A stretch of 64,000 nucleotides of DNA from Pseudomonadota bacterium. Its GTDB lineage: Bacteria; Pseudomonadota; Gammaproteobacteria; Steroidobacterales; Steroidobacteraceae. The position numbers and the translations under genes are program-made. The DNA lies in NCBI GenBank assembly GCA_021779535.1, contig JAJYAM010000002.1, positions 79,549 through 143,548 of the forward strand, read 5' to 3'. The notes under the pieces were generated by a model. That model saw nothing but the letters and a program-made list of their open reading frames with translations. It did not search any database and had not been told where the DNA came from. This document shows positions 1-64,000 of the stretch, one piece after another (the first letter of the stretch is position 1; every line of letters begins with the position of its first letter).

Positions 1-51
1 TCGTGCCGGAGTCGTGGATCGCTGGGTGGCCGTCTTTTTCTTGTTCGACAT
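1..51 (-). CDS. Unidentified protein, N-terminal fragment (runs off the left edge)
   Basis: An open frame begins just after hinT on the same strand and leaves the window with 17 codons visible. The ATG at 51 is preceded by GAGGA at good ribosome-binding distance, so it is preferred over an in-frame ATG at 69, which sits two bases after the hinT stop. The visible residues begin MSNKKKTATQRSTT: basic, hydrophilic, no signal peptide. It probably shares the hinT transcript. Too little is present to name a family. Confidence 0.5.
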   Translation of the reverse strand, partial: MSNKKKTATQRSTTPAR

Positions 52-71
52 CGCCTGTTCCTCGGGCATGC

Positions 72-419
72 TTAAGGCTGCGCGACCATCCGTCCGAGCG
101 GACGACCACCGATCAGGTGCAGGTGCAGGTGGTATACCTCCTGGCCCCCGTGCGCGTTGCAATTGAAGATCAGGCGATAGCCGCTCTGCGCGACGCCGAG
201 CTGGCGGGCGAGGTCGCGCGCGACGAGCACCATGTGCCCCATCAGGCTCTGATCCTCGTCGGCGACGTCGTCGACCGTCGGGATCGGCTTGCGCGGGACG
301 ATCAAGACGTGCACCGGTGCCGCCGGCCGGATATCGTGGAACGCGATCACCTGGTCGTCGCGATACACGATCGTCGCGGGCAGCTCCCCGGCGATGATCT
401 TCTCGAATATCGTCGGCAT
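72..419 (-). CDS. hinT: HIT-family nucleotide hydrolase (HinT-like)
   Basis: A 115-residue purine nucleoside phosphoramidase of the HIT superfamily, which hydrolyses adenosine phosphoramidates such as lysyl-AMP in the cytoplasm. The sequence opens with the typical IFEKIIAGELPA segment, has FHDIRPAAPVHVLIVPRKP in the middle, and carries the HIT signature HLHLHLIGG near the C terminus, whose central histidine is the nucleophile in the family. Length matches HinT (about 115-120). It is transcribed away from holA. A GATAAT -10-like hexamer at 458-463 would give a leader of about 32 bases. Confidence 0.95.
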   Translation of the reverse strand: MPTIFEKIIAGELPATIVYRDDQVIAFHDIRPAAPVHVLIVPRKPIPTVDDVADEDQSLMGHMVLVARDLARQLGVAQSGYRLIFNCNAHGGQEVYHLHLHLIGGRPLGRMVAQP

Positions 420-420
420 C

Positions 421-620
421 AGCAGACCCCATCCTTCGAAGGAACGCTCCGGTGAAGATTATCAGGAACCGCGGCCGGCTCGTTCGACCGCAGCATTGCT
501 GCATCGCAATATCGGTGCGAGCGACGCGCGCCCGTGACTCGATCCGGATACACTTTCGGCCGTGGCGGTACCGGCGTCGATAGAGAGGGTGGCCCGCGCA
601 AGACGGGCGCAACGGACGCG
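421..620. promoter_or_regulatory. Divergent intergenic region hinT/holA
   Basis: About 200 bases between the divergent hinT and holA starts. On the minus strand GATAAT (458-463) is a plausible -10 for hinT. The 10-base palindrome CCTTCGAAGG lies at 433-442 in the hinT leader. On the plus strand GATACA-like sequence near 546-552 is a weak -10 candidate for holA. The lptE gene that usually precedes holA in gammaproteobacteria is not here. An upstream in-frame GTG at 534 would lengthen HolA by 29 residues of low-complexity sequence and is not favoured. Confidence 0.4.
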
Positions 621-1640
621 ATGCGCCTGAAGGTCGAGCAGCTGCACGCCGCGCTCGAGCGCGGACCCGCGCCCGCGTACCTCGTCTCCGGCGACGAACC
701 GCTGCTGGTCGGCGAAGCGGCCGACGCGATTCGCGCGGCGGCACGCGCCGCCGGCTTCACCGATCGGCGCGTGTTCGACGTCGATCGCACGTTCGCCTGG
801 GACGACCTGCGCGAGGAGATCCGGTCGCCGTCGCTGTTCGCCGACCGGCGGATTTTCGAACTGCGTATTCCCAGCGGCAAGCCCGACAAGGGTGCGGCGT
901 TGATCGCCGAGATCGCGGCCCGACCGCCGCCGGACCTCGTGCTCCTCCTGGTGAGCGGCAAGCTCGACCGCAAGACGACCGACGCCGCGTGGGTCCGCGG
1001 GATCGCCGAGCACGGCGTCTGGGTCACCGTCTGGCCGGTGCGCGTCGACGAGTTGCCGAACTGGCTGCGCGGGCGCGCGCGGCGGCTCGGCCACGATCTC
1101 GATGCCGAGGCGGCGCGGTTGATCGCCGACCGCGTCGAAGGCAACTTGCTCGCGGCCAAGCAGGAACTGGAGAATCTGGTGTTGCTCGCGAACGGCGAGC
1201 GCATCGATCTCGAGCTCGCGAAACGGGTGGTCGCCGACAGCGCCCGCTACGACGTGTTCCAGCTCGCCGCATCCGCGGCCGACGGCGACGCCGCTCGCGC
1301 GCTGCGCATCCTCGACGGGTTGCGCAGCGAAGGTCGAGAGCCCGCGCTCGTTCTGTGGGCGCTGGTCCGCGAACTGCGCGGCTTGTGGCAGGCGCGCCAT
1401 CGGCGCCGCCAGCGCGCGCCCGAGCGCGGCGGCTGGAGCCAGGCGGCGACACCGTCCGAGCGTGCGCTCGCGAGGCTCGACGCGCTGCCGCTGCCCGCGT
1501 TGCTCGCCGCCGCGGCGCGCGCGGACCGGGTCGTGAAAGGGGTCTCGCCGGGAGACCCGTGGACCGAGCTCGCGGGGCTCGCCGCAACGCTCGCCGGCGC
1601 TTTGCAACCGCAGCGCGTTTCAGGCAGGGTAGCCGGATGA
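621..1640 (+). CDS. holA: DNA polymerase III delta subunit
   Basis: HolA, 339 residues, the clamp-loader subunit that opens the beta clamp. The N-terminal domain has the expected YLVSGDEPLLVGEAADAI segment, followed by the central helical lid (RLIADRVEGNLLAAKQELENL) and the C-terminal collar domain. The ATG at 621 is chosen because MRLKVEQLHAAL matches the family start; the frame stays open upstream to a GTG at 534 but that extension does not look conserved. It leads a tight unit: its TGA overlaps the nadD ATG, and nadD, rsfS and rlmH follow as in many gammaproteobacteria. Confidence 0.95.
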   Translation: MRLKVEQLHAALERGPAPAYLVSGDEPLLVGEAADAIRAAARAAGFTDRRVFDVDRTFAWDDLREEIRSPSLFADRRIFELRIPSGKPDKGAALIAEIAARPPPDLVLLLVSGKLDRKTTDAAWVRGIAEHGVWVTVWPVRVDELPNWLRGRARRLGHDLDAEAARLIADRVEGNLLAAKQELENLVLLANGERIDLELAKRVVADSARYDVFQLAASAADGDAARALRILDGLRSEGREPALVLWALVRELRGLWQARHRRRQRAPERGGWSQAATPSERALARLDALPLPALLAAAARADRVVKGVSPGDPWTELAGLAATLAGALQPQRVSGRVAG

Positions 1641-2287
1641 ATCCGATGGGCATCTTCGGCGGGACGTTCGACCCGATCCACTACGCGCACCTGCGCACCG
1701 CCTTCGAGCTACAGCAAGCGCTGCGACTGCGCGAGATCCGCTTCGTGCCGGCCGGCAATCCGCCGCACCGGGAACGGCCGCTCGCGGAGCCGGCGCTGCG
1801 CTTGCGCATGGTCGAAGCCGCGATCGCGGGCCAGCCGGGCTTCGTCGTCGACGATCGCGAGATTCGCAAGACCGGACCCTCGTACTCGGTCGAGACCCTC
1901 GCCGAGCTGCATCACGAAAATCCCGATCGAAGCCTGTGCATGATCGTCGGAATGGACGCGTTCCTCAGCCTGCCGAAGTGGTATCAGTGGCGCGAGCTCC
2001 TGCAGCTCGCGCATCTGGTGGTCGCGCACCGGCCGGGATGGCGCGCACCGGGGATGGGTCCGCTCGGCGAACTGCTCGTCGACCACGGGACCGGGCGTAT
2101 CGGCGATCTGCACGAATCGCGCGCGGGCTGCATCGTCGTGCACGCCGTCACGCAGCTCGAGATCTCCTCGACCGACGTGCGCCAGTCGATCGCGATGGGG
2201 CGCGATCCGCGCTATTTGATGCCGGATGCCGTGCGGCAGCTGATCATCGAGGCGAACTGTTACACCAAAGCACGAGTCAACCAGTGA
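1637..2287 (+). CDS. nadD: Nicotinate-nucleotide adenylyltransferase
   Basis: NadD, 216 residues, transfers AMP from ATP to nicotinate mononucleotide to give deamido-NAD. The nucleotidyltransferase signature GGTFDPIHYAHL is at residues 8-19 and the C-terminal ISSTDVRQSIAMG segment is the conserved (S/T)xTxxR motif. The start overlaps the holA stop (ATGA at 1637) and its own stop overlaps the rsfS GTG, so translational coupling is likely. The product of the kynurenine genes at 51-54 kb would feed the same NAD pathway through quinolinate. Confidence 0.96.
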   Translation: MNPMGIFGGTFDPIHYAHLRTAFELQQALRLREIRFVPAGNPPHRERPLAEPALRLRMVEAAIAGQPGFVVDDREIRKTGPSYSVETLAELHHENPDRSLCMIVGMDAFLSLPKWYQWRELLQLAHLVVAHRPGWRAPGMGPLGELLVDHGTGRIGDLHESRAGCIVVHAVTQLEISSTDVRQSIAMGRDPRYLMPDAVRQLIIEANCYTKARVNQ

Positions 2288-2727
2288 GCGTGAAGACGAA
2301 GACACCGGCCGCGAAGAAGCGGCCTGCGAAGAAGAAGACCGCGGCGCCGCGGCGCCGTGGCGCCGCGAAGCCTGCTCCCGCGAAACCGACGCTCGAGGCG
2401 GTCATCCGCGACGCGCTGGCCGACATGAAAGCGCAGTCGGTCACGGAGCTCGACGTGCGCGGCGCCACCGACATCGCCGATCGAATGGTGATCGCGAGCG
2501 GAACCTCCGACCGGCACGTGCGCTCGATCGCCGAGCGCGTCGTCGCGAAGGCGAAGGAGGCCGGCTTCCGGCCGCACGGCGTCGAGGGGCTGCGCGACGG
2601 CGAATGGGTCCTGATCGACTTGAGCGACACGATCGTGCACCTGATGTTGCCGCGTGTCCGCGAGTTCTACGGCCTGGAGAAGCTGTGGGACCTCAAGTCG
2701 ACCCGACGCCCGGGCGGTCACGGCTGA
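2284..2727 (+). CDS. rsfS: Ribosome silencing factor RsfS with a basic N-terminal extension
   Basis: RsfS (Iojap family) binds uL14 and blocks subunit joining when nutrients are short. The conserved domain runs from about residue 37 to the end: LDVRGATDIADRMVIASGTS, HGVEGLRDGEWVLIDL and REFYGLEKLWDL. The start is a GTG overlapping the nadD stop. The protein is 147 residues, against roughly 105 in E. coli, because of a 36-residue extension rich in Lys, Ala, Pro and Arg (KTPAAKKRPAKKKTAAPRRR) that resembles histone H1 or AlgP tails. No internal ATG with a ribosome-binding site lies near the domain boundary, so the extension is probably translated. Confidence 0.93.
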   Translation: MSVKTKTPAAKKRPAKKKTAAPRRRGAAKPAPAKPTLEAVIRDALADMKAQSVTELDVRGATDIADRMVIASGTSDRHVRSIAERVVAKAKEAGFRPHGVEGLRDGEWVLIDLSDTIVHLMLPRVREFYGLEKLWDLKSTRRPGGHG

Positions 2728-2749
2728 CCGGCCGCGAGCGCCGCCGCGC

Positions 2750-3220
2750 ATGAGGTGCCGGCTCATCGCCGCGGGCACGCGCCTGCCGGAGTGGGTCGGC
2801 GCCGGGTTTCGCGACTACCAGCGGCGGCTGCGCCGCCCGCTCGCCCTCGAACTCGTCGAGATTCCGCTCGCTCCGCGGCGCGACGGCGAGGCGCCAACGG
2901 CGGCGGTCGCCCGCGAGGGTGCCGCGATGCTCGCGGCCTTGCGCGCGGGGGACTACGTCGTCGCGATGGACGTCGCGGGGACCGCGTTCGGCACCGCGAC
3001 GCTCGCCGAGTGGCTCGCGCGGCGGCTGCAGGCCGGCCGGCCGCTCGCGGTGCTGATCGGCGGCCCCGACGGATTGGCGCCGGCGTGCCTCGACCGCGCC
3101 GAGTTCCGCTGGTCGCTGTCGCCGCTCACCTTCCCGCACGGCCTGGTGCGGGTGCTGGTGGCCGAACAGATCTACCGCGCGGCGAGCATCCTCGCGGGCC
3201 ATCCTTACCACCGGGCCTGA
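2750..3220 (+). CDS. rlmH: 23S rRNA pseudouridine-1915 N3-methyltransferase
   Basis: RlmH, 156 residues, a SPOUT-fold enzyme that methylates pseudouridine 1915 in helix 69 of 23S rRNA on assembled 70S ribosomes. The trefoil-knot motifs LIGGPDGLAP and SLSPLTFPHGLVRVLVAEQIYRA are present, and the C terminus ends HPYHRA as in the family. ATG at 2750 gives the usual length. It follows rsfS after 22 bases, the normal rsfS-rlmH pairing. Confidence 0.96.
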   Translation: MRCRLIAAGTRLPEWVGAGFRDYQRRLRRPLALELVEIPLAPRRDGEAPTAAVAREGAAMLAALRAGDYVVAMDVAGTAFGTATLAEWLARRLQAGRPLAVLIGGPDGLAPACLDRAEFRWSLSPLTFPHGLVRVLVAEQIYRAASILAGHPYHRA

Positions 3221-3250
3221 GCGCCGTCGCGGGCGCGGGTCCGTTTCGGC

Positions 3251-3256
3251 TATCCT
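3251..3256 (+). promoter_or_regulatory. -10-like element of maf (predicted leaderless start)
   Basis: TATCCT ends eight bases before the maf ATG at 3264, and no Shine-Dalgarno lies between. A transcript from this element would start at or one base before the ATG. No good -35 is visible. It separates maf and its followers from the holA-rlmH unit. Confidence 0.45.
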
Positions 3257-3263
3257 GCTCGCG

Positions 3264-3848
3264 ATGCCCGCGGAATTCATCTACCTGGCCTCGGCTTCGC
3301 CGCGGCGGCGCGAACTGCTCGCGCAGATCGGCGTGCCCTTCCGCGCGGTCGAGGCGGACGTCGATGAATCGCCGCGCTCCGGGGAGCCGCCGGAGGGGTA
3401 CGTGCGCCGGCTCGCCGAGCAGAAGGCCGAAGCCGTCTGGGCGCGAACCGGCGACGCGCCGGTGCTCGGGGCCGACACGACCGTCGAAATCGATGACCGG
3501 ATCCTCGGCAAACCCATCGACGAACCCGACGGCGTCGCGATGCTCGAACTGCTCTCCGGCCGGACGCACCGCGTGTTCACCGCGGTCGTGCTGCGCTCGA
3601 ACGAGGGCGCGCGCGCGCAGCTCAGCCGTAGCGAAGTCTCCTTCCGGTCGATCGACGAGGCCGAGCGCCACTCGTACTGGCGGACCGGCGAGCCGCGCGG
3701 CAAGGCGGGCGGCTACGCGATCCAGGGTTACGCGGCGGTATTCGTCAGCGACTTGAAGGGGAGCTATTCGGGCGTGGTCGGGCTGCCGCTGTTCGAAACC
3801 GCCGCGTTGCTGAGCACGGCCGGCGTACCTCGGTGGCGTCCGCGATGA
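3264..3848 (+). CDS. maf: Maf-family nucleoside triphosphate pyrophosphatase
   Basis: A 194-residue Maf protein of the YhdE type, which hydrolyses dTTP, UTP and some modified pyrimidine nucleotides to monophosphates. Family landmarks are LASASPRRRELLAQIGVPF at the N terminus, GADTTVEIDDRILGKP in the middle and GKAGGYAIQGYAAVFV near the C terminus, which contain the catalytic Asp and Lys residues. Its TGA overlaps the rng ATG. The order maf-rng-yhdP-(nit)-tldD is that of E. coli and Pseudomonas downstream of mreBCD, but mreBCD are absent here. Confidence 0.95.
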   Translation: MPAEFIYLASASPRRRELLAQIGVPFRAVEADVDESPRSGEPPEGYVRRLAEQKAEAVWARTGDAPVLGADTTVEIDDRILGKPIDEPDGVAMLELLSGRTHRVFTAVVLRSNEGARAQLSRSEVSFRSIDEAERHSYWRTGEPRGKAGGYAIQGYAAVFVSDLKGSYSGVVGLPLFETAALLSTAGVPRWRPR

Positions 3849-5314
3849 GCGTGGAGATCCTGATCAACGCGAATTCGCACGAGGCGCGCGCCGCGGTCGT
3901 CGAGGGCGGCGTGCTGCAAGAACTGTTCCTCGAGCGCGCGAGCCGCCGTGGGTTCATCAGCAACATCTACAAGGGACGCGTCTCCCGGGTCCTGCCCGGC
4001 ATGCAGGCCGCGTTCGTCGATATCGGCCTGGAGCGGACCGCGTTCCTGCACGCGTCGGATATCCTCGACCCACGCCACACCGACATCGGCATCGAGCCGT
4101 CGCGGCCGGAGGGGATCCGCTCGCTGCTCGCCGAGGGCGACGAGATCCTGGTGCAGGTCGTCAAGGACCCGCTCGGCACCAAGGGAGCCCGGCTCACCAC
4201 CTTCATCACGCTGCCGTCGCGGTATCTCGTGTACATGCCTCAGGGGCACGGTGTCGGCGTCTCGGCGCGGATCGAGGACGAGGCGGAGCGCGAACGGTTG
4301 CGGAGCGCGGTGCAAGGCCTGGTGGAGCCGGACGACGACGGAGGATTCATCGTGCGCACGGCCGCGGAGGATGCCGCGGCCGAGGCGGTGTGCCGGGACA
4401 TGATCTATCTGCGCAAGCTCTGGGAGGTCGTGCGTCACAAGGGCCTGCGCACCCCCGCGGGGAGCTTGGTGCACGCCGATCTGCCGCTGCACTTGCGCAT
4501 CCTCCGGGATCTCCTGCGACCGGACGTCGCGCGCGTGTCGATCGACCAGGGCACCGCGTATCGCGAGATGCAGGAGTTCGCCGAGACGTTCATGCCGGAA
4601 GCCTCGGCGCGGATCGAGTTGTACGCGGCGCCGCGGCCGGTGTTCGACCTGCACCACGTCGAGGAGGAGATCCAGAAGGCGCTCGACCGCAAGGTGCCGC
4701 TGCAATCCGGCGGCTACCTGATCATCGACCAGACGGAGGCGATGACGACGATCGACGTCAACACCGGCGCGTTCGTCGGGCACCGCAACCTCGAGGAGAC
4801 GATCTTCCGGACGAACCTGGAGGCCGCGGTCGCGATCGCCCGACAGATGCGCTTGCGCAACCTCGGGGGCATCATCATCATCGACTTCATCGACATGGAG
4901 GAGGCGGAGCATCGCCGGCAGGTGATCCAGGCGCTCGAGCGCGCACTCGCGACCGACCACGTGAAGACCAGCATCTCGTCGGTGTCGCCGCTGGGACTCG
5001 TCGAAATGACCCGCAAGCGCACTCGCGAGAGCCTGGAACATTTGCTGTGCCAGGCGTGTCCCACGTGCGAGGGACGCGGGTTCGTGAAGACGGCCGAGAC
5101 GGTGTGCTACGAGATATTTCGTGAAATCCTCCGCCAATCGCGTCAATTCGAGTGTCAGGAGCTCATGGTCCTCGCACATCAGGACGTGATCGAGCGGCTG
5201 CTCGACGAGGAATCCGCCGCCCTCGGGGAGACCGAGATCGCGGTCGGCAAACCCATCCGCCTGCAGACGGAAGCCCTCTACGCGGTCGACCAGTACGACG
5301 TCGTCCTGATGTAA
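3845..5314 (+). CDS. rng: Ribonuclease G
   Basis: RNase G (CafA), 489 residues, a single-strand endoribonuclease that matures the 5' end of 16S rRNA and decays some mRNAs. It has the N-terminal S1-like RNA-binding region (GFISNIYKGRVSRVLPGMQAAFVD), the catalytic DNase I-like core with MTTIDVNTGAFVGHRNLEET and IIIIDFIDM, and the zinc-link CPTC pair (QACPTCEGRG). The long C-terminal scaffold of RNase E is missing, which fits RNase G. ATG 3845 overlaps the maf stop, and yhdP begins at the base after the rng TAA. Confidence 0.96.
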   Translation: MSVEILINANSHEARAAVVEGGVLQELFLERASRRGFISNIYKGRVSRVLPGMQAAFVDIGLERTAFLHASDILDPRHTDIGIEPSRPEGIRSLLAEGDEILVQVVKDPLGTKGARLTTFITLPSRYLVYMPQGHGVGVSARIEDEAERERLRSAVQGLVEPDDDGGFIVRTAAEDAAAEAVCRDMIYLRKLWEVVRHKGLRTPAGSLVHADLPLHLRILRDLLRPDVARVSIDQGTAYREMQEFAETFMPEASARIELYAAPRPVFDLHHVEEEIQKALDRKVPLQSGGYLIIDQTEAMTTIDVNTGAFVGHRNLEETIFRTNLEAAVAIARQMRLRNLGGIIIIDFIDMEEAEHRRQVIQALERALATDHVKTSISSVSPLGLVEMTRKRTRESLEHLLCQACPTCEGRGFVKTAETVCYEIFREILRQSRQFECQELMVLAHQDVIERLLDEESAALGETEIAVGKPIRLQTEALYAVDQYDVVLM

Positions 5315-8300
5315 ATGCTGTTGCGGCGGCTTGCGAAGATCCTCGGCATCGGCGCGGCGATCGCGATCTCGCTGCTGCTCGCGGCGATGCTCGCGACGAA
5401 GATCGCGATCGACCGGGTGCCGCGATACCAGGGCGAGATCCGCGCCTGGGTCTACCGGCAGACCGGCTTGCACGTGCGCTTCAGCCGCGTCTCTCCGGCG
5501 CTGCGTTGGTACGGCCCGGAACTCTCGTTCCGGGATCTCGAACTGCGCTCCGCGGACGATCGGCGGGTGCTCGCGAAGGCGGCCCGCGGCCGCATCGGAA
5601 TCGACGTCTGGCGGGTGCTGACCAGCGGCCGATTGTTCACGCCGCGGATCGGCCTCGATTCCCCGACCATCGTGATCGCGCGCACCGGGCCGGCGCGGTT
5701 CTCGCTGGCGGCCGGGATCGGCGTGCACGACGCGCGCTCGACGGCGGCGGCGTTTCGTCCGAGCGATCTGCCTCCGGGGATTCTGTCGATCCGCAACGGC
5801 CGGTTGACCGTGACCGGCTGGAACCGCCGCCTGCCGCAGCTGATCCTCGACCACGTCGATTTCTTCGCGCGGCGCGACGGGGGCACCGTGCAGGTGAGCC
5901 TCGACGCGCGCTTGCCGGCGGAACTCGGCGGCGAGCTGCGCTTCGGCGGGTTCGCCGACGGCCTCGGCGCGTCCGACGCGCCGCGCTGGCATGCGACGTT
6001 CGCGACCCGCGGCGTGTCGTTCGCGGGGTGGCGGCGGTTGCTGCCCGACACGCTCGGCCATCTCCGATCCGGAAGCGGCGCCTTCCGACTCGTCGCGACC
6101 GGCGCCGGCCGCGACCTGTCGCACGCCAGTTTCGACTTCTCCGCGACCCGGGTCGTCGCGCGCGCGAGCGGGGGAACGCTCGCGCGATTCGACCGAATCG
6201 CCGGCCACTTGCAACTGACGCACGCGGGGGATCGGTGGACGCTCGCCGGCCGGCGGGTGCAGGCGCAACGCGATGGCCGTACCGATCCCCCGTCGCGATT
6301 CGACGTGAGCTGGCGGGGGATCCGCGGCGGTGGTCTCGATTTGCGCGCGCAAGCGAGTTATCTGCGCGCCGACAACCTGTTGCCGCTGGCCGCGCTGCTG
6401 CCGCCGAACTCCACGCGGGCGCGGTTGATCGCGCTGGCGCCAACCGGGGAATGGCGCGACGCGAGCCTGGCGCTCGAGCGGGCGAATTCGACGGCGCCCT
6501 GGCGGTTTCAGGTGCGCGCCCGTTTCCAAGACGCCGGTTTCGCGGCATCCGGACGATCCCCGGGGGTCCACGGGCTGAGCGGCGCCTTGGCCGGCGACCA
6601 GAACGCCGGTCACGTCGCGTTCGCGTCGCGTTCGTTGATCGTCGACTGGCCCGCACAATGGCCGCGACCGATCGGTTTCGACGCGCTCGATGGAACCGTC
6701 TTCTGGAGCCGCACGCCGACGGGACTGCTGATCGCGACGCCGCACCTGGAGCTCGACGACGCCGACGGCCAGCTTGCGGTCGTCGCCGCGGTCCGGTTGC
6801 CCGGCGCCGGCCACTCGCCGAGGCTCGACCTCGTCGCCAGGCTGCGCAATGGCCGGCTCGCCGACGCGTCCCTGTACCTACCCCGAGCGACCCTGCATCC
6901 GAAGGCGCTCGCGTGGCTCGATCAAGCGTTCCTCGGCGGAGCCGTGCCGTCGGGCGAGGTCGTCCTGCGCGGACCGCTTCGACACTTTCCGTTCCGCGAC
7001 GGCAGTGGCGTGTTCCTCGCGCACCTGCAGGTCGACGGGGCGACGGTGCGATTCGCGCGCGGCTGGCCGGCGATGCGGGAGGCGGCCGCGGACGTTCGGT
7101 TCCTCGATCAAGGTCTCACGATTCGCGTCGGACACGCGACGATCGACCGCTTGCCGATCTCCGCCGCGCGGGTGAGGATCGCGGATTTTCGCGATGCGGT
7201 GCTGACCGCGCGCGCCGAGACCTCGAGTGATGCCGCGACGGCGTTGCGATTCCTGCGCGACAGCCCGATCAACGCGATCGCGCACGGGGCCTTCGCCGGC
7301 TGGCACGCGACCGGGACGATCGGCGCCCGCGTGCACCTGATGTTTCCGTTCAAGGATTTCGTGCACCGCCGCGTCGTCGTGAACGCCCGGCTCCGGGGGG
7401 TCACGATCGGCCGACGGGAGGTGCCGTTCGTCGCGAGCGATCTCGGCGGGCGCTTCACCGTGAACCAAACGAGGATCGTCGCGGCCGACGTCGCGGGCCG
7501 CTTGCTCGGCGGACCTTTGAAGATCGGCGTGCGGCCGGCGCGTGCGCGGGCGAGCGGCACCCGGCTCGAATTCGACGGCGTCGCGCACGGCGCGGCGGTC
7601 GCGACCGCGATCGGCCTGCCGCCGGCGGGCCGACTCGACGGAGCGACCGCCTGGAATGCGCGGCTCACGATCCTCGACGCGCCGGCGCGCGAACGCCGCT
7701 TGCGGCTCTCGTCCGATCTCGACGGGCTCGGGGTCGAGCTGCCGGCGCCGCTCGACAAGCCCGCGGACCGCCGGATGCCGCTCTCGGTCGAAGTCCAGTG
7801 GCCGCGTGCATCGGTGCCCCGGATCGATTTTGCGCTCGGCACGATCGCCCGAGGCGCGCTCGAGTGGCAGGCGAGCGGCGCCGGCGCACGCTTCGCGCGC
7901 GCCGCGATCGGATTCGGCGGCGCGGTTCCGCGGTTTGGCCCGGACGAGGTGCTCGATCTGCGGGGCCGCATCGCCCGCCTCGATCTGCGTGGCTGGAGCC
8001 GCTTCCTGCCGAAGGGCCAGCACGGCGCCGCGCTGGCGCACGTGCCCGTCGGCGCACAGTTGCGGATCGGCGAGGCGGACTACGCGGCGCTCGGGATCCG
8101 TGACCTCGACTTCGGTCTTGCGGCGACCGGCGGCGGCTGGCGCGTCACGTTCGGTGGTCCGAATACGGACGGTACCCTGCGAGTTCCGGCCGGGGGCGCG
8201 CGTACCTCGCCCTGGGACTTCGACTTCTCGAAGATCGACGTGATCGAGCCGACGACGGGCTCCCGATCGCCGGGCTCGCACGCCACGGCCGGCGCGCCGC

Positions 8301-9163
8301 ACGTCGATCCGTCGCACCTGCCGGCCGCGCGGATCCGCATCGGTCGATTGACCTGGGCCGGACGCCAGCTCGGCGCGGTGCATGCGCGCATTTCCGCGGT
8401 CGCCGACGGGTTGGTCCTCGACGACATGACGTTCGCCGGCCGCAGCTTCGCCGCCCATCTGCGCGGCGACTGGCGCGGGGCCGGCACCGGCCGGGGTCAA
8501 CTCGCCGGCGCACTGACGAGCGGCAACGTCGAGGAGACGATGGCCGACCTCGGCTACGCGCGCGTGATCGCCGGCAAGACCGGTCGGGTCGACTTCGATC
8601 TGCGCTGGACCGGCGTGCCGACGGTGGACGCGTTTCGAGAGGCCGACGGCCGGGTGAAGGTCGCGCTCGTGCACGGTCAGATCTTCGGCATCAAGCCCGG
8701 CGCGGGACGGGTGCTCGGCCTCGCGAGCATCGCGGCGCTGCCGCGGCGGCTCGCGCTCGACTTCAGCGACGTCACCGACAAGGGACTCGCGTTCGACCGC
8801 GTGGACGGTACGTTCACCTTGCGCGGGGGCAACGCCTACACCAACGACGTGCTGCTCAAAGGCCCCGCGGCGCAGATCGGCGTGATCGGCCGAATCGGCT
8901 TGAAGGCGCAGGACTACGATCAAATCGCGATCGTCACCAACCGGATCGGCAGCACGCTGCCGCTCGCGGGCGCGCTCGCCGGCGGACCGGTCGTCGGCGC
9001 CGCGGTGCTGCTGTTCACGGAAGTGTTCAAGCAGCCGCTCCAGGGTCTGGAGAGGGGTTATTATCGGATCAGCGGCAGTTGGACCAATCCGAAGGTGGCA
9101 AGCATCGATCACGCGGCGGCCGCCGCCGCGATCGCAAAGGCCGGCGCGAAGGACGGGAAATAG
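5315..9163 (+). CDS. yhdP: YhdP family AsmA-like envelope protein
   Basis: A 1282-residue AsmA-superfamily protein. A single N-terminal membrane anchor (ILGIGAAIAISLLLAAML, about residues 9-26) is followed by a very long periplasmic beta-rich part typical of lipid-bridge proteins. In E. coli YhdP, with TamB and YdbH, carries phospholipids from inner to outer membrane. The C-terminal part (GKTGRVDFDLRWTG, FTLRGGNAYTNDVLLKGPAA) matches the DUF3971/AsmA_2 region. The start abuts the rng stop, and nit begins directly after its TAG. Confidence 0.93.
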   Translation: MLLRRLAKILGIGAAIAISLLLAAMLATKIAIDRVPRYQGEIRAWVYRQTGLHVRFSRVSPALRWYGPELSFRDLELRSADDRRVLAKAARGRIGIDVWRVLTSGRLFTPRIGLDSPTIVIARTGPARFSLAAGIGVHDARSTAAAFRPSDLPPGILSIRNGRLTVTGWNRRLPQLILDHVDFFARRDGGTVQVSLDARLPAELGGELRFGGFADGLGASDAPRWHATFATRGVSFAGWRRLLPDTLGHLRSGSGAFRLVATGAGRDLSHASFDFSATRVVARASGGTLARFDRIAGHLQLTHAGDRWTLAGRRVQAQRDGRTDPPSRFDVSWRGIRGGGLDLRAQASYLRADNLLPLAALLPPNSTRARLIALAPTGEWRDASLALERANSTAPWRFQVRARFQDAGFAASGRSPGVHGLSGALAGDQNAGHVAFASRSLIVDWPAQWPRPIGFDALDGTVFWSRTPTGLLIATPHLELDDADGQLAVVAAVRLPGAGHSPRLDLVARLRNGRLADASLYLPRATLHPKALAWLDQAFLGGAVPSGEVVLRGPLRHFPFRDGSGVFLAHLQVDGATVRFARGWPAMREAAADVRFLDQGLTIRVGHATIDRLPISAARVRIADFRDAVLTARAETSSDAATALRFLRDSPINAIAHGAFAGWHATGTIGARVHLMFPFKDFVHRRVVVNARLRGVTIGRREVPFVASDLGGRFTVNQTRIVAADVAGRLLGGPLKIGVRPARARASGTRLEFDGVAHGAAVATAIGLPPAGRLDGATAWNARLTILDAPARERRLRLSSDLDGLGVELPAPLDKPADRRMPLSVEVQWPRASVPRIDFALGTIARGALEWQASGAGARFARAAIGFGGAVPRFGPDEVLDLRGRIARLDLRGWSRFLPKGQHGAALAHVPVGAQLRIGEADYAALGIRDLDFGLAATGGGWRVTFGGPNTDGTLRVPAGGARTSPWDFDFSKIDVIEPTTGSRSPGSHATAGAPHVDPSHLPAARIRIGRLTWAGRQLGAVHARISAVADGLVLDDMTFAGRSFAAHLRGDWRGAGTGRGQLAGALTSGNVEETMADLGYARVIAGKTGRVDFDLRWTGVPTVDAFREADGRVKVALVHGQIFGIKPGAGRVLGLASIAALPRRLALDFSDVTDKGLAFDRVDGTFTLRGGNAYTNDVLLKGPAAQIGVIGRIGLKAQDYDQIAIVTNRIGSTLPLAGALAGGPVVGAAVLLFTEVFKQPLQGLERGYYRISGSWTNPKVASIDHAAAAAAIAKAGAKDGK

Positions 9164-10003
9164 ATGGGACGGATCGCAGCCATCCAGATGACCTCGTCGC
9201 ATCGTGTCGAGGAAAATCTGACGGTCGCCGGCGGATTGCTGCGCGCCGCGAAGGACGCGGGCGCCGAGCTCGCCTGCTTGCCGGAGAACTTCTCGTTCCT
9301 CGGCTTGCAGAACGCCGACAAGCTGGAGGTCGCGGAGGCCGACGGCGCGGGCCGCGTGCAGTCGTTCCTCGGCGCGACCGCGCGCGATCTCGGCTTGTGG
9401 ATACTCGCCGGGACCGTGAACCTGCGCGTCGATTCGACGGATCGGGTCGCGAACGCATCGCTCCTGTTCGACGCGCAAGGCCGGCGCGTCGCACGCTACG
9501 ACAAGATCCACCTGTTCGACGTCGCGATCCCGGGTCGCGACGAGCAATATCGGGAATCGCGTCACGTGATGCCGGGTGACCGGATCGTGGTCGTCGACAC
9601 GCCGGTCGGCCGCGCCGGACTGTCGGTCTGTTACGACGTGCGATTCCCCGAGCTCTACCGCGCGCTCGTCGCGCAGGGCGCCGATTGGCTCGCGGTGCCT
9701 TCGGCATTCACCGTGCCGACCGGACACGCGCACTGGGAAGTGCTGCTGCGCGCGCGCGCGATCGAGAACCTGTGCTACGTGGTCGCGCCGGCGCAAGCGG
9801 GTACGCACAGCAGCGGCCGGGAAACCTACGGCGACACCTTGATCGTCGATTATTGGGGGCAGGTGCTCGCGCGCCGCGTCCGCGACGCCGGAATCGTCGT
9901 CGCCGACCTCGATCTCGACCAGCTCGCGCAGACGCGGGCGCGATTCCCCGTCCTGCAGAACCGGCGACTCGAGTCCCCTCGACTCGCGATGGAGCCCGTA
10001 TGA
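9164..10003 (+). CDS. nit: Nitrilase-superfamily amidase (Nit1/deaminated-glutathione type)
   Basis: A 279-residue carbon-nitrogen hydrolase. The catalytic triad is visible: Glu in [10 protein letters not shown], Lys in RYDKIHLFD and Cys in [11 protein letters not shown]. The sequence resembles Nit1/YbeM-like proteins, which hydrolyse deaminated glutathione as metabolite repair. The substrate is inferred from family and from the position between yhdP and tldD, which is also its place in Pseudomonas. The stop overlaps the tldD ATG. Confidence 0.9.
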
Positions 10004-11442
10004 CCGATGCCAAACTCGCGATCGCCGAACGCGCGATCCTTTCTCCGGCGGGTCTCGACGAACGCCGGATCGAGACCGCCCTCGGCAGCCTGATGAGCCG
10101 CGGGATCGACTACGCCGACTTGTATTTTCAGTCCTCGCGCGAGGAGTCCTGGTCGCTCGACGACGGCATCGTCAAAGAGGGCGCGCATAGCATCGAGCAG
10201 GGCGTCGGCGTACGCGCGGTCACCGGCGAGCGCACCGGCTTCGCGTACACCGACGAGCTCGCGCCGGCGGCGCTCGAGGAGGCGGCGCGCGCCGCGCGCG
10301 CGATCGCCCGCAGCGGTGACTCGCAGGAGATCAAGGCGTGGTCGCGCGAGCCGGGCCGGCAACTCTATGCGCCGATCGATCCGCTGGAAACGGTCCGCGA
10401 CGAGGACAAGGTGGCGTTCCTGTTGCGGGTCGATGCGCACGCGCGGCAGATCGATCCGCGCGTGAAACAGGTGATGGCCTCGCTCGCCGCGGTTCACGAG
10501 GTCGTGTTGATCGCCGCGAGCGACGGTACCTTCGTCGCCGACGTGCGCCCGCTGGTGCGCGTGAACGTCTCGGTGATCGCAGAGCACGGCGGCCGGCGCG
10601 AACAGGGGTACAGCGGCGGCGGCGGGCGGTTCGGGATCGACGAGCTGCTGCGCGACGATCTGCCGCTCGTCCATGCGCGCGAGGCGGTACGGCAAGCCCT
10701 GGTGAACCTCGACGCGATCGCCGCGCCGGCCGGCACGATGACGGTCGTGCTCGGTCCCGGCTGGCCCGGGATCCTGCTGCACGAGGCGATCGGCCACGGC
10801 CTCGAGGGCGATTTCAACCGCAAGGGCACCTCCGCGTTCTCCAACCGGATCGGCGAGCGCGTCGCCGCCGAATCGATCACCGTCGTCGACGACGGCACGC
10901 TCGAGCGGCGGCGGGGCTCGCTCAACGTCGATGACGAAGGCACGCCGACCCGGTGCACGGTGCTGATCGAGGACGGGATCCTGCGAGGCTATCTGCAGGA
11001 CAAGCTGAACGCCCGCTTGATGAAGCTGCCGCCGACCGGGAACGGCCGCCGCGAGTCGTTCGCGCACATGACCCTGCCGCGGATGACGAACACCTACATG
11101 CGCGCCGGCCGCCACGCGCCCGGGGACATCGTCGCGTCGGTCGAGCGGGGCCTGTACGCGGTCAACTTCGGGGGCGGGCAGGTCGACATCACGTCGGGCA
11201 AGTTCGTGTTCTCGGCGAGCGAGGCGTACCTGATCGAGCACGGCCGGATCGGCGCGCCGGTCAAGGGCGCGACCTTGATCGGCAACGGGCCCGACGTGCT
11301 CACGCGGGTGAGCATGGTCGGCGACGACCTGAAACTCGATGCCGGCGTCGGCACCTGCGGCAAGGAGGGCCAGTCGGTGCCGGTCGGCGTCGGCCAGCCG
11401 ACCCTGCGGATCGATGCACTGACCGTCGGCGGCACGGGTTGA
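10000..11442 (+). CDS. tldD: Metalloprotease TldD
   Basis: TldD, 480 residues, forms a heterodimer with PmbA/TldE that digests unfolded peptides; in E. coli it matures microcin B17 and degrades the CcdA antitoxin. The zinc site is HEAIGH in [16 protein letters not shown], on a long helix as in the family. The conserved C-terminal [18 protein letters not shown] is also present. The start overlaps the nit stop. The partner pmbA lies at 19.6 kb instead of close by. Confidence 0.96.
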
Positions 11443-11447
11443 CGGAC

Positions 11448-12656
11448 GTGGCGGCCGAGCCCGGCGGCGGACGCCTCGGGCGCGACGCGTATCTTCTGTG
11501 CTTTTCCGCGTTCTTCGCGGATCTCGGCTACCAGGGCGTCGCCGCGCTCTTTCCGCTGCTGCTCGTGATGCATCTGCACGCGACGCTGGTCGCGTACGGC
11601 CTCGCGACCGCCGTGGCGTTCGGCGGCGGCGCGTTGTTTGCGTATCTCGGCGGCCTCGCCGGCGATCGCTTCGACAAGAAACGCATCGCGATCATCGGCA
11701 ATTCGCTGATCCCGCTGATGGCGCTGGCGGGGGTCGCGCGCAGCCCGGCGGTGGCCGCGACGCTGTTCGCGCTCGGCTGGTGGGCGCGCTACTTCCGCAG
11801 CCCCGCGCGCCGCGCGATGCTCGTCGAGGTCACGCCGCCCGATACCCGCGCGCTCGCGTTCGGGACGCTGCATGCGCTCGACATCGCGGGCGGGATGCTG
11901 TCCGCGCTCGCGGTGTTGCTGTTCCTGGCGACGGGCGTCCCGCTCGGCACCATCCTGCTGCTCGCGGTGGCGCCGCTCGCGGTGTCGACCGCGCTGCTGT
12001 CGTTCGTGCGGCGCGAGACCGTGTACGTCGCGGCGACGCCGCGCGACGGGGCCGGTCGAGCGGATCGCGGGAACCGCGCGTTGCTCACCGCGCTGCTCGC
12101 CGCGGCAACGCTGTACGGCTTCAGTTTCTACAATCTCGGATTCCCGATCCTGACCGCGGCCGGCGGCCGCGCGACGCGCCCGGGTTTCGAGGCGGGCGTG
12201 TTCGCGTACCTGGTCTATCTCGGCGTGTCCGCCTTGAGCGGCTACGTGCTCGGCCGGCGCCGCGGCGGCGCCGCGCGGCCGCTGTGGTCGCTCGGCTATC
12301 TACCGTCGGCGCTCGGCTCGTGCTCGATCGGCCTGTGCGCGCTGTGGCGGGCCCCGGAACCCGCGCTCTATCTCGCGGTCGGGCTGCTCGGCTTCGGCAT
12401 GGGCGCCGTCGAGACCTTCGAGCCGACCCTGGTGTCGTCGCTGGTCGAGCACCGCCGCCTGACCCGCGGGATGGGATTCCTGTCGGTCTCGCGCAGCCTC
12501 GGTCAGTTCCTGTCGAATCTCGCGATGGGCGCACTGTTCACGGTCGGTCCGGCCGTGCCGTATTTCTACGCGTTCGCCTCGGCGGCGATGGCGACCATCG
12601 TGCTCGGCGTGGCGACGCGGCGGCGCGCCTCAGATCCCGGCGATCCCCGCGAATAG
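11448..12656 (+). CDS. MFS transporter
   Basis: A 402-residue major facilitator with about twelve hydrophobic segments. The loop between TM2 and TM3 carries the MFS motif A-like GGLAGDRFDKKR. Substrate unknown; the overall look is of a drug or metabolite exporter of the MDR/YdeE kind. The start is uncertain: GTG 11448 is used, while a TTG at 11439 overlaps the tldD stop in the same frame; neither has a strong ribosome-binding site. It is probably cotranscribed with tldD. Its last 27 bases overlap the 3' end of the convergent Nramp gene. Confidence 0.8.
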   Translation: MAAEPGGGRLGRDAYLLCFSAFFADLGYQGVAALFPLLLVMHLHATLVAYGLATAVAFGGGALFAYLGGLAGDRFDKKRIAIIGNSLIPLMALAGVARSPAVAATLFALGWWARYFRSPARRAMLVEVTPPDTRALAFGTLHALDIAGGMLSALAVLLFLATGVPLGTILLLAVAPLAVSTALLSFVRRETVYVAATPRDGAGRADRGNRALLTALLAAATLYGFSFYNLGFPILTAAGGRATRPGFEAGVFAYLVYLGVSALSGYVLGRRRGGAARPLWSLGYLPSALGSCSIGLCALWRAPEPALYLAVGLLGFGMGAVETFEPTLVSSLVEHRRLTRGMGFLSVSRSLGQFLSNLAMGALFTVGPAVPYFYAFASAAMATIVLGVATRRRASDPGDPRE

Positions 12657-13886
12657 CCCGAGTCCGGCGATGAGCACCGAGACGCCCACGACGATCCACG
12701 CATAGGCGCCGCGCGGTCGATGCGCGGGCGGCAAGCCCCGGAACGCGAGCAGCACCAGGAATCCGAGCACGACCGGCAGCATCAATGCGTTCATCACCTC
12801 GACCCCGATGTTCAATGCGACGAGGTCGGGGGCGAGCCCGATCCCGATGGCCCCGCCGATCACCGCGACCGCATAGACGCCGTAGAACCACGGGGCCTCG
12901 AGCGGATGATGCTCGAGCGAATGCCGGTAGCCGGTGACCTCGCCGAATCCCCAGGCCGCCGCGAGCGATACCACGATCGCCGCGACCATGGCGGCGCCGA
13001 GCGTGCCGAGCGCGAACACCAGTCGACCGGCGCTCGACCCGAGGATCGGCGACAGCGCCGCGGTGATGTCGCCGATGCTATTGAGGCTCGACTTCGCGCC
13101 GGTCCGGCCGATCGTCGCGGCCGCCGCGACCAGGATCGCCGCCATCACCGCCTGCGTGATCACCGAGCCGATCGCCGTGTCCCAGCGAGCATACGCGTAG
13201 TGCTCGGGACCGAGCTTCTTGTCCGCGACCGCGGACTGCTGATAGAAGATCATCCACGGCATGATCACCGCGCCGATGTTCGCGGCGACGAGGTACAGAT
13301 AGCCTCGATCCCCGAACGGCAGCTGGGTGAGGCCGTGCGCGAGCGCAACCGGGTCCGGATGAGACCGGTACGCGACGAGGAAGAACGCGAATTCGAACAG
13401 CCCCAGCGCGATCGCGACGCGCTCGACGCGGCGATAGGTGCCGGTCAGCACGACCAGCAACAGGAACAACGCGCTGCATCCGAGGCTCGCGACCTTCGGA
13501 ATCCCGTAGAGACCGCCGACCGCCGCCACGCCGGAGAATTCGGTCAACAGCGCGCCGATCGCGGCCACGCCGAGGCTGCCGACCGAAACCCACGCCCAGC
13601 CGCGTCCGAAGGTCTCCCGGATCAGTTCGCCGTGCCCCTTGCCGGTGAACAGCCCGAGCCGCACGGTGAGCTCCTGGACGACGAACAGCACCGGGATCAG
13701 CAGGGCTTGCAGCAGCAGCAGCCGGTAGCCCCACTGCACGCCGCTTTGTGCGGCCGTGATGATGCTGCCGACGTCGGTATCGGCGAGCATCACGACGAGT
13801 CCCGGACCCATCACGGTCAGGAACATCCGCCACCCGGGGGGCAGGCGCCGGCGCGCGGTCGCCGTTTGCGTCGCGTTTCGGTTCAT
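12630..13886 (-). CDS. Nramp-family divalent metal transporter with atypical binding motifs
   Basis: A 418-residue polytopic membrane protein of the Nramp/SLC11 (LeuT) fold with about eleven membrane segments. In canonical members TM1 carries DPGN and TM6 carries MPH, which bind Mn or Fe. Here TM1 reads ADTDVGS (Asp36, Asp38) and TM6 reads MPWMIF (Met209-Trp211), so the proline-glycine-asparagine of TM1 and the TM6 histidine are replaced. That places it among the divergent Nramp-related proteins, some of which carry Mg, Al or proton-uncoupled substrates. Metal specificity cannot be predicted. It lies 49 bases downstream of the S10 peptidase gene on the same strand. Confidence 0.85.
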   Translation of the reverse strand: MNRNATQTATARRRLPPGWRMFLTVMGPGLVVMLADTDVGSIITAAQSGVQWGYRLLLLQALLIPVLFVVQELTVRLGLFTGKGHGELIRETFGRGWAWVSVGSLGVAAIGALLTEFSGVAAVGGLYGIPKVASLGCSALFLLLVVLTGTYRRVERVAIALGLFEFAFFLVAYRSHPDPVALAHGLTQLPFGDRGYLYLVAANIGAVIMPWMIFYQQSAVADKKLGPEHYAYARWDTAIGSVITQAVMAAILVAAAATIGRTGAKSSLNSIGDITAALSPILGSSAGRLVFALGTLGAAMVAAIVVSLAAAWGFGEVTGYRHSLEHHPLEAPWFYGVYAVAVIGGAIGIGLAPDLVALNIGVEVMNALMLPVVLGFLVLLAFRGLPPAHRPRGAYAWIVVGVSVLIAGLGLFAGIAGI

Positions 13887-13935
13887 CGGCGCCTATCGGA
13901 ACCGGGGCGCACGGCCGAGCCTCGCCGGCCCGGCT

Positions 13936-15582
13936 CTATCGCCGGCTGTTGCGTTCGATGAACGCCGCGACATTCGCGTGCAACGCCTTCAACGCCGGCT
14001 CGTAGACGTACACCATGTGTCCCGACGGATAGAAATGCATTTCGATGTTTTTCTCCAGGGAGGCTTGCATCGGCAGGTGCTGCATCTCGAACATCGCCGC
14101 GAAGAACGGCGTCGCCAGATCGTAGTATCCACCGTTGAGCTGAATCTTGAGATCCGGGTCCTGCTGCATCGCCGCCGCGAGATCCGGCATCACGTTCGTC
14201 GGCCCGGGGAGCTTTGCCGGAGCGCCCGGCGGCTGATGGGTGTAGTCCCAGGTCTTCCACAGGTCGATCTCGGGCTTGTAGATCATCGCATCGCCGAATT
14301 TCAGGCGGGTGCGCACGTAGTCGTTGAACGCGGACACGTACGCGGACGCGATCGCCGACGACTGCGGGTCGTAGCCCGCTTCCTTGCTCATCGGGTCGAG
14401 CGTCGGCCCGGCGAAGCGCGCATCGAGGCGGCCCGTGGTCGTGTCGGGACCGAGCAGGGTCTTCTCGAACTCGCCGCCGTTGATCCGCAGGTCCGCCTGC
14501 TCGAGGTACGCGACCGGAAGACCCGTGTAGTCGTGCAGCTGCTGCGCGATCGCGGCCTTGCGGTCCGCGCCGAGCGCGTTGCCCGCGTCGAGCGCCTGCG
14601 CGTACGCGCCGAGCGCGAATTGCTCCACCGCGGGCAGCAGCTCGTCGAGCTTCGCGGGCGCGCCGGGCAGCTTGTGGTGGTACCAGGCGGTCGCCGCGTA
14701 CGAGGGCAGCGCGAGCTCGTACGGAAGGTCGACGCCCGGGTTGAACTGCGGCGCATCGATGCTGTCGTCGAAATTCAGGATCTGCGAGAGCAGGATCACG
14801 CCGTTGAAGTCGATCGACTTGTCGTTCTCCAGCACGTTGATCAGCGCGGCCGAGCGCGTGGTCCCGTAACTCTCGCCGAACAGGAATTTCGGCGAATTCC
14901 AGCGATCGTGCGCCGACAGGAATTGCACGATGAAGTTCGCAAATGCATGCGCGTCCTGGTCGACGCCCCAGAACGCCTTCTCCTTGTCCTTGCCCCGCAG
15001 ATGGCCGAACCCCGTTCCGGGCGCGTCGACGAACACGAGGTCGCTCGCATCGAGCAGGCTGTACTCGTTGTTCACCACTTCGTACGGGGCGGACGGCACG
15101 TGCCGGTCGCCGGAGACCACGACGCGGACCGGGCCGAACGCGCCCATGTGCAGCCAGATCGTCGACGATCCGGGGCCGCCGTTGTAGAGGAAGGTGATCG
15201 GCCGGCGCGGATCCTCGTGCTCGCCCTTGAAATACGCGACGTACGACATGCTCGCGGCGGGCGGCTGCGCCGCGGCCTCGCCGCCGGCACCCGGCGGTGG
15301 CGCGTCCTCGTCCATCGGATCGCCGATGTGAACGACCATCACACCCGCCTCGGCCTCGTAACGGATCGGATGCCCGCCGATCGTCACACTTCCGTGCGTG
15401 ATGCGGTGCGCGTCGCGCAGGGTGCGGTGCAGGCCCGGAGGCAGCGCCGGCGATGCCGGGACGGTCTGCGCGGCGGTCGGCGGCGCGCCGGGCGAGGGAG
15501 CGGTCGCCGCGACCGCGCCCCCGGCGCACAGCGCGGCGAGGAGCACCGGGAGCCCGGCGAGGCAGCTTGGCTTCATTCGCAT
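13936..15582 (-). CDS. Secreted serine carboxypeptidase, family S10
   Basis: A 548-residue exported peptidase. The signal peptide is MRMKPSCLAGLPVLLAALC followed by Ala-rich cleavage sequence. The oxyanion-hole motif NGGPGSS, nucleophile motif FGESYG, a late Asp in NGGYYDLATP and His in PSGHMVY give the Ser-Asp-His triad of carboxypeptidase Y-like enzymes, which remove C-terminal residues in acid conditions. ATG 15582 is chosen because AGGGAG lies eight bases upstream; the frame continues open beyond it without a better start. It precedes the Nramp gene in the same orientation. Confidence 0.93.
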   Translation of the reverse strand: MRMKPSCLAGLPVLLAALCAGGAVAATAPSPGAPPTAAQTVPASPALPPGLHRTLRDAHRITHGSVTIGGHPIRYEAEAGVMVVHIGDPMDEDAPPPGAGGEAAAQPPAASMSYVAYFKGEHEDPRRPITFLYNGGPGSSTIWLHMGAFGPVRVVVSGDRHVPSAPYEVVNNEYSLLDASDLVFVDAPGTGFGHLRGKDKEKAFWGVDQDAHAFANFIVQFLSAHDRWNSPKFLFGESYGTTRSAALINVLENDKSIDFNGVILLSQILNFDDSIDAPQFNPGVDLPYELALPSYAATAWYHHKLPGAPAKLDELLPAVEQFALGAYAQALDAGNALGADRKAAIAQQLHDYTGLPVAYLEQADLRINGGEFEKTLLGPDTTTGRLDARFAGPTLDPMSKEAGYDPQSSAIASAYVSAFNDYVRTRLKFGDAMIYKPEIDLWKTWDYTHQPPGAPAKLPGPTNVMPDLAAAMQQDPDLKIQLNGGYYDLATPFFAAMFEMQHLPMQASLEKNIEMHFYPSGHMVYVYEPALKALHANVAAFIERNSRR

Positions 15583-15596
15583 CCGACGACTCCCTG

Positions 15597-15619
15597 CGGT
15601 GTCCGTGACGTGGACACCG
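15597..15619 (-). promoter_or_regulatory. Inverted repeat in the S10 peptidase leader
   Basis: Eight-base arms CGGTGTCC and GGACACCG, separated by seven bases, end three bases upstream of the AGGGAG ribosome-binding site of the S10 gene. It could be an operator or an mRNA hairpin that controls access to the start. No homologous element is recognised. Confidence 0.45.
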
Positions 15620-15817
15620 TGCGCGTTTCCCGGCGGCGGCACCCCGGCCGCAACAAGCCCGAAAGGATAAGAGCCACGCGCGGTCGCGTCTACCCCGCGG
15701 GACCCCCCGCCGGCGGTGCGGCGCCATCGGATCGGTTTTAGTCAAATGGGCCGCCGATGCCCGCGGTCTCGCGCTAGGATCCGTTCCGGCGAACCGCGAT
15801 CTTCAGCGGAGACGGAT

Positions 15818-16069
15818 GTGCGACTGCCGGGCCTGATCTACGAATCCCTGCCGACCGCCTACGCGGCGATCGGCGCGTTCGCGCTCGGCCTGTCCGCCAT
15901 CGACACCCGCGACTGGCGCGTGGCCGCGACGTTCTCGATCGGGATCGTCGCGTTGATCGCCGCGCTGACGATCCAGCTACGCCGCCGCGGTTGGCGGGAA
16001 ATGCGCCGCCGCTACAGTGGCGAACCGATTCCGCCGCCCGCGGTCGCGGCGCGATCCTCGCGACGCTAG
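15818..16069 (+). CDS. Small two-helix membrane protein, function unknown
   Basis: An 83-residue protein starting at GTG 15818, with GGAG nine bases upstream. Two hydrophobic stretches (AYAAIGAFALGLSAI and TFSIGIVALIAALTIQL) are separated by DTRDWRV, followed by a basic tail (RRRGWREMRRR) that by the positive-inside rule is cytoplasmic, giving an in-in hairpin. TAGGAT at 15775-15780 is a possible -10. Its last four bases overlap the end of the convergent ATPase-FHA gene. No family recognised; the clean start signals and composition support a real gene. Confidence 0.6.
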   Translation: MRLPGLIYESLPTAYAAIGAFALGLSAIDTRDWRVAATFSIGIVALIAALTIQLRRRGWREMRRRYSGEPIPPPAVAARSSRR

Positions 16070-17307
16070 GTCTTGTCGAGCACCACGGTATCGGTGCCCG
16101 CGACCTCGGCCCGGTGACGCGTGCGCGGCGCGCGCTCGTCGAGGTAGGTGATCTCGTGCTCGCCGATCACCACGACGTCGCCGTCGTTCAAGTTGTGGCG
16201 TCGGATGCGCTTGGAGCGCACGAAGATCCCGTTCGTGCTGTTCAGGTCCTCGATCAGGCACGAGTCGGTGCTGCTGAGGATCTGACAGTGATGGCGGCTC
16301 ACGAACTTGCTGTCGATCTGCAGGTCGTTGTCGGGGGTTCGCCCGATCACCAACCGACCCGGCCGCAGCTCGCGCTCGATCGTGGTCTCGCCGCGGTGTG
16401 CGACCAGGATCCGCCCGACCGCGGGCCCGGCCGCCGCCGCGTCGAGCGCGGCGGCGTTCACGAGGGTGGGCGCATGCATCCGGTTCGTCCGAGACGCGTA
16501 CTCGACCCACTGTAGTTCCTGGATCGCCGCGCCGAGATCCTCCTGCAGCACGCAGTCGGACTCGCGCGCGAACGCCGCCATCATCGCGGTGTCGCACAGG
16601 GTGTTGATCAGGCGTGGCACGCCGCCGGTGTAACGGAAGATCACCGGATAGGTCTCCTCGGCGAAGATCCGGCGGCCCTCGGCGCCCGCCACCTCGAGGC
16701 GGTGATCCACGTACGCCGTGGTCTCCTCCGAGGTCAGCGCGGTCAAATGGAACCGCAGCCGCACGCGCTGCGCGAGTTGCACGAATTCCCGCGCATTCAG
16801 CTTGTCGTTGAGCTCCGGCTGACCGGCCAGGATGATGCGCAGCGCCTTGTCTTTGGTCGTCTCGATGCCGGACAACATCCGGACTTCCTCGAGGACCTTG
16901 TTGTTCAGGTTCTGTGCTTCATCGACGATCAACAGCACCCGGCGGCCCGCCGCGTGCTGCTCGATCAGGAAGTCGTTCAGTGTCGCGAGCACCTCGGCCT
17001 TCTTCATGCTGAACGGGGAAAAGCCGAACTGCACCAGCACCGTTTGCAGGAACGCGGTCGGCGAGAGCTGGGTCTGATTGATCTGCGCGACGACCGTGTC
17101 CGGCTGCAGCTCGCGCAGGAAGGTTTCGATCAACGTGGTCTTGCCCGCGCCGATTTCGCCGGTGATCACGACGAAGCCGTCGGTGAACCAGATCGTCGAC
17201 TCCATGTACGCCTTCGCCCGGGCGTGCTGCTTGCTCAGGTAGAGAAACTGAGGGTCCGGGCTCAGCCGGAACGGGAGATCGCGAAGCCGGAAGAGTTCTA
17301 GATACAT
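16066..17307 (-). CDS. ExeA/GspA-type AAA ATPase fused to an FHA domain
   Basis: A 413-residue two-domain protein. Residues 1-270 form an ExeA/MshM-like AAA ATPase: N-terminal LRDLPFRLSPDPQFLYL, Walker A GEIGAGKTT (50-58), Walker B LLIVDEAQNL, and the sensor region RYTGGVPRLINTLCD. The C-terminal 100 residues are a forkhead-associated domain with GRTPDNDLQID, FVSRHHCQI and LNSTNGIFV, the phosphothreonine-binding landmarks. ExeA relatives help assemble secretins or polysaccharide machines at the wall. No peptidoglycan-binding domain or membrane segment is seen. ATG 17307 is used; a GTG three bases upstream is possible. It sits 47 bases behind purK. Confidence 0.9.
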   Translation of the reverse strand: MYLELFRLRDLPFRLSPDPQFLYLSKQHARAKAYMESTIWFTDGFVVITGEIGAGKTTLIETFLRELQPDTVVAQINQTQLSPTAFLQTVLVQFGFSPFSMKKAEVLATLNDFLIEQHAAGRRVLLIVDEAQNLNNKVLEEVRMLSGIETTKDKALRIILAGQPELNDKLNAREFVQLAQRVRLRFHLTALTSEETTAYVDHRLEVAGAEGRRIFAEETYPVIFRYTGGVPRLINTLCDTAMMAAFARESDCVLQEDLGAAIQELQWVEYASRTNRMHAPTLVNAAALDAAAAGPAVGRILVAHRGETTIERELRPGRLVIGRTPDNDLQIDSKFVSRHHCQILSSTDSCLIEDLNSTNGIFVRSKRIRRHNLNDGDVVVIGEHEITYLDERAPRTRHRAEVAGTDTVVLDKT

Positions 17308-17354
17308 CACGCCAACCGCCTAGGGTCCGTTTCGAACGGCATCGGCCGTTCCGC

Positions 17355-18461
17355 CTACGTCCAGCGAATCGATTTTAGGGCATTTTGCATCGCGGCATCG
17401 CGGTCCTTCGCGCGCGCGCCGACGATCGTGCAGTGGCCGAGCTTGCGTCCCGGGCGCGGCTCCTTGCCGTAATCGTGGTACGCGAGCCCCTCGATCCGCA
17501 GCAACGCCTCCCGGTCCGGCATCGAGCCGAGGAAATTGATCATCGCGGTGTGGCCCAGCGCGCGGGTGCTGCCGAGCGGCAGCCCGCAGATCGCGCGCAG
17601 ATGATTCTCGAACTGGCTGGTCACGCAGCCGTCGATGGTCCAATGCCCGGAATTGTGCACCCGGGGCGCCATCTCATTGGCGAGCAATCGTCCATTCACC
17701 ACGAAGAACTCGATCGCCAGCACGCCGACGTAATCGAGGCTGCGCATCACGCGGCGCAGGTAGGAAACCGCGAGACGTTCGAGCGCCTCGTCGTGGTACG
17801 GCGCGATCCCGTAGCGCAGGATTCCATCGCGATGCGTGTTCGCCGACAGCGGGTAGGGTGCGATCTCGCCGCCGATCCCGCGCGCGCCGACGATCGACAC
17901 CTCGAGCGAGAACCGCTGGTGCTTCTCGTAGATCAGATCGCGTTCGCCGAGCATTTCGAGCGCGCGCTCGAAGTCCGTGCGGTCGCGGAGCAGCACCTGG
18001 CCCTTGCCGTCGTAGCCGAGGCGGCGGGTCTTCAGCAGGCCGGGCAAGCCGAGGCGGCGCGCCGCGCGCTCGAGATCCGCGCGGCCGTCGACCGCGGCGT
18101 GCGGCGTGACCGGGATCCGCAGCCGGGTGAACAGCGCCTTCTCCGCCAGCCGGTCCTGGGACGCCTCGAGTGCGGCCGGGCCGGGGCGGATCGGGATCGT
18201 GCGCGCGAGCGGCGCGAGCGCGCTCGCGGGTATGTTTTCCCAGTCGAACGTCAGCACGTCGCTACGCTTCGCGAGCTCCGCGAGCAACGCCGGATCGGTG
18301 AGCTCGCCGACGAGTATCGGCGCGAGCTGCGCGCCGGGCGCGGCGGCGCTGCGGTCGAGGAACAGGCACCGCAGTCCGAGCGGCGCGGCCGCGAGCGCGA
18401 GCATGCGGCCGAGCTGTCCGGCGCCGACGATCCCGACCCGGCTGGGAATCGCCCCGGTCAC
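17355..18461 (-). CDS. purK: N5-carboxyaminoimidazole ribonucleotide synthase
   Basis: PurK, 368 residues, an ATP-grasp enzyme that carboxylates AIR with bicarbonate in purine synthesis. Evidence: [17 protein letters not shown] at the N terminus, [13 protein letters not shown] in the ATP-binding region, and [17 protein letters not shown], a strong PurK signature. It starts at GTG 18461, whose GTGA overlaps the purE stop, so the purEK pair is translationally coupled. Confidence 0.96.
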
Positions 18462-18949
18462 GGAGCCCGGGGGTCGGGCCGCGACAGCACGGCAGCGGTT
18501 TGCGCCGCACGGAACGCATCGAGCGCGGCGCGAACTTCCGGGGATTCGTTCGCGACGATCGCGGCCGCGAACAGGGCCGCATTCTTCGCGCCGGCGCCGC
18601 CGATCGCGAAGGTCGCGACCGGGACCCCGGCCGGCATCTGCACGATCGACAGCAAGGAGTCGAGACCGTTCAGCGCTTTCGACTGCACCGGGACGCCGAG
18701 CACCGGCACCGAGGTCTTGGCCGCGGTCATGCCCGGCAGGTGCGCCGCGCCGCCGGCGCCGGCGATGATCGCCTTCAGGCCTCTGGCGCGCGCGGTGGCG
18801 GCGTACTCGAACAGCAGGTCGGGCGTCCGGTGCGCGGACACGACCCGCACCTCGTGAGCGATCCCGAGCTCGGTGAGCATCTGCGCGGCGGGCTGCATCG
18901 TTTCCCAATCGGAAGCGGAACCCATGATGATGCCGATCAGCGCGTTCAT
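18458..18949 (-). CDS. purE: N5-CAIR mutase
   Basis: PurE, 163 residues, class I, moves the carboxylate of N5-CAIR to carbon 4. The signature [15 protein letters not shown] is at residues 7-21, [13 protein letters not shown] follows and [16 protein letters not shown] closes the active site. Start ATG 18949 has GGAG five bases upstream. TACACT at 18959-18964 is a possible -10 that would leave a leader of only about three bases. Confidence 0.96.
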
Positions 18950-18972
18950 GAGCGCTCCAGTGTACCAAACGA

Positions 18973-19500
18973 TCAACGGATCCACTGTCTCAGATGGGCG
19001 AACAGCTCGCGCGCCGCCGCCGGCGGTCGCCCCGCGGCACGTTCGCCGCGGGCCGCCTCGACCAGGCGCAGGAGCGTCGCGCGGTCCGCGGCCGGATGGG
19101 CCGCGAGGAAATCGTCGATCGCGGCGGCCTCCGCACCGAGCAGCCGGTCGCGCCAGCGCTCGATCTGCTGGAATGCGCGCACCTGCCGGTCGTGCTCGTG
19201 CTTGCGCGCGTCGATCCGCGCGATCACGGGCTCCGGATCGATCCGGCGCATCAGCTTGCCGATGTACTGGCGCTGGCGCAGCTGGGCGCCGTGCGCACGC
19301 AGACGGCGCAACTCCCGGATCGCCCCGGCCAGTCCATCCGGCAGACCCAGCGCGTCGAGTTCCGCGTCCGGCCACCCGGCGAGTTCGACGCCGAGATCCT
19401 GGAGCGAGGCGGCCGCGCGCTTGCGCGCGCTCTTGCTCGGACGCTCGACGCCGGGGTCGGTCGCGTCCACCGGTTCCTCGCTGCTCGCCATGCGCACCAT
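18973..19500 (-). CDS. yjgA: Ribosome biogenesis factor YjgA (DarP, DUF615)
   Basis: A 175-residue DUF615 protein. E. coli YjgA/DarP associates with late 50S precursors and helps shape the peptidyl transferase centre. Typical sequence: [37 protein letters not shown] and [16 protein letters not shown]. Start uncertain between ATG 19500 and ATG 19491; neither has a clear ribosome-binding site. It is divergent from pmbA, its normal neighbour. Confidence 0.9.
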
Positions 19501-19548
19501 GCTATCACCCGTACGTCCCTTCAGCCGACGCAATCCGGCCCGGCCCGG

Positions 19549-19554
19549 TACAAT
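19549..19554 (+). promoter_or_regulatory. -10-like element of pmbA
   Basis: TACAAT on the plus strand, 40 bases before the pmbA ATG, predicts a leader of about 33 bases. Unlike the leaderless cases in this window, pmbA has a strong AGGAGAG ribosome-binding site at about 19584-19590. Confidence 0.4.
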
Positions 19555-19593
19555 GCCGGCAGCGCCCGGATGCCCGGGCGAGCAGGAGAGCCG

Positions 19594-20946
19594 ATGGCGA
19601 TCGCAGCCCACGAGCCGACCCCCATGAACGAGAAGGACCTCGAGTCGATCATCGCGCACGCGCTCTCGGAGGCCGCGTTGCGCGGCGCTTCGCAGGCCGA
19701 AGCGTCGGTCGGCCAGAACGTCGGGCTATCGGTCGGCGTGCGCCTCGGCGAGGTGGAGACGCTCGAGTACCAGCGGGACCGCGGCCTCGGCGTCACGGTG
19801 TATTTCGGGGGCCGGAAGGGCTCGGCGAGCACCGCGAACTTCACGCGTGACGCGGTTCACGATACGGTCGCGAAGGCCTGCAGCATCGCCCGGTTCACCG
19901 CCGAGGACCCCTGCGCCGGCCTCGCGGACGAGGCGCTGATGGCGGCGTCGGTCCCGGATCTCGATCTCGCGCACCCGTGGAACCTCGCGGCCGAAGCGGC
20001 GATCGAGCGCGCACGCGCGTGCGAGGCGGCTGCGCTCGCCTACGATCCGAGGATCAACAATTCCGAAGGCGCATCGCTCGGGACCCACCGCGCGCTGCAC
20101 GTCTACGGCAATTCGCACGGGTTCATCGGCGGCTATCCGACGACCCTGCACAGCCTGAGTTGCGCGGTCCTCGCCGGCACGGGTGAGCAAATGCAGCGCG
20201 ACTACTGGTACACCACCGCTCGAGACTGGCGCGACCTGCAGGACGGCGCCGACGTCGGCCGCGAGAGCGCGCGCCGGACGATCGCGCGGCTCGGCCCGCG
20301 CAAGCTCACGACGCAGCGCGCGCCCGTGCTGTTCGCCGCGGAGGTCGCCCGGGGGCTGATCGGCCACTTCGCCGCGGCGATCAGCGGCACGAGCCAGTAT
20401 CGTCGCGCCTCGTTCCTGCTCGATGCGGTCGGCCGGCGCGTGTTCCCGCGGGGCTTCTCGATCGGCGAGCGCCCGCACATCCCCAAGGCGGTCGCCAGCG
20501 CGCCGTTCGACGACGAGGGCGTGACCACCAAGGATCGCGAGCTGATCGACGACGGCATGCTCACCGGCTACTTGCTGTCGAGTTATTCGGCGCGAAAGCT
20601 CGGGCTGGTGACGACCGGCAATGCGGGCGGCGCGCACAACCTGGTCGTCGCACCGACGGTCACCGGCGGACTCGAGTCGCTGCTGCGCGCGCTCGATCGC
20701 GGGCTCTACGTCACGGAACTGATGGGGCAGGGCGTGAACACCGTGACCGGCGACTATTCGCGGGGTGCCGCCGGCTTCTGGGTCGAGAACGGGCAGATCC
20801 AGTTCCCGGTTGCCGAGATCACGATCGCGGGCGGGCTGTCGACGATGCTCGCCGGCATCGCCGCCGCCGGCGACGACGTCGACGATCGGGGCGGGGTGCG
20901 CGTCGGGTCGCTGTTGATCGCGGAGATGACGATCGCGGGCGACTGA
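19594..20946 (+). CDS. pmbA: Metalloprotease subunit PmbA (TldE)
   Basis: PmbA/TldE, 450 residues, the partner of TldD in a peptide-degrading heterodimer; this subunit lacks the zinc HExxxH motif and shapes the chamber. Conserved segments include NSEGASLGTHRALHVYGNS, LLDAVGRRVFPRGFSI and the C-terminal VENGQIQFPVAEITIAG. ATG 19594 follows AGGAGAG directly. Upstream divergent yjgA is the expected neighbour; tldD is about 8 kb away, separated by the MFS-to-purE block. Confidence 0.95.
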   Translation: MAIAAHEPTPMNEKDLESIIAHALSEAALRGASQAEASVGQNVGLSVGVRLGEVETLEYQRDRGLGVTVYFGGRKGSASTANFTRDAVHDTVAKACSIARFTAEDPCAGLADEALMAASVPDLDLAHPWNLAAEAAIERARACEAAALAYDPRINNSEGASLGTHRALHVYGNSHGFIGGYPTTLHSLSCAVLAGTGEQMQRDYWYTTARDWRDLQDGADVGRESARRTIARLGPRKLTTQRAPVLFAAEVARGLIGHFAAAISGTSQYRRASFLLDAVGRRVFPRGFSIGERPHIPKAVASAPFDDEGVTTKDRELIDDGMLTGYLLSSYSARKLGLVTTGNAGGAHNLVVAPTVTGGLESLLRALDRGLYVTELMGQGVNTVTGDYSRGAAGFWVENGQIQFPVAEITIAGGLSTMLAGIAAAGDDVDDRGGVRVGSLLIAEMTIAGD

Positions 20947-20968
20947 GCGCGGCCGGATCCCGCCCGGG

Positions 20969-22261
20969 TCAGGACGAGGCGATCCAGTCCGCGAGGCTGC
21001 GTCCCGCGAGCACGTCGCGCGCCGCGCGCTCGAGCGCCCGCGCCAGCGCATCGGCCGGCGCCGCGGCGCGTGCCGCGGCGGCGGTTTGCGCGGCGAGCGG
21101 CCCGTGGACCGCGTCGAGCACCTCGGCCAGCCGAATCGTGCGCGGGTCCCGCCCGAGCCGCACCGTGCCGTCGCCCGCCGCGAGCAATCCGGCGCGCCCG
21201 AGATCCTCGATCAGCCGATCGAGTGCCGCGCCGCCGAGGTCGAGCGCGTCCGCGAGCCGGGCCGGCGACCATCCGTCCCCCGCGTCCCGATGATCCCGGC
21301 CGAGGCAGTACATGATCGAGAATGCGGCGCGTTCGCGCGCGCCCGCGGCGACCGCGCGCCGTTCATCGCGCAAGTATTGCGGGTTCTGCACGTAGAACGC
21401 GAGCTGCGCGCCGACCAACAGGATCAGCCAGCTGAGGTACAGCCAAATCAGGGTCGTCAGCACGACCGCGAAACTCGTGTAGACCGCGATCAGCCCCGAC
21501 GAACCGACGATCAGCGCGGTGTAGATCCGTCCGACCAGCGCCCACAGCACGCCGGCGCCGACGCCGCCGGCGATCGCCGCGACGGGCTTCACGCGGGCGT
21601 TCGGAATCAGCACGTACATCGTCGTGAACACGGCCATCACGACGACGTAGGGCACCGCCTTGCCGAGCACCGAGAAGGTCCACTGCAGCGGCAGCATCGC
21701 GTGCAGCCAGCGCGCGAACGGGCTGTCGTGCGCGGCCGCGAGCAGCCCGAGCGCGGTCGCGAGCAGCGCGGGACTGACGACCACGACGCCGAGGTACTCC
21801 GCGAGGCGCCGCAACGCGCCACGAGGCTTGGTGATCCGCCAGATCGCGTTGAAGCTCGCCTCGACCTTGCGCATCGTCGAGACGACCGCGATCACCAGGA
21901 ACACGAGTCCGATCGTGCCGAGCACGTCGCCGCGCAGGTTGCCGACGAATCGCATCACGTGGCCCGCGAGCTCGGGCGCGGCCCGCCCGATCGGCTGGAA
22001 GAATTCGTCGAGGAATGCCGCGACGTTCGGATGGGCGCCGAGGCCCTTCAGGATCGCGATGCTGAACGCGATCAGCGGAACGATCGACAGCAGGGTCGAG
22101 TACGCGAGGCTCATCGCGCGCACGTTGAGCTCGGTGCCGAGCCAATCCCGGAGCACGGCGGCCGGAAACCGCAGCGCGCGCAGCACCGGCCCCCAGGGCG
22201 GCGGGAGCGTTCGCGAGCGGACGAACACTCCGTGCTCGATGCGCTTCAGCAGAGGCGCCAT
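20969..22261 (-). CDS. yihY: YihY/BrkB-family inner membrane protein with C-terminal winged-helix-like region
   Basis: A 430-residue YihY family protein (formerly and wrongly called RNase BN). Six or so membrane segments cover residues 35-300, with the family's RAMSLAYSTLLSIVPLIAFS, STMRKVEASFNAIWRI and YTSFAVVLTTLIWLYLSW. After the last helix, about 120 residues form a soluble region that looks like a DNA-binding-type winged helix (LADALDLGGAALDRLIEDLGRAGLL), also present in many longer YihY proteins; E. coli YihY is near 290 residues. ATG 22261 is used; a TTG 36 bases upstream is possible. Function unknown. Confidence 0.88.
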   Translation of the reverse strand: MAPLLKRIEHGVFVRSRTLPPPWGPVLRALRFPAAVLRDWLGTELNVRAMSLAYSTLLSIVPLIAFSIAILKGLGAHPNVAAFLDEFFQPIGRAAPELAGHVMRFVGNLRGDVLGTIGLVFLVIAVVSTMRKVEASFNAIWRITKPRGALRRLAEYLGVVVVSPALLATALGLLAAAHDSPFARWLHAMLPLQWTFSVLGKAVPYVVVMAVFTTMYVLIPNARVKPVAAIAGGVGAGVLWALVGRIYTALIVGSSGLIAVYTSFAVVLTTLIWLYLSWLILLVGAQLAFYVQNPQYLRDERRAVAAGARERAAFSIMYCLGRDHRDAGDGWSPARLADALDLGGAALDRLIEDLGRAGLLAAGDGTVRLGRDPRTIRLAEVLDAVHGPLAAQTAAAARAAAPADALARALERAARDVLAGRSLADWIASS

Positions 22262-22331
22262 GGGTCGGGCGTCACACGGGGATTGCGCGGTTGGCAAGAC
22301 GCGGCGTGCACCGGGGCCGCGCCCACGCGCG

Positions 22332-23204
22332 TCACGCGGTCAGCATCGCGAGCGCTCGACGATAATTCTCGCTGGTGCGCGCGATGACCTCGGCCGGCAG
22401 GCGCGGTGCCGGGGGTTGCTTGTTCCACGGCAGGGACTCGAGATAATCGCGGACCGACTGCTTGTCGAAGCTCGGCGGGTTCACACCCGGACGATAGGAT
22501 TCGACCGGCCAGAATCGCGAGGAGTCGGGCGTCAGGACCTCGTCGATCAAGGTCAGCCGCCCGCCGGCGTCGACGCCGAACTCGAACTTGGTGTCCGCGA
22601 CGATGATCCGGCGCTCGCGCGCATGCGCGGCGGCGAACCGGTAGATCTCGAGCGCGATGCGCCGGATCTCGCCGGCGAGCTCGCGTCCGACCCGCCGCGC
22701 GATCGTCTCGAAATCGACGTTCTCGTCGTGCTCGCCCGCCGGGGCCTTCGCGGCCGGGGTGAAGATCGGCTCGGGCAATGCATCGGCGATCCGCAGCCCC
22801 GGCGGCAACGCGACGCCGCAGACCGATCCGGTCGCGCGGTAATCGCGATATCCCGAGCCGATCAGATAGCCGCGGACGACGGCCTCGACGGGCAGCGCGT
22901 TCAAGCGCTTGACGACCACCGCGCGGCCCGCGAGCTGGCGCCGCTCGTCCGGGTCGCCCACGACGTCCTCGACCGCGAGGTTCGACAGGTGATTCGGCAC
23001 GATGTGCCGGGTCTTGCCGAACCAAAAAATCGATATGCCGTTCAGCACCCGGCCCTTGTCGGGAATCGGATCGGGCAACACCACGTCGAATGCGGAGAGG
23101 CGATCGGTCGTCACGATCAGCCAGTGTTCCGCGTCGACCTCGTAGATGTCGCGGACCTTGCCCTGATGGACCTTCTTCAGGCCCCGCAGGCGGGATTCGA
23201 ACAT
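22332..23204 (-). CDS. purC: Phosphoribosylaminoimidazole-succinocarboxamide synthase
   Basis: PurC (SAICAR synthetase), 290 residues, joins aspartate to CAIR with ATP. It is of the longer type found in many proteobacteria. Motifs: GKVRDIYEVD, TTDRLSAFDVVLPDPIPDKG, the family SAICAR signature around LPVEAVVRGYLIGSGYRDY, and IIVADTKFEFGVD. ATG 23204 gives the conserved start MFESRLRGLKKVHQGKVR. The third purine gene of the window, not in the purEK operon. Confidence 0.96.
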   Translation of the reverse strand: MFESRLRGLKKVHQGKVRDIYEVDAEHWLIVTTDRLSAFDVVLPDPIPDKGRVLNGISIFWFGKTRHIVPNHLSNLAVEDVVGDPDERRQLAGRAVVVKRLNALPVEAVVRGYLIGSGYRDYRATGSVCGVALPPGLRIADALPEPIFTPAAKAPAGEHDENVDFETIARRVGRELAGEIRRIALEIYRFAAAHARERRIIVADTKFEFGVDAGGRLTLIDEVLTPDSSRFWPVESYRPGVNPPSFDKQSVRDYLESLPWNKQPPAPRLPAEVIARTSENYRRALAMLTA

Positions 23205-23313
23205 CGGCGGCGAATCGGGATTCGGTTCCAAGTGCGTGGCGTCCGGCTGCTGATAACATGGACTGATCGCAGAGCGAACATTCTGGCGGCGGCGAATCGA
23301 CAGGTCAACGCAG

Positions 23314-24087
23314 ATGGGATGGGAGGGCAAGGTCTTCGGGGCGTTGATCGGTTTGCTGGTCACGCGCAGCGTCTGGGGCGCCGTGATCGGCGCGTTCATC
23401 GGGCAGGTGTTCGACCAGGAGCGCCGCGCCGGGGCGCGACCGCAGCCGGCGCTGCCGGCGGTGTTCTTCCGGACCACGTTCGAAGTGATGGGGCACGTCG
23501 CGAAATCCGACGGCCGCGTGTCGGAGGCGGAGATCGCGGCGGCACGCCGCACCATGCGCGAGTTGGGGCTCGGCCCCGACCAGGTGTCGGCGGCGATCGC
23601 GAGTTTCGGGGTCGGCAAGGCGCCGGGGTATGACGTCGATCGCGCGGTCGCGGGCTTTCGCGCGGTGTGCGGGCCGCGGCGCGATCTCCTCGCGGCCTTC
23701 ATCGAGTTGCAACTGCGCGCCGCGCTCGCCGGCAACGATCTGTCGCCGCCGGCGCGCGCGATCCTGACGCGCATCGCCGGGCAGTTCGGGATCTCCGCGA
23801 TCGAGTTCGTGCGAATGGAAGCCGCGCTGCGCGGCCGCCGCGGTGCGCCGCCGTCGGGCGCGAGTGCGTCTCGATCGCTCTCGACCTGCTACGCCGAGCT
23901 CGGCATCGACGCGAGCGCGAGCGATCGGGAGGTCACGAAGGCCTATCGGCGCCAAATGAGCCGGCATCATCCGGACAAACTGGTCGCGCGCGGTTTGCCG
24001 GAATCGATGGCGCAGGTGGCCAAGGAGAGGACGCAGCGGATCCAGGAGGCGTACGAGCAGATCCGCGCGGCGCGCGGGATGCGATGA
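23314..24087 (+). CDS. djlA: Membrane-anchored J-domain co-chaperone DjlA
   Basis: DjlA, 257 residues, a DnaK co-chaperone held in the inner membrane by an N-terminal helix with glycines ([22 protein letters not shown]). A TerB-like middle domain ([14 protein letters not shown], about residues 60-170) is followed by the C-terminal J domain with the catalytic HPD ([11 protein letters not shown]). In E. coli it influences capsule synthesis through the Rcs system. GATAAC at 23252-23257 is a possible -10. Confidence 0.95.
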
Positions 24088-24094
24088 TAGACTG

Positions 24095-24784
24095 ATGCGC
24101 GTGGATTCGATCATCGCGCCTTCGATCCTGTCGGCGGACTTCGCCCGTCTCGGTGACGAGGCACGGGCGGTGCTGCGCGGCGGCGCCGACTGGATCCACT
24201 TCGACGTGATGGACAATCACTACGTGCCGAACCTGACCATCGGGCCGGTGGTTTGCGCGGCATTGCGCAAAGCGGGCATCGATGCCCCGATCGACGTGCA
24301 CTTGATGGTGTCCCCGGTCGATGCGCTCGCCGCGGAATTCGCGAAGGCCGGTGCGACCTACATCAGCTTTCACCCGGAGGCCTCGTTGCATCCGGATCGG
24401 ACGATTCAGCTGATCCGAGACGCCGGCTGCAAGCCCGGGCTGGTGTTCAATCCGGCGACGCCGCTCGACTGGCTCCGTTACGTGATCGATCGAATCGATT
24501 TGATCCTGGTGATGTCGGTGAATCCGGGATTCGGCGGGCAGCAGTTCATCCCGTCGGCGCTCGCGAAGCTCGCGGATGCGCGTCGGCTCATTCGGGACGG
24601 CGGCCGCAAGATTCGGCTGGGGATCGACGGCGGCGTCAAGATCGACAACGTCGCGCAGATCGCCCGCGCCGGAGCCGATACGTTCGTCGCCGGGACGGCG
24701 GTCTTCGGGAGCGAAGACTACGCCGCGACGATCGCCGCGCTGCGCCGCGAGATCACGGCTGCCGCCGGCGCGTCGGGCGTCTAG
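24095..24784 (+). CDS. rpe: Ribulose-phosphate 3-epimerase
   Basis: Rpe, 229 residues, a TIM-barrel enzyme interconverting ribulose 5-phosphate and xylulose 5-phosphate. Metal and catalytic motifs are visible: [47 protein letters not shown] and GIDGGVK. It begins seven bases after djlA. Its TAG stop and the stop of the convergent CRP gene share the palindrome CTAG at 24781-24784. Confidence 0.96.
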
Positions 24785-25548
24785 TCCTCGTCGTCCTCGT
24801 CGTCATCCTCGTCGTCGTCCTCGACCACCACGCGGGCCGCCGGCGCGCCCTTCGACGCCGCGGCGGCGCCCTTGTTGACCGGCACGACCAGCGGGCGGGT
24901 CTTGACCTTGGGCCGGGCGTTGAACACCACGATCGTCTTGCCGGTCGCGCGCAACAAACCCTGATCCTCGAGGACTTTGAGCACCCGGCCCGCCATTTCC
25001 CGGGAGCACCCGACGAGCCGGGACAGTTCCTGCCGGCTCACCTTGATCTGCATTCCCTCCGGGTGGGTCATCGCATCCGGCTCACCGCACAGGTCCATGA
25101 TCGCGTGCGCGACGCGGCCGGTGACGTCGACGAACGCGAGGTCGCCGAGTTTGCGGTTGGTCCGGTCCAGCCGGGTCGCGAGCTGCGTCGCGAGCTCGAA
25201 GATCAAGCCGGGGCTCTCCGCGGCGATTTGCCGGAAGCGGGGGTAGGTCATTTCCGCGAGCTCGGACTGTTGCCGCGTGCGTACCCAGGCGCTGCGGGTC
25301 GGCTGCTCGTAGAACAGGCCCATCTCGCCGAAGAATTGGCCTTTGTTGAGGTACGCGAGCACCATTTCGTTGCCGTCCTCGTCCTCGATCATCACCTCGA
25401 CCGAGCCACTGATGATGTAGTAGAGGATGTCGGGAAGGTCGCCGGCGTGGATGATCACGGTCTTCGATGGAACCGTTCGTATCCGGCAATAACTCAGGAA
25501 ACGATTGATCGCCGGGATATCGCTCAAGGCTTTTGCGCCGTCTTCCAT
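24781..25548 (-). CDS. CRP/Vfr-type regulator with an acidic C-terminal tail
   Basis: A 255-residue CRP-family regulator closest in look to Pseudomonas Vfr. The cyclic-nucleotide domain carries FFGEMGLF and TRSAWVR, the phosphate-binding region; CRP's Thr-Ser pair in the C helix is Thr-Asn here ([17 protein letters not shown]). The helix-turn-helix [12 protein letters not shown] keeps the Arg, Glu and Arg that read TGTGA half-sites in CRP. After FNARPKV the protein continues for about 35 residues, ending in almost pure Asp/Glu, absent from CRP and Vfr. AGGGAG lies five bases before ATG 25548. Confidence 0.92.
24784..24823. repeat. Trinucleotide-rich tract encoding an acidic tail
   Basis: A run of GTC, CTC and ATC triplets on the plus strand, which is GAC/GAG/GAT on the minus strand, encodes alternating Asp and Glu at the end of the CRP-like protein. 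Tracts like this can gain or lose whole codons without breaking the frame. Confidence 0.7.
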
Positions 25549-25656
25549 ATCGTCTCCCTATGGTCTCCCTCGACTGACCCGACGCGCCGGGCTGCGGCGG
25601 TGCCCGCCGAAGTTTTATTACATAAGTCCCTGGACCGCAAGCCGATCCGAGGGCCT
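25549..25656 (-). promoter_or_regulatory. CRP-gene leader and AT-rich promoter region
   Basis: The 108 bases between coq7 and the CRP-like gene hold, on the minus strand, a strong ribosome-binding site (AGGGAGA ending near 25552) and a duplicated AGGGAGAC-like unit just upstream. At about 25611-25625 a TTATGTAATAAAAC stretch is the only AT-rich spot and probably holds the -10. No clear CRP site is seen. Confidence 0.35.
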
Positions 25657-26304
25657 TCAGGTGAAATAGGCGGTCCGCGTCATCACCCGCGAAACGAGGC
25701 GCATTGCGGTCCGTACGGGCCACGGCAGCTCGATGCCACCGAGCGTCTCGGCGGTCCGTCCATGCCGTGATTCCTCGTCGCGCATCTTCTCGAGTATCGC
25801 GCGGCTGCGCCGGTCCGCGCCCGGCAAGCGTTCGAGGTGGTCGCCGAGATGGGTCTCGACCTGGCGCTCGGTCTCGCGAATGAACCCGAGGCTCGCTCGA
25901 TCGCCGAAGGTGCCCGCGAGCGCCCCGATCGCGAACGAACCGAGGTACCACAGGGGGTTGAGGCGGCTCGAGTCGCCGCCGAGTTCGGCGAGCCGTTGCT
26001 CGCACCAGGCCAGATGGTCGTTCTCCTCGACCGCCGCCTGGCGCATCGCCGCGGCGATCGCCGGATCCCGAGCGACCAGCGCCTGGCCTTGATACAGGGC
26101 CTGGGCGGCGACTTCGCCGGCATGGTTCACGCGCATCAATCGGGCCGATTCGCGGCGCTCGGTGTCGCTGAGTGATACCCCTTGGTCGTCACCCGCCGGC
26201 GCCGGGCGGCCTTCGCGGACGCCGGGGGAAGCGGTTAACACCTTGATTGCGTTGTTTATTTCGCCGATCACGCGGTCGATCGGGCGGTATTCGCGCGGTG
26301 TCAT
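25657..26304 (-). CDS. coq7: 2-polyprenyl-3-methyl-6-methoxy-1,4-benzoquinone hydroxylase
   Basis: Coq7, 215 residues, a di-iron hydroxylase for the late ring hydroxylation in ubiquinone synthesis, used by many proteobacteria in place of UbiF. The ferritin-like ligands are in [45 protein letters not shown] and RDEESRHG. UbiH and UbiI are encoded at 34-36.5 kb. The ATG at 26304 follows a consensus TATAAT by only seven bases, so a leaderless mRNA is predicted. Confidence 0.95.
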
Positions 26305-26311
26305 CGGTCAA

Positions 26312-26321
26312 ATTATATAAT
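26312..26321. promoter_or_regulatory. Overlapping divergent TATAAT boxes, coq7 (-) and rplM (+)
   Basis: ATTATATAAT reads TATAAT on both strands (minus 26312-26317, plus 26316-26321). On the minus strand the predicted start is at or one base before the coq7 ATG. On the plus strand it would give a leader of about 110 bases for rplM. A second plus-strand -10, TACACT at 26381-26386, with TGGCAA 17 bases upstream, would give about 45 bases. Confidence 0.5.
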
Positions 26322-26437
26322 GAGCGTGGTGTTCCGGGTGGCGTCCCCGGAGGGGGCTGGCAACCGCGCGCCGCCTTCTGTACACTCTCGCGCCTTTCGA
26401 CGCGCTCCTCGAAGCGCTCTTCAACAGAAGTGGGTCC

Positions 26438-26881
26438 ATGTACACGGAATTCGCGACACCCGAAGAAACCCGCGGCGACTGGTTCGTCGTCGATGCCGCC
26501 GGCAAGACCCTCGGCCGGCTCGCCTCGCAGCTCGCGCTGCGCCTGAAAGGCAAGCACAAGCCGAGTTACGCGCCGCACCAGGATCTCGGTGACCACATCA
26601 TCGTGATCAACGCCGGCGCGGTGCGCGTCACGGGCTCCAAGCTGAAGGACAAGTTCTACCACCGGCATACGGGGTACGTCGGCAACTTGAAGAGCATCGC
26701 GCTCGAAAAGCTCCTGCAGGAGCATCCGGAACGCGCGATCGAGTTCGCGGTCAAGGGTATGTTGCCGAAGGGCCCGCTCGGGCGCCGCATGTACCGCAAG
26801 CTGCATGTCTTCGGAGGCAACGAGCATCCGCACCAGGCGCAGCAGCCCAAGGCGCTGGAGCTCGAAGCGTCGGTCAGGTAG
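26438..26881 (+). CDS. rplM: 50S ribosomal protein L13
   Basis: uL13, 147 residues, an early-assembly protein of the 50S subunit. Conserved sequence: [49 protein letters not shown] and [18 protein letters not shown]. It is followed after 29 bases by rpsI, the universal L13-S9 pair. Confidence 0.98.
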
Positions 26882-26910
26882 TCGTCAAGGATCCTTAGGA
26901 AACTCAATTC

Positions 26911-27315
26911 ATGGCACAGAACGCAGCCTCCCCGTCCTATTACGGCACCGGACGACGCAAGACCTCGAGTGCGCGGGTGTATCTCAAGCCGGGCACCGGC
27001 CAGATCGAGATCAACGGCCGGTCGATCGAGGAGTTCTTCGGTCGCGAGACCGGACGCATGATCATCCGTCAGCCGTTCCAATCGGTGGACATGGATGGCA
27101 AGTTCGACATCGCCGTGCACGTGACCGGCGGCGGCATCACCGGCCAGGCGGGCGCGATCCGGCTCGGCGTCACCCGGGCGCTGATGGCCTACGACGAGAC
27201 CCTGCGCCCGGGCCTGCGCAAGGCGGGGTTCGTCACGCGCGATGCGCGCGAGGTCGAACGCAAGAAAGTCGGGCGGCGCAAGGCGCGGCGCGGAACACAG
27301 TTCTCCAAGCGCTGA
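26911..27315 (+). CDS. rpsI: 30S ribosomal protein S9
   Basis: uS9, 134 residues. [18 protein letters not shown] near the N terminus, [20 protein letters not shown] in the middle and a basic C terminus ending QFSKR, whose tail reaches the P-site tRNA. AGGA lies about 11 bases before the ATG. Cotranscribed with rplM. Confidence 0.98.
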
Positions 27316-27347
27316 GCGTGCCCGCGGCGCCGGTATGCGATTCTTCT

Positions 27348-27421
27348 TGGGGGATCGTCTAGCGGTAGGACAACGGACTCTGACTCCGTTTACCTAGGTT
27401 CGAATCCTAGTCCCCCAGCCA
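27348..27421 (+). tRNA. tRNA-Gln (anticodon CUG)
   Basis: A 74-base tRNA including the encoded CCA. The acceptor stem TGGGGGA pairs with TCCCCCA, the anticodon stem ACGGA/TCCGT holds the loop CTCTGAC with CTG at positions 34-36, and the T arm contains GGTTCGAATCC. It reads CAG, the dominant glutamine codon in GC-rich genomes. The first U-A pair is typical of tRNA-Gln. It lies between rpsI and kup. Confidence 0.97.
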
Positions 27422-27476
27422 AATCCCGGGGGGTCCGCGTTCGCTGGCCCCCTCTCCCTTCGGAGCGCTACTCGGC

Positions 27477-29351
27477 ATGTCGGTTGAACGCAACTCGGGT
27501 GGCCACACGGCGTTGCTGGCGCTGGGTGCGCTCGGCATCGTGTTCGGCGACATCGGCACGAGCCCGCTGTACGCGCTGGCCGGCTGTTTCACGGGCGCGC
27601 ATCTCGCGGTTTCGCCCGACAACGTCTTCGGCGTGTTGTCGCTGATCTTCTGGACGATCACGCTCGTCGTCCTGGTGAAGTACGTCCTGGTCGTCCTGAA
27701 CGCGGACAACAAGGGCGAGGGCGGCGTGCTCGCGCTGACCGCGCTCGTCGTGAACACCGACCGGGAGAGCCCGCGGAAGAAGGTGTACGCGATGCTCGGC
27801 ATTCTCGGGGCGGCGCTGTTCTTCGCGGATGGCGCGATCACGCCGGCGATTTCGGTGCTGAGCGCGGTCGAGGGCCTGCAGATCGCGGCGCCGGCGTCGC
27901 AAATACCGGTGCTGCCGATCACCCTGCTGGTGCTGATCGGCCTGTTCATGATCCAGAAGCACGGCACGGGCTCGGTCGGCAGGGTGTTCGGTCCGGTGAT
28001 GCTCGGCTGGTTCGTGGTGCTCGGCGTCATGGGCGCCTCCTGGATCGTGCGCGAACCGCGCGTGTTGCTCGCGATCAACCCGATCGACGCGCTGTCGCTG
28101 CTCGGTCAACATCGGTTCGAGTCGCTCGCGGTGATCGCCGGCGTGTTCCTGACCGTGACCGGCGGCGAGGCGCTGTACGCGGACATGGGGCACTTCGGGA
28201 AGAAGCCGATCCGCTACGCCTGGGTGACCGTCGCGATGCCCGCGTTGCTGCTGAACTATTTCGGGCAGGGCGCGATGCTGATCGAGCACCCGCAGGCGAT
28301 CAGCAACCCGTTCTATCTGATGGCGCCGTCGTGGGCGCTGCTTCCGCTCGTGCTGCTCGCGACCGCGGCCACCGTGATCGCGTCGCAGGCGGTGATCTCG
28401 GGCGTGTTCTCGGTGACCAGCACCGCGGTGAGCCTCGGGCTGCTCCCGCGTCTGCACATCGAGCATTCCTCCGCCGAGAACGTCGGGCAGATCTACGTGC
28501 CGACGATGAATTGGGTGCTGATGACCGCGGCGCTCGCGCTGATCGTCGGCTTCGGCAGCTCCGCGGCGCTCGCCGGCGCGTACGGACTCGCGGTCTCGGG
28601 CGCGATGACGATCGTGACGCCGCTCACGCTCAGCTTGATCAAGTCGCGCTACGGGCGCGAGAGCTGGCCGTTGCGCGCCGGGATCTCCTTGCTGTTCATC
28701 GTCGATCTGGCGTTCCTGCTCGCGAACCTCACGAAACTCGGGGAGGGCGGCTGGTTGCCGCTGTCGGCCGGATTGACGATCTACTGGCTGATGCAGACCT
28801 GGCAGCGGGGGCGGTCGAGCGTGTTGAGCCGGCTGCTGCGCGAACAGCAGCCGGTCCGCGACTTCCTCGACGACCTCAAGCGCGATCCGCCGGTGCGCGT
28901 CGCCGGGACGGCGATCTTCCTGGACGCCAAGGCGTCCGGCATCCCGCGCGCGCTGCTCAACAACATCAAGTTCAACCGGGTGATGCACGAGCGGGTCGTG
29001 CTGCTCACGATCGTCACGCGGGAGGAGCCCCGCATCCCGACCGCGAAGCGGCTCAACGTGACCGAGGTCGGCGCCGGCATCCTGCGGTTCGTCGCGCACT
29101 TCGGCTTCATGGAGTCGCCGAACATCGCCGAGATCCTGCGGCTCGCGGAGAGTCACGGCGTGCCGTACGAACCGGAAAAGACCACGTTCTTCCTGAGCCG
29201 GGAGGAACTGATCCCGGGGCGTCGATCGGACCTGCCGCCGCTGCGGCGCCGCGCGTTCATTCAAATGGCGCGCAACGCCCAGGTGGTCGCCGATTTCTAC
29301 GGGCTGCCGCCCGGGCGGGTCGTCGAGATCGGTACCCGCGTCGAGATCTGA
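27477..29351 (+). CDS. kup: Low-affinity potassium transporter Kup
   Basis: Kup/Trk-D, 624 residues, a proton-coupled K+ importer. About twelve membrane helices fill residues 10-450, with the family signature GIVFGDIGTSPLYAL in TM1, NADNKGEGGVLALTAL and FFADGAITPAISVLSAVEG, then a cytosolic C-terminal domain. The start MSVERNSGGH gives normal length. It runs convergent with rpiA, 15 bases apart. Confidence 0.95.
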   Translation: MSVERNSGGHTALLALGALGIVFGDIGTSPLYALAGCFTGAHLAVSPDNVFGVLSLIFWTITLVVLVKYVLVVLNADNKGEGGVLALTALVVNTDRESPRKKVYAMLGILGAALFFADGAITPAISVLSAVEGLQIAAPASQIPVLPITLLVLIGLFMIQKHGTGSVGRVFGPVMLGWFVVLGVMGASWIVREPRVLLAINPIDALSLLGQHRFESLAVIAGVFLTVTGGEALYADMGHFGKKPIRYAWVTVAMPALLLNYFGQGAMLIEHPQAISNPFYLMAPSWALLPLVLLATAATVIASQAVISGVFSVTSTAVSLGLLPRLHIEHSSAENVGQIYVPTMNWVLMTAALALIVGFGSSAALAGAYGLAVSGAMTIVTPLTLSLIKSRYGRESWPLRAGISLLFIVDLAFLLANLTKLGEGGWLPLSAGLTIYWLMQTWQRGRSSVLSRLLREQQPVRDFLDDLKRDPPVRVAGTAIFLDAKASGIPRALLNNIKFNRVMHERVVLLTIVTREEPRIPTAKRLNVTEVGAGILRFVAHFGFMESPNIAEILRLAESHGVPYEPEKTTFFLSREELIPGRRSDLPPLRRRAFIQMARNAQVVADFYGLPPGRVVEIGTRVEI

Positions 29352-29366
29352 CCGGCGTCCGGTCGT

Positions 29367-30035
29367 TCAGGGGCCGGAGATCGCGATCCGCCGGACGCCG
29401 CCGTCCCCCGCGATCACCAGCTCGTCGGCGCCCCGCTGCGCGAACAATCCGACCGTGACGACCCCCGCGATCGCGTCGATGCGGGCTTCGAGCGCCACCG
29501 GGTCCTCGATCCGCAGGTTGTGCACGTCGAGGATCACGTTGCCGTTGTCGGTCACGAACCCCTGGCGCCAGACCGGTTCGCCACCGAGGGCGACCACGCG
29601 ACGCGCGACGTAGGAGCGCGCCATCGGGATCACTTCGATCGGCAGCGGGAACGTGCCGAGCACGCCGACCAACTTCCGGTCGTCGATGACGCAGACGAAC
29701 CGGGCGGACGCGGCCGCGACGATCTTCTCGCGGGTCAGCGCCCCGCCACCACCCTTGATCAACGCCCCTTGCGGCGTCGCCTGATCGGCGCCGTCGACGT
29801 AGAGCGGCAGGTCGCCGGCGCTGTTCAAGTCGATCTCGGGTATGCCGGTCTCGCGCAGGCGCGCGGAGGTCGCGGCCGAACTGGAGACCGCGCCGCGCAC
29901 GCGCACGCGACTCGCCCCGAGCGCGCCGATGAACTCGTCGACGGTCGAGCCGGTGCCGATACCGAGGACCATGTCGTCCTCGACGTAACGCAGTGCCGCT
30001 TCGGCCGCCGCCCGCTTCTTCGCGCGTGTGTCCAT
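29367..30035 (-). CDS. rpiA: Ribose-5-phosphate isomerase A
   Basis: RpiA, 222 residues, interconverts ribose 5-phosphate and ribulose 5-phosphate; with rpe at 24 kb it supplies the non-oxidative pentose phosphate pathway. Motifs: [34 protein letters not shown] and the C-terminal [17 protein letters not shown] 30035 has GAGGA 10 bases upstream. It lies behind the lysine-rich small gene and its terminator. Confidence 0.95.
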
Positions 30036-30049
30036 GATTTTCCGATCCT

Positions 30050-30085
30050 CAGAAACGACTGTGCCCGCTTTCGCGGGCACAGTCG
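30050..30085 (-). terminator. Intrinsic terminator after the lysine-rich small gene
   Basis: A perfect 13-base stem (30056-30068 with 30073-30085) closed on the minus strand by a GAAA tetraloop, followed by the short tract TTTCT. It begins 15 bases after the stop of the 21-residue gene and separates it from rpiA. The T tract is short, so termination may be partial, letting some transcripts continue into rpiA. Confidence 0.7.
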
Positions 30086-30100
30086 GTTCGATTCGAAGGC

Positions 30101-30166
30101 TTACTTCTTCTTGGCGGCCTTCTTCTTGGCTACCTTTTTCTTCGCCTTCTTTGCTTTCGCTGCCAT
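30101..30166 (-). CDS. 21-residue lysine/alanine-rich protein
   Basis: A tiny gene of 22 codons. The product has 12 Lys, 7 Ala, 1 Val and the initiator Met, in the pattern [16 protein letters not shown], like the tail of histone H1 or of AlgP/Hc1-type nucleoid proteins. Support for expression is unusually good: a near-consensus promoter at 30203-30230, GGAG about eight bases before ATG 30166, and a stem-loop terminator just downstream. Both AAA and AAG are used. It could bind DNA, RNA or ribosomes. No family assigned; homologues this short are rarely annotated. Confidence 0.7.
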
Positions 30167-30202
30167 GTTGAAAACTCCGTTGTCGGGTTAGTCCGGGGAC
30201 CG

Positions 30203-30230
30203 AGTATATACACGAATCATCAAAATTCAA
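30203..30230 (-). promoter_or_regulatory. Strong sigma-70-type promoter of the lysine-rich gene
   Basis: On the minus strand TTGAAT (30225-30230) and TATACT (30203-30208) are 16 bases apart in a very AT-rich spot. Transcription would begin near 30196 and give a 30-base leader with a ribosome-binding site. This is the best matching -35/-10 pair I found, together with that of the zapB-like gene. Confidence 0.75.
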
Positions 30231-30278
30231 GCAATACGTCACATCGAACCCGCGACGATGTGGTAGTCGAGCTCGCGT

Positions 30279-30743
30279 TCACTCGAGCGAGAGGATGAAG
30301 TCCCACTGCGTTTTCGTCACCGGCGTCACCGACAATCGGTTGCCTCGTCTCAGGATCAACAGGTCCTCGAGTTCACCGCGCGCGTACCGGCGCAGCTCCT
30401 GCAGCGTGATCAGCCGCGCGAGCTTGCGGACGAGACGCACGTCGACGGCGTACCAGCGCGGCGCGTCGGACGTGCCGATCGGATCGTAGTGGGCGTCCTT
30501 CGGATCGAACGCGGTCGGATCCGGATACGCTTCCCGGGCCACCTCGACGATTCCGGCGATGCCCGGCTCGGCGCAGCCGGAGTGGTAGAAGAACGCTCGA
30601 TCGCCCTTGCGGAATTCGTCGCGAAGCATGTTGCGTGCCTGGAAGTTGCGCACGCCGTCCCACGCGGTGACCTTGCGCGGCCGTGCGGCAAGGTCGTCGA
30701 TCCCGAAGGTCTCCGGCTCGGATTTCATCAGCCAGTGATTCAT
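30279..30743 (-). CDS. EVE-domain protein (PUA-like, thymocyte nuclear protein 1 type)
   Basis: A 154-residue EVE protein, a PUA-related fold that recognises modified bases in DNA or RNA. It has the family pattern HWLMKSEPETFGIDDL, WDGVRNFQARNMLR, FYHSGCAEPGIAGIVEV and PRWYAVDVRLV. Its ATG overlaps the fau stop (ATGA), which puts it at the end of the zapB-zapA-6S-fau unit. In bacteria stand-alone EVE proteins are thought to bind modified tRNA or DNA, but the role is not settled. Confidence 0.92.
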   Translation of the reverse strand: MNHWLMKSEPETFGIDDLAARPRKVTAWDGVRNFQARNMLRDEFRKGDRAFFYHSGCAEPGIAGIVEVAREAYPDPTAFDPKDAHYDPIGTSDAPRWYAVDVRLVRKLARLITLQELRRYARGELEDLLILRRGNRLSVTPVTKTQWDFILSLE

Positions 30744-31336
30744 CGGCGCGCCGCCGCGAACGTGGTCAACCCGCTCTCGGTCGCGAGCCCATCGAGCCGC
30801 AGATCCCACCGGTCGGCGGAGATCGCCTCGATCCGCTGGCAATCGAATGCGATGCCGATCAAACGCGGTCCGTGCCAGGTCCGCCGCCGTGCGCGGAACG
30901 CGAACGCGCGATCGTAATACCCGCCACCCATCCCGAGCCGGTGCCCGTGACGGTCGACCCCGACCACGGGAACGATGACGAGGTTCAGCCAGCGGGCGCC
31001 GACCGGTCGGCCGGAGCGGCGGGGCTCGGGGATCCCGTACGCGCCCGGGCGCATGCGCCCCACGAGCGGATAGAAGCGCAGCGCCCGCCGGCGCTGGTCC
31101 GCGACGACCGGCAGGAACAGGCGCACGCCGCGCCGCCGGGCGCTCGCGACCAGCCGCGCGGTGTCGATCTCGCTGTGCATCGGCACGTAGATCGCGACCG
31201 TCGTACCGGCGGCGAACCGATGCAAGCGGGTGATTGCGAGCGCAGCCGCGCGTGAGCGCGCCGCACGTTCCTCGGAGGACAGCGCGCGCCGCCGCGCGCG
31301 CAATTCGGTGCGCAAGGCCGTTTTGCCGGTCTTCAT
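30740..31336 (-). CDS. fau: 5-formyltetrahydrofolate cyclo-ligase
   Basis: Fau/YgfA, 198 residues, converts 5-formyl-THF to 5,10-methenyl-THF with ATP. Conserved segments: RTELRARRRALSSEERAARS, VAIYVPMHSEIDT, LVIVPVVGVDRHGHRLGMGGGYYDR and LIGIAFDCQRIE. ATG 31336 is used; the frame runs further upstream but through the 6S RNA. The position downstream of 6S RNA and zapA is conserved across gammaproteobacteria. Confidence 0.95.
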   Translation of the reverse strand: MKTGKTALRTELRARRRALSSEERAARSRAAALAITRLHRFAAGTTVAIYVPMHSEIDTARLVASARRRGVRLFLPVVADQRRRALRFYPLVGRMRPGAYGIPEPRRSGRPVGARWLNLVIVPVVGVDRHGHRLGMGGGYYDRAFAFRARRRTWHGPRLIGIAFDCQRIEAISADRWDLRLDGLATESGLTTFAAARR

Positions 31337-31359
31337 CGTCTCGCGGTCTGTGGAATGGA

Positions 31360-31551
31360 TGGCGCCACCCGCCTGTGCCGTCTTGGACCGTTGCTCCCGA
31401 CCTGAGCAACAGGTGGGACCGTCTGAGGCAATTAAGGCTTTCCGCTCTGGGCGGACTTGCACAATGTTGCCCGCAAGACTCAAGTCCCTGGGGTTTACAA
31501 ATTAGGGTCGAGAGGTAACCCGATCCGCATCGAACACCGCAGGCGGCGCCA
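31360..31551 (-). ncRNA. ssrS: 6S RNA
   Basis: The gap between zapA and fau is the standard place of ssrS. On the minus strand the ends pair: TGGCGCC (from 31551) with GGCGCCA (to 31360), then GCCTG with CAGGC, giving a closing stem and a length of about 192, against 184 in E. coli. The AAGCCTTAA element and the TGTTCG near the 5' arm match the E. coli RNA. 6S binds the sigma-70 holoenzyme as an open-promoter mimic in stationary phase. Ends are estimates. It may be processed from the zapB-zapA transcript, as no separate promoter is clear. Confidence 0.75.
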
Positions 31552-31577
31552 AACCTTTAACTCGGGAGAAGGCCGGC

Positions 31578-31892
31578 TCAAAGCTCGAGCTGCTGGCCCT
31601 TCTCCAATGCCGACTCTACCCGCTCGCGCAGGATACGCAAGCGTCCGCCGACCTCGCTCTCCAGGTGCGTGTCGCTTTGGCGGATCCGCAGCAGCTCGTT
31701 CGCCATGTTCAAGGCCGCGATCACCGCGATGCGGTCGAGGCCGATCACCTTGCCGCCATCGCGGATCTCGCGCATCCGCGCGTTCAGGAATTCCGCCGAA
31801 TCCAGCAGCGCTGCGCGCTCCTCGGGGGGGCAGCTGATCTGGTATTCCTTCTCGAGGATCCGGACCGTGACCCGGGCGGACGTGTCGCTCAT
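31578..31892 (-). CDS. zapA: Cell division protein ZapA
   Basis: ZapA, 104 residues, bundles FtsZ filaments at midcell. It has the N-terminal VTVRILEKEYQISCPPEERAAL core and a C-terminal coiled coil (RLRILRERVESALEK). ATG 31892 overlaps the stop of the upstream coiled-coil gene (ATGA), so the two are coupled. 6S RNA follows. Confidence 0.95.
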   Translation of the reverse strand: MSDTSARVTVRILEKEYQISCPPEERAALLDSAEFLNARMREIRDGGKVIGLDRIAVIAALNMANELLRIRQSDTHLESEVGGRLRILRERVESALEKGQQLEL

Positions 31893-32119
31893 TGCTGTTC
31901 CATGGATTTCAGCCGTCCGATCATCGCTTCGACCCGGGCGCGCACCTGCTCGTTCTTCTGCAGCAGGCTTGCGCGTTCGCTGGTGAGCGCCTCCTGGCGC
32001 TGTCGCAGCGCGCGATTCTCTTCCTTGATCTGACCCACCGTCGCGATCAAGTCGTCCAAGCGCTTCTCGAGCCGCTTGAGCTCGAGTTCGACGGCGGATT
32101 TCGCTGCTGGTTCGCCCAT
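31889..32119 (-). CDS. ZapB-like coiled-coil protein (TIGR02449 type)
   Basis: A 76-residue protein that is nearly all coiled coil (ELELKRLEKRLDDLIATVGQ, ENRALRQRQEALTSE, LLQKNEQVRARVEAMIG). Such small proteins sit directly before zapA in many gammaproteobacteria and are annotated as TIGR02449 or ZapB-like; a division role with ZapA is inferred from that linkage. ATG 32119 comes nine bases after a TATATT -10 box, so its mRNA is predicted to have almost no leader. Confidence 0.88.
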   Translation of the reverse strand: MGEPAAKSAVELELKRLEKRLDDLIATVGQIKEENRALRQRQEALTSERASLLQKNEQVRARVEAMIGRLKSMEQQ

Positions 32120-32127
32120 GGACAGGG

Positions 32128-32156
32128 AATATAGAGCCCAGCCCACCGCATTGCAA
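32128..32156 (-). promoter_or_regulatory. Promoter of the zapB-like/zapA/6S/fau unit
   Basis: TTGCAA (32151-32156) and TATATT (32128-32133) on the minus strand are spaced by 17 bases. The predicted start at about 32121 is two bases before the ATG at 32119. TTGCAA is its own reverse complement, so it could in principle be read in both directions between this unit and ygfB. Confidence 0.65.
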
Positions 32157-32179
32157 AGGGCGCGACGCACGCCATTTGA

Positions 32180-32185
32180 TATCAT
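32180..32185 (+). promoter_or_regulatory. -10-like element of ygfB (predicted leaderless start)
   Basis: TATCAT, five of six matches to the -10 consensus, ends seven bases before the ygfB ATG at 32192, so transcription would begin at the A of the start codon. No ribosome-binding site is present between them. Confidence 0.45.
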
Positions 32186-32191
32186 GCGGCC

Positions 32192-32755
32192 ATGGTCTCG
32201 GGCATCCGCTTCAAAGACTTCGAGGACGTTCTCGCGGCGGCGGGCAGCCACGCCGACGCGGCCGAGGCCCATGGGTCCTTGTGCGGCGCATTGTGCGCGA
32301 CGTCGCCGTTCCGGATCGAGGACTGGGTCAACGAGATCCTGCCCGACCGCTCGTCGCTGTCGCCGGAAGACGTGGCGACGATCGAGCGGGTATTCAGCGC
32401 GACCGCCGCGGCGTTCGGCGACCTGGGGATGGCGTTCGCGCCGCTGCTACCCGACGACGAGCAGCCGTTGACGGGCCGGGCGAACGCGCTGGGGCTGTGG
32501 TGCACGGGCTTCCTGTACGGACTCGGCGCCGGCCGGATCGCCGACTTCGACGGCTTGTCCGGCCACGTCGGCGAGATCGTCCGGGATTTCACCGAGATCG
32601 CCCGCGCGAGCGGCGACGACGCCGACGGCGACGAGGCGAACGAGCAGGCGTACGCGGAACTGGTGGAGTTCATCCGGGTCGCGGCGCAGGTGGTGTTCGA
32701 AGAGCTGCATCCGCTGCGGGCGCAGGTGTTTTCGCCGGGCCTGCAACTGCACTGA
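32192..32755 (+). CDS. ygfB: UPF0149 family protein YgfB
   Basis: YgfB, 187 residues, an all-alpha UPF0149 protein. In Pseudomonas aeruginosa YgfB affects ampDh3 expression and beta-lactam tolerance. Family residues: EAHGSLCGALCA near the N terminus and GLWCTGFLYGLGAG in the middle. It starts the ygfB-pepP-ubiH-ubiI unit, divergent from the zapB-like gene, as in E. coli. Confidence 0.93.
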   Translation: MVSGIRFKDFEDVLAAAGSHADAAEAHGSLCGALCATSPFRIEDWVNEILPDRSSLSPEDVATIERVFSATAAAFGDLGMAFAPLLPDDEQPLTGRANALGLWCTGFLYGLGAGRIADFDGLSGHVGEIVRDFTEIARASGDDADGDEANEQAYAELVEFIRVAAQVVFEELHPLRAQVFSPGLQLH

Positions 32756-32772
32756 GCGAAGCGTCTTCCGGC

Positions 32773-34077
32773 GTGGATCGCAAGGAATTCAGCCGCCGCC
32801 GCGCGCAACTGATGCGCTCGCTTGGTCGCGACGCGATCGCGATCCTGCCGGCCGCGCCGGTGCGCATCCGCAACGGCGACATCGAGTACGCGTACCGGCA
32901 GGACAGCTATTTCCATTACCTGACCGGCTTTGCGGAGCCCGAGGCGGTCGCGGTGCTCGCGCCGGGCCGGGCGCAGGGCGAGTACCTGCTGTTCGTTCGG
33001 GACCGGGACCATGAACGCGAGGATTGGGACGGGCCACGCGCCGGACCGGAAGGCGCCGTGGACGACTACGGTGCGGACGACGCGTTCCCGATCGCGGACA
33101 TCGACGAGATCCTCTTCGGCCTGATGGAAGGGCGCCCGAAGATCTACTACACGATGGGCATCAACGAGGAATTCGATCCGCGCGTCCTCGGCTGGGTCAA
33201 TGCGCTGCGGGTCGAGGCGCGCCATGGGACCTGCGCGCCGCAGGAAATCGCCGCGCTGTCGCACCTGATCGACGATCTGCGCCTGTTCAAGAGCCGCGGG
33301 GAACTCGCCGCGCTGCGCCGGGCGGCCGAGATCACGGTCGGCGGCCACCGGCGCGCGATGCGCTGCACGCGCCCCGGCGTCACCGAATACGAGATCGCCG
33401 CCGAGCTCGGCCACGAGTTCCAGCGCCACAACGCCGTACACGCCTATCATCCGGTGATCGGCGGCGGCGCGAACGCCTGTATCCTGCACTATCGCAACAA
33501 CGATCAGGTGCTGCGCGACGGAGGCCTGCTGCTGGTCGACGCCGGCTGCGAATTCGACTGCTATGCGGCCGACGTGACGCGCACCTTCCCGATCGGCGGG
33601 CGCTTCACGCCGGCGCAACGGGCCGTGTACGAGGTCGTGCTGCGGGCGCAGGCGGCGGCCATCGACAAGGCCCGCCCCGGCAACGATTGGAACGACCCGC
33701 ACGAGGCGGCGGTGCGCACGATCACGCACGGGCTCGTCGAGATCGGTTTGCTGAAGGGCCGTCCGGCCCGGCTGATCAAGGAAGGCGCGTATCGGGAGTT
33801 CTTCGGACACCGCACCGGTCATTGGCTCGGCCTCGACGTCCACGACGTCGGCGACTACAAAGTCGGCGGCGAGTGGCGTCTGCTGGAACCCGGGATGGTC
33901 ATCACGGTCGAACCTGGCATCTATGTGCGCCCGTCCCCGAAGGTCCCGAAGGAGTTCTGGAACATCGGCGTGCGCATCGAGGACGATCTTTGGATCGGCG
34001 CGGCGGGCCCGGAGGTGTTGACGTCCGCTCTCGAGAAGGACCCGGACGCCGTGGAGCGCCTGGTGCAGTCGTCATGA
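32773..34077 (+). CDS. pepP: Xaa-Pro aminopeptidase
   Basis: PepP (aminopeptidase P), 434 residues, a dimanganese pita-bread enzyme that cleaves the N-terminal residue before proline. Metal ligands are in LLVDAGCEFDCYAADVTRTF (two Asp), GHRTGHWLGLDVHD (His), TVEPGIY (Glu) and VRIEDD (Glu). It starts at GTG 32773 with family sequence EFSRRRAQLM. The stop overlaps the ubiH ATG. Confidence 0.95.
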   Translation: MDRKEFSRRRAQLMRSLGRDAIAILPAAPVRIRNGDIEYAYRQDSYFHYLTGFAEPEAVAVLAPGRAQGEYLLFVRDRDHEREDWDGPRAGPEGAVDDYGADDAFPIADIDEILFGLMEGRPKIYYTMGINEEFDPRVLGWVNALRVEARHGTCAPQEIAALSHLIDDLRLFKSRGELAALRRAAEITVGGHRRAMRCTRPGVTEYEIAAELGHEFQRHNAVHAYHPVIGGGANACILHYRNNDQVLRDGGLLLVDAGCEFDCYAADVTRTFPIGGRFTPAQRAVYEVVLRAQAAAIDKARPGNDWNDPHEAAVRTITHGLVEIGLLKGRPARLIKEGAYREFFGHRTGHWLGLDVHDVGDYKVGGEWRLLEPGMVITVEPGIYVRPSPKVPKEFWNIGVRIEDDLWIGAAGPEVLTSALEKDPDAVERLVQSS

Positions 34078-35303
34078 CCCGGAAAGTCGACATCGCGATC
34101 GTCGGCGGCGGCATGGTTGGCGCAAGCCTCGCCGCCGCACTGCTACCGCTCGAGCTGTCCGTGGCGTTGATCGAGGCGGTGCCGTACGACGGTGCTGCGC
34201 AACCGAGCTTCGACGAGCGGACGACCGCGCTGTCGAACGGCAGCCGGAGGATCCTCGCGGCGATCGGAGTCTGGGCCGACGTCGAGGCGGCGGCGATGCC
34301 GATCCGCAAGATCCACGTGTCGGACCGGGGCCGGTTCGGCTTCGCCCGTATCGATTCGGCCGAGCTCGGCCTCGCCGCGCTCGGCTACGTCGTCCCGAAT
34401 CGCGCGCTCGGCGCCGCGCTGTGGAAGTCGATCGAGCGCGGCCCGTCGCCGCACGTGTACTGCCCCGCGAAGCTCGAGACCGTGGTCTGCACGCCCGATG
34501 CGGTGGAGTTGCGGCTGGCGACCGGGGACGGCGCGCAGACGCGGATCGAGGCGCAGCTCGTGGTCGCCGCCGACGGTGCGCATTCGGCGGTGCGCAAGGC
34601 GGCCGGCATCGGCATCGAGACCCGCGACTACGATCAGAGCGCGATCATCACCACCGTGCTGCCGCAGCGCTACCACGATCAGGTCGCCTACGAGCGGTTC
34701 ACCGAATCGGGACCGCTCGCGCTGCTGCCGCTCGCCGACGGGCGTTGCACGCTGGTGCTGACCGTGCGCCGCGCCGCGGTCGAGTCGCTGCTCGGCGCGT
34801 CCGACGCGGAGTTCCTCCGGGAAGTGCAGGATCGGTTCGGGTTCCGGCTCGGACGCTTCCTCAAGGTCGGACACCGCGTCGCCTATCCGCTCGCGCTCAC
34901 GCAGGCGCGCGCGACCAGCGGTGCGCGCTGCGCGATCGTCGGCAACGCCGCACAGAGCCTGCACCCGGTCGCGGGCATGGGGTTCAACCTCGGCCTGCGC
35001 GACGTCGCGACCCTCGCCGAGCTCGTCGCGCAGCGGGACGGCGCGGATCGTCGCGATTTCGGCGGGCCCGAGCTCCTCGCGAGCTACGACGCGTGGCGGC
35101 GCAGCGACCGCCGCGCGATCACCCGGTTCACCGACGGCCTGGTCCGGCTGTTCGCGAATCCGTTGCCGGTCGTCCGACAGGCGCGCAATCTCGGTCTGCT
35201 GGCCTTCGACCTCCTGCCGCCGGCGAAGCGCGCGCTGTCCGCGCTCAGCACCGGCGCGCTCGGGCGGGTGCCGAAACTCGCGCGCGGGGTCGCGTTGCGA
35301 TGA
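34074..35303 (+). CDS. ubiH: 2-octaprenyl-6-methoxyphenol hydroxylase UbiH
   Basis: UbiH, 409 residues, an FAD monooxygenase adding the C1 hydroxyl in ubiquinone synthesis. The dinucleotide fold is IVGGGMVGASLA, the second FAD motif is IVGNAAQSLHPVAGMGFNLG, where the Asn of GNAAQ distinguishes UbiH from UbiI. Translationally coupled to pepP upstream and to the next hydroxylase downstream. Confidence 0.95.
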   Translation: MTRKVDIAIVGGGMVGASLAAALLPLELSVALIEAVPYDGAAQPSFDERTTALSNGSRRILAAIGVWADVEAAAMPIRKIHVSDRGRFGFARIDSAELGLAALGYVVPNRALGAALWKSIERGPSPHVYCPAKLETVVCTPDAVELRLATGDGAQTRIEAQLVVAADGAHSAVRKAAGIGIETRDYDQSAIITTVLPQRYHDQVAYERFTESGPLALLPLADGRCTLVLTVRRAAVESLLGASDAEFLREVQDRFGFRLGRFLKVGHRVAYPLALTQARATSGARCAIVGNAAQSLHPVAGMGFNLGLRDVATLAELVAQRDGADRRDFGGPELLASYDAWRRSDRRAITRFTDGLVRLFANPLPVVRQARNLGLLAFDLLPPAKRALSALSTGALGRVPKLARGVALR

Positions 35304-36559
35304 AGCTGGAGTTCGACGTCGCGATCGTCGGCGCCGGCCCCGTCGGATCCGTGCTCGCGGCGCTGCTCGTCAAGAGAAGCGTATGCCCGCCGGGCCGGGT
35401 CGCGCTGATCGATCCGCAACCCGCGCGGGACGGCGACGGTGCGGACTGGGATCTGCGGGTCTTCGCGATCAATCGCGCCTCGCAGCGCCTGCTCGCGGCG
35501 GGCGGCGTCTGGGACCGACTGCCGCGATCGCGGATCCAGCCCTACGAGCGCCTGTGCGTCTGGGACGCGTCCGGAGCCGCCGGGGGTGCGGGCTCGTTGA
35601 CGTTCGATTGCGCCGAGATCGGCGAGCCGGACCTCGGCAGCATCGTCGACGGACGCTCGTTGAAGTGGCATGGCCTGCAGGCCGCGCGGCAACTCGGCGT
35701 CATCGTGGTCGAGTCGGGCGTGCGCGCCGTGTCGATCGACGAGACCGCGGCGCAGATCCGGCTCGGCGACGGACGCGAGATCTCGGCCGGCCTCGTCGCG
35801 GTCGCCGACGGATCCGAATCGCCGACCCGGCAGCGGCTCGGCATCGGCACCACCGGGCACAGTTACGCGGCGGACGCGCTGGTTGCGCACGTTGCGACCG
35901 CGATCGCGCACCGCAACACGGCCTGGCAGCGATTCCTGTCGACCGGACCGCTCGCGTTCCTGCCGCTCGCGGACGGGCGCTCGTCGATCGTCTGGAGCGT
36001 GGTGCGCGACGAAGCCGACCGGCTGTGCGCGCTCGAGCCGGCGTCGTTCGGCGAAGCGCTGGAGTCGGCGAGCGCGGGGGTGCTCGGCAAGACGCGGCTC
36101 GACTCGGCCGTAGGCCGGTATCCGCTGCGACTACGCACCGCCGATCGGTTCGTCCGGGAGCGCGTCGCGCTGCTCGGCGACGCCGCGCATGCGGTGCATC
36201 CGCTCGCCGGCCAGGGCTTGAATCTCGGGCTGCTCGATTGCGGCGCGCTGGTCGCGGTGCTCGAGGCGGCCGCCGATCCGCGCGTGTTCGGCGATCGGCG
36301 CGTGCTGCGGCGCTACGAACGCTGGCGCAAGAGCGAGGTGCTGCCGGCGGCCGCCGGATTCGATGCGTTCGACCGGCTGTTCTCGAACGCCGATCCGGTG
36401 CTCGCGGCGCTGCGGTCCACGGGTCTCGGCCTGGTCGGACGGCTGCCGCTCGCGAAACGCTGGTTGGCCGCGCAGGCGCTCGGCACGGCCGGTGACCTGC
36501 CGCCGTTCATCGCCGGCCGCGAGGAGATCACAAACGATCGATCTTCGCTGCGCAGATGA
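35300..36559 (+). CDS. ubiI: Ubiquinone hydroxylase, UbiI/VisC type
   Basis: A 419-residue FAD monooxygenase, second of the tandem pair. It has IVGAGPVGSVLA at the N terminus and LLGDAAHAVHPLAGQGLNLG, the canonical GDAAH form. In this order it corresponds to UbiI (C5 hydroxylation), though UbiL/UbiM-type specificity cannot be excluded from sequence alone. Its last 32 bases overlap the 3' end of convergent phhB. Confidence 0.92.
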   Translation: MKLEFDVAIVGAGPVGSVLAALLVKRSVCPPGRVALIDPQPARDGDGADWDLRVFAINRASQRLLAAGGVWDRLPRSRIQPYERLCVWDASGAAGGAGSLTFDCAEIGEPDLGSIVDGRSLKWHGLQAARQLGVIVVESGVRAVSIDETAAQIRLGDGREISAGLVAVADGSESPTRQRLGIGTTGHSYAADALVAHVATAIAHRNTAWQRFLSTGPLAFLPLADGRSSIVWSVVRDEADRLCALEPASFGEALESASAGVLGKTRLDSAVGRYPLRLRTADRFVRERVALLGDAAHAVHPLAGQGLNLGLLDCGALVAVLEAAADPRVFGDRRVLRRYERWRKSEVLPAAAGFDAFDRLFSNADPVLAALRSTGLGLVGRLPLAKRWLAAQALGTAGDLPPFIAGREEITNDRSSLRR

Positions 36560-36875
36560 AGTCGTTGACGGACAGACCGCGAATCGAATGGGTCCGGTAG
36601 CGGACCCTGCAATGGTCGTATCCGACCTCGAGATCCGGGTGGTGATCCTCGGTGTTCGCGACGTGCGCGATCGCGTTCACGAAGCTCATCGTCCGGAAGA
36701 AATCGCGAAACCGGAACGAGCGGACGATGCTCTTCGCCTCGTCGTCGAGCGCCCAGTCGCGATGCAAGCGGGCGAGCAGCGCTTCGGCCTGCGGACGCGA
36801 CAAGGGCTCGACGCCGCCTTCGCAAGGCACGCACTTGCGCCCGGCGAGCTCGTCCGCCGCGCCGCGTCCGCTCAT
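36528..36875 (-). CDS. phhB: Pterin-4a-carbinolamine dehydratase
   Basis: A 115-residue PCD/PhhB protein that dehydrates 4a-hydroxytetrahydrobiopterin, recycling the cofactor of phenylalanine hydroxylase. The active-site histidines are in [24 protein letters not shown] split as EDHHPDLE and YDHC, with [11 protein letters not shown] at the end. ATG 36875 overlaps the ispG stop (ATGA). Longer at the N terminus than many family members, with CVPCEGG preserved. Confidence 0.92.
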
Positions 36876-38092
36876 CCGGCCTTCCGGGCGAAACGCCGTT
36901 CGACATAACGCTCGACGAGATCCTGGAACTCCTCGGCGATCCGCTGCCCCTTCAGCGTCACGGTCTTCTCGCCGTCTTCGTAGACCGGCGCCACCGGCAC
37001 TTCGCCCGTGCCGGGGAGGCTGATGCCGATGTTCGCGTGCTTGCTCTCGCCCGGGCCGTTGACGACGCAGCCCATCACCGCGACCGTCATCTCCTCGACC
37101 CCGACGTGCTCCTTGCGCCACTGCGGCATCCGGTGCCGGATGTGCGTCTGGATCTTCTGCGCGAGTTGCTGGAAGTAGGTGCTCGTCGTGCGTCCGCAGC
37201 CCGGGCACGCGACGACCATCGGCGTGAACGCGCGCAACCCCATCGTCTGCAGGATTTCCTGCGCGACGATCACTTCCTGGGTGCGGTCGCCGCCCGGCTC
37301 GGGGGTCAGCGACACGCGGATCGTGTCGCCGATACCGTCCTGCAGCAAGACGCCGATCCCGGCGGTCGACGCGACGATGCCCTTGCTGCCCATCCCGGCC
37401 TCGGTCAGCCCGAGGTGCAGCGGATAGTCACAGCGCTTCGCGAGGGTGCGATACACGGCGATCAGGTCTTGCACGCCGCTGACTTTCGCACTGATCACGA
37501 TCCGGTCGCCGGGGAGCCCGAGCGACTCGGCCCGTTCGGCGCTCGCGAGCGCCGACACGACGATCGCTTCGCGCATCACGTCGAGCGCCGTGCGCGGCGT
37601 GGGCTGCTGCGAGTTCTCGTCCATCATCCGCGTGAGCAGATCCTGATCGAGGCTCCCCCAGTTGACGCCGATCCGCACCGGCTTCTCGTAGCGGCACGCG
37701 ACCTCGATCATTTCGGCGAACTGCGGATCGCGCTTGCTGCCGCGGCCGACGTTGCCCGGATTGATCCGCAATTTCGCGAGCGCCCCGGCACAGGCCGGGT
37801 GCGCCTTGAGCAAACGGTGCCCGTTGAAATGGAAATCGCCGACCAGCGGCACCGCGATGCCTTGTGCATCCAGCCGGTCGCGGATCCGCGGCACGGCCGC
37901 GGCCGCGGCTTCGTTGTTCACCGTGATGCGGACGATCTCCGAGCCGGTGCGCGCGAGCAGGGCGACCTGCGCGACGGTCGAATCGACGTCGGCGGTATCG
38001 GTGTTGGTCATCGACTGCACGACGATCGGGGCGTTACCGCCGATGGTCACGGAGCCCACTTTGACGCTGCGGGAGTGTCTGCGCGCGATCAT
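36872..38092 (-). CDS. ispG: 4-hydroxy-3-methylbut-2-enyl diphosphate synthase
   Basis: IspG/GcpE, 406 residues, converts MEcPP to HMBPP in the non-mevalonate isoprenoid pathway. The N-terminal TIM barrel includes [13 protein letters not shown] and RINPGNVG; the C-terminal 4Fe-4S site has Cys in [10 protein letters not shown] and [15 protein letters not shown], with the conserved Glu. TAGAAT (38133-38138, minus) is its likely -10 with a leader of about 34 bases. Confidence 0.96.
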
Positions 38093-38155
38093 GTCCGGAG
38101 GGTTCGTTCAGGGCGAGCTTGCCCCGGCGACCATTCTAGCGCGCCGCGTCTCGGT

Positions 38156-38183
38156 ATGACGGCGAACCGTTACCCGGCATAAT
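38156..38183 (+). promoter_or_regulatory. Promoter of the SUI1 operon (predicted leaderless)
   Basis: ATGACG (38156-38161) and CATAAT (38178-38183) are 16 bases apart. The -10 ends eight bases before ATG 38191. The in-frame ATG at 38182 lies inside the -10 box, so 38191 is taken as the translation start and the transcript is predicted to be leaderless. Confidence 0.55.
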
Positions 38184-38190
38184 GCGCCGG

Positions 38191-38538
38191 ATGAACGCCA
38201 GACCCGCCCATTCGACCGCGATCGGCGCCTTGTGCTCGAACTGCCGTCGGCCGGTCCGGGACTGCGTGTGCCCGCGCGGAGCCCCGGGTGCCGCCGGAGC
38301 GCCGCGGCCGCGGGTCGGCCGGACCACGCAAGGCCGCGCCGGCAAGGGCGTGACCACGATCAGCGGCCTGCCGTTGCCCACGGCCGAGCTCGACGCGCTC
38401 GCCGCGCAGCTCAAGAAGCGCTGCGGTTCCGGCGGCACCGTGCGTGACGGGGTGATCGAGATCCAGGGCGAGCATCGGGACACGATCGTCGCGGAGCTCG
38501 TGAAACTCGGCTGGCCCGCGAAGCGGTCCGGCGGATGA
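38191..38538 (+). CDS. yciH: eIF1/SUI1-like translation initiation factor (YciH)
   Basis: A 115-residue SUI1-domain protein. E. coli YciH, like eIF1 and the C-terminal half of IF3, binds the 30S subunit and disfavours non-canonical initiation. The domain has GRAGKGVTTISGLPL, LKKRCGSGGTVRDGVIEIQG and DTIVAELVKLGW. A cysteine cluster (CSNCRRPVRDCVC) precedes it, perhaps a zinc site. First gene of a unit that runs to 44074, with the next start five bases after its stop. Confidence 0.93.
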   Translation: MNARPAHSTAIGALCSNCRRPVRDCVCPRGAPGAAGAPRPRVGRTTQGRAGKGVTTISGLPLPTAELDALAAQLKKRCGSGGTVRDGVIEIQGEHRDTIVAELVKLGWPAKRSGG

Positions 38539-38542
38539 GCGC

Positions 38543-41446
38543 GTGAGGCGCCTCGCCGTCACGCTGGCGATCGCGGCTTGCGCCGCGAGCGTCTCCGCCG
38601 CGCCCGCCGCGCGCGCCGCGTCCGCCGCTCCGCGCTGCGGTTGCGCCACGCCGACCGGTGACGCGGAGGATCGCTGGGCGCGGACGCTCGCGCGCATCTC
38701 CTCGGGCGTCGTGTCGATCCAGATCGACGTGCCGCGCGCGTTCGACACCGAATGGAACGAGACCGCCCAGGCCACCGGCTTCGTGATCGATGCGAAGCGC
38801 GGACTGATCCTCACGAACCGGCACGTCGTGACGCCGGGGCCGGTCGTCGCCCAAGCGATCTTCGAAAATCGCGAGGAAGTGCCGCTGTACCCCGTCTACC
38901 GCGATCCCGTGCACGACTTCGGGATCTTCCGCTACGACCCGAAGAAACTGCACTACATCACCCCGGCGCAATTGCCGCTGGACCCGGCCGGCGCGGTCAT
39001 CGGGCGCGAGATCCGGGTCGTCGGCAACGATGCGGGCGAGCAGCTGTCGATCCTCGCCGGCACGCTCGCGCGGCTCGATCGGGCGGCACCGGACTACGGG
39101 TACGGGAAGTACAACGACTTCAACACGTTCTACTACCAGGCCGCGTCGAGCACGTCGGGCGGCTCCTCCGGCTCGCCGGTCATCGACATCCACGGCCGCG
39201 TCGTGGCATTGAACGCGGGCGGTGCGACCGGCACCGCGGCCAGCTTCTATTTCCCGTTGCCGGCGGTGGTGCGCGCGCTGCGGTTCATCGACGCCGGCGA
39301 GCCCGTGCCGCGCGGCACGCTCGAGACCGTGTTCCAGTACACGCCGTACGACGAGCTGACCCGGCTCGGCCTGGACGCGGCGACGGAATCGCGCATCCGC
39401 CGCGAATTTCCGCAGCTGACCGGCATGCTGGTGGTCCACGACGTGCAACCGGGCTCGCAGGCGGCGCGGTTCCTGCAGCCGGGCGACATCCTGTTGTCGA
39501 TCGACGGCCGGCCGGTCCCCGAATTCTTCTCGCTGGAAAAGCTGCTCGACGACCGCGTGGGCCGGCCGGTTCGCGTCGAGGTCGAGCGCGGCGGCGCGCG
39601 TCTGTCGCGGCGCCTCACGGTCGTCGACCTGAACTCGATCACGCCGGACGAGTACGTGGAGTTCGGCGACGCGGTCGTGAACCCGCTGTCCTATCAGGAA
39701 GCCCGCAGCTTCCATCTGCCGATCCGGGGGATCTTCGTCGCCGACCCGGGCTACGTGTTCGCGACCGCGGGCATTCCGCGCGCGGCCCTGATCACCCGGT
39801 TCGACGGCCGGCGCGTCGACGATCTCGCGCAATTCACCGCGGTGCTCGCGACGCTCGCCGACGGACAGCGCGCGACGGTGCGTTACGTGACCCTGCAAAA
39901 CCCGCGCGCGTCCGAGCTCAAGGTGATCCGGATGGACCGGCGGTGGTTCCCGGCGCGCGACTGCACCCGCGACGACCGCGCGGGCACCTGGATCTGCCGC
40001 CGGCTCGCGCCGGGTCCGCCGCCGCCGCCGCCGCGGCCGGCGTCGACCCGGTTCGTGCGCACCGGCAATCCGCTGGTCGATCGGCTGGCGCCGTCGCTGG
40101 TCGCGGTGAATTTCGACATGCCCTATTCGGTGTCGGGCGTCACCGAGCGCCACTATCACGGGACCGGCGTGATCGTCGACACCAAGCGCGGATTGATCGT
40201 CACCGACCGCAACACGGTGCCGGTCGCGCTCGGCGACGTGCGCATCACGTTCGCAAACACGGTCGAGGTGCCGGGCAAGGTCGTGTTCATCCATCCGCTG
40301 CACGATCTCGCGGTGATTTCCTACGATCCGAAGCTGATCGGCGATACGCCGGTGCGCGCGGCGCGCTTCGACCGCCGGCCGCTGAAGGCGGGCGACCACG
40401 TCTGGGTCGTCGGTCAACGCGGCGATGCGCGAATCCTGTCCCAAGAGACCGAGGTGTCGGGCCTCGACGTCCTGTCGTTTCCGCTGTCCCGGACCCTGCG
40501 TTTCCGTGACAGCGACATCGAGGTCGTGAATCTCGTGAACCCGCCGGGCGATTACGACGGGGTGGTCGTCGATCGGCGCGGCGACGTCCGTGCGCTGTGG
40601 TCGAGCTTCGCGTACGACACGCCGCAGGGCATCGCGCAAGCGAACCACGGAATCCCGGCGGGGCTCGTCGACGAGATGATCGGCGACATCGAACGGCATC
40701 GCCCGATCCGTTCCCTGGACACGGAATTCGGGGTCGACTCGCTCGCCGACGCCCGTAAGCTCGGTCTCACGGAAGCGTGGGTGCAGCGTTTCGAGGCGCA
40801 CGCGCAGCAGCGGCGCCAGGTCCTCGTGGTCCGGCGCGTCGCCGCCGGCTCGCCCGCGGCGAGCCAGTTGCAGCCCGGCGATCTGCTGCTCGCGGTCGAC
40901 GGACGCGTGGTGAACCGATTCCGCGAGGTCGAGCGCGCCGTACAGAAAAAGCAGGTGGAGGTCACGATCTGGCGCGACGGCGCCGCACGGACCCTGCAGA
41001 CGGCTCCGGTCGCTCTGTGGGGCCGCGGCATCGACCGGGTGCTGATCTGGGCGGGCGCGACCTTGCAGGCCCCGTACCGCGCGCTTGCGATCCAGCGCGG
41101 CATCCCGCGTCGCGGTGTCTTCGTGTCGTTCTTCTACTTCGGATCGCCCGCCGCGCACTACGGGCTGTTCCCGGGACGGCGGATCACCGAGGTCGACGGT
41201 CGTCCCGTCGCGAACCTCGACGCGTTCATCCGCGCGGTCACCGGCAAGCCGCACCGTTCGTCGGTGCGGCTGAAGACCGTGTCATGGAACGGCGACGTCA
41301 CCGTGATCACCTTGAAGCGCGACGACCACTACTGGCCGGCCTACGAACTGATCCGGCAGGCCGACGGGACGTGGCGCCGGATCGATCGCGATGCGTTCGC
41401 CGCCGCCGCCGCCGCGCGACCCGCCGCGATGAGCGTCAGACGGTGA
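38543..41446 (+). CDS. Tandem HtrA-like PDZ protease (Nma111-like), second protease domain degenerate
   Basis: A 967-residue exported protein starting at GTG 38543 with a signal peptide (LAVTLAIAACAASVSAAPA). The first trypsin-like domain has the triad: His94 in TNRHVV, Asp125 in PVHDFGIF, Ser209 in GGSSGSPV. PDZ-like units follow near 270-370. After a proline-rich linker (about 495-505) a second copy starts: GLIVTDRNTV puts Asn557 in place of the His, HPLHDLAVISYD keeps the Asp, and the Ser site reads GDYDGVVV. Two more PDZ-like segments end the protein. The layout matches fungal Nma111/bacterial relatives rather than DegP (about 480). Confidence 0.9.
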   Translation: MRRLAVTLAIAACAASVSAAPAARAASAAPRCGCATPTGDAEDRWARTLARISSGVVSIQIDVPRAFDTEWNETAQATGFVIDAKRGLILTNRHVVTPGPVVAQAIFENREEVPLYPVYRDPVHDFGIFRYDPKKLHYITPAQLPLDPAGAVIGREIRVVGNDAGEQLSILAGTLARLDRAAPDYGYGKYNDFNTFYYQAASSTSGGSSGSPVIDIHGRVVALNAGGATGTAASFYFPLPAVVRALRFIDAGEPVPRGTLETVFQYTPYDELTRLGLDAATESRIRREFPQLTGMLVVHDVQPGSQAARFLQPGDILLSIDGRPVPEFFSLEKLLDDRVGRPVRVEVERGGARLSRRLTVVDLNSITPDEYVEFGDAVVNPLSYQEARSFHLPIRGIFVADPGYVFATAGIPRAALITRFDGRRVDDLAQFTAVLATLADGQRATVRYVTLQNPRASELKVIRMDRRWFPARDCTRDDRAGTWICRRLAPGPPPPPPRPASTRFVRTGNPLVDRLAPSLVAVNFDMPYSVSGVTERHYHGTGVIVDTKRGLIVTDRNTVPVALGDVRITFANTVEVPGKVVFIHPLHDLAVISYDPKLIGDTPVRAARFDRRPLKAGDHVWVVGQRGDARILSQETEVSGLDVLSFPLSRTLRFRDSDIEVVNLVNPPGDYDGVVVDRRGDVRALWSSFAYDTPQGIAQANHGIPAGLVDEMIGDIERHRPIRSLDTEFGVDSLADARKLGLTEAWVQRFEAHAQQRRQVLVVRRVAAGSPAASQLQPGDLLLAVDGRVVNRFREVERAVQKKQVEVTIWRDGAARTLQTAPVALWGRGIDRVLIWAGATLQAPYRALAIQRGIPRRGVFVSFFYFGSPAAHYGLFPGRRITEVDGRPVANLDAFIRAVTGKPHRSSVRLKTVSWNGDVTVITLKRDDHYWPAYELIRQADGTWRRIDRDAFAAAAAARPAAMSVRR

Positions 41447-42435
41447 CCATCGCGGGGCTCGAGGACATCGGCGCCGCGGTCGCGACGCTGCGCGCGGGCG
41501 GGCTCGTCGCGTTCCCGACCGAGACCGTCTACGGCCTCGGCGCGAACGCGGCGGATCGCGCCGCGGTCGCGAAGATCTTCGCCTTGAAGGGGCGTCCGAG
41601 CGATCACCCGGTGATCGTGCACATCGACGATCCGCGGCGCCTGCCGCGGTGGGCGCGCGAGGTGCCGGAACCCGCGCGCGCGCTCGCGGCGCGGTTCTGG
41701 CCGGGACCGCTCACGTTGATCCTGCCGAAGTCGGACGAGGTCGACGAGGTCGTCACCGGCGGGCAGGACAGCGTCGGGATCCGCGTGCCGTCGCATCCGG
41801 TCGCGCAGCGCCTGCTGCGGGCGTTCGGCGGCGGGGTCGCCGCGCCGTCCGCGAACCGCTACGGCCACTTGAGTCCGACCCGAGCGGCGCACGTGCGCGA
41901 GGAGTTCGGCGACGCGGTCCCGATCGTGCTCGACGGCGGCGAATCGCAGATCGGCCTCGAATCGACGATCGTCGCGTGTCTCGGCGACGGGGTGCGACTG
42001 CTGCGCCCCGGGCACATCACCCGCTCGCAGATCGCCGCGGTCGCCGGCGAACTCGTCGAGGCCGGGGAAGCACCGCGTGCGCCGGGCGATCGGAGCCTGC
42101 ACTACGCGCCGCGCACGCCGCTCGAGCTCGTGCCGGCCCCGCTCCTGGCGTCGCGCATCGCCTCGATCGCGACGCACGGCGAGCGCGTCGGCGTGCTCGG
42201 GCGAGGTCCCGCGCCGCCGGATCGCCATCCGGGCGTGGTCTGGCTGGAAGCCGCGGCCGAAGCGCAGGCCTATGCGCATGATCTCTACGATCGGCTGCGC
42301 ACGCTCGATCATGCCGGCTGCGCCCGAATCCTGGTCGAGACGCCGCCCCGGGACGAGTCCTGGAGCGCGGTCAACGACCGCTTGCGGCGCGCCTGCGGTC
42401 TCGGCGGTCGCGCGATCGAAGCGGGAGCCGATTGA
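41443..42435 (+). CDS. Threonylcarbamoyl-AMP synthase, Sua5 type
   Basis: A 330-residue Sua5/TsaC protein that makes threonylcarbamoyl-AMP for the t6A37 modification of ANN-reading tRNAs, including initiator and Met tRNAs. The YrdC domain has GLVAFPTETVYGLGANA, KIFALKGRPSDHPVIVHI, SVGIRVPSHPVA and APSANRYGHLSPT; the C-terminal Sua5 domain follows SLHYAPRTPLELVPA. The long two-domain form is less common than short TsaC in gammaproteobacteria. GTG 41443 overlaps the preceding stop; its TGA overlaps the next ATG. Confidence 0.94.
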   Translation: MTIAGLEDIGAAVATLRAGGLVAFPTETVYGLGANAADRAAVAKIFALKGRPSDHPVIVHIDDPRRLPRWAREVPEPARALAARFWPGPLTLILPKSDEVDEVVTGGQDSVGIRVPSHPVAQRLLRAFGGGVAAPSANRYGHLSPTRAAHVREEFGDAVPIVLDGGESQIGLESTIVACLGDGVRLLRPGHITRSQIAAVAGELVEAGEAPRAPGDRSLHYAPRTPLELVPAPLLASRIASIATHGERVGVLGRGPAPPDRHPGVVWLEAAAEAQAYAHDLYDRLRTLDHAGCARILVETPPRDESWSAVNDRLRRACGLGGRAIEAGAD

Positions 42436-43625
42436 TGCCGGGGAGTTCGCCGACGGTGTTCGACCCGTCCTGGGATCCGTTCGCGGCGGACGCGATCCAC
42501 CGGCTCGCGGATCGGTACGGGTCGCCGCTGCTGATCGTCGATGCCGAGCGCCTGCGCGAGCGCTACCGGCGCCTCGCGGACGCGCTGCCCGGCACGCGGC
42601 TGCATTTCGCGCTGAAGCCGCTGCCGCACCGCGCGGTGGTCGAGGTCCTGAGGGACGCCGGCGCGTCGTTCGACCTGGCGACCAACGGGGAAATCGAACT
42701 GGTGCGCCGGGCGGGCGTCGCGCCCGAGCGCTGCATTCATACGCATCCGATCAAACGCGACAGCGACATCCGCACCGCGCTCGCGGCCGGGATCGACACG
42801 TTCGTCGTCGACAATCCGGACGAGCTGCGGAAGTTCGCGAAGCACCGCCGGCAGGCCGGCGTGTTGATCCGCGTCGCGTTCCGCAACCTCGGCGCGATCT
42901 GCGACCTCTCGCGCAAGTTCGGCTGCGACCCGGCCGAAGTCGAACCGCTGATCGGGCTCGCCGAGTCGCTCGACGTGCGCGTGCGCGGATTGTCGTTCCA
43001 CGTCGGCTCGCAGGCGCCGGATCCGGCGATGCACGTCGAAGCGATCGAGGCGTGCGCCGGTTTGATCGCCCGGGCCGCGGCGCGCGGCAGCGCTCTCGAG
43101 ATCCTCGACATCGGCGGCGGATTTCCCGCCGATTATCGCGAGCCCATGCCGCCGATCGAGTCGTTCTGCGCGCCGATCCGCGCGGCACTCGCCGCGCTGC
43201 CGCGCGGCGTGCAGCCGATCGCGGAGCCGGGTCGGACCATCGTCGCGCCGGCCGCGATCGGGGTCTCGACCGTGATGGGGCGCGCGAAGCGCGGCGAGCG
43301 CTGGTGGTATTACCTCGACGACGGCCTGTATGGCTCGTACAGCGGCCGGTTGTACGATCACGCGAGTTATCCGATCGAGGCGTTGAGCAACGGCGGCGAG
43401 CGACTGCCGTCGGTCCTCGCGGGACCGACCTGCGACAGCATCGACGTGATCGAGGAGGACATCGCGCTGCCCTTGCTCGCGATCGGCGATCGGATCGTCG
43501 GGCGATCGATGGGCGCTTATACCTGGGCGTCGGCGTCGGAATTCAACTTCTTCGCGAAAGCGACCGTGCTCGTCGTCGATCGGGGCCGGATTCTCGACGA
43601 GCGACACGAACGACACGAGCCGTGA
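42435..43625 (+). CDS. Fold-III PLP decarboxylase (ornithine/lysine decarboxylase type)
   Basis: A 396-residue alanine-racemase-fold decarboxylase. The PLP lysine is in HFALKPLPH, the phosphate-binding glycines in DIGGGFP, and the substrate-binding LAGPTCDSIDVI matches the CD motif of eukaryotic-type ornithine decarboxylases rather than LysA. It would make putrescine or cadaverine. PTSSPT-like N terminus is short with no targeting sequence. Start ATG overlaps the Sua5 stop; the next gene overlaps its stop. LysA or another amine decarboxylase cannot be excluded. Confidence 0.88.
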   Translation: MPGSSPTVFDPSWDPFAADAIHRLADRYGSPLLIVDAERLRERYRRLADALPGTRLHFALKPLPHRAVVEVLRDAGASFDLATNGEIELVRRAGVAPERCIHTHPIKRDSDIRTALAAGIDTFVVDNPDELRKFAKHRRQAGVLIRVAFRNLGAICDLSRKFGCDPAEVEPLIGLAESLDVRVRGLSFHVGSQAPDPAMHVEAIEACAGLIARAAARGSALEILDIGGGFPADYREPMPPIESFCAPIRAALAALPRGVQPIAEPGRTIVAPAAIGVSTVMGRAKRGERWWYYLDDGLYGSYSGRLYDHASYPIEALSNGGERLPSVLAGPTCDSIDVIEEDIALPLLAIGDRIVGRSMGAYTWASASEFNFFAKATVLVVDRGRILDERHERHEP

Positions 43626-44074
43626 CCACCGCGATCCACCGGCTCGTCGACCGATGCCGCGCCGCGGATCATCCGGCGATCGTCGCGCGGCTGCGCTCGG
43701 GCTGGGCGGTGCTCGCCGAGCGGCAGGTGTTCGCCGGCTATTGCCTGCTGTTGCCGGATCCGGTCGTGCCGCACTTGAACGCCCTCGCGATCGACGCGCG
43801 TGCGACGTTCCTCGGCGACATGGCCAGGCTCGGCGATGCGCTGATCGCAGCGACCGGGGCGATCCGCATCAACTATGCGATGTTCGGAAACGCCGAGCCC
43901 GCGTTGCATGCACACCTGTTCCCGCGGCTCGGCAACGAACCGGCGGGCACGCGCGAGCTGCAGCCCTGGGCATTCGACTGGAACGCCGCGCCGCCGTTCA
44001 GCGAACCCGTGCACGGCGAGATCCGGCGCCGCCTGCGCGCGGAGCTGCGGCGCGATTCGACACCGCCGGCCTAG
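43622..44074 (+). CDS. HIT-like (galactose-1-phosphate uridylyltransferase-like) protein
   Basis: A 150-residue protein with a HIT-like motif LHAHLFPRL close to the middle, preceded by NYAMFGNAEPA, and the N-terminal VLAERQVFAGYCLLLPDP typical of the HIT fold. The third histidine of HxHxH is replaced (HAHLFPR), as in relatives near Gal-1-P uridylyltransferase and some Ap4A hydrolases. GTG 43622 overlaps the decarboxylase stop, so it closes the unit begun by yciH. Substrate unknown. Confidence 0.85.
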   Translation: MTTAIHRLVDRCRAADHPAIVARLRSGWAVLAERQVFAGYCLLLPDPVVPHLNALAIDARATFLGDMARLGDALIAATGAIRINYAMFGNAEPALHAHLFPRLGNEPAGTRELQPWAFDWNAAPPFSEPVHGEIRRRLRAELRRDSTPPA

Positions 44075-44101
44075 ACGAGCTCGAGGAGTCGCTATCGACG
44101 A

Positions 44102-46237
44102 CTACTTCTTCGGGGTTGCGTCGGTCTCGGCCGACGGATTCGCGAGCCCGGTCGAGTTCCCGGGACCGGCGGGCGCGTTCTGGACGCCGAGCGCGACCAG
44201 CAGCGCGCCGAAGTCGCGAAACGGCGCCAAACAGACGGTGCCGACGCACAGGTAGGCGATCGTTCCGCGATCCGCCCGCTTGCCGGCGAGGGCCGCGGGC
44301 AATCCGGGCTCCTCCGCCGGAATCGTGAACACGCTGCGCTCGGGGGCGTACATCCGGTGCAGCTCGCGCGACCAGCGCCCGGCCTCGTCGCCGGAGCCGC
44401 GGATCACCACGATCTTAGGGACCAGCCGCTCGCATTCCAGCGCGTTCACCATGCCCATGTGCGCCGCGGGATCCGCGCGCATCGACGGCATCGCCGCGGC
44501 GAGCGCGCGGCGTGCCGCGCCCAGGTAGCGGGGTTCACCGGCGAGGTATCCGATCCGCAGCAGGGTCTCGGCGGCGACCGCGTTGCCGGATGCGGTCGCA
44601 TCGTCGCCGAACGATTTCAGGCGACCCAGCGGCGCGTCATCGCCGTCCGCGGTGAAGAAGAAGCCGCCGTTCGGCGCATCCTCGAAACGCTCGAGCAGGA
44701 TTTCCGCGAGCCTGGTCAGCCGTGCGTAGTCGCGAGTGCGCCAGCGGGTCTGCAGCAGCTCGAGGAGTGCCTCGGCGAGGATCGCGTGGTCGTCGAGAGC
44801 CGCGGGGAACCGCGTGCGACCGCCGGCGTGGACCGCGTGGAGGCGTCCGTCGCGCCAGAGACGCTCTTCGATGAAATCCGCCGCCTCCGTCGCGGCCTGC
44901 GCGAGATCCGCGCGTTCCAGCGCGCGCGCGGCGATCGCGAGTCCCTTGATCATCAGCGCGTTCCACGCGGTCACGATCTTCCCGTCGCGCGCGGGCCGGG
45001 CACGGCGGGCGCGGTGCGCCGCGAGGTTCCGGCCCGCACGGGCGAGCGTCGCCTCGACCTCGGCCTCGGTCCGGCCGAACCGCTCCGCGAGCTGCGTCAC
45101 GGACTGCGCCGCGAACAGATGCCAGCGACCGTCGATGTTCGGCGCACCGTCCAGGCCGAAGCGCGCGGCGAACACGTCGAAATCCGGCGGCTCGAGCAGT
45201 GCGGCGACCGTCTCGCGATCCCAGAGGTAGTACGCGCCCTCGCGGCCGTCCGAATCCGCGTCGAGACTCGCATAGAACCCGCCTTCCGGCGCGCGCATCT
45301 CGCGCAGCGCCCATTCGGCGGTTTCCGCGGCGACTTGCGCGTAGAGCGGTTCCCCGGTCGCGGCGTAGGCCTGGGCGTACAGCGCGAGCAGCGTCGCGTT
45401 GTCGTAGAGCATCTTCTCGAAGTGCGGAATCCGCCACGCGCGATCCACCGAATAGCGGTGGAAGCCGCCGCCGATCGCGTCCCGAATGCCGCCTTCGGCG
45501 ATTCGCGTGAGGCTGAGCGCGGCCATGAACAGCGCGTGCAGGTCCGGCTCGTCCGATGGCGAGGTCATGCGCCAGTGCCGCAGCGCGCGTTCGATCATCG
45601 CCGGACGCGGGAATTTCGGCGCAGCGCCGAATCCGCCGTGCTCGGAATCGAACGCCGCGGCGAGCGCCGACCGCGCGGCGTCGAGCGGCGCGGCGTCGAG
45701 CGGCGCGTCCGGTGGCCCGCCCGCGGGTTGCACCGCGGCGATCGCCGCGTCGAGCACGTCGCGCTGCGCGCGGATCTCGGCGCGGTTCATCGCGAAGTAA
45801 TCGGCGACGCGATTCAGCAGATCGGGAAAGGCCGGTGCGCCGCGGACGGAATCGCGCGGGAAATAGGTGCCACCGAAGAACGGCCGCCGGTCGTCGGGCG
45901 CGAGGAACATCGTCAGCGGCCATCCGCCCGGGGCGCGCGTGAGCAACTGCAGCGCGAGCTGATACGCCCGGTCGACGCCCGGCCGCTCCTCCCGGTCCAC
46001 CTTCACGTTCACGAATCGCGCGTTCATCACCGCGGCGATCCCGGGATCCGCGAACGACTCGTGCGCCATCACGTGGCACCAATGGCAGGCCGAGTATCCG
46101 ACCGACAGCAGCACGGGCTTGTCCTCGGCGAGCGCCTTCGCGAACGCCTCGTCGCCCCACGGGAACCAGTCGACCGGATGGTCGGCGTGCTGCAGCAGAT
46201 AAGCGCTGGTTTCCGTCTGCAGCCGGTTACGGCGCAT
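44102..46237 (-). CDS. YyaL/spermatogenesis-20-like thioredoxin-domain protein (DUF255)
   Basis: A 711-residue protein with an N-terminal DUF255 thioredoxin-like domain ([50 protein letters not shown]) followed by an (alpha/alpha)6 glycosidase-like domain ([20 protein letters not shown] split as [13 protein letters not shown] and [11 protein letters not shown]). It is the conserved SSP411/YyaL family, of unproven activity. ATG 46237 has AGGG about nine bases upstream. Convergent with the HIT-like gene, 27 bases apart. Confidence 0.92.
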
Positions 46238-46292
46238 CGCGCGACACCCTGTGTCGGGTAGAATGCCCGCCACTATAGCCGAATCGTCCCGG

Positions 46293-47504
46293 ATGCCCAC
46301 GACCGCACACGCCGCGCCACTGCCCGTCCTGCGCCTGAAACGCAACGAGGATCGACGCTTGCTCGCAGGCCACCTGTGGGTGTTCAGCAACGAGGTCGAC
46401 ACCGGGCAGACGCCGCTGTCGCGCTTCGAGGCCGGCGATCTGGTGCGCGTGCTCGCGCACAACGATCGCTCGCTCGGGCTCGCCTACGTGAATCCGCGCT
46501 CGTTGATCTGCGCGCGGCTCCTCGAGACCGCGACCGCGCCGGACGAGGCCTGGTTCGCGCGGCGACTGCGACGCGCGCTCGCGCTGCGCGAGCGCCTGTA
46601 CGGCGGTCCGTACTATCGGCTGGTGCACGGCGAAGCCGACGGCTTGCCCGGGCTCGTGATCGATCGATTCGGTTCCGCCTGCGTCGTCCAGATCGGAACC
46701 GCGGGAATGGAACGGCTGCGCCCGGCGCTGCAAGCCGCGCTGTTCGACGCGCTCGGCATCGAGACCGTGCTCTACAAGAACGACGGCGCGACCCGCGAGC
46801 TCGAGGGCCTGCCGCTCTACGTCGAGTCGGCCGGCGCGGCCTTCCCGGACGTCGTGCGCGTGGTCGAGGCGGGGCTCGAGTTCCGGGTGCCGGTGCGTGA
46901 CGGGCAGAAGACCGGCTGGTTCTACGATCAGTCGGCGAACCGCGCCGCGCTGGTCAAGTACGTGCGCCCGGGCGCGCGCGTCCTCGACGTGTTCAGCTAC
47001 GTCGGCGCCTGGGGCTTGAGGGCCGCGCGCGCCGGCGCCGCCGACGTGTTGTGCGTCGACGGATCGGCGGGCGCGCTGCAGTTCGCGGCGGAGAACGCCG
47101 ACCGCAACGGCCACGTCGTGCGCACGCTCAAGGGGGACGCGTTCGAGGCGCTCGCGGCGCTCGGCGCCGATCGCGAGCGGTTCGATCTGGTCATCGTCGA
47201 TCCGCCGGCGTTCGCGAAGCGCAAGAAGGATCTGCCGAAGGCCCAGGCCGCCTACCGCCGGTTGAACCAGGCCGCGATCGGGGTGCTCGCGCCCGACGGG
47301 GTGTTGGTGTCGTGCTCCTGCTCGCACCACCTCGGGGTCGGCGATCTGCAGGACGCGATCGCCAAGGCGGCCCGGGGATCCGGCCGGCGCCTGCAACTGC
47401 TCGAGTCGGGAGCGCAGGGGCCCGACCATCCGGTGCACCCGGCGATCCCGGAGACCCGCTACCTGAAGGCGTTCTTCTGCCGGATCGACCAATCGTTCGA
47501 CTGA
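46293..47504 (+). CDS. rlmI: 23S rRNA cytosine-1962 methyltransferase-like (RlmI family)
   Basis: A 403-residue class I SAM methyltransferase of the RlmI/RlmK type. An N-terminal PUA domain ([21 protein letters not shown]) and EEHD-like domain precede the Rossmann fold: [16 protein letters not shown] binds [18 protein letters not shown] is the substrate loop and SCSCSHHL carries the catalytic cysteine. ATG 46293 is chosen since TAGAAT (46259-46264) covers an earlier in-frame ATG at 46263. Confidence 0.93.
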
Positions 47505-47535
47505 AGCCCGGTTCTCCCGACCGCTCGCCCTGGGG

Positions 47536-47541
47536 TACACT
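47536..47541 (+). promoter_or_regulatory. -10-like element of lgt (predicted leaderless start)
   Basis: TACACT ends nine bases before the lgt ATG at 47550 and no ribosome-binding site intervenes. The predicted start lies zero to two bases before the ATG. Confidence 0.4.
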
Positions 47542-47549
47542 GCCGCCCC

Positions 47550-48407
47550 ATGATCATCTACCCTCACATCGACCCGATCGCGTTCTCGATCGGCCCCATC
47601 GATGGCATCGGGCCGCTGCAAGTGCACTGGTACGGGATCATGTACCTCGTGGGCTTCGCCGCCGCGTGGGGCCTCGCCCGATACCGGGCGAGCCGCCCGG
47701 GCTCGACCTGGAAGGCCATCGACATCGACGACCTGATCTTTTACTGCGCGATCGGCGTGATCGTCGGCGGCCGTCTCGGCTGGTGCATCTTCTACGGCAA
47801 CGAAGTGATCTACGGGCGAGGCACGACGCCGCGGGACTGGATCAACGTGTTCCGGATCTGGGACGGCGGGATGTCGTTCCACGGCGGTCTCACCGGCGTG
47901 ATGGTCGCGGCGATTCTGTTCGCCCGCATGAAAGCCAAGCGAGCCGTCGACGTGTTCGACTTCCTCGCGCCGCTGCCCGGGATCGGGTTGATGGCGGGCC
48001 GTCTCGGCAACTTCATCAACGGCGAGTTGTGGGGCAAGCCGACCAATCTGCCCTGGGCGTTCGGCGTGCCGAACGCCCAGGGCGTGTTGATCGGGCGGCA
48101 CCCGTCCCAGTTGTACGAGGCGGCGCTCGAAGGGCTCGCGTTGTTCCTGATCTTGTGGAATTACACGAAGAAACCGCGTCCGCGTCTCGCGCCGAGCGCG
48201 CTGTTCCTGATCGTCTACGGCATCGCCAGATTTTCGGTCGAGTGGGTCCGGTTGCCCGATCCGCAACTCGGATACCTGTACGGCGGATGGCTCACGATGG
48301 GGATGGTGCTGACTTTCCCGATGTTCGTGATCGGCACTGCATTGATGCTCTACGCATATCGGCGCAACTCGCCGAGCGGTAATCTCGTGCCGGTCGACGG
48401 CCGATAG
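47550..48407 (+). CDS. lgt: Prolipoprotein diacylglyceryl transferase
   Basis: Lgt, 285 residues, transfers diacylglycerol from phosphatidylglycerol to the lipobox cysteine of prolipoproteins at the inner membrane. Seven or so helices. Key segments: [12 protein letters not shown] (His region), [23 protein letters not shown] and the Lgt signature [20 protein letters not shown]. It is followed 13 bases later by thyA, as in E. coli. Confidence 0.97.
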
Positions 48408-48420
48408 CCGCCGCCGGCCG

Positions 48421-49215
48421 ATGCGGCAGTATCTCGATTTCCTGCGCCACATCCTGAACGCGGGCGCCCCTAAATCCGACCGGACCGGGACCGGCACGCT
48501 GAGCGTGTTCGGGTACCAGATGCGGTTCGATCTCGGCGCGGGCTTTCCGTTGGTGACCACCAAGCGGCTGCACCTGCGCTCGATCATCCACGAGCTGCTG
48601 TGGTTCCTCCGCGGCGACACGAACGTCGAATACCTGCACGAGCACGGCGTCACGATCTGGGACGAATGGGCCGATGCCGAAGGCAACCTCGGACCGGTCT
48701 ACGGTCGCCAGTGGCGCAGTTGGCCGACCGCGGACGGCCGCCACGTCGACCAGATCGCGCGGGTCCTGGAGACGCTGCGTCGCGATCCGGATTCCCGGCG
48801 AATCCTCGTGAGCGCCTGGAACGTCGGCGAGCTCGACGCGATGGCGCTCGCGCCGTGCCACGCGTTGTTCCAGTTCCACGTCGCGCAAGGCCGGCTGTCC
48901 TGCCAGCTCTACCAGCGCAGCGCCGATGCGTTCCTCGGCGTGCCCTTCAACCTCGCGTCCTACGCCCTGCTCACGCACCTGGTCGCGGCGCAGTGCGGCT
49001 TCGAGCCCGGCGAGTTCATCTGGACCGGCGGCGACTGCCACGTCTACCTGAACCACGTCGCCGGCGTCGAGACGCAACTGCGCCGGGAGCCGTATCCGGC
49101 GCCGCGCCTGCGGCTGAACCGCAAGCCGGCGTCGCTGTTCGATTACGAGTTCGAGGACATTTCCGTGTTGGACTACCAATGTCATCCCGCGATCCCAGCG
49201 CCAATCGCCGTTTGA
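48421..49215 (+). CDS. thyA: Thymidylate synthase
   Basis: ThyA, 264 residues, methylates dUMP with 5,10-methylene-THF. The nucleophile is Cys in [12 protein letters not shown], with the folate and dUMP residues in [29 protein letters not shown] and VYLNHV. Normal length. The folA gene that recycles its dihydrofolate is 1.4 kb downstream, separated by the SET and LysR genes. Confidence 0.98.
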
Positions 49216-49229
49216 CGCGGCGTGCCCCG

Positions 49230-49730
49230 ATGATCACCGTGCGCCATTCGCCGATCCATGGGCACGGCGTGTTCGCGCTGCGCCGGATCCGCAAGGGCAC
49301 CAAGATCATGGAATATGTCGGCGAACGCGTCTCGCACGCCGAGGCGGATGCGCGCTACGCCCACAAGGCCGAGGACGACAACCATACGTTCCTGTTCACG
49401 GTGAATTCGCGCACCGTGATCGACGGCGGTGTCGGCGGCAACGACACGCGGTACATCAACCACGGCTGCCGGCCGAACTGCGAGAGCTCCGTCGAGGGGG
49501 GCCGCATCTTCATCGAGGCCATCCAGACGATCGCGACGGGCGAGGAGCTCTGTTACGACTATCAGATCGAGCGCGACCCGGACGATGCGCCGGACGTCGA
49601 CGCGGTCTTCGCGTGTCGTTGCGGGGCGACCGACTGCCGCGGCACGATGCTCGTGCCGCCGCCCGCGCCGCCCGCGCGAAAGCCCCCCGCGCGCCGGCCG
49701 CGCAAGCCGGCCAAGGCGCGGCGGCGCTGA
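49230..49730 (+). CDS. SET-domain protein (protein lysine methyltransferase-like) with basic tail
   Basis: A 166-residue bacterial SET protein. The domain runs from SPIHGHGVFALRRIRKG, through FLFTVNSRTVIDGG, to the hallmark NDTRYINHGCRPNCES (NHxCxPN) and GEELCYDYQI (catalytic Tyr). A post-SET-like CRCGATDCRGTM follows, then a tail of Pro, Lys and Arg (KPPARRPRKPAKARRR). Such proteins methylate lysines in histones or, in bacteria, in histone-like or ribosomal proteins. ATG 49230 matches the family start; in-frame ATG 49179 within thyA would add 17 mainly basic residues. Confidence 0.92.
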   Translation: MITVRHSPIHGHGVFALRRIRKGTKIMEYVGERVSHAEADARYAHKAEDDNHTFLFTVNSRTVIDGGVGGNDTRYINHGCRPNCESSVEGGRIFIEAIQTIATGEELCYDYQIERDPDDAPDVDAVFACRCGATDCRGTMLVPPPAPPARKPPARRPRKPAKARRR

Positions 49731-49762
49731 GCGTCGCGCACCGCGTGCCGAGGGACCGGACG

Positions 49763-50653
49763 ATGCGCCTGCCATCGCTGAAATTCCTGAAGACCTTCCA
49801 GGTCGCCGCGAAACTCAAGAGCTTCAAGGCCGCGGCCGAGGAGCTGTTCGTGACGCCGTCCGCGGTCAGCCACCAGATCAAGGCTCTCGAGGAACAGCTC
49901 GGGGTGACCTTGTTCGAGCGCGGCGCGCGCGGGGTGCGCACGCTCGAGCTCACCGACGCCGGCGCTCATTACCTGGAACACCTGAACGAGGTTTTCTCGA
50001 AGCTCGAGTCGATCACCGAACAGCTGCAGGTGCGTTACGGGCGGACCATCATCCGCCTGAACGTGCCGCCGTTCTTCGCGAACGAAATGCTGCTGCCGCG
50101 GCTCGCGTCGTTCTCGCAGGCGCACGAACATACCGACATCCGCATCGAGACGAGCCTGGCGGCGACGAGAACCCACCCGGCGGAGGCCGACCTGTCGATC
50201 GTCGTCGGCGCCGGTCCGTGGGAGGGGTTGGCCGTGCACGAACTGTTCGCGCAGAGCTTCATCGTCGCCTGTTCGCCGGCGTTCCTGATCGACCATCCGA
50301 TCACCCGGTACGCCGACCTGAACGGCAAGACCTTGCTGGTCCACGAAGAGCGGCGCGAGGCCTGGGAGCGCTGGGCGCACGGGCTCGGGATCGAAGCGAT
50401 CCAGCCGAACCGCCTGGTTCGTCTCGACACGATGTCGGCGGTCGTGCTCGCCGCCGAACAGGGAATCGGAGTCGGTCTCGTCCCGGCGAGGCTCTGCGCC
50501 GACCGGTTTTCGGCCGGCGGTCTCGTCAAGCTGTTCGAGGCCGAGCTCGAGACGAACGAGAGCTACGTGATCCTGCAGCGACCCGAGGACGGCGGCCGGG
50601 ACGATCTGCGGGAACTCACCGAATGGATCGTCGCGCAGTGCCGGCAAGCGTGA
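49763..50653 (+). CDS. LysR-family transcription regulator (GcvA-like)
   Basis: A 296-residue LysR regulator. The N-terminal winged helix is FLKTFQVAAKLKSFKAAAEE with FVTPSAVSHQIKALEEQLGV, close to GcvA. The effector domain runs from about residue 90 (IIRLNVPPFFANEMLLPRL) with the GcvA-like ending GLVPARLCADRFSAGGLVKL. The target and inducer are unknown. It lies in the same direction as thyA and folA and overlaps the folA GTG, so an autoregulated folA link is possible. Confidence 0.92.
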   Translation: MRLPSLKFLKTFQVAAKLKSFKAAAEELFVTPSAVSHQIKALEEQLGVTLFERGARGVRTLELTDAGAHYLEHLNEVFSKLESITEQLQVRYGRTIIRLNVPPFFANEMLLPRLASFSQAHEHTDIRIETSLAATRTHPAEADLSIVVGAGPWEGLAVHELFAQSFIVACSPAFLIDHPITRYADLNGKTLLVHEERREAWERWAHGLGIEAIQPNRLVRLDTMSAVVLAAEQGIGVGLVPARLCADRFSAGGLVKLFEAELETNESYVILQRPEDGGRDDLRELTEWIVAQCRQA

Positions 50654-51153
50654 TCGCCGGCGTTGCGCCGGTCGAGTTCGTCGTCGCGGTGTCCGAGAAC
50701 GACGTGATCGGCCGCGACAACGCGTTGCCGTGGCGCTTGCCGGAGGATCTGCGCCGATTCAAGGCGCTCACCGTCGGCGGGACCGTGTTGATGGGTCGGA
50801 AGACCTACGAGTCGATCGGACGCACGCTCCCGGACCGCCGCAATTTGATCCTGTCGCGCCGAGCCGACCTTGCCGTCGCGGGCGCGATCGTGGTTCACGA
50901 TCCGGAGACGGCGCGCCGCGCCGCGCCGCCGACCCAGCCGCTGATGGTGATCGGCGGCGCCGAGATCTTCCGGTTGTTTCTCCCGCAGGCGACGCGGATC
51001 CACCTGACGATCGTGCACGCGCACATCACCGATGGTGATGCGTATTTCGACGCATGGCGCGGCGCCGAGTGGCGGGAGTCTTTCCGGGAAACGCGGCGCC
51101 GCGACGAGCGGCACACGTTCGACTACACGTTCGTGACGCTCGAGAGGTCCTGA
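50650..51153 (+). CDS. folA: Dihydrofolate reductase
   Basis: FolA, 167 residues, reduces dihydrofolate with NADPH. Motifs: VVAVSENDVIGRDNALPW, LPEDLRRFKALT (the Asp/Glu and Phe that bind folate), GGTVLMGRKTYESIG and VIGGAEIFRLFLP. The start is GTG 50650 overlapping the LysR stop; an earlier GTG at 50638 is possible. The final 31 bases overlap the end of convergent kmo. Confidence 0.95.
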   Translation: MIAGVAPVEFVVAVSENDVIGRDNALPWRLPEDLRRFKALTVGGTVLMGRKTYESIGRTLPDRRNLILSRRADLAVAGAIVVHDPETARRAAPPTQPLMVIGGAEIFRLFLPQATRIHLTIVHAHITDGDAYFDAWRGAEWRESFRETRRRDERHTFDYTFVTLERS

Positions 51154-52508
51154 GCGACCGGCGCGAGGCCCGCCTCGACGACGCGCTGCGCGGCGTCGAG
51201 ATCGACGTCCGCGAGGCTCGATGCGTGCGCCGTGAGCTCGGCCAGCAGCCGGGCCTGAACCCGCCCGCGGGTTTCGGCGACCCGGTAGGGGATCTCCGGA
51301 TGGAACATCACCATCGAGTAGCGCGGGATGAAGCGATCCGGCAGCCGGCGCTCGAGCTCGTGTGCGAGCGCGCTCTGCACCTGGAATCGCCGATCCACGA
51401 CCTTCGCACGCATCTCTTCGTAGTTCTCGAGCGACATTGCCGCGATCGCATCGGCGTTCGGCTTGCGCTGCGCGTAGAACGCCTTGAACCGGGACTCCCA
51501 ATCCCGGTGCGCCCCGATGCAGCCGTCGAGCGCGAGGCAGTCTTCGAAACAACAGTTCATCCCCTGGCCGTGGAACGGGACGACCGCGTGCGCGGCGTCG
51601 CCCACCAGCACGACCTGGTCGCGATGATGCCAGGGGGCCGCTCGGACGGTGCCGAGGAACCCCACCGGACGATCGCGCCATTCGGCCGCGCGCCGCGGCA
51701 TCAGCGGGGCGACGTCCGGAAAGCCTGCGTCGAAGAACTGCGCGACCGCCCGCTCGTCGGCGAGGCTCTCGAAGCTCGGCGAGCCTCGGCGCCGCAAGAA
51801 CAGCGTCGCGGTGAAGCTGCCGTCGTCGTTTGGCAGCGCGATCAGCATGTGATCGCCCCGCGGCCAGACGTGCAGCGCCTCGCGCGGCAGCGCCGCGGCG
51901 CCGCCGGCCGATGCGGGGATCGACAGCTCCTTGTAGCCGTGCTCGAGTTCCTCCTCGCGCGCGTCGATCCGGTGCGTGTCGGCGAGACAGCGGCGCACGC
52001 GTGAACCCGCGCCGTCGCAAGCGATCAGGGGTCGCATCGGCACTTCGATCCGGTGGCCGGCGGAATCGCGAATCACGGCGTGACCGGAACGCCAGTCGAT
52101 CGTCTCCAGCCGGTGCTCGAAGCGCACGTCGACCCCGTATTCGGCGGTCGCGACGTCGAGGAGCAGGCGCCCGAGCGCCGCGCGGGAGATCGAGTAGATC
52201 GCCTCGTCCGCGCGCGTCCCGTACGGCTGCATCGCGGTGCGGCCATCGCGCTCATGCACGCAACGGCCCCGCATCCGCACGAGGCCCGAGCGCAGTGCGT
52301 CGAGGACTTCGACCTGCTCCAGCGCGCGGATCCCGCGTGCGGCGAGCGCCAGGTTGATCGAGCGGCCGGATTCCTCGGGATGCCGGCGCGGATCGGGCCG
52401 GGCCTCGAACACGACCACGCGAAATCCGCGACGCCTCAACAAGATCGCGAGCAGCGCACCGGTCGGCCCGGCGCCGACCAGCGTGACCGACGGTGTCGCG
52501 TGGCTCAC
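51123..52508 (-). CDS. kmo: Kynurenine 3-monooxygenase
   Basis: KMO, 461 residues, an FAD hydroxylase giving 3-hydroxykynurenine. The FAD fold is LVGAGPTGALLAILLRRRG, RSINLALAARGIRAL is a strong KMO signature, and VLVGDAAHAVVPFHGQGMNC the second FAD motif with the KMO-specific Phe-His. The C terminus lacks an obvious membrane anchor such as the eukaryotic enzyme has. It starts at GTG 52508, overlapping the kynU stop (GTGA). Last gene of the nbaC-kynU-kmo operon. Confidence 0.95.
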   Translation of the reverse strand: MSHATPSVTLVGAGPTGALLAILLRRRGFRVVVFEARPDPRRHPEESGRSINLALAARGIRALEQVEVLDALRSGLVRMRGRCVHERDGRTAMQPYGTRADEAIYSISRAALGRLLLDVATAEYGVDVRFEHRLETIDWRSGHAVIRDSAGHRIEVPMRPLIACDGAGSRVRRCLADTHRIDAREEELEHGYKELSIPASAGGAAALPREALHVWPRGDHMLIALPNDDGSFTATLFLRRRGSPSFESLADERAVAQFFDAGFPDVAPLMPRRAAEWRDRPVGFLGTVRAAPWHHRDQVVLVGDAAHAVVPFHGQGMNCCFEDCLALDGCIGAHRDWESRFKAFYAQRKPNADAIAAMSLENYEEMRAKVVDRRFQVQSALAHELERRLPDRFIPRYSMVMFHPEIPYRVAETRGRVQARLLAELTAHASSLADVDLDAAQRVVEAGLAPVAQDLSSVTNV

Positions 52509-53764
52509 GACCGGGCCGCGTCGGCGAGCGCGATCGCGGCCCGTCGAACGTCGCCGAAGGAGTTGTAGGCCGGCGTCGGCGCGAGCCGCAGCACGTCCGG
52601 TTCACGCCAATCGGCGACGACACCCGCCGCCGCCAGCCGTTCGAACACGCGGCGTCCACCCGGGCGCAGGCGCAAGCTGAGCTGGCAGCCGTGCGCGGCC
52701 GGCTCGCGCGGCGTCAGGATCTCGAGTCGTCCGCGCGGCAGCGCCTCCTCGAGCGACCGGCGCAGGAACCCGGTCAATGCGAGCGACTTCTCCCGCAGGC
52801 GCCCGAGACCCGCGCGTCGAAAGAGGTCGAGCGACGCGAGCAGCGGCGCCGCCGCAAGCACCGGAGGATTGCTGAGCTGCCAGCCCTGGGCGCCGGCGAC
52901 GGGGGTGAATTCCGCGGGCATCGCGAAGCGCGTGTCCGGGTCGTGCCCCCACCAGCCGGCGAAGCGCGGCAGATCGACGCGCCGCGCGTGCCGTTCGTGC
53001 ACGAAGCCGCCGCCGATCGCGCCCGGGCCGCCGTTCAGGTATTTGTAACTGCACCAGACCGCGAAGTCGACGTCCCAGTCGTGCAGCCGCAGCGGGACAT
53101 TGCCGATCGCGTGCGCGAGGTCGAGACCGATCCGTGCGCCGGCCGCATGTGCGGCGGCGACGAGCGGCGCGACCTCGAGGCACTGACCCGTGAGGTATTG
53201 CACGCCGGGCAACAGCACGAGCGCGAGATGTTCCCGGTTCCGCCCGATCGCGGCGAGGAGATCCTCGGTGCGCAGGCACTGTTCGCCCGGCCGGGGGGCG
53301 ACCTCGATCAGGTGAGCGGCCGGCTCGAGGCCATGGAACGCGAGCTGGGAGACGACCGCGTACCGGTCGGACGGAAACGCCGGCTTCTCGATCAGTATCC
53401 GGTTCCTCGCCGGCGTCGGCTGGAAGAAGCTCACGAGCAGCAGGTGCAGGTTCACGGTCAGCGAATTCATCGCGACGACCTCGGTCGGCATCGCTCCGCA
53501 CAGCTCGCCGAGCGGCGCCGAGAATCGTTCGTGATACCGCACCCAGGGACGCGGCTCTTCGTGGTGCCCGAGGACCGCCCGGTCCCGCCAAACCGCGAGC
53601 TCTCGCTCGACGCAGGCGGCCGCCGCCCGGGGTTGCAGACCGAGCGAGTGACCGCACAGGTAGACCGCCCGGCGTCCCGCCGGGTCGAGCGGATGATGGA
53701 ATTCCTCCGCGAAGGGCGCGAGCGGGTCTCGCGCATCGAGCGCCGCCGCGTCGTCCACCGTCAT
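52505..53764 (-). CDS. kynU: Kynureninase
   Basis: KynU, 419 residues, a PLP enzyme that splits 3-hydroxykynurenine into 3-hydroxyanthranilate and alanine. The lysine is in WCSYKYLNGGPGAIGG; other family marks are YLCGHSLGLQPRAA, MNSLTVNLHLL and GLDLAHAIGNVPLRLH. ATG 53764 overlaps the nbaC stop. The three genes cover kynurenine to the ring-opened acroleyl aminofumarate that closes to quinolinate; kynA/tdo and a formamidase must lie elsewhere. Confidence 0.96.
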   Translation of the reverse strand: MTVDDAAALDARDPLAPFAEEFHHPLDPAGRRAVYLCGHSLGLQPRAAAACVERELAVWRDRAVLGHHEEPRPWVRYHERFSAPLGELCGAMPTEVVAMNSLTVNLHLLLVSFFQPTPARNRILIEKPAFPSDRYAVVSQLAFHGLEPAAHLIEVAPRPGEQCLRTEDLLAAIGRNREHLALVLLPGVQYLTGQCLEVAPLVAAAHAAGARIGLDLAHAIGNVPLRLHDWDVDFAVWCSYKYLNGGPGAIGGGFVHERHARRVDLPRFAGWWGHDPDTRFAMPAEFTPVAGAQGWQLSNPPVLAAAPLLASLDLFRRAGLGRLREKSLALTGFLRRSLEEALPRGRLEILTPREPAAHGCQLSLRLRPGGRRVFERLAAAGVVADWREPDVLRLAPTPAYNSFGDVRRAAIALADAARS

Positions 53765-54279
53765 CCCACGGGCGCCTGGAGCACGGCGCCGCAGGCTCGG
53801 CAGGTGCGTCGTCGAACGTCGGAATAGAATCGCGAGAAGATCGCCGGCAGTTCGGTCTCGATGTCACGAACCGGGACGCGCTCCATATGCAAGCGATCGC
53901 CGCATCGTTCGCAGTACCAGGAAAAACCGTCGAGCTCGTCGGGCCGGCGGCGGCGCTCGACCACGACGCCGATCGTATCCGCGGGCCGCTGCGGCGAATG
54001 CGGAACCTCCGCCGGCAGGAGGAAGATCTCTCCTTCGCGAATCGGCACGTCGACGCAGCGCCCGTCCTGGATCGTGCGCAGCAGGATGTCCCCCTGGACC
54101 TGGTAGAAGATCTCATCGCCCGGATCGTGGTGGAAGTCCTTGCGCCGGTTCGGGCCGCCGACGACCATCACGATGAACTCGCCGTTCTCGAACAAGCGCT
54201 TGTTGCCGACCGGCGGCCGCAACTGCGCGCGGTTCCGCTCGATCCACCGGGCGACGTCGAAGGGTGGGGCGATGGCCAT
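53761..54279 (-). CDS. nbaC: 3-hydroxyanthranilate 3,4-dioxygenase
   Basis: A 172-residue cupin dioxygenase that opens 3-hydroxyanthranilate. Iron ligands are in FHHDPGDEIFYQVQG (His, Glu) and AEVPHSPQRP (His). The C-terminal rubredoxin-like pair CERCG and CRACG binds a second iron in the bacterial enzyme. First gene of the kyn operon. ATG 54279 follows a consensus TATAAT by six bases and no ribosome-binding site is present, so its mRNA is predicted to be leaderless. Confidence 0.95.
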   Translation of the reverse strand: MAIAPPFDVARWIERNRAQLRPPVGNKRLFENGEFIVMVVGGPNRRKDFHHDPGDEIFYQVQGDILLRTIQDGRCVDVPIREGEIFLLPAEVPHSPQRPADTIGVVVERRRRPDELDGFSWYCERCGDRLHMERVPVRDIETELPAIFSRFYSDVRRRTCRACGAVLQAPVG

Positions 54280-54285
54280 CGCGGA

Positions 54286-54291
54286 ATTATA
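54286..54291 (-). promoter_or_regulatory. TATAAT box of the kyn operon (predicted leaderless start)
   Basis: A perfect -10 hexamer on the minus strand whose calculated start point coincides with the A of the nbaC ATG. The -35 region (GCTCCG at 17-base spacing) is poor, as in most leaderless cases of this window. Confidence 0.6.
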
Positions 54292-54373
54292 CCGGCCGTG
54301 GGAAACTTCGGAGCCGGCGCGAGGGTCAGATAGTGCATTCGAGTCGGTCGGTCGGGGGTCGAACGGGGTTGGT

Positions 54374-54979
54374 ATGCGAGCGTTGAAAGCGAGCTCGGTC
54401 CTTTGGTTGCTGATGGCGCTGGTCGGCGGGCGCGCATCGGCCGCGTCCGGCGTGCCGATTCGGGCCGTCTGGAAGGAGCACCGGGTCGAATTCACCTATC
54501 TCGGGCGCACCTCGAGCTATTCCTGCGACGGTTTGATCGACAAAGTCCGGGCGATCATGACCACCCTCGGTGCGCGGGCGCGACTGCACATCGCCGGGAT
54601 CGGCTGTCCCGACTACGGCCGGCCGGCGGGCCCGAACTCGATCGGGCCGACCTTGAGCATCCGGTTCTTCGCGCCGGCGTTACCGGATCCGGCGCAGAAG
54701 CCGCACGGTCGCGGCGACCTGGCCCCGGTCGATGCCCGCTTCGCACCGTTCAAGATCGTTCCCGACGCGTTTCGCGACATGAGCGTCGGCGACTGCGAAC
54801 TCGTCGAGGAGTTCGCCGATCAGGTCCTGCCGATGTTCACCACCCGCGCGTTGCAGAAAGAGATCACCTGCGTGCCGTACCAGCTGAGCGGCAGCGACTA
54901 CTCGGTACGCGGCGAGGTGCTGCGGGCGCTGCCGCCGAATGATGCCCGCGGCACGAGCGCCGCCGGTTCGATGCGCTGA
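54374..54979 (+). CDS. Secreted four-cysteine protein, function unknown
   Basis: A 201-residue protein with a signal peptide (SVLWLLMALVGGRASA). The mature part has four cysteines outside the signal (SYSCDGL, IGCPDYG, GDCELV, EITCVPY), consistent with two disulfides in the periplasm, and an Arg/Pro-rich body (FTYLGRTSSYSC, ALQKEITCVPYQLSGSDYSV). No enzyme motif or known domain is recognised. A short motif GTCGGTCGGTCGG lies just before the start. It stands alone between the kyn operon and apaH. Confidence 0.75.
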   Translation: MRALKASSVLWLLMALVGGRASAASGVPIRAVWKEHRVEFTYLGRTSSYSCDGLIDKVRAIMTTLGARARLHIAGIGCPDYGRPAGPNSIGPTLSIRFFAPALPDPAQKPHGRGDLAPVDARFAPFKIVPDAFRDMSVGDCELVEEFADQVLPMFTTRALQKEITCVPYQLSGSDYSVRGEVLRALPPNDARGTSAAGSMR

Positions 54980-54999
54980 GGGCACGGCAAGCGCCGAGG

Positions 55000-55830
55000 T
55001 CAGTCGAACGCCGCCGCCTGCGGGCACGCCACCGATACCGGCTCCGCGTCCTCGACGTCGATCCGCAGCGCGCTCAGCCGTCCCCCCCAGACGCAGCCCG
55101 TGTCGAGCCCGACGACGTCGGCGTTGCGGTGGAAACCGAGCGTCGACCAATGCCCGAAGACGATCCGCGATCCCCGCCATGCGCGTGCAGGCGACTCGAA
55201 CCAGGGAATCCAGCCGCGACGGCGGGATTCCCCGGGCGCTTCCTTCGCGCGCAACACGAGCCGGCCCTCGGCGTCGACGACTCGAAGGCGGGTGAGACAA
55301 TTCACGATGAAACGCGCGCGCGCCGGTCCCTCGAGGCGCTCGTCCCAGCGGTCCGGGCCGTCGCCGTACATGCCGGCGAAAGTCCGTTCCGGCGCGCCTT
55401 GCAACGCCTGTTCGACCTCGCGCGCGCACCCGATCGCGGTCGGGATCGTCCACTGGGGTGCGAGTCCGGCGTGCACCAAGATCCAGCCGCGGGCCGGATC
55501 CGGGTGGATCAACGGGCGCGCGAGCAGCCAGTCGAGCAGCGTCCGACGATCGCGGGCCTCGAGCAGTGCCGACAGCGTGTCGCCCGGCCGCTCACGCGCC
55601 TGACCGAAAGCGACCGCCAGACAGTGCAGGTCGTGATTGCCGAGAACGACGATCGCGGATTCGCCGAGCCCGCGGATGCGGCGCAGCACGCCGAGGGAAT
55701 CCGGGCCGCGATTCACCAGGTCGCCGACGAACCAGAGTCGATCGCGTCGACTCGAGAAATCCAGGCGTTCGAGCAGTGCGGCGAGGGCCCGGTCGCAGCC
55801 CTGGACGTCCCCGATCGCGTACAGCGCCAT
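55000..55830 (-). CDS. apaH: Bis(5'-nucleosyl)-tetraphosphatase, symmetrical
   Basis: ApaH, 276 residues, splits Ap4A into two ADP and removes Np4 caps from RNA. Calcineurin-type metal motifs: YAIGDVQGCD, FVGDLVNRGPDSLG, VLGNHDLH and LVHAGLAPQW, plus VFGHWSTLG. It ends the lptD-to-apaH run and begins 22 bases after apaG. Confidence 0.96.
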   Translation of the reverse strand: MALYAIGDVQGCDRALAALLERLDFSSRRDRLWFVGDLVNRGPDSLGVLRRIRGLGESAIVVLGNHDLHCLAVAFGQARERPGDTLSALLEARDRRTLLDWLLARPLIHPDPARGWILVHAGLAPQWTIPTAIGCAREVEQALQGAPERTFAGMYGDGPDRWDERLEGPARARFIVNCLTRLRVVDAEGRLVLRAKEAPGESRRRGWIPWFESPARAWRGSRIVFGHWSTLGFHRNADVVGLDTGCVWGGRLSALRIDVEDAEPVSVACPQAAAFD

Positions 55831-55852
55831 CGTCTAGCCCGCTCCCGCGACG

Positions 55853-56239
55853 CTAATGCAGCACTCCGGGCATCGCCAGCCGGAACGGCGCGATCGGTGC
55901 GTCGAAACGCCGGCCGTCGTCGTCGAGCATCTGGTAGCTGCCTTGCATCGTGCCGACCGGCGTTTCGATCACCGCGCCGCTGGAGTAGCGAAATCCCTGT
56001 CCCGGCTTGAGGTAGGGCTGTTCGCCGACGACGCCGTCGCCGCGCGTCTCCTTCGTATTGCCGTTCGCGTCCGTGATGATCCAGTGCCGGGTGAGGAGTC
56101 GCGCCGGGATGGGTCCCTCGTTGCGGATCGTGATCGTGTAGGAGAACACGAAGCGCTTGTCGCGCGGGTCGGACTGTTCCTCGAGATAGGCGGTCTCGAC
56201 CTCGACTTGGATCCTGGGCGTCTGCGACTCGGCGTTCAT
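55853..56239 (-). CDS. apaG: ApaG domain protein
   Basis: ApaG, 128 residues, a fibronectin-like beta fold also called CorD. Conserved sequence: [27 protein letters not shown] split as [10 protein letters not shown] and [31 protein letters not shown] and GTMQGSYQM. Function unclear; it is co-expressed with apaH and rsmA. ATG 56239 has GGAG about nine bases upstream. Confidence 0.95.
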
Positions 56240-56258
56240 CCGTCCGTCTCCGGCTCCG

Positions 56259-56690
56259 TCACTTCACGCGAACGGCGAGGACGTCGCAGTGCGCCGCGTG
56301 CAGCACCGTGTCCTCGGTGAGGTTCACCAGGATCGCGAGGCCATGGCGCTCGCGGCTGCCGAGCACGATCAGATCCGCGCCTTCCTGTTCGGCGACGCGC
56401 AGAATCTCGGCTTTGGTGTTGCCGGCCTCGACCCGGCAGGTCGCGCGCTCGAGACCGGCGGCGCGGACGAGTTCCTCGAGCTTCTGGCGCGCGCGCTCGA
56501 CCAATGCGTCCTCGATCTTCACCGGCGGCATCAGCGACTCGCCCATCGCCTCGACCGGCACGTACTCGACGACGTGCAGCGCGACGGTCGCGGCATTCGA
56601 CCAGGTCGCGATCCGGCGGCCGGTGGCCGCGACCGCGGCGCTGCGCTCGGAGAGGTCGAGCAGCAGGAGGATCTTCCGGTATTCGATCAT
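56259..56690 (-). CDS. Universal stress protein (UspA family)
   Basis: A 143-residue UspA-type protein. N-terminal [19 protein letters not shown] and C-terminal [14 protein letters not shown] with [20 protein letters not shown] match the family; the glycine-rich ATP motif GxxG(9)GS of the ATP-binding type is not intact, so it resembles E. coli UspA. It is inserted between rsmA and apaG, genes usually adjacent. ATG 56690 lies eight bases after TATACT, so it probably has its own leaderless promoter. Confidence 0.92.
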
Positions 56691-56697
56691 GCGGCAG

Positions 56698-56703
56698 AGT
56701 ATA
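56698..56703 (-). promoter_or_regulatory. -10 element of the universal stress gene (predicted leaderless start)
   Basis: TATACT on the minus strand, five of six matches, ends eight bases before the ATG at 56690 and no ribosome-binding site lies between. Transcription should begin at or one base before the ATG. Confidence 0.55.
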
Positions 56704-56737
56704 GCGGAGCCGCGGCCGGTCGGCGGGACGAGCCCGG

Positions 56738-57550
56738 TCAGCGGCGTCGCGACGGCCCGTTCGCGCCGGCGTGCTCGCGTGCGTGCAGGCGGAGTGCGAG
56801 CTGGCCGAAGCGTTCCGGCGCGAGCGTCGCGGGGCGGGCGCCGGGGTCGATCCCGCAGTCCTCGATCTCGGCCGGTTCGAGGAGCCCCCGGAGCGCGTTG
56901 CGCAAGGTCTTGCGGCGATGGGAGAACGCCGCCGCGACCACACGGCCGAACGCGGACGGATCGCCGATCTCGAAGCGCGGTGACTCGCTCGTCCGCAGGC
57001 GCAGGACCGAGGACCAGACGCGCGGCGGCGGCTGGAACGCGCCGGGGCCCACGTCGAACAGCCGTTCGGCCCCGGCGAACGCCGCGAGCATCACCGTGAG
57101 GCGACCGTAGGCCCGGTCGTCCGCCGTCGCGGTGATCCGGTCGACGACCTCCTTCTGCAGCATCGCATGCACGTCGAGGATCGACCGACGCTGATCGATC
57201 AGGCGAAACAGCAGCGGCGTCGAGATGTTGTAGGGGAGGTTGCCGACGATGCGCAGCGGTGCCCCGGCGCCGCGGATCGCGTTGAAATCGGTGCGCAGCG
57301 CGTCGCCGACGTGCAGCGCGAGCTTGCCCGCGGCGCGCGGATCGGCGGCGAGACGCCCGGCGAGATCGCGGTCGATCTCGATCGCGTCGAGATGCGGCAG
57401 CTTCGCGAGCAGCGCGAACGTGACCGCACCGCGCCCGGGGCCGATCTCGACCACGTGTTCGCCGGGTCGCGGATCGATCGCCGCGACGATGCGGTCGATG
57501 ATCGCGCGATCGTGCAGGAAATGCTGCCCGAAGCGCTTACGAACCGGCAT
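56738..57550 (-). CDS. rsmA: 16S rRNA adenine-1518/1519 dimethyltransferase
   Basis: RsmA/KsgA, 270 residues, dimethylates the two adenines of helix 45 in 16S rRNA. Motifs: RKRFGQHFLHDRAIIDRI, VVEIGPGRGAVT and the catalytic NLPYNIS, then the C-terminal helical domain (FSHRRKTLRNAL). ATG 57550 starts 14 bases inside the end of pdxA. Longer upstream readings are low-complexity and not used. Confidence 0.96.
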   Translation of the reverse strand: MPVRKRFGQHFLHDRAIIDRIVAAIDPRPGEHVVEIGPGRGAVTFALLAKLPHLDAIEIDRDLAGRLAADPRAAGKLALHVGDALRTDFNAIRGAGAPLRIVGNLPYNISTPLLFRLIDQRRSILDVHAMLQKEVVDRITATADDRAYGRLTVMLAAFAGAERLFDVGPGAFQPPPRVWSSVLRLRTSESPRFEIGDPSAFGRVVAAAFSHRRKTLRNALRGLLEPAEIEDCGIDPGARPATLAPERFGQLALRLHAREHAGANGPSRRR

Positions 57551-58538
57551 CGGCGGCACCACCGCCGGCGAGCTCGATCGCGAGCGCGACGGCGGCGCGT
57601 AGACTGCCGGCGTCCGCGCGACCGGTGCGTGCGAGCGCGAGCGCGGTGCCGTGATCGACACTGGTGCGCACGATCGGCAGCCCGAGCGTCACGTTGACGG
57701 CATCACCGAAGCTCGCGGCTTTGAGCGCCGGCAACCCTTGATCGTGGTACATCGCGAGCACCACGTCGGCATCCGCCAGCGCGCGCGGCGTGAACGCGGT
57801 GTCGGCGGGAATCGGACCGCGTGCGTCGATGCCCTCGGCCCGCGCGGTGCGCAGCGCCGGCTCGATCACGTCGATCTCCTCGCGGCCGAGGTGCCCGGCC
57901 TCGCCGGCGTGGGGATTCAGCCCGAGCACCGCGATCCGCGGACGGGACACCCGGAAGCGGCGGCGCAGGTCGGCGTGCACGATGCGCAAGGTCGCGAGCA
58001 ACCGTTCGGCGGTGATCGCCGCCGGCACCGCGGTGAGCGGCAGGTGCGTCGTCACGAGTGCGACCCGCATCCGTTCGCAGGCCAACAACATCACCGGCCA
58101 CGGCGCGTGGGTCCGCGCCGCGAGGTATTCGGTATGGCCGGTGAACGCGACGCCGGCGTCGCTCAACACGCTCTTTTGCACCGGCGCGGTCACCATCGCC
58201 GCGAACTCGCCGCGCACGCAGCCGTCGCAGGCGCGATCGAGCAGCTCGAGCACGTAGCGGGCGTTCGCTTTATCCAGCGTGCCGGGGACCGGTGCGCGCG
58301 CACATCGGGAAGCGAGGATCTTCATCCGGCCGGCCCGGCTCGGCAGCGGGGCCGCGGCCGGATCGTACGCGGTGATCGCGACGGGCAACCCGAGCGCCCG
58401 CGCCGCGGCGTCGATCAGCTCGGGATCCGCCGCGAAGATCAGATCCGCATCCCAGTCCGCCTGGGCGATCGTCACGCAGGTGTCCGGCCCGATCCCGGCC
58501 GGTTCGCCGGAGGTGATGACGATCCGTGGAACGCGCAC
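57537..58538 (-). CDS. pdxA: 4-hydroxythreonine-4-phosphate dehydrogenase
   Basis: PdxA, 333 residues, oxidises 4-phosphohydroxy-threonine in pyridoxal phosphate synthesis. Metal-binding histidines are in FTGHTEYLAA, LNPHAGEAG and MYHDQGLPALK; ITSGEPAGIGPD opens the protein. It starts at GTG 58538, which overlaps the surA stop. The PLP made here serves kynU and the decarboxylase elsewhere in the window. Confidence 0.95.
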   Translation of the reverse strand: MRVPRIVITSGEPAGIGPDTCVTIAQADWDADLIFAADPELIDAAARALGLPVAITAYDPAAAPLPSRAGRMKILASRCARAPVPGTLDKANARYVLELLDRACDGCVRGEFAAMVTAPVQKSVLSDAGVAFTGHTEYLAARTHAPWPVMLLACERMRVALVTTHLPLTAVPAAITAERLLATLRIVHADLRRRFRVSRPRIAVLGLNPHAGEAGHLGREEIDVIEPALRTARAEGIDARGPIPADTAFTPRALADADVVLAMYHDQGLPALKAASFGDAVNVTLGLPIVRTSVDHGTALALARTGRADAGSLRAAVALAIELAGGGAADAGS

Positions 58539-59845
58539 TACATTCGTTTTGAGACGTAGGCGTTGTCGCGCAGACGCTGCAGCCAGAGTTCCGTGTCCTC
58601 TTCGGCCTTGCTGTCCCGGATCGCCTCGAAGGCCTGCTGGCGCTGGATGTCCTTCGACGTGTCGTAGGTGCGGCGGCCGAGCAGTTGCACGATGTGCCAG
58701 CCGTAGCGGGTCTTGAACGGCATGCTGATCTCGCCGACCTTGAGCTTCGCGATCGCGGCCTGGAACTCGGGCACGAAGATCTTTGGATTGACCCATCCGA
58801 GGTCGCCGCCGTCCGGCGCGGAGCCCGGATCCTCCGACGTCGTCTCCGCGATCCCCGCGAAACTCTCGCCGTGCAGGATTCGCGCGCGTATCTTCAGCAG
58901 CCGTTGCTGGATCGTCTGATCGTCGTCGAGCTCGTTCGGCTTCAGCAGGATGTGGCGCACGTGCACCTGCTGGACGTAGACGGGCTTCGCGCCGCTGCGC
59001 CGGCCGTTCAACCGGACGATGTGGAAACCGCTCGCGGTGCGCACCGGACCGCCGATCTGGCCGGGTTTCATCCGCGTGACCAATCGCAGGATGAAATCCG
59101 GCAGCTGGCTGCCCTTGCGCCATCCGAGATCCCCGCCCTCGAGCGCCTTCTCGCTGTCGGAGTTCGCGATCGCGAGCTTCGCGAAATTCTCGCCGGCGCG
59201 CGCCCGTGCGGCGATCGCATCCGCCTTGCGGGTCAGCGCTTCGATTTGCGCGGGCGTCGCCGCCGGCGGAACCGCGATCAGGATGTGCGAAATGTCGAAC
59301 TCCTCGCTCGCCGCCGCACTGCCTTCGCGCGCGAGGTACTGGTCGATCTCCCGCGGCGTCACGACGATCCGGGAGATCACGTCACGCTCGCGCAGCGCTT
59401 GCAGCGTCAGCTGCTTGCGCATCTCTTCGCGGTATTGCTTGTAGTTGACGCCCTGCGCCGCGAGCGCGTTCGGCAGCTGGTCGAAGGGGATCTTGTTGCG
59501 CGTCGCGATTTCTTGCAACGCGGCATTGAGCTGCTCGTCGGTGATCGTGAGGCCGATCTGCTTCGCGCGCTGTTCCTCGATCTCCTGCAGGATCAGACGG
59601 TCCAGCACCTGCTTCTCGAGCACGCTGCGCGGCGGCAGCGACACGTTCTGGGCCTCGAGCCGCTGGGTCACGGCCGCCACCTGTTCGTCGACCTGGCTCC
59701 TCATCACGACGCCATCGTTCACGACCGCGGCGATCCGATCGAGCGGCACCCCCTGCGTGCCGATGTCGCGGGTCTGGGCGAGCGCGACCGACGCGAACAG
59801 CATCGCGGTGAGTGGAATCCAGATCGATCGAAGCATCATGCGCAT
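58538..59845 (-). CDS. surA: Periplasmic chaperone SurA
   Basis: SurA, 435 residues, the main chaperone for outer-membrane beta-barrels such as LptD. Signal peptide: MLRSIWIPLTAMLFASVALA. An N-terminal SurA_N domain (LDRIAAVVNDGVVMRSQVDE) is followed by two parvulin domains (SHILIAVPP..., RHILLKPNELDD...). ATG 59845 is used; two later in-frame ATGs are possible. It lies 37 bases behind lptD on the same strand, as in E. coli. Confidence 0.95.
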   Translation of the reverse strand: MRMMLRSIWIPLTAMLFASVALAQTRDIGTQGVPLDRIAAVVNDGVVMRSQVDEQVAAVTQRLEAQNVSLPPRSVLEKQVLDRLILQEIEEQRAKQIGLTITDEQLNAALQEIATRNKIPFDQLPNALAAQGVNYKQYREEMRKQLTLQALRERDVISRIVVTPREIDQYLAREGSAAASEEFDISHILIAVPPAATPAQIEALTRKADAIAARARAGENFAKLAIANSDSEKALEGGDLGWRKGSQLPDFILRLVTRMKPGQIGGPVRTASGFHIVRLNGRRSGAKPVYVQQVHVRHILLKPNELDDDQTIQQRLLKIRARILHGESFAGIAETTSEDPGSAPDGGDLGWVNPKIFVPEFQAAIAKLKVGEISMPFKTRYGWHIVQLLGRRTYDTSKDIQRQQAFEAIRDSKAEEDTELWLQRLRDNAYVSKRM

Positions 59846-59882
59846 GGTTTGGTCACTAATAAGGGTCCGGGGGGTGTGAACA

Positions 59883-62084
59883 TCAAGGCGCCGGGCCGAC
59901 CGGCATCGGGCCAACCGCTGAGTATCCGCCAATCGCGCGACGCAGGAAAGTGTCGGTGCCGCTTCGGACCGAACTCAAGCCGAGGAGTTCCAATTGCATC
60001 GCGATCGAGGTCGTCAGCTTGCCGGTCCGGTTGACCACGTAACGGCGCTGGACGATCTGCAACGCCCAGCAGCAGCTGCGGTACTCGAAGCCCGCGACCT
60101 GCTCGATCGTCTGGTGGTCCATCACCGAGTAGACGAGCCGCGCGACCGCGTTCCAGCGGTGCGTGATCGGCCACGCGAACGAGCCGTCCCACTGGTCGAG
60201 GACGTCGTGCTGGAAGCGGTAGCCGAGGTTCACCATCCGCGCGTCGTCCGGTCGATATTGAACGGACACTTCCGATTTCTCGGTGGTCGCCGAGTACGGA
60301 TCCCATTGGTAGTCCAATTTCAGGTTCACGTTCCGGTAGGCGGTGAGCTCGACGTCGCCGACGAGGTTCGAGGCGCTGTTCGACGTCGGGGGCACGCCGG
60401 GCAGGGTCACGCGCGGCGTCGTGAAATAGCGCGTCTGGCCGAGCGTGGCCGAGAGGTACTGGCGGCCGGTCGTCGCGTCGAACCAACGGGTGGTCATGCC
60501 GATGCTGAGTTGATTCGCGTCGCCGAACCGGTCGCCGCCGACGAACCGGTTGGTTTGATAGAGCTCGGTCAGGTTCAGATCCGGCAGAGCCGTATCGAAG
60601 ACCGGCAAGCCGTCCTGGTTCCGGTATGGCACGTAGCTGTAGACCATCCGCGGCTCGAGGGTTTGCTCGGGATGACCGTTCGCGGGGTCGTCGCGCTCGA
60701 AAATCAAGCCGGTGTCGAGGCGCGCGAACGGCAAGGACAACGAGGGGCTGGACGGGTTCCCCGGCGCGGCGTGGTTCAAGTCGTACTGCGTCAGGTGCCA
60801 GCCGACCGCCGGCACGAAGAAATAGCCCGCCGTGCGCCGCTCCCAACGCAGTTCCGGCGCGAGGTTCAGCCGCAGTCCGGTGGTGCCGACGTTGCGCAGG
60901 AAATCGACCGCCTCGCTGTGCAACGCGAACTCCCAGCCGGTGCCCGCGATCGGCCAGAGCGCGCGGGCGGTGACGTCCGGCACGCGCGAGTACGGGCGCA
61001 GCGACGGATCCAGGGAGATGTCGATCGTCTGGAAATTCTGGAACTCGGCGTCGACGCGCCAGACCGAGTCGCGGTATTGATAGCTCGCGCGGCGGTCGAG
61101 GAAGGTCACGCTGGTCGCCGCCGATCCGACCGCGAAATCCTGGAAGTAGTTGCTGTCGCTCACGCCGGCGATGTCGAAACGGACCCGCTGGTGCGCGCCG
61201 AGGTCGCTCAGGTCGGTGAAGTGCAGATAGTCGCGTGAGCCGTGAGTTTCCTGATCGACCGGCAGATAGGTCGCATCGAGCTGTCCGTGCGAGGACCCGG
61301 TGAGGTAGCGGTACTGGCCGGCGATGTCGAAGCCCCGGGCGGTCATGAGACCCGGGGTCAGGGTCAGGTCGTAATTCGGCGCCAGATTGAAATAATACGG
61401 GATCGCGATCGAGTAGCCATTGTTGCCGGTGTGGCCGAAACTCGGGTAGAGCAATCCGCTCTGGCGCTCGGGGCCGAGCGGGAACCTCAGGTACGGCGTA
61501 TAGAACAGCGGCACGTGCTTGAACACGAGGTACGCATTGCGGGCCGTGCCCTGCTGCCGGGCGCTGTTCAGATCGATGCTCGAGGCGTGCAGCATCCAGT
61601 CCTCGGCCCCGGCGGGACACGTGGTGTAGCGCACGCGGGCGAGGCGGACCCGTCCGGCCGGCGTCAGGTCGATCGACCGCGCGAAACCGCGGCCTGACCG
61701 CCCGAACAGCTGGAACGCCGCGTTCGAGAAATCCGCGCGACCCGTCGGGTCGTAACTCCCGGCGTCGCTGTCGATCCGCAGCTTCGGATCGGTGAATCGG
61801 ACCGCGCCCTTGACCGCAATGTGACCGGTGTGCTGGTCGTAGGTCAGCGCATCCGCGCTGATTCGCCGGCCGTTCTGGCTCACGACGACCTTGCCCGATA
61901 CGCGCGCATCGCCGTCGGCGCCGAGGACCGCCGAATCGCTCTCGATCCGGATCCGATGGTCCAGCGTCGGGGCGATCACCGGCGCCGCCGGCGGGACGGG
62001 GCACACGTCGGCCGCGCGCGCCGCGGCGGATGCTCCGAGCACGGCGAGCACGGCGATGGCGCGGGCGGCAGGCGAATGTGGCAA
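59883..62084 (-). CDS. lptD: LPS-assembly protein LptD
   Basis: LptD, about 733 residues, the outer-membrane barrel that inserts LPS with LptE. Signal-like LPHSPAARAIAVLAVLGASA, an N-terminal OstA beta-jellyroll (ISADALTYDQHTGHIAVKG, FTDPKLRIDSDAG), the hinge with Cys in EDWMLHASS region, barrel strands, and the C-terminal cysteine pair YRSCCWALQIVQRRYV used for disulfides. The start is uncertain: TTG 62084 fits a signal peptide and lies after the TATAAT at 62142-62147; an ATG at 62171 would lie upstream of that promoter. Confidence 0.92.
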   Translation of the reverse strand: MPHSPAARAIAVLAVLGASAAARAADVCPVPPAAPVIAPTLDHRIRIESDSAVLGADGDARVSGKVVVSQNGRRISADALTYDQHTGHIAVKGAVRFTDPKLRIDSDAGSYDPTGRADFSNAAFQLFGRSGRGFARSIDLTPAGRVRLARVRYTTCPAGAEDWMLHASSIDLNSARQQGTARNAYLVFKHVPLFYTPYLRFPLGPERQSGLLYPSFGHTGNNGYSIAIPYYFNLAPNYDLTLTPGLMTARGFDIAGQYRYLTGSSHGQLDATYLPVDQETHGSRDYLHFTDLSDLGAHQRVRFDIAGVSDSNYFQDFAVGSAATSVTFLDRRASYQYRDSVWRVDAEFQNFQTIDISLDPSLRPYSRVPDVTARALWPIAGTGWEFALHSEAVDFLRNVGTTGLRLNLAPELRWERRTAGYFFVPAVGWHLTQYDLNHAAPGNPSSPSLSLPFARLDTGLIFERDDPANGHPEQTLEPRMVYSYVPYRNQDGLPVFDTALPDLNLTELYQTNRFVGGDRFGDANQLSIGMTTRWFDATTGRQYLSATLGQTRYFTTPRVTLPGVPPTSNSASNLVGDVELTAYRNVNLKLDYQWDPYSATTEKSEVSVQYRPDDARMVNLGYRFQHDVLDQWDGSFAWPITHRWNAVARLVYSVMDHQTIEQVAGFEYRSCCWALQIVQRRYVVNRTGKLTTSIAMQLELLGLSSVRSGTDTFLRRAIGGYSAVGPMPVGPAP

Positions 62085-62141
62085 CTGGATCGACCGGGTT
62101 GTGACGAAGGTTGCGGCGCTTCCGAGACGCGCCCGCGCGGC

Positions 62142-62158
62142 ATTATAGTCGGTATAAT
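62142..62158. promoter_or_regulatory. Divergent TATAAT boxes for lptD (-) and amgK (+)
   Basis: Two perfect -10 hexamers in opposite directions lie within 17 bases: TATAAT minus at 62142-62147 and plus at 62153-62158. Predicted starts are about 62135 (51-base leader to the lptD TTG) and about 62165 (35-base leader to amgK). No strong -35 is visible for either, so binding at one probably excludes the other. Confidence 0.6.
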
Positions 62159-62199
62159 CCGATCCCCGCATTCGCGGGCCTTGCGAACGATTCGTCCCA

Positions 62200-63237
62200 A
62201 TGAGCGAGTGCAGCGCCCAGGACCCGCGGTTGGCGGAGATCGAACGGTGGATCGCCGGGGATCTCGGGTTCGGATCGACCGCGCTCGTCCCCGCGTCGTC
62301 GGACGCGAGCTTCCGGCGCTATTTCCGGCTCCTGCGCGACGACGACAGCTTCATCGTGATGGACGCGCCGCCCGCGAAGGAGGACGTCCGACCGTTCCTG
62401 CGGGTCGCCGCGTTGCTCGCCGAATGGGGGCTGAACGTGCCGCGGGTGCTCGCCTGCGACGTCGACCGAGGCTGGGTGCTGCTCACGGATCTCGGTTCGC
62501 GGCAGTATCTGCCCGAGCTCGCGGACCCGGTGCGCGCGCCGGCGTTGTACGCGGATGCGCTCGGGGCGCTGCTGCGGATGCAGGTCGCGGGCCGTGCGCC
62601 CGCGACCGGGCGCCTGCCCCACTACGATCGCGACGCGCTGCTGCGGGAGATGGCGCTGTTCCCGCAGTGGTTCCTCGGCCCGCATCTCGGCCTCGACGTC
62701 GATGCGCCGATGCGCGCGATGCTCGAGCGGTTGTTCGACACGCTCGTCGACAGCGCGCTGGAGCAACCGACGACGTTCGTCCATCGCGACTACCACTCGC
62801 GCAATCTGATGGTCGCGGCCGCCGACAATCCGGGAATCCTCGATTTCCAGGATGCGGTACAGGGGCCGGTGACCTACGACCTGGTGTCACTGCTGAAGGA
62901 TTGTTACTTCGTGCTGCCGCGCGAGCGGGTGCGAGACTGGGCGCTTGCCCACCGCGACCGCCTGCTCCGGCAGGGCTTCCCGGTCGCCGCGGACGACGCG
63001 GCGTTCCTGCGCGGATTCGACCTGATGGGCCTGCAACGGCACTTGAAGGTGCTCGGGATCTTCTGCCGATTGCATTATCGCGACGGGAAGATGCAGTACC
63101 TGCACGATCTGCCGCGCGTACTGGCGTACGTGCGCGAGGTCGCGCAGTCCTATCCCGAGACCGGCGTATTCGCGGATTTCATCGAGACCCGCATCGCGAG
63201 CGGCTTCGAGGCCGCGCAGCGGCGGGCGATCGGGTGA
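62200..63237 (+). CDS. amgK: N-acetylmuramate/N-acetylglucosamine kinase
   Basis: AmgK, 345 residues, an aminoglycoside-phosphotransferase-fold kinase that phosphorylates the anomeric hydroxyl of recycled MurNAc. Brenner motif VHRDYHSRNLMV and the metal DxD in LDFQDAVQGP are clear. With MurU it forms the cell-wall recycling bypass that avoids MurA and confers fosfomycin tolerance in Pseudomonas. Adjacent and divergent to lptD as in Pseudomonas. Confidence 0.95.
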   Translation: MSECSAQDPRLAEIERWIAGDLGFGSTALVPASSDASFRRYFRLLRDDDSFIVMDAPPAKEDVRPFLRVAALLAEWGLNVPRVLACDVDRGWVLLTDLGSRQYLPELADPVRAPALYADALGALLRMQVAGRAPATGRLPHYDRDALLREMALFPQWFLGPHLGLDVDAPMRAMLERLFDTLVDSALEQPTTFVHRDYHSRNLMVAAADNPGILDFQDAVQGPVTYDLVSLLKDCYFVLPRERVRDWALAHRDRLLRQGFPVAADDAAFLRGFDLMGLQRHLKVLGIFCRLHYRDGKMQYLHDLPRVLAYVREVAQSYPETGVFADFIETRIASGFEAAQRRAIG

Positions 63238-63926
63238 GCGCGGGCGGTCTCGAGCGGCCGACGGCGGCGATGATCCTCGCGGCCGGCCGCGGCGAGCGGA
63301 TGCGGCCGCTCACCGATGCCACGCCGAAGCCGATGCTCGAGGTGCGCGGCGTGCCGTTGATCGAGCGCCACGTACGCGCGCTCGCCGGCGCGGGAATCCG
63401 GACGCTGACCGTGAACCTCGCCTGGCTCGGCGGCGCCATCCGGCATCATCTCGGCGACGGCTCGCGTTTCGGCGTCGCGATCCGGTACAGCGAGGAGGCG
63501 CCGGGGCCGCTCGAGGCCGCGGGCGGCATCGTGCGCGCGCTGCCGACCCTCGAGCCCGGACCGTTCGCGGTGGTGAACGCGGACGTGTTCAGCGACTATC
63601 CGTTCGAGCGGCTCGGGATCGCCCCGCATGCCGACGCGCACCTCGTGCTGGTGCCGAACCCGCCGCAACATCCGCACGGCGACTTCGGAATCGCCGGAGA
63701 TCGCGCGGTCGCCGCCGCGCCCCGGCGGTTCACGTTCGCCGGGATCGCGATCTATCGAACGGCGCTGTTCGCGGGGCTCGCGGACGGCGTGCGGGCGCTG
63801 CGGCCGTTACTCGTCGAGGCGATGGCCGCGCAGCGCTGCACCGCCGAGCTGTACCGCGGGCTCTGGGAGGACGTCGGCACCCCGGAACGCCTGCGGGCGC
63901 TCAATTCCGGCGATCGGCTACAATGA
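63234..63926 (+). CDS. murU: N-acetylmuramate-1-phosphate uridylyltransferase
   Basis: MurU, 230 residues, converts MurNAc-1-phosphate and UTP to UDP-MurNAc. The nucleotidyltransferase motif MILAAGRGERMRPLTDATPKP split as ILAAGRGERMRPLT and TPKPMLEV is present, with VVNADVFSDYP binding metal. GTG 63234 overlaps the amgK stop, so the two recycling genes are coupled. Confidence 0.94.
   Translation: MSAGGLERPTAAMILAAGRGERMRPLTDATPKPMLEVRGVPLIERHVRALAGAGIRTLTVNLAWLGGAIRHHLGDGSRFGVAIRYSEEAPGPLEAAGGIVRALPTLEPGPFAVVNADVFSDYPFERLGIAPHADAHLVLVPNPPQHPHGDFGIAGDRAVAAAPRRFTFAGIAIYRTALFAGLADGVRALRPLLVEAMAAQRCTAELYRGLWEDVGTPERLRALNSGDRLQ
63919..63924 (+). promoter_or_regulatory. -10 element before the last gene (predicted leaderless start)
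   Basis: TACAAT, five of six matches, ends seven bases before the ATG at 63931, so the calculated start is the A of the ATG. No ribosome-binding site is present. It lies over the last codons of murU. Confidence 0.5.
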
Positions 63927-63930
63927 GCCC

Positions 63931-64000
63931 ATGGCGGAATTCAAGGGAATCCCGATCGAAGCGACCGGCGCGCCGGCGCGAACGCCCTCGCGGCCGATCG
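63931..64000 (+). CDS. Unidentified protein, N-terminal fragment (runs off the right edge)
   Basis: An open frame begins five bases after murU and leaves the window after 23 codons, beginning MAEFKGIPIEATGAPART. No membrane or signal segment is seen in this part. The -10 box directly before its ATG suggests its own leaderless transcript. Not enough sequence for a family assignment. Confidence 0.55.
   Translation, partial: MAEFKGIPIEATGAPARTPSRPI

Follow-up and report, generated by a model that had tools for sequence, protein, structure and literature searches.

A frame of 21 lysine-rich codons (30101..30166, minus strand) in the window, that is, the whole 64-kb stretch of DNA analysed here, is selected as a protein. 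It is quite probably a genuine gene, encoding a free-standing polycationic peptide whose homology to longer histone-H1-tail-like proteins of Gammaproteobacteria is one of position and promoter. Its product is lysine and alanine almost throughout, with no acidic residue and no proline; the 57 percent lysine given in the first-pass annotation is borne out (12 of 21 residues). Within the window it is the only ORF of at least 15 aa with at least 40% lysine, and 60 simulated windows yielded none. The upstream neighbour is the gene of an EVE-domain protein (30279..30743, minus), the most widely shared flank, while rpiA, encoding ribose-5-phosphate isomerase A (29367..30035, minus), lies downstream. 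The gene order of the block is zapA - 6S - fau - EVE - lysine-rich gene - rpiA. The 6S RNA gene in the zapA-fau interval (ssrS; 31362..31548, minus; Rfam RF00013, 65 bits) overlaps the upstream part of the longest fau reading frame. The locus had also been described as a self-contained unit of 180 bases. All the parts listed are present, but the unit is not isolated, since rpiA starts only 20 nt past its stem.

We read EVE-anchored loci from 60 relatives and rpiA-anchored loci from public genomes. Fifteen distinct DNA sequences encode the same 21 residues in 20 loci of close relatives (congeneric). The coding sequence varies at 13 positions, each of them a third codon position, and every change is synonymous, at least 18 changes being required. 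With 20-29% of random changes synonymous, the neutral probability of this pattern is 3e-13 to 3e-10, an estimate that leaves aside codon-usage bias and phylogeny but has a large margin. The frame is therefore translated and under purifying selection, and the functional protein initially proposed is supported by exclusively synonymous variation. In the same genomes, the identity of the EVE protein falls to about 61%. The one interruption of the frame, an N gap in a congener (L019), is most likely an assembly join; otherwise we saw no change that breaks it. Loss of the frame with flanks and promoter retained, which the first-pass annotation had named as evidence against a protein, was looked for; the frame is conserved together with its flanks.

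Short versions of 15-27 residues occur in every member of the family (Steroidobacteraceae) with a readable locus. These differ by AKKK-type units and terminate in KKK-stop; the version at L153, counted as 40 residues from an upstream ATG, has about 25 when read from its MATKKK frame. R1, a sequence model covering promoter, leader and start codon, matched 182 of the 200 family genomes, including 111 of the 114 of good quality. The window genome was recovered at E 2e-18 with R1 and at E 4e-12 with a rebuilt model (R2), the window's own sequence being part of both. Draft assemblies often end or break in or beside the small gene (G021, C100/C58; G010, C52; G426, C82/C46; G526, C46; G544, C46/C320; G008; G017), as if the sequence were hard to assemble, and this can add to the gene being overlooked.

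Within the order, R1 matched 198 of 246 genomes. The other families of the order carry in the same place proteins of 94-195 residues built of Lys/Arg/Ala repeats, preceded by recognisably the same promoter and leader. Across the class, R1 matched 27 and R2 62 of 369 genomes, and in most other lineages the same promoter stands ahead of lysine-rich, histone-H1-like proteins of 58-200 aa, mostly between EVE and rpiA. A lysine-rich ORF followed the R2 match in 26 of the 28 inspected class matches absent from the R2 training set, some of the 28 coming from families represented in that set. Beyond the class, matches are few, weak and devoid of a lysine-rich ORF. The window locus has the features of this syntenic gene, namely the CTGG-AATTT ... 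TTGTATATACTC promoter, a GGAG-bearing leader that runs straight into an ATG-GC start, and a lysine-dominated ORF with almost no acidic residues beside EVE and rpiA. A distinct Gly/Arg/Lys-rich variant (MAKRKAKKTKVVAKKKKKAAVKKAARRGGRRKK...) lies near EVE and rpiA behind the same promoter in L036 and L085. One family, f15, contains both long forms (105-178 aa) and short forms of 20-24 residues (L169, L171, L172, L180). Shortening therefore occurred at least twice, assuming an ancestral long form, as the distribution of that form suggests; the f15 event is apparently independent, the other genera of f15 keeping 105-178 residues. The proposed kinship of short and long forms is drawn from synteny and promoter, low complexity making homology at the residue level unprovable.

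The promoter scan returned a single site, TTGAAT-16-TATACT (30230-30203, minus), against 0.2 expected by chance. This is the promoter originally proposed, with its -35 at 30225-30230 (minus, 16-bp spacer). Nevertheless, the relatives suggest shifting the -35 upstream by one base, to CTTGAA (30226..30231, minus) with a 17-bp spacer, because this hexamer aligns with the block CTGGAA(A)TTT conserved across the class, where the consensus is CTGGAA. The -10 element TATACT (30203..30208, minus) is inside a conserved CGTGTATATACTC block. From a start site placed at about 30196, the predicted 5' leader (30167..30196, minus) includes the conserved block CGGACTAACCCGACAACGGAG and the Shine-Dalgarno GGAG, which is found as first annotated (30175-30178, minus), 8 nt 5' of the ATG. 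Class-wide conservation goes beyond the hexamers, with CTGG(A/T)AATTT around the -35 and TTGTATATACTC around the -10, a pattern that suggests either a regulator or some unusual constraint on the promoter. A leader block, CGGACTAACCCGAC (30182-30196, minus), is noncoding, yet nearly invariant within the family. In L065, L067 and L076 the -35 block (CTGG-AATTT) is contained in a near-palindrome, CTGGAATTTTCCAG.

Downstream of the frame is a hairpin with a 13-bp stem, CGACTGTGCCCGC-GAAA-GCGGGCACAGTCG (30056..30085, minus), which resembles an intrinsic terminator, is present in one copy in the genome and has a covarying lower stem. The RNA folds far better than its shuffles (z -5.65). We collected 28 distinct short-family versions by their core, GCCCGC/GCGGGC, which is constant in all of them, so that the lower stem alone constitutes a test. 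It shows compensating pairs, with double changes at five pairs, and the covariation score of the hairpin is 0.178 versus 0.085 in shuffles, a level reached by none of 500; slid controls lie much lower. The terminator stem of 13 bp with a GAAA loop had been annotated at the outset; the hairpin is present, but the tail TTTCTGAGG after the stem is poor as a U tract. Long-form relatives and one f15 short form (L062, L065, L067, L169) share this stem, of the type GTGCCCGC...GCGGGCAC, and in them a T run follows it. The hairpin is therefore a terminator by descent, and the U tract has been eroded to TTTCTG in the genus of the window. With so weak a U tract, termination at the window hairpin is uncertain. 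A dispersed repeat or REP element was rejected, as exact hairpin matches occur once per genome (the palindrome matching both strands) and in family genomes only, those checked lying at the lysine-rich gene. A DNA operator palindrome was rejected too, since compensating pair changes in the lower stem and a loop of variable length fit RNA. Rfam, searched over 30000-30290 even at relaxed E, gave nothing credible.

In every locus of the order with an rpiA match, rpiA follows the lysine-rich gene at a distance of about 64-320 nt and on the same strand; the match is lacking in 12 loci of the order, nearly all with less than 500 nt of downstream sequence. In the window only 20 nt separate the stem from the rpiA start, which places the hairpin in the leader of rpiA as well, so that the expression of rpiA probably depends on read-through past the hairpin. 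We envisage strong transcription from a sigma-70 promoter into an RNA of about 140 nt, which would mostly stop at the hairpin, rpiA being supplied by read-through. In the class at large, the lysine-rich gene also occurs with no rpiA within about 1 kb (e.g., L077, L078, L084, L091), and therefore cannot simply be a leader of rpiA.

As for function, the peptide, with its 12 lysines, is most likely a polycation that would bind nucleic acid or another polyanion and act by charge density. By analogy with H1 and AlgP tails, it might bind DNA as a minimal nucleoid protein, or else RNA or polyphosphate. Homologues range in length from 15 residues to about 200, so selection seems to preserve charge density and not a given length or fold. 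Among the candidate polyanions we would place DNA first, RNA or the ribosome second and polyphosphate third. On a broader reading, which we put forward tentatively, this is a class-wide, undescribed gammaproteobacterial gene with an ancient promoter, whose histone-tail-like polycation was cut to 15-27 residues in at least two lineages. The outcome would be an encoded, polyamine-like counter-ion peptide devoid of a folded domain, maybe among the smallest chromatin-type proteins known.

Other explanations of the locus deserve consideration. The peptide could act on RNA or the ribosome, or on the adjacently encoded 6S RNA, rather than on DNA, in the manner of very small basic ribosome-associated proteins. 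Its composition would suit any polyanion, and the gene lies within the zapA-6S-fau-EVE block, of which EVE has been proposed as a reader of modified RNA such as 6S (PMC7641849). The long homologues, however, resemble HC2/H1-like DNA-binding proteins, and we regard an RNA or ribosomal target as rather unlikely. A small RNA as the object of conservation, the frame being incidental to it, might be argued from the high conservation of leader and hairpin and from the good fold of the RNA. But changes in the frame are exclusively synonymous and at third positions (P about 1e-10 or less), and relatives keep the frame through in-frame indels and a 10-fold change in length; the codon test rules this scenario out, and we attach practically no weight to it.

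In an alternative scenario, the frame would encode the leader peptide of an attenuator: ribosomes translating the lysine run, or stalling there, would govern the passage of polymerase through the hairpin into rpiA, and the peptide would be a mere by-product. The anatomy is the classic one: small ORF, terminator hairpin and rpiA are consecutive on one strand throughout the order, the terminator thus standing between leader ORF and structural gene, and rpiA has no room for a promoter of its own after the hairpin. Yet homologues reach about 200 residues, and the wider class has the gene with rpiA absent from the nearest 1 kb or so. Furthermore, every residue is kept, Ala and Val among them, whereas the lysine codons drift freely between synonyms, and no competing antiterminator was apparent on inspection of the predicted fold. 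Lysine supply also has no evident link to rpiA, which the lysine codons do not match. Overall, we judge attenuation improbable.

The lysine-rich gene provides a natural minimal model of how a disordered H1-like tail works, a syntenic gene cut from about 200 to 15-22 residues with promoter, leader and terminator kept. It also illustrates that length and low complexity can hide from gene callers a gene carried by almost all genomes of a family, and that the promoter is a better search handle than the peptide. In addition, the zapA-6S-fau-EVE-rpiA block gains an unnoticed member. The published ZapAB-6S RNA-Fau-EVE block is the same neighbourhood, and rpiA is named there as a frequent neighbour (Bell et al. 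2020, PMC7641849); a term search of that paper found no lysine-rich gene between EVE and rpiA. Searches of the open-access literature for lysine-rich small proteins, and for EVE, rpiA and histone, returned AlgP, Hc2 and the EVE context paper alone. In that literature, whose silence is no proof of absence, we found no description of the 15-27 residue forms, the syntenic family or its promoter; annotations of the long forms as histone-like proteins may well exist.

Among known protein families, Pfam and NCBIfam contained no match for the 21-mer. Two long homologues match Pfam HC2 (PF07382) with 37.4 and 32.9 bits (E 4e-9 and 9e-8), the curated cut-off being 40 bits. An HC2 genome scan gave no match in the window genome; in the syntenic stretch of another genome (G037) it reached 61 bits, with stops read through. 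These HC2 matches, mostly below the cut-off, may reflect composition only. Against the NCBIfam histone H1-like families NF038052 and NF038053 (cut-offs 135 and 80 bits), long homologues score at most 21.7 bits and the 21-mer not at all. By the Pfam and NCBIfam cut-offs the 21-mer is therefore not a member of the HC2 or H1-like families, nor is it an AlgP. We claim at most an H1-type, tail-like mode of working, and membership of the syntenic family defined here alone. The isolated H1 or AlgP tail that the first annotation saw in the peptide does find support in the longer syntenic K/R/A-repeat homologues, with their weak HC2/histone-H1-like similarity.

Among the closest parallels, the C-terminal KPAA tail of AlgP (AlgR3) from Pseudomonas aeruginosa is likewise rich in Lys and Ala, disordered, repeat-built and variable in repeat number; DNA binding is reported for peptides of this tail, and association with polyphosphate granules for AlgP itself (PMC9239181). 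AlgP is, however, defined by a helical N-terminal domain of 124 aa plus KPAA repeats (PMC9239181), whereas the 21-mer has neither another domain nor the proline of those repeats. The histone H1-like Hc2 (HctB) of Chlamydia also has lysine-rich repeats and length variation (165-237 aa, set by repeat number; PMC2848022), but the 21-mer does not match it, the long homologues fall mostly under its curated cut-off and the genomic setting differs. To the tail of the eukaryotic linker histone H1 the likeness is one of composition, with no homology shown and no winged-helix domain in the 21-mer. H1-like tails are a known kind of protein; new here are how extremely this one has contracted, its synteny across the class and the deep conservation of its promoter.
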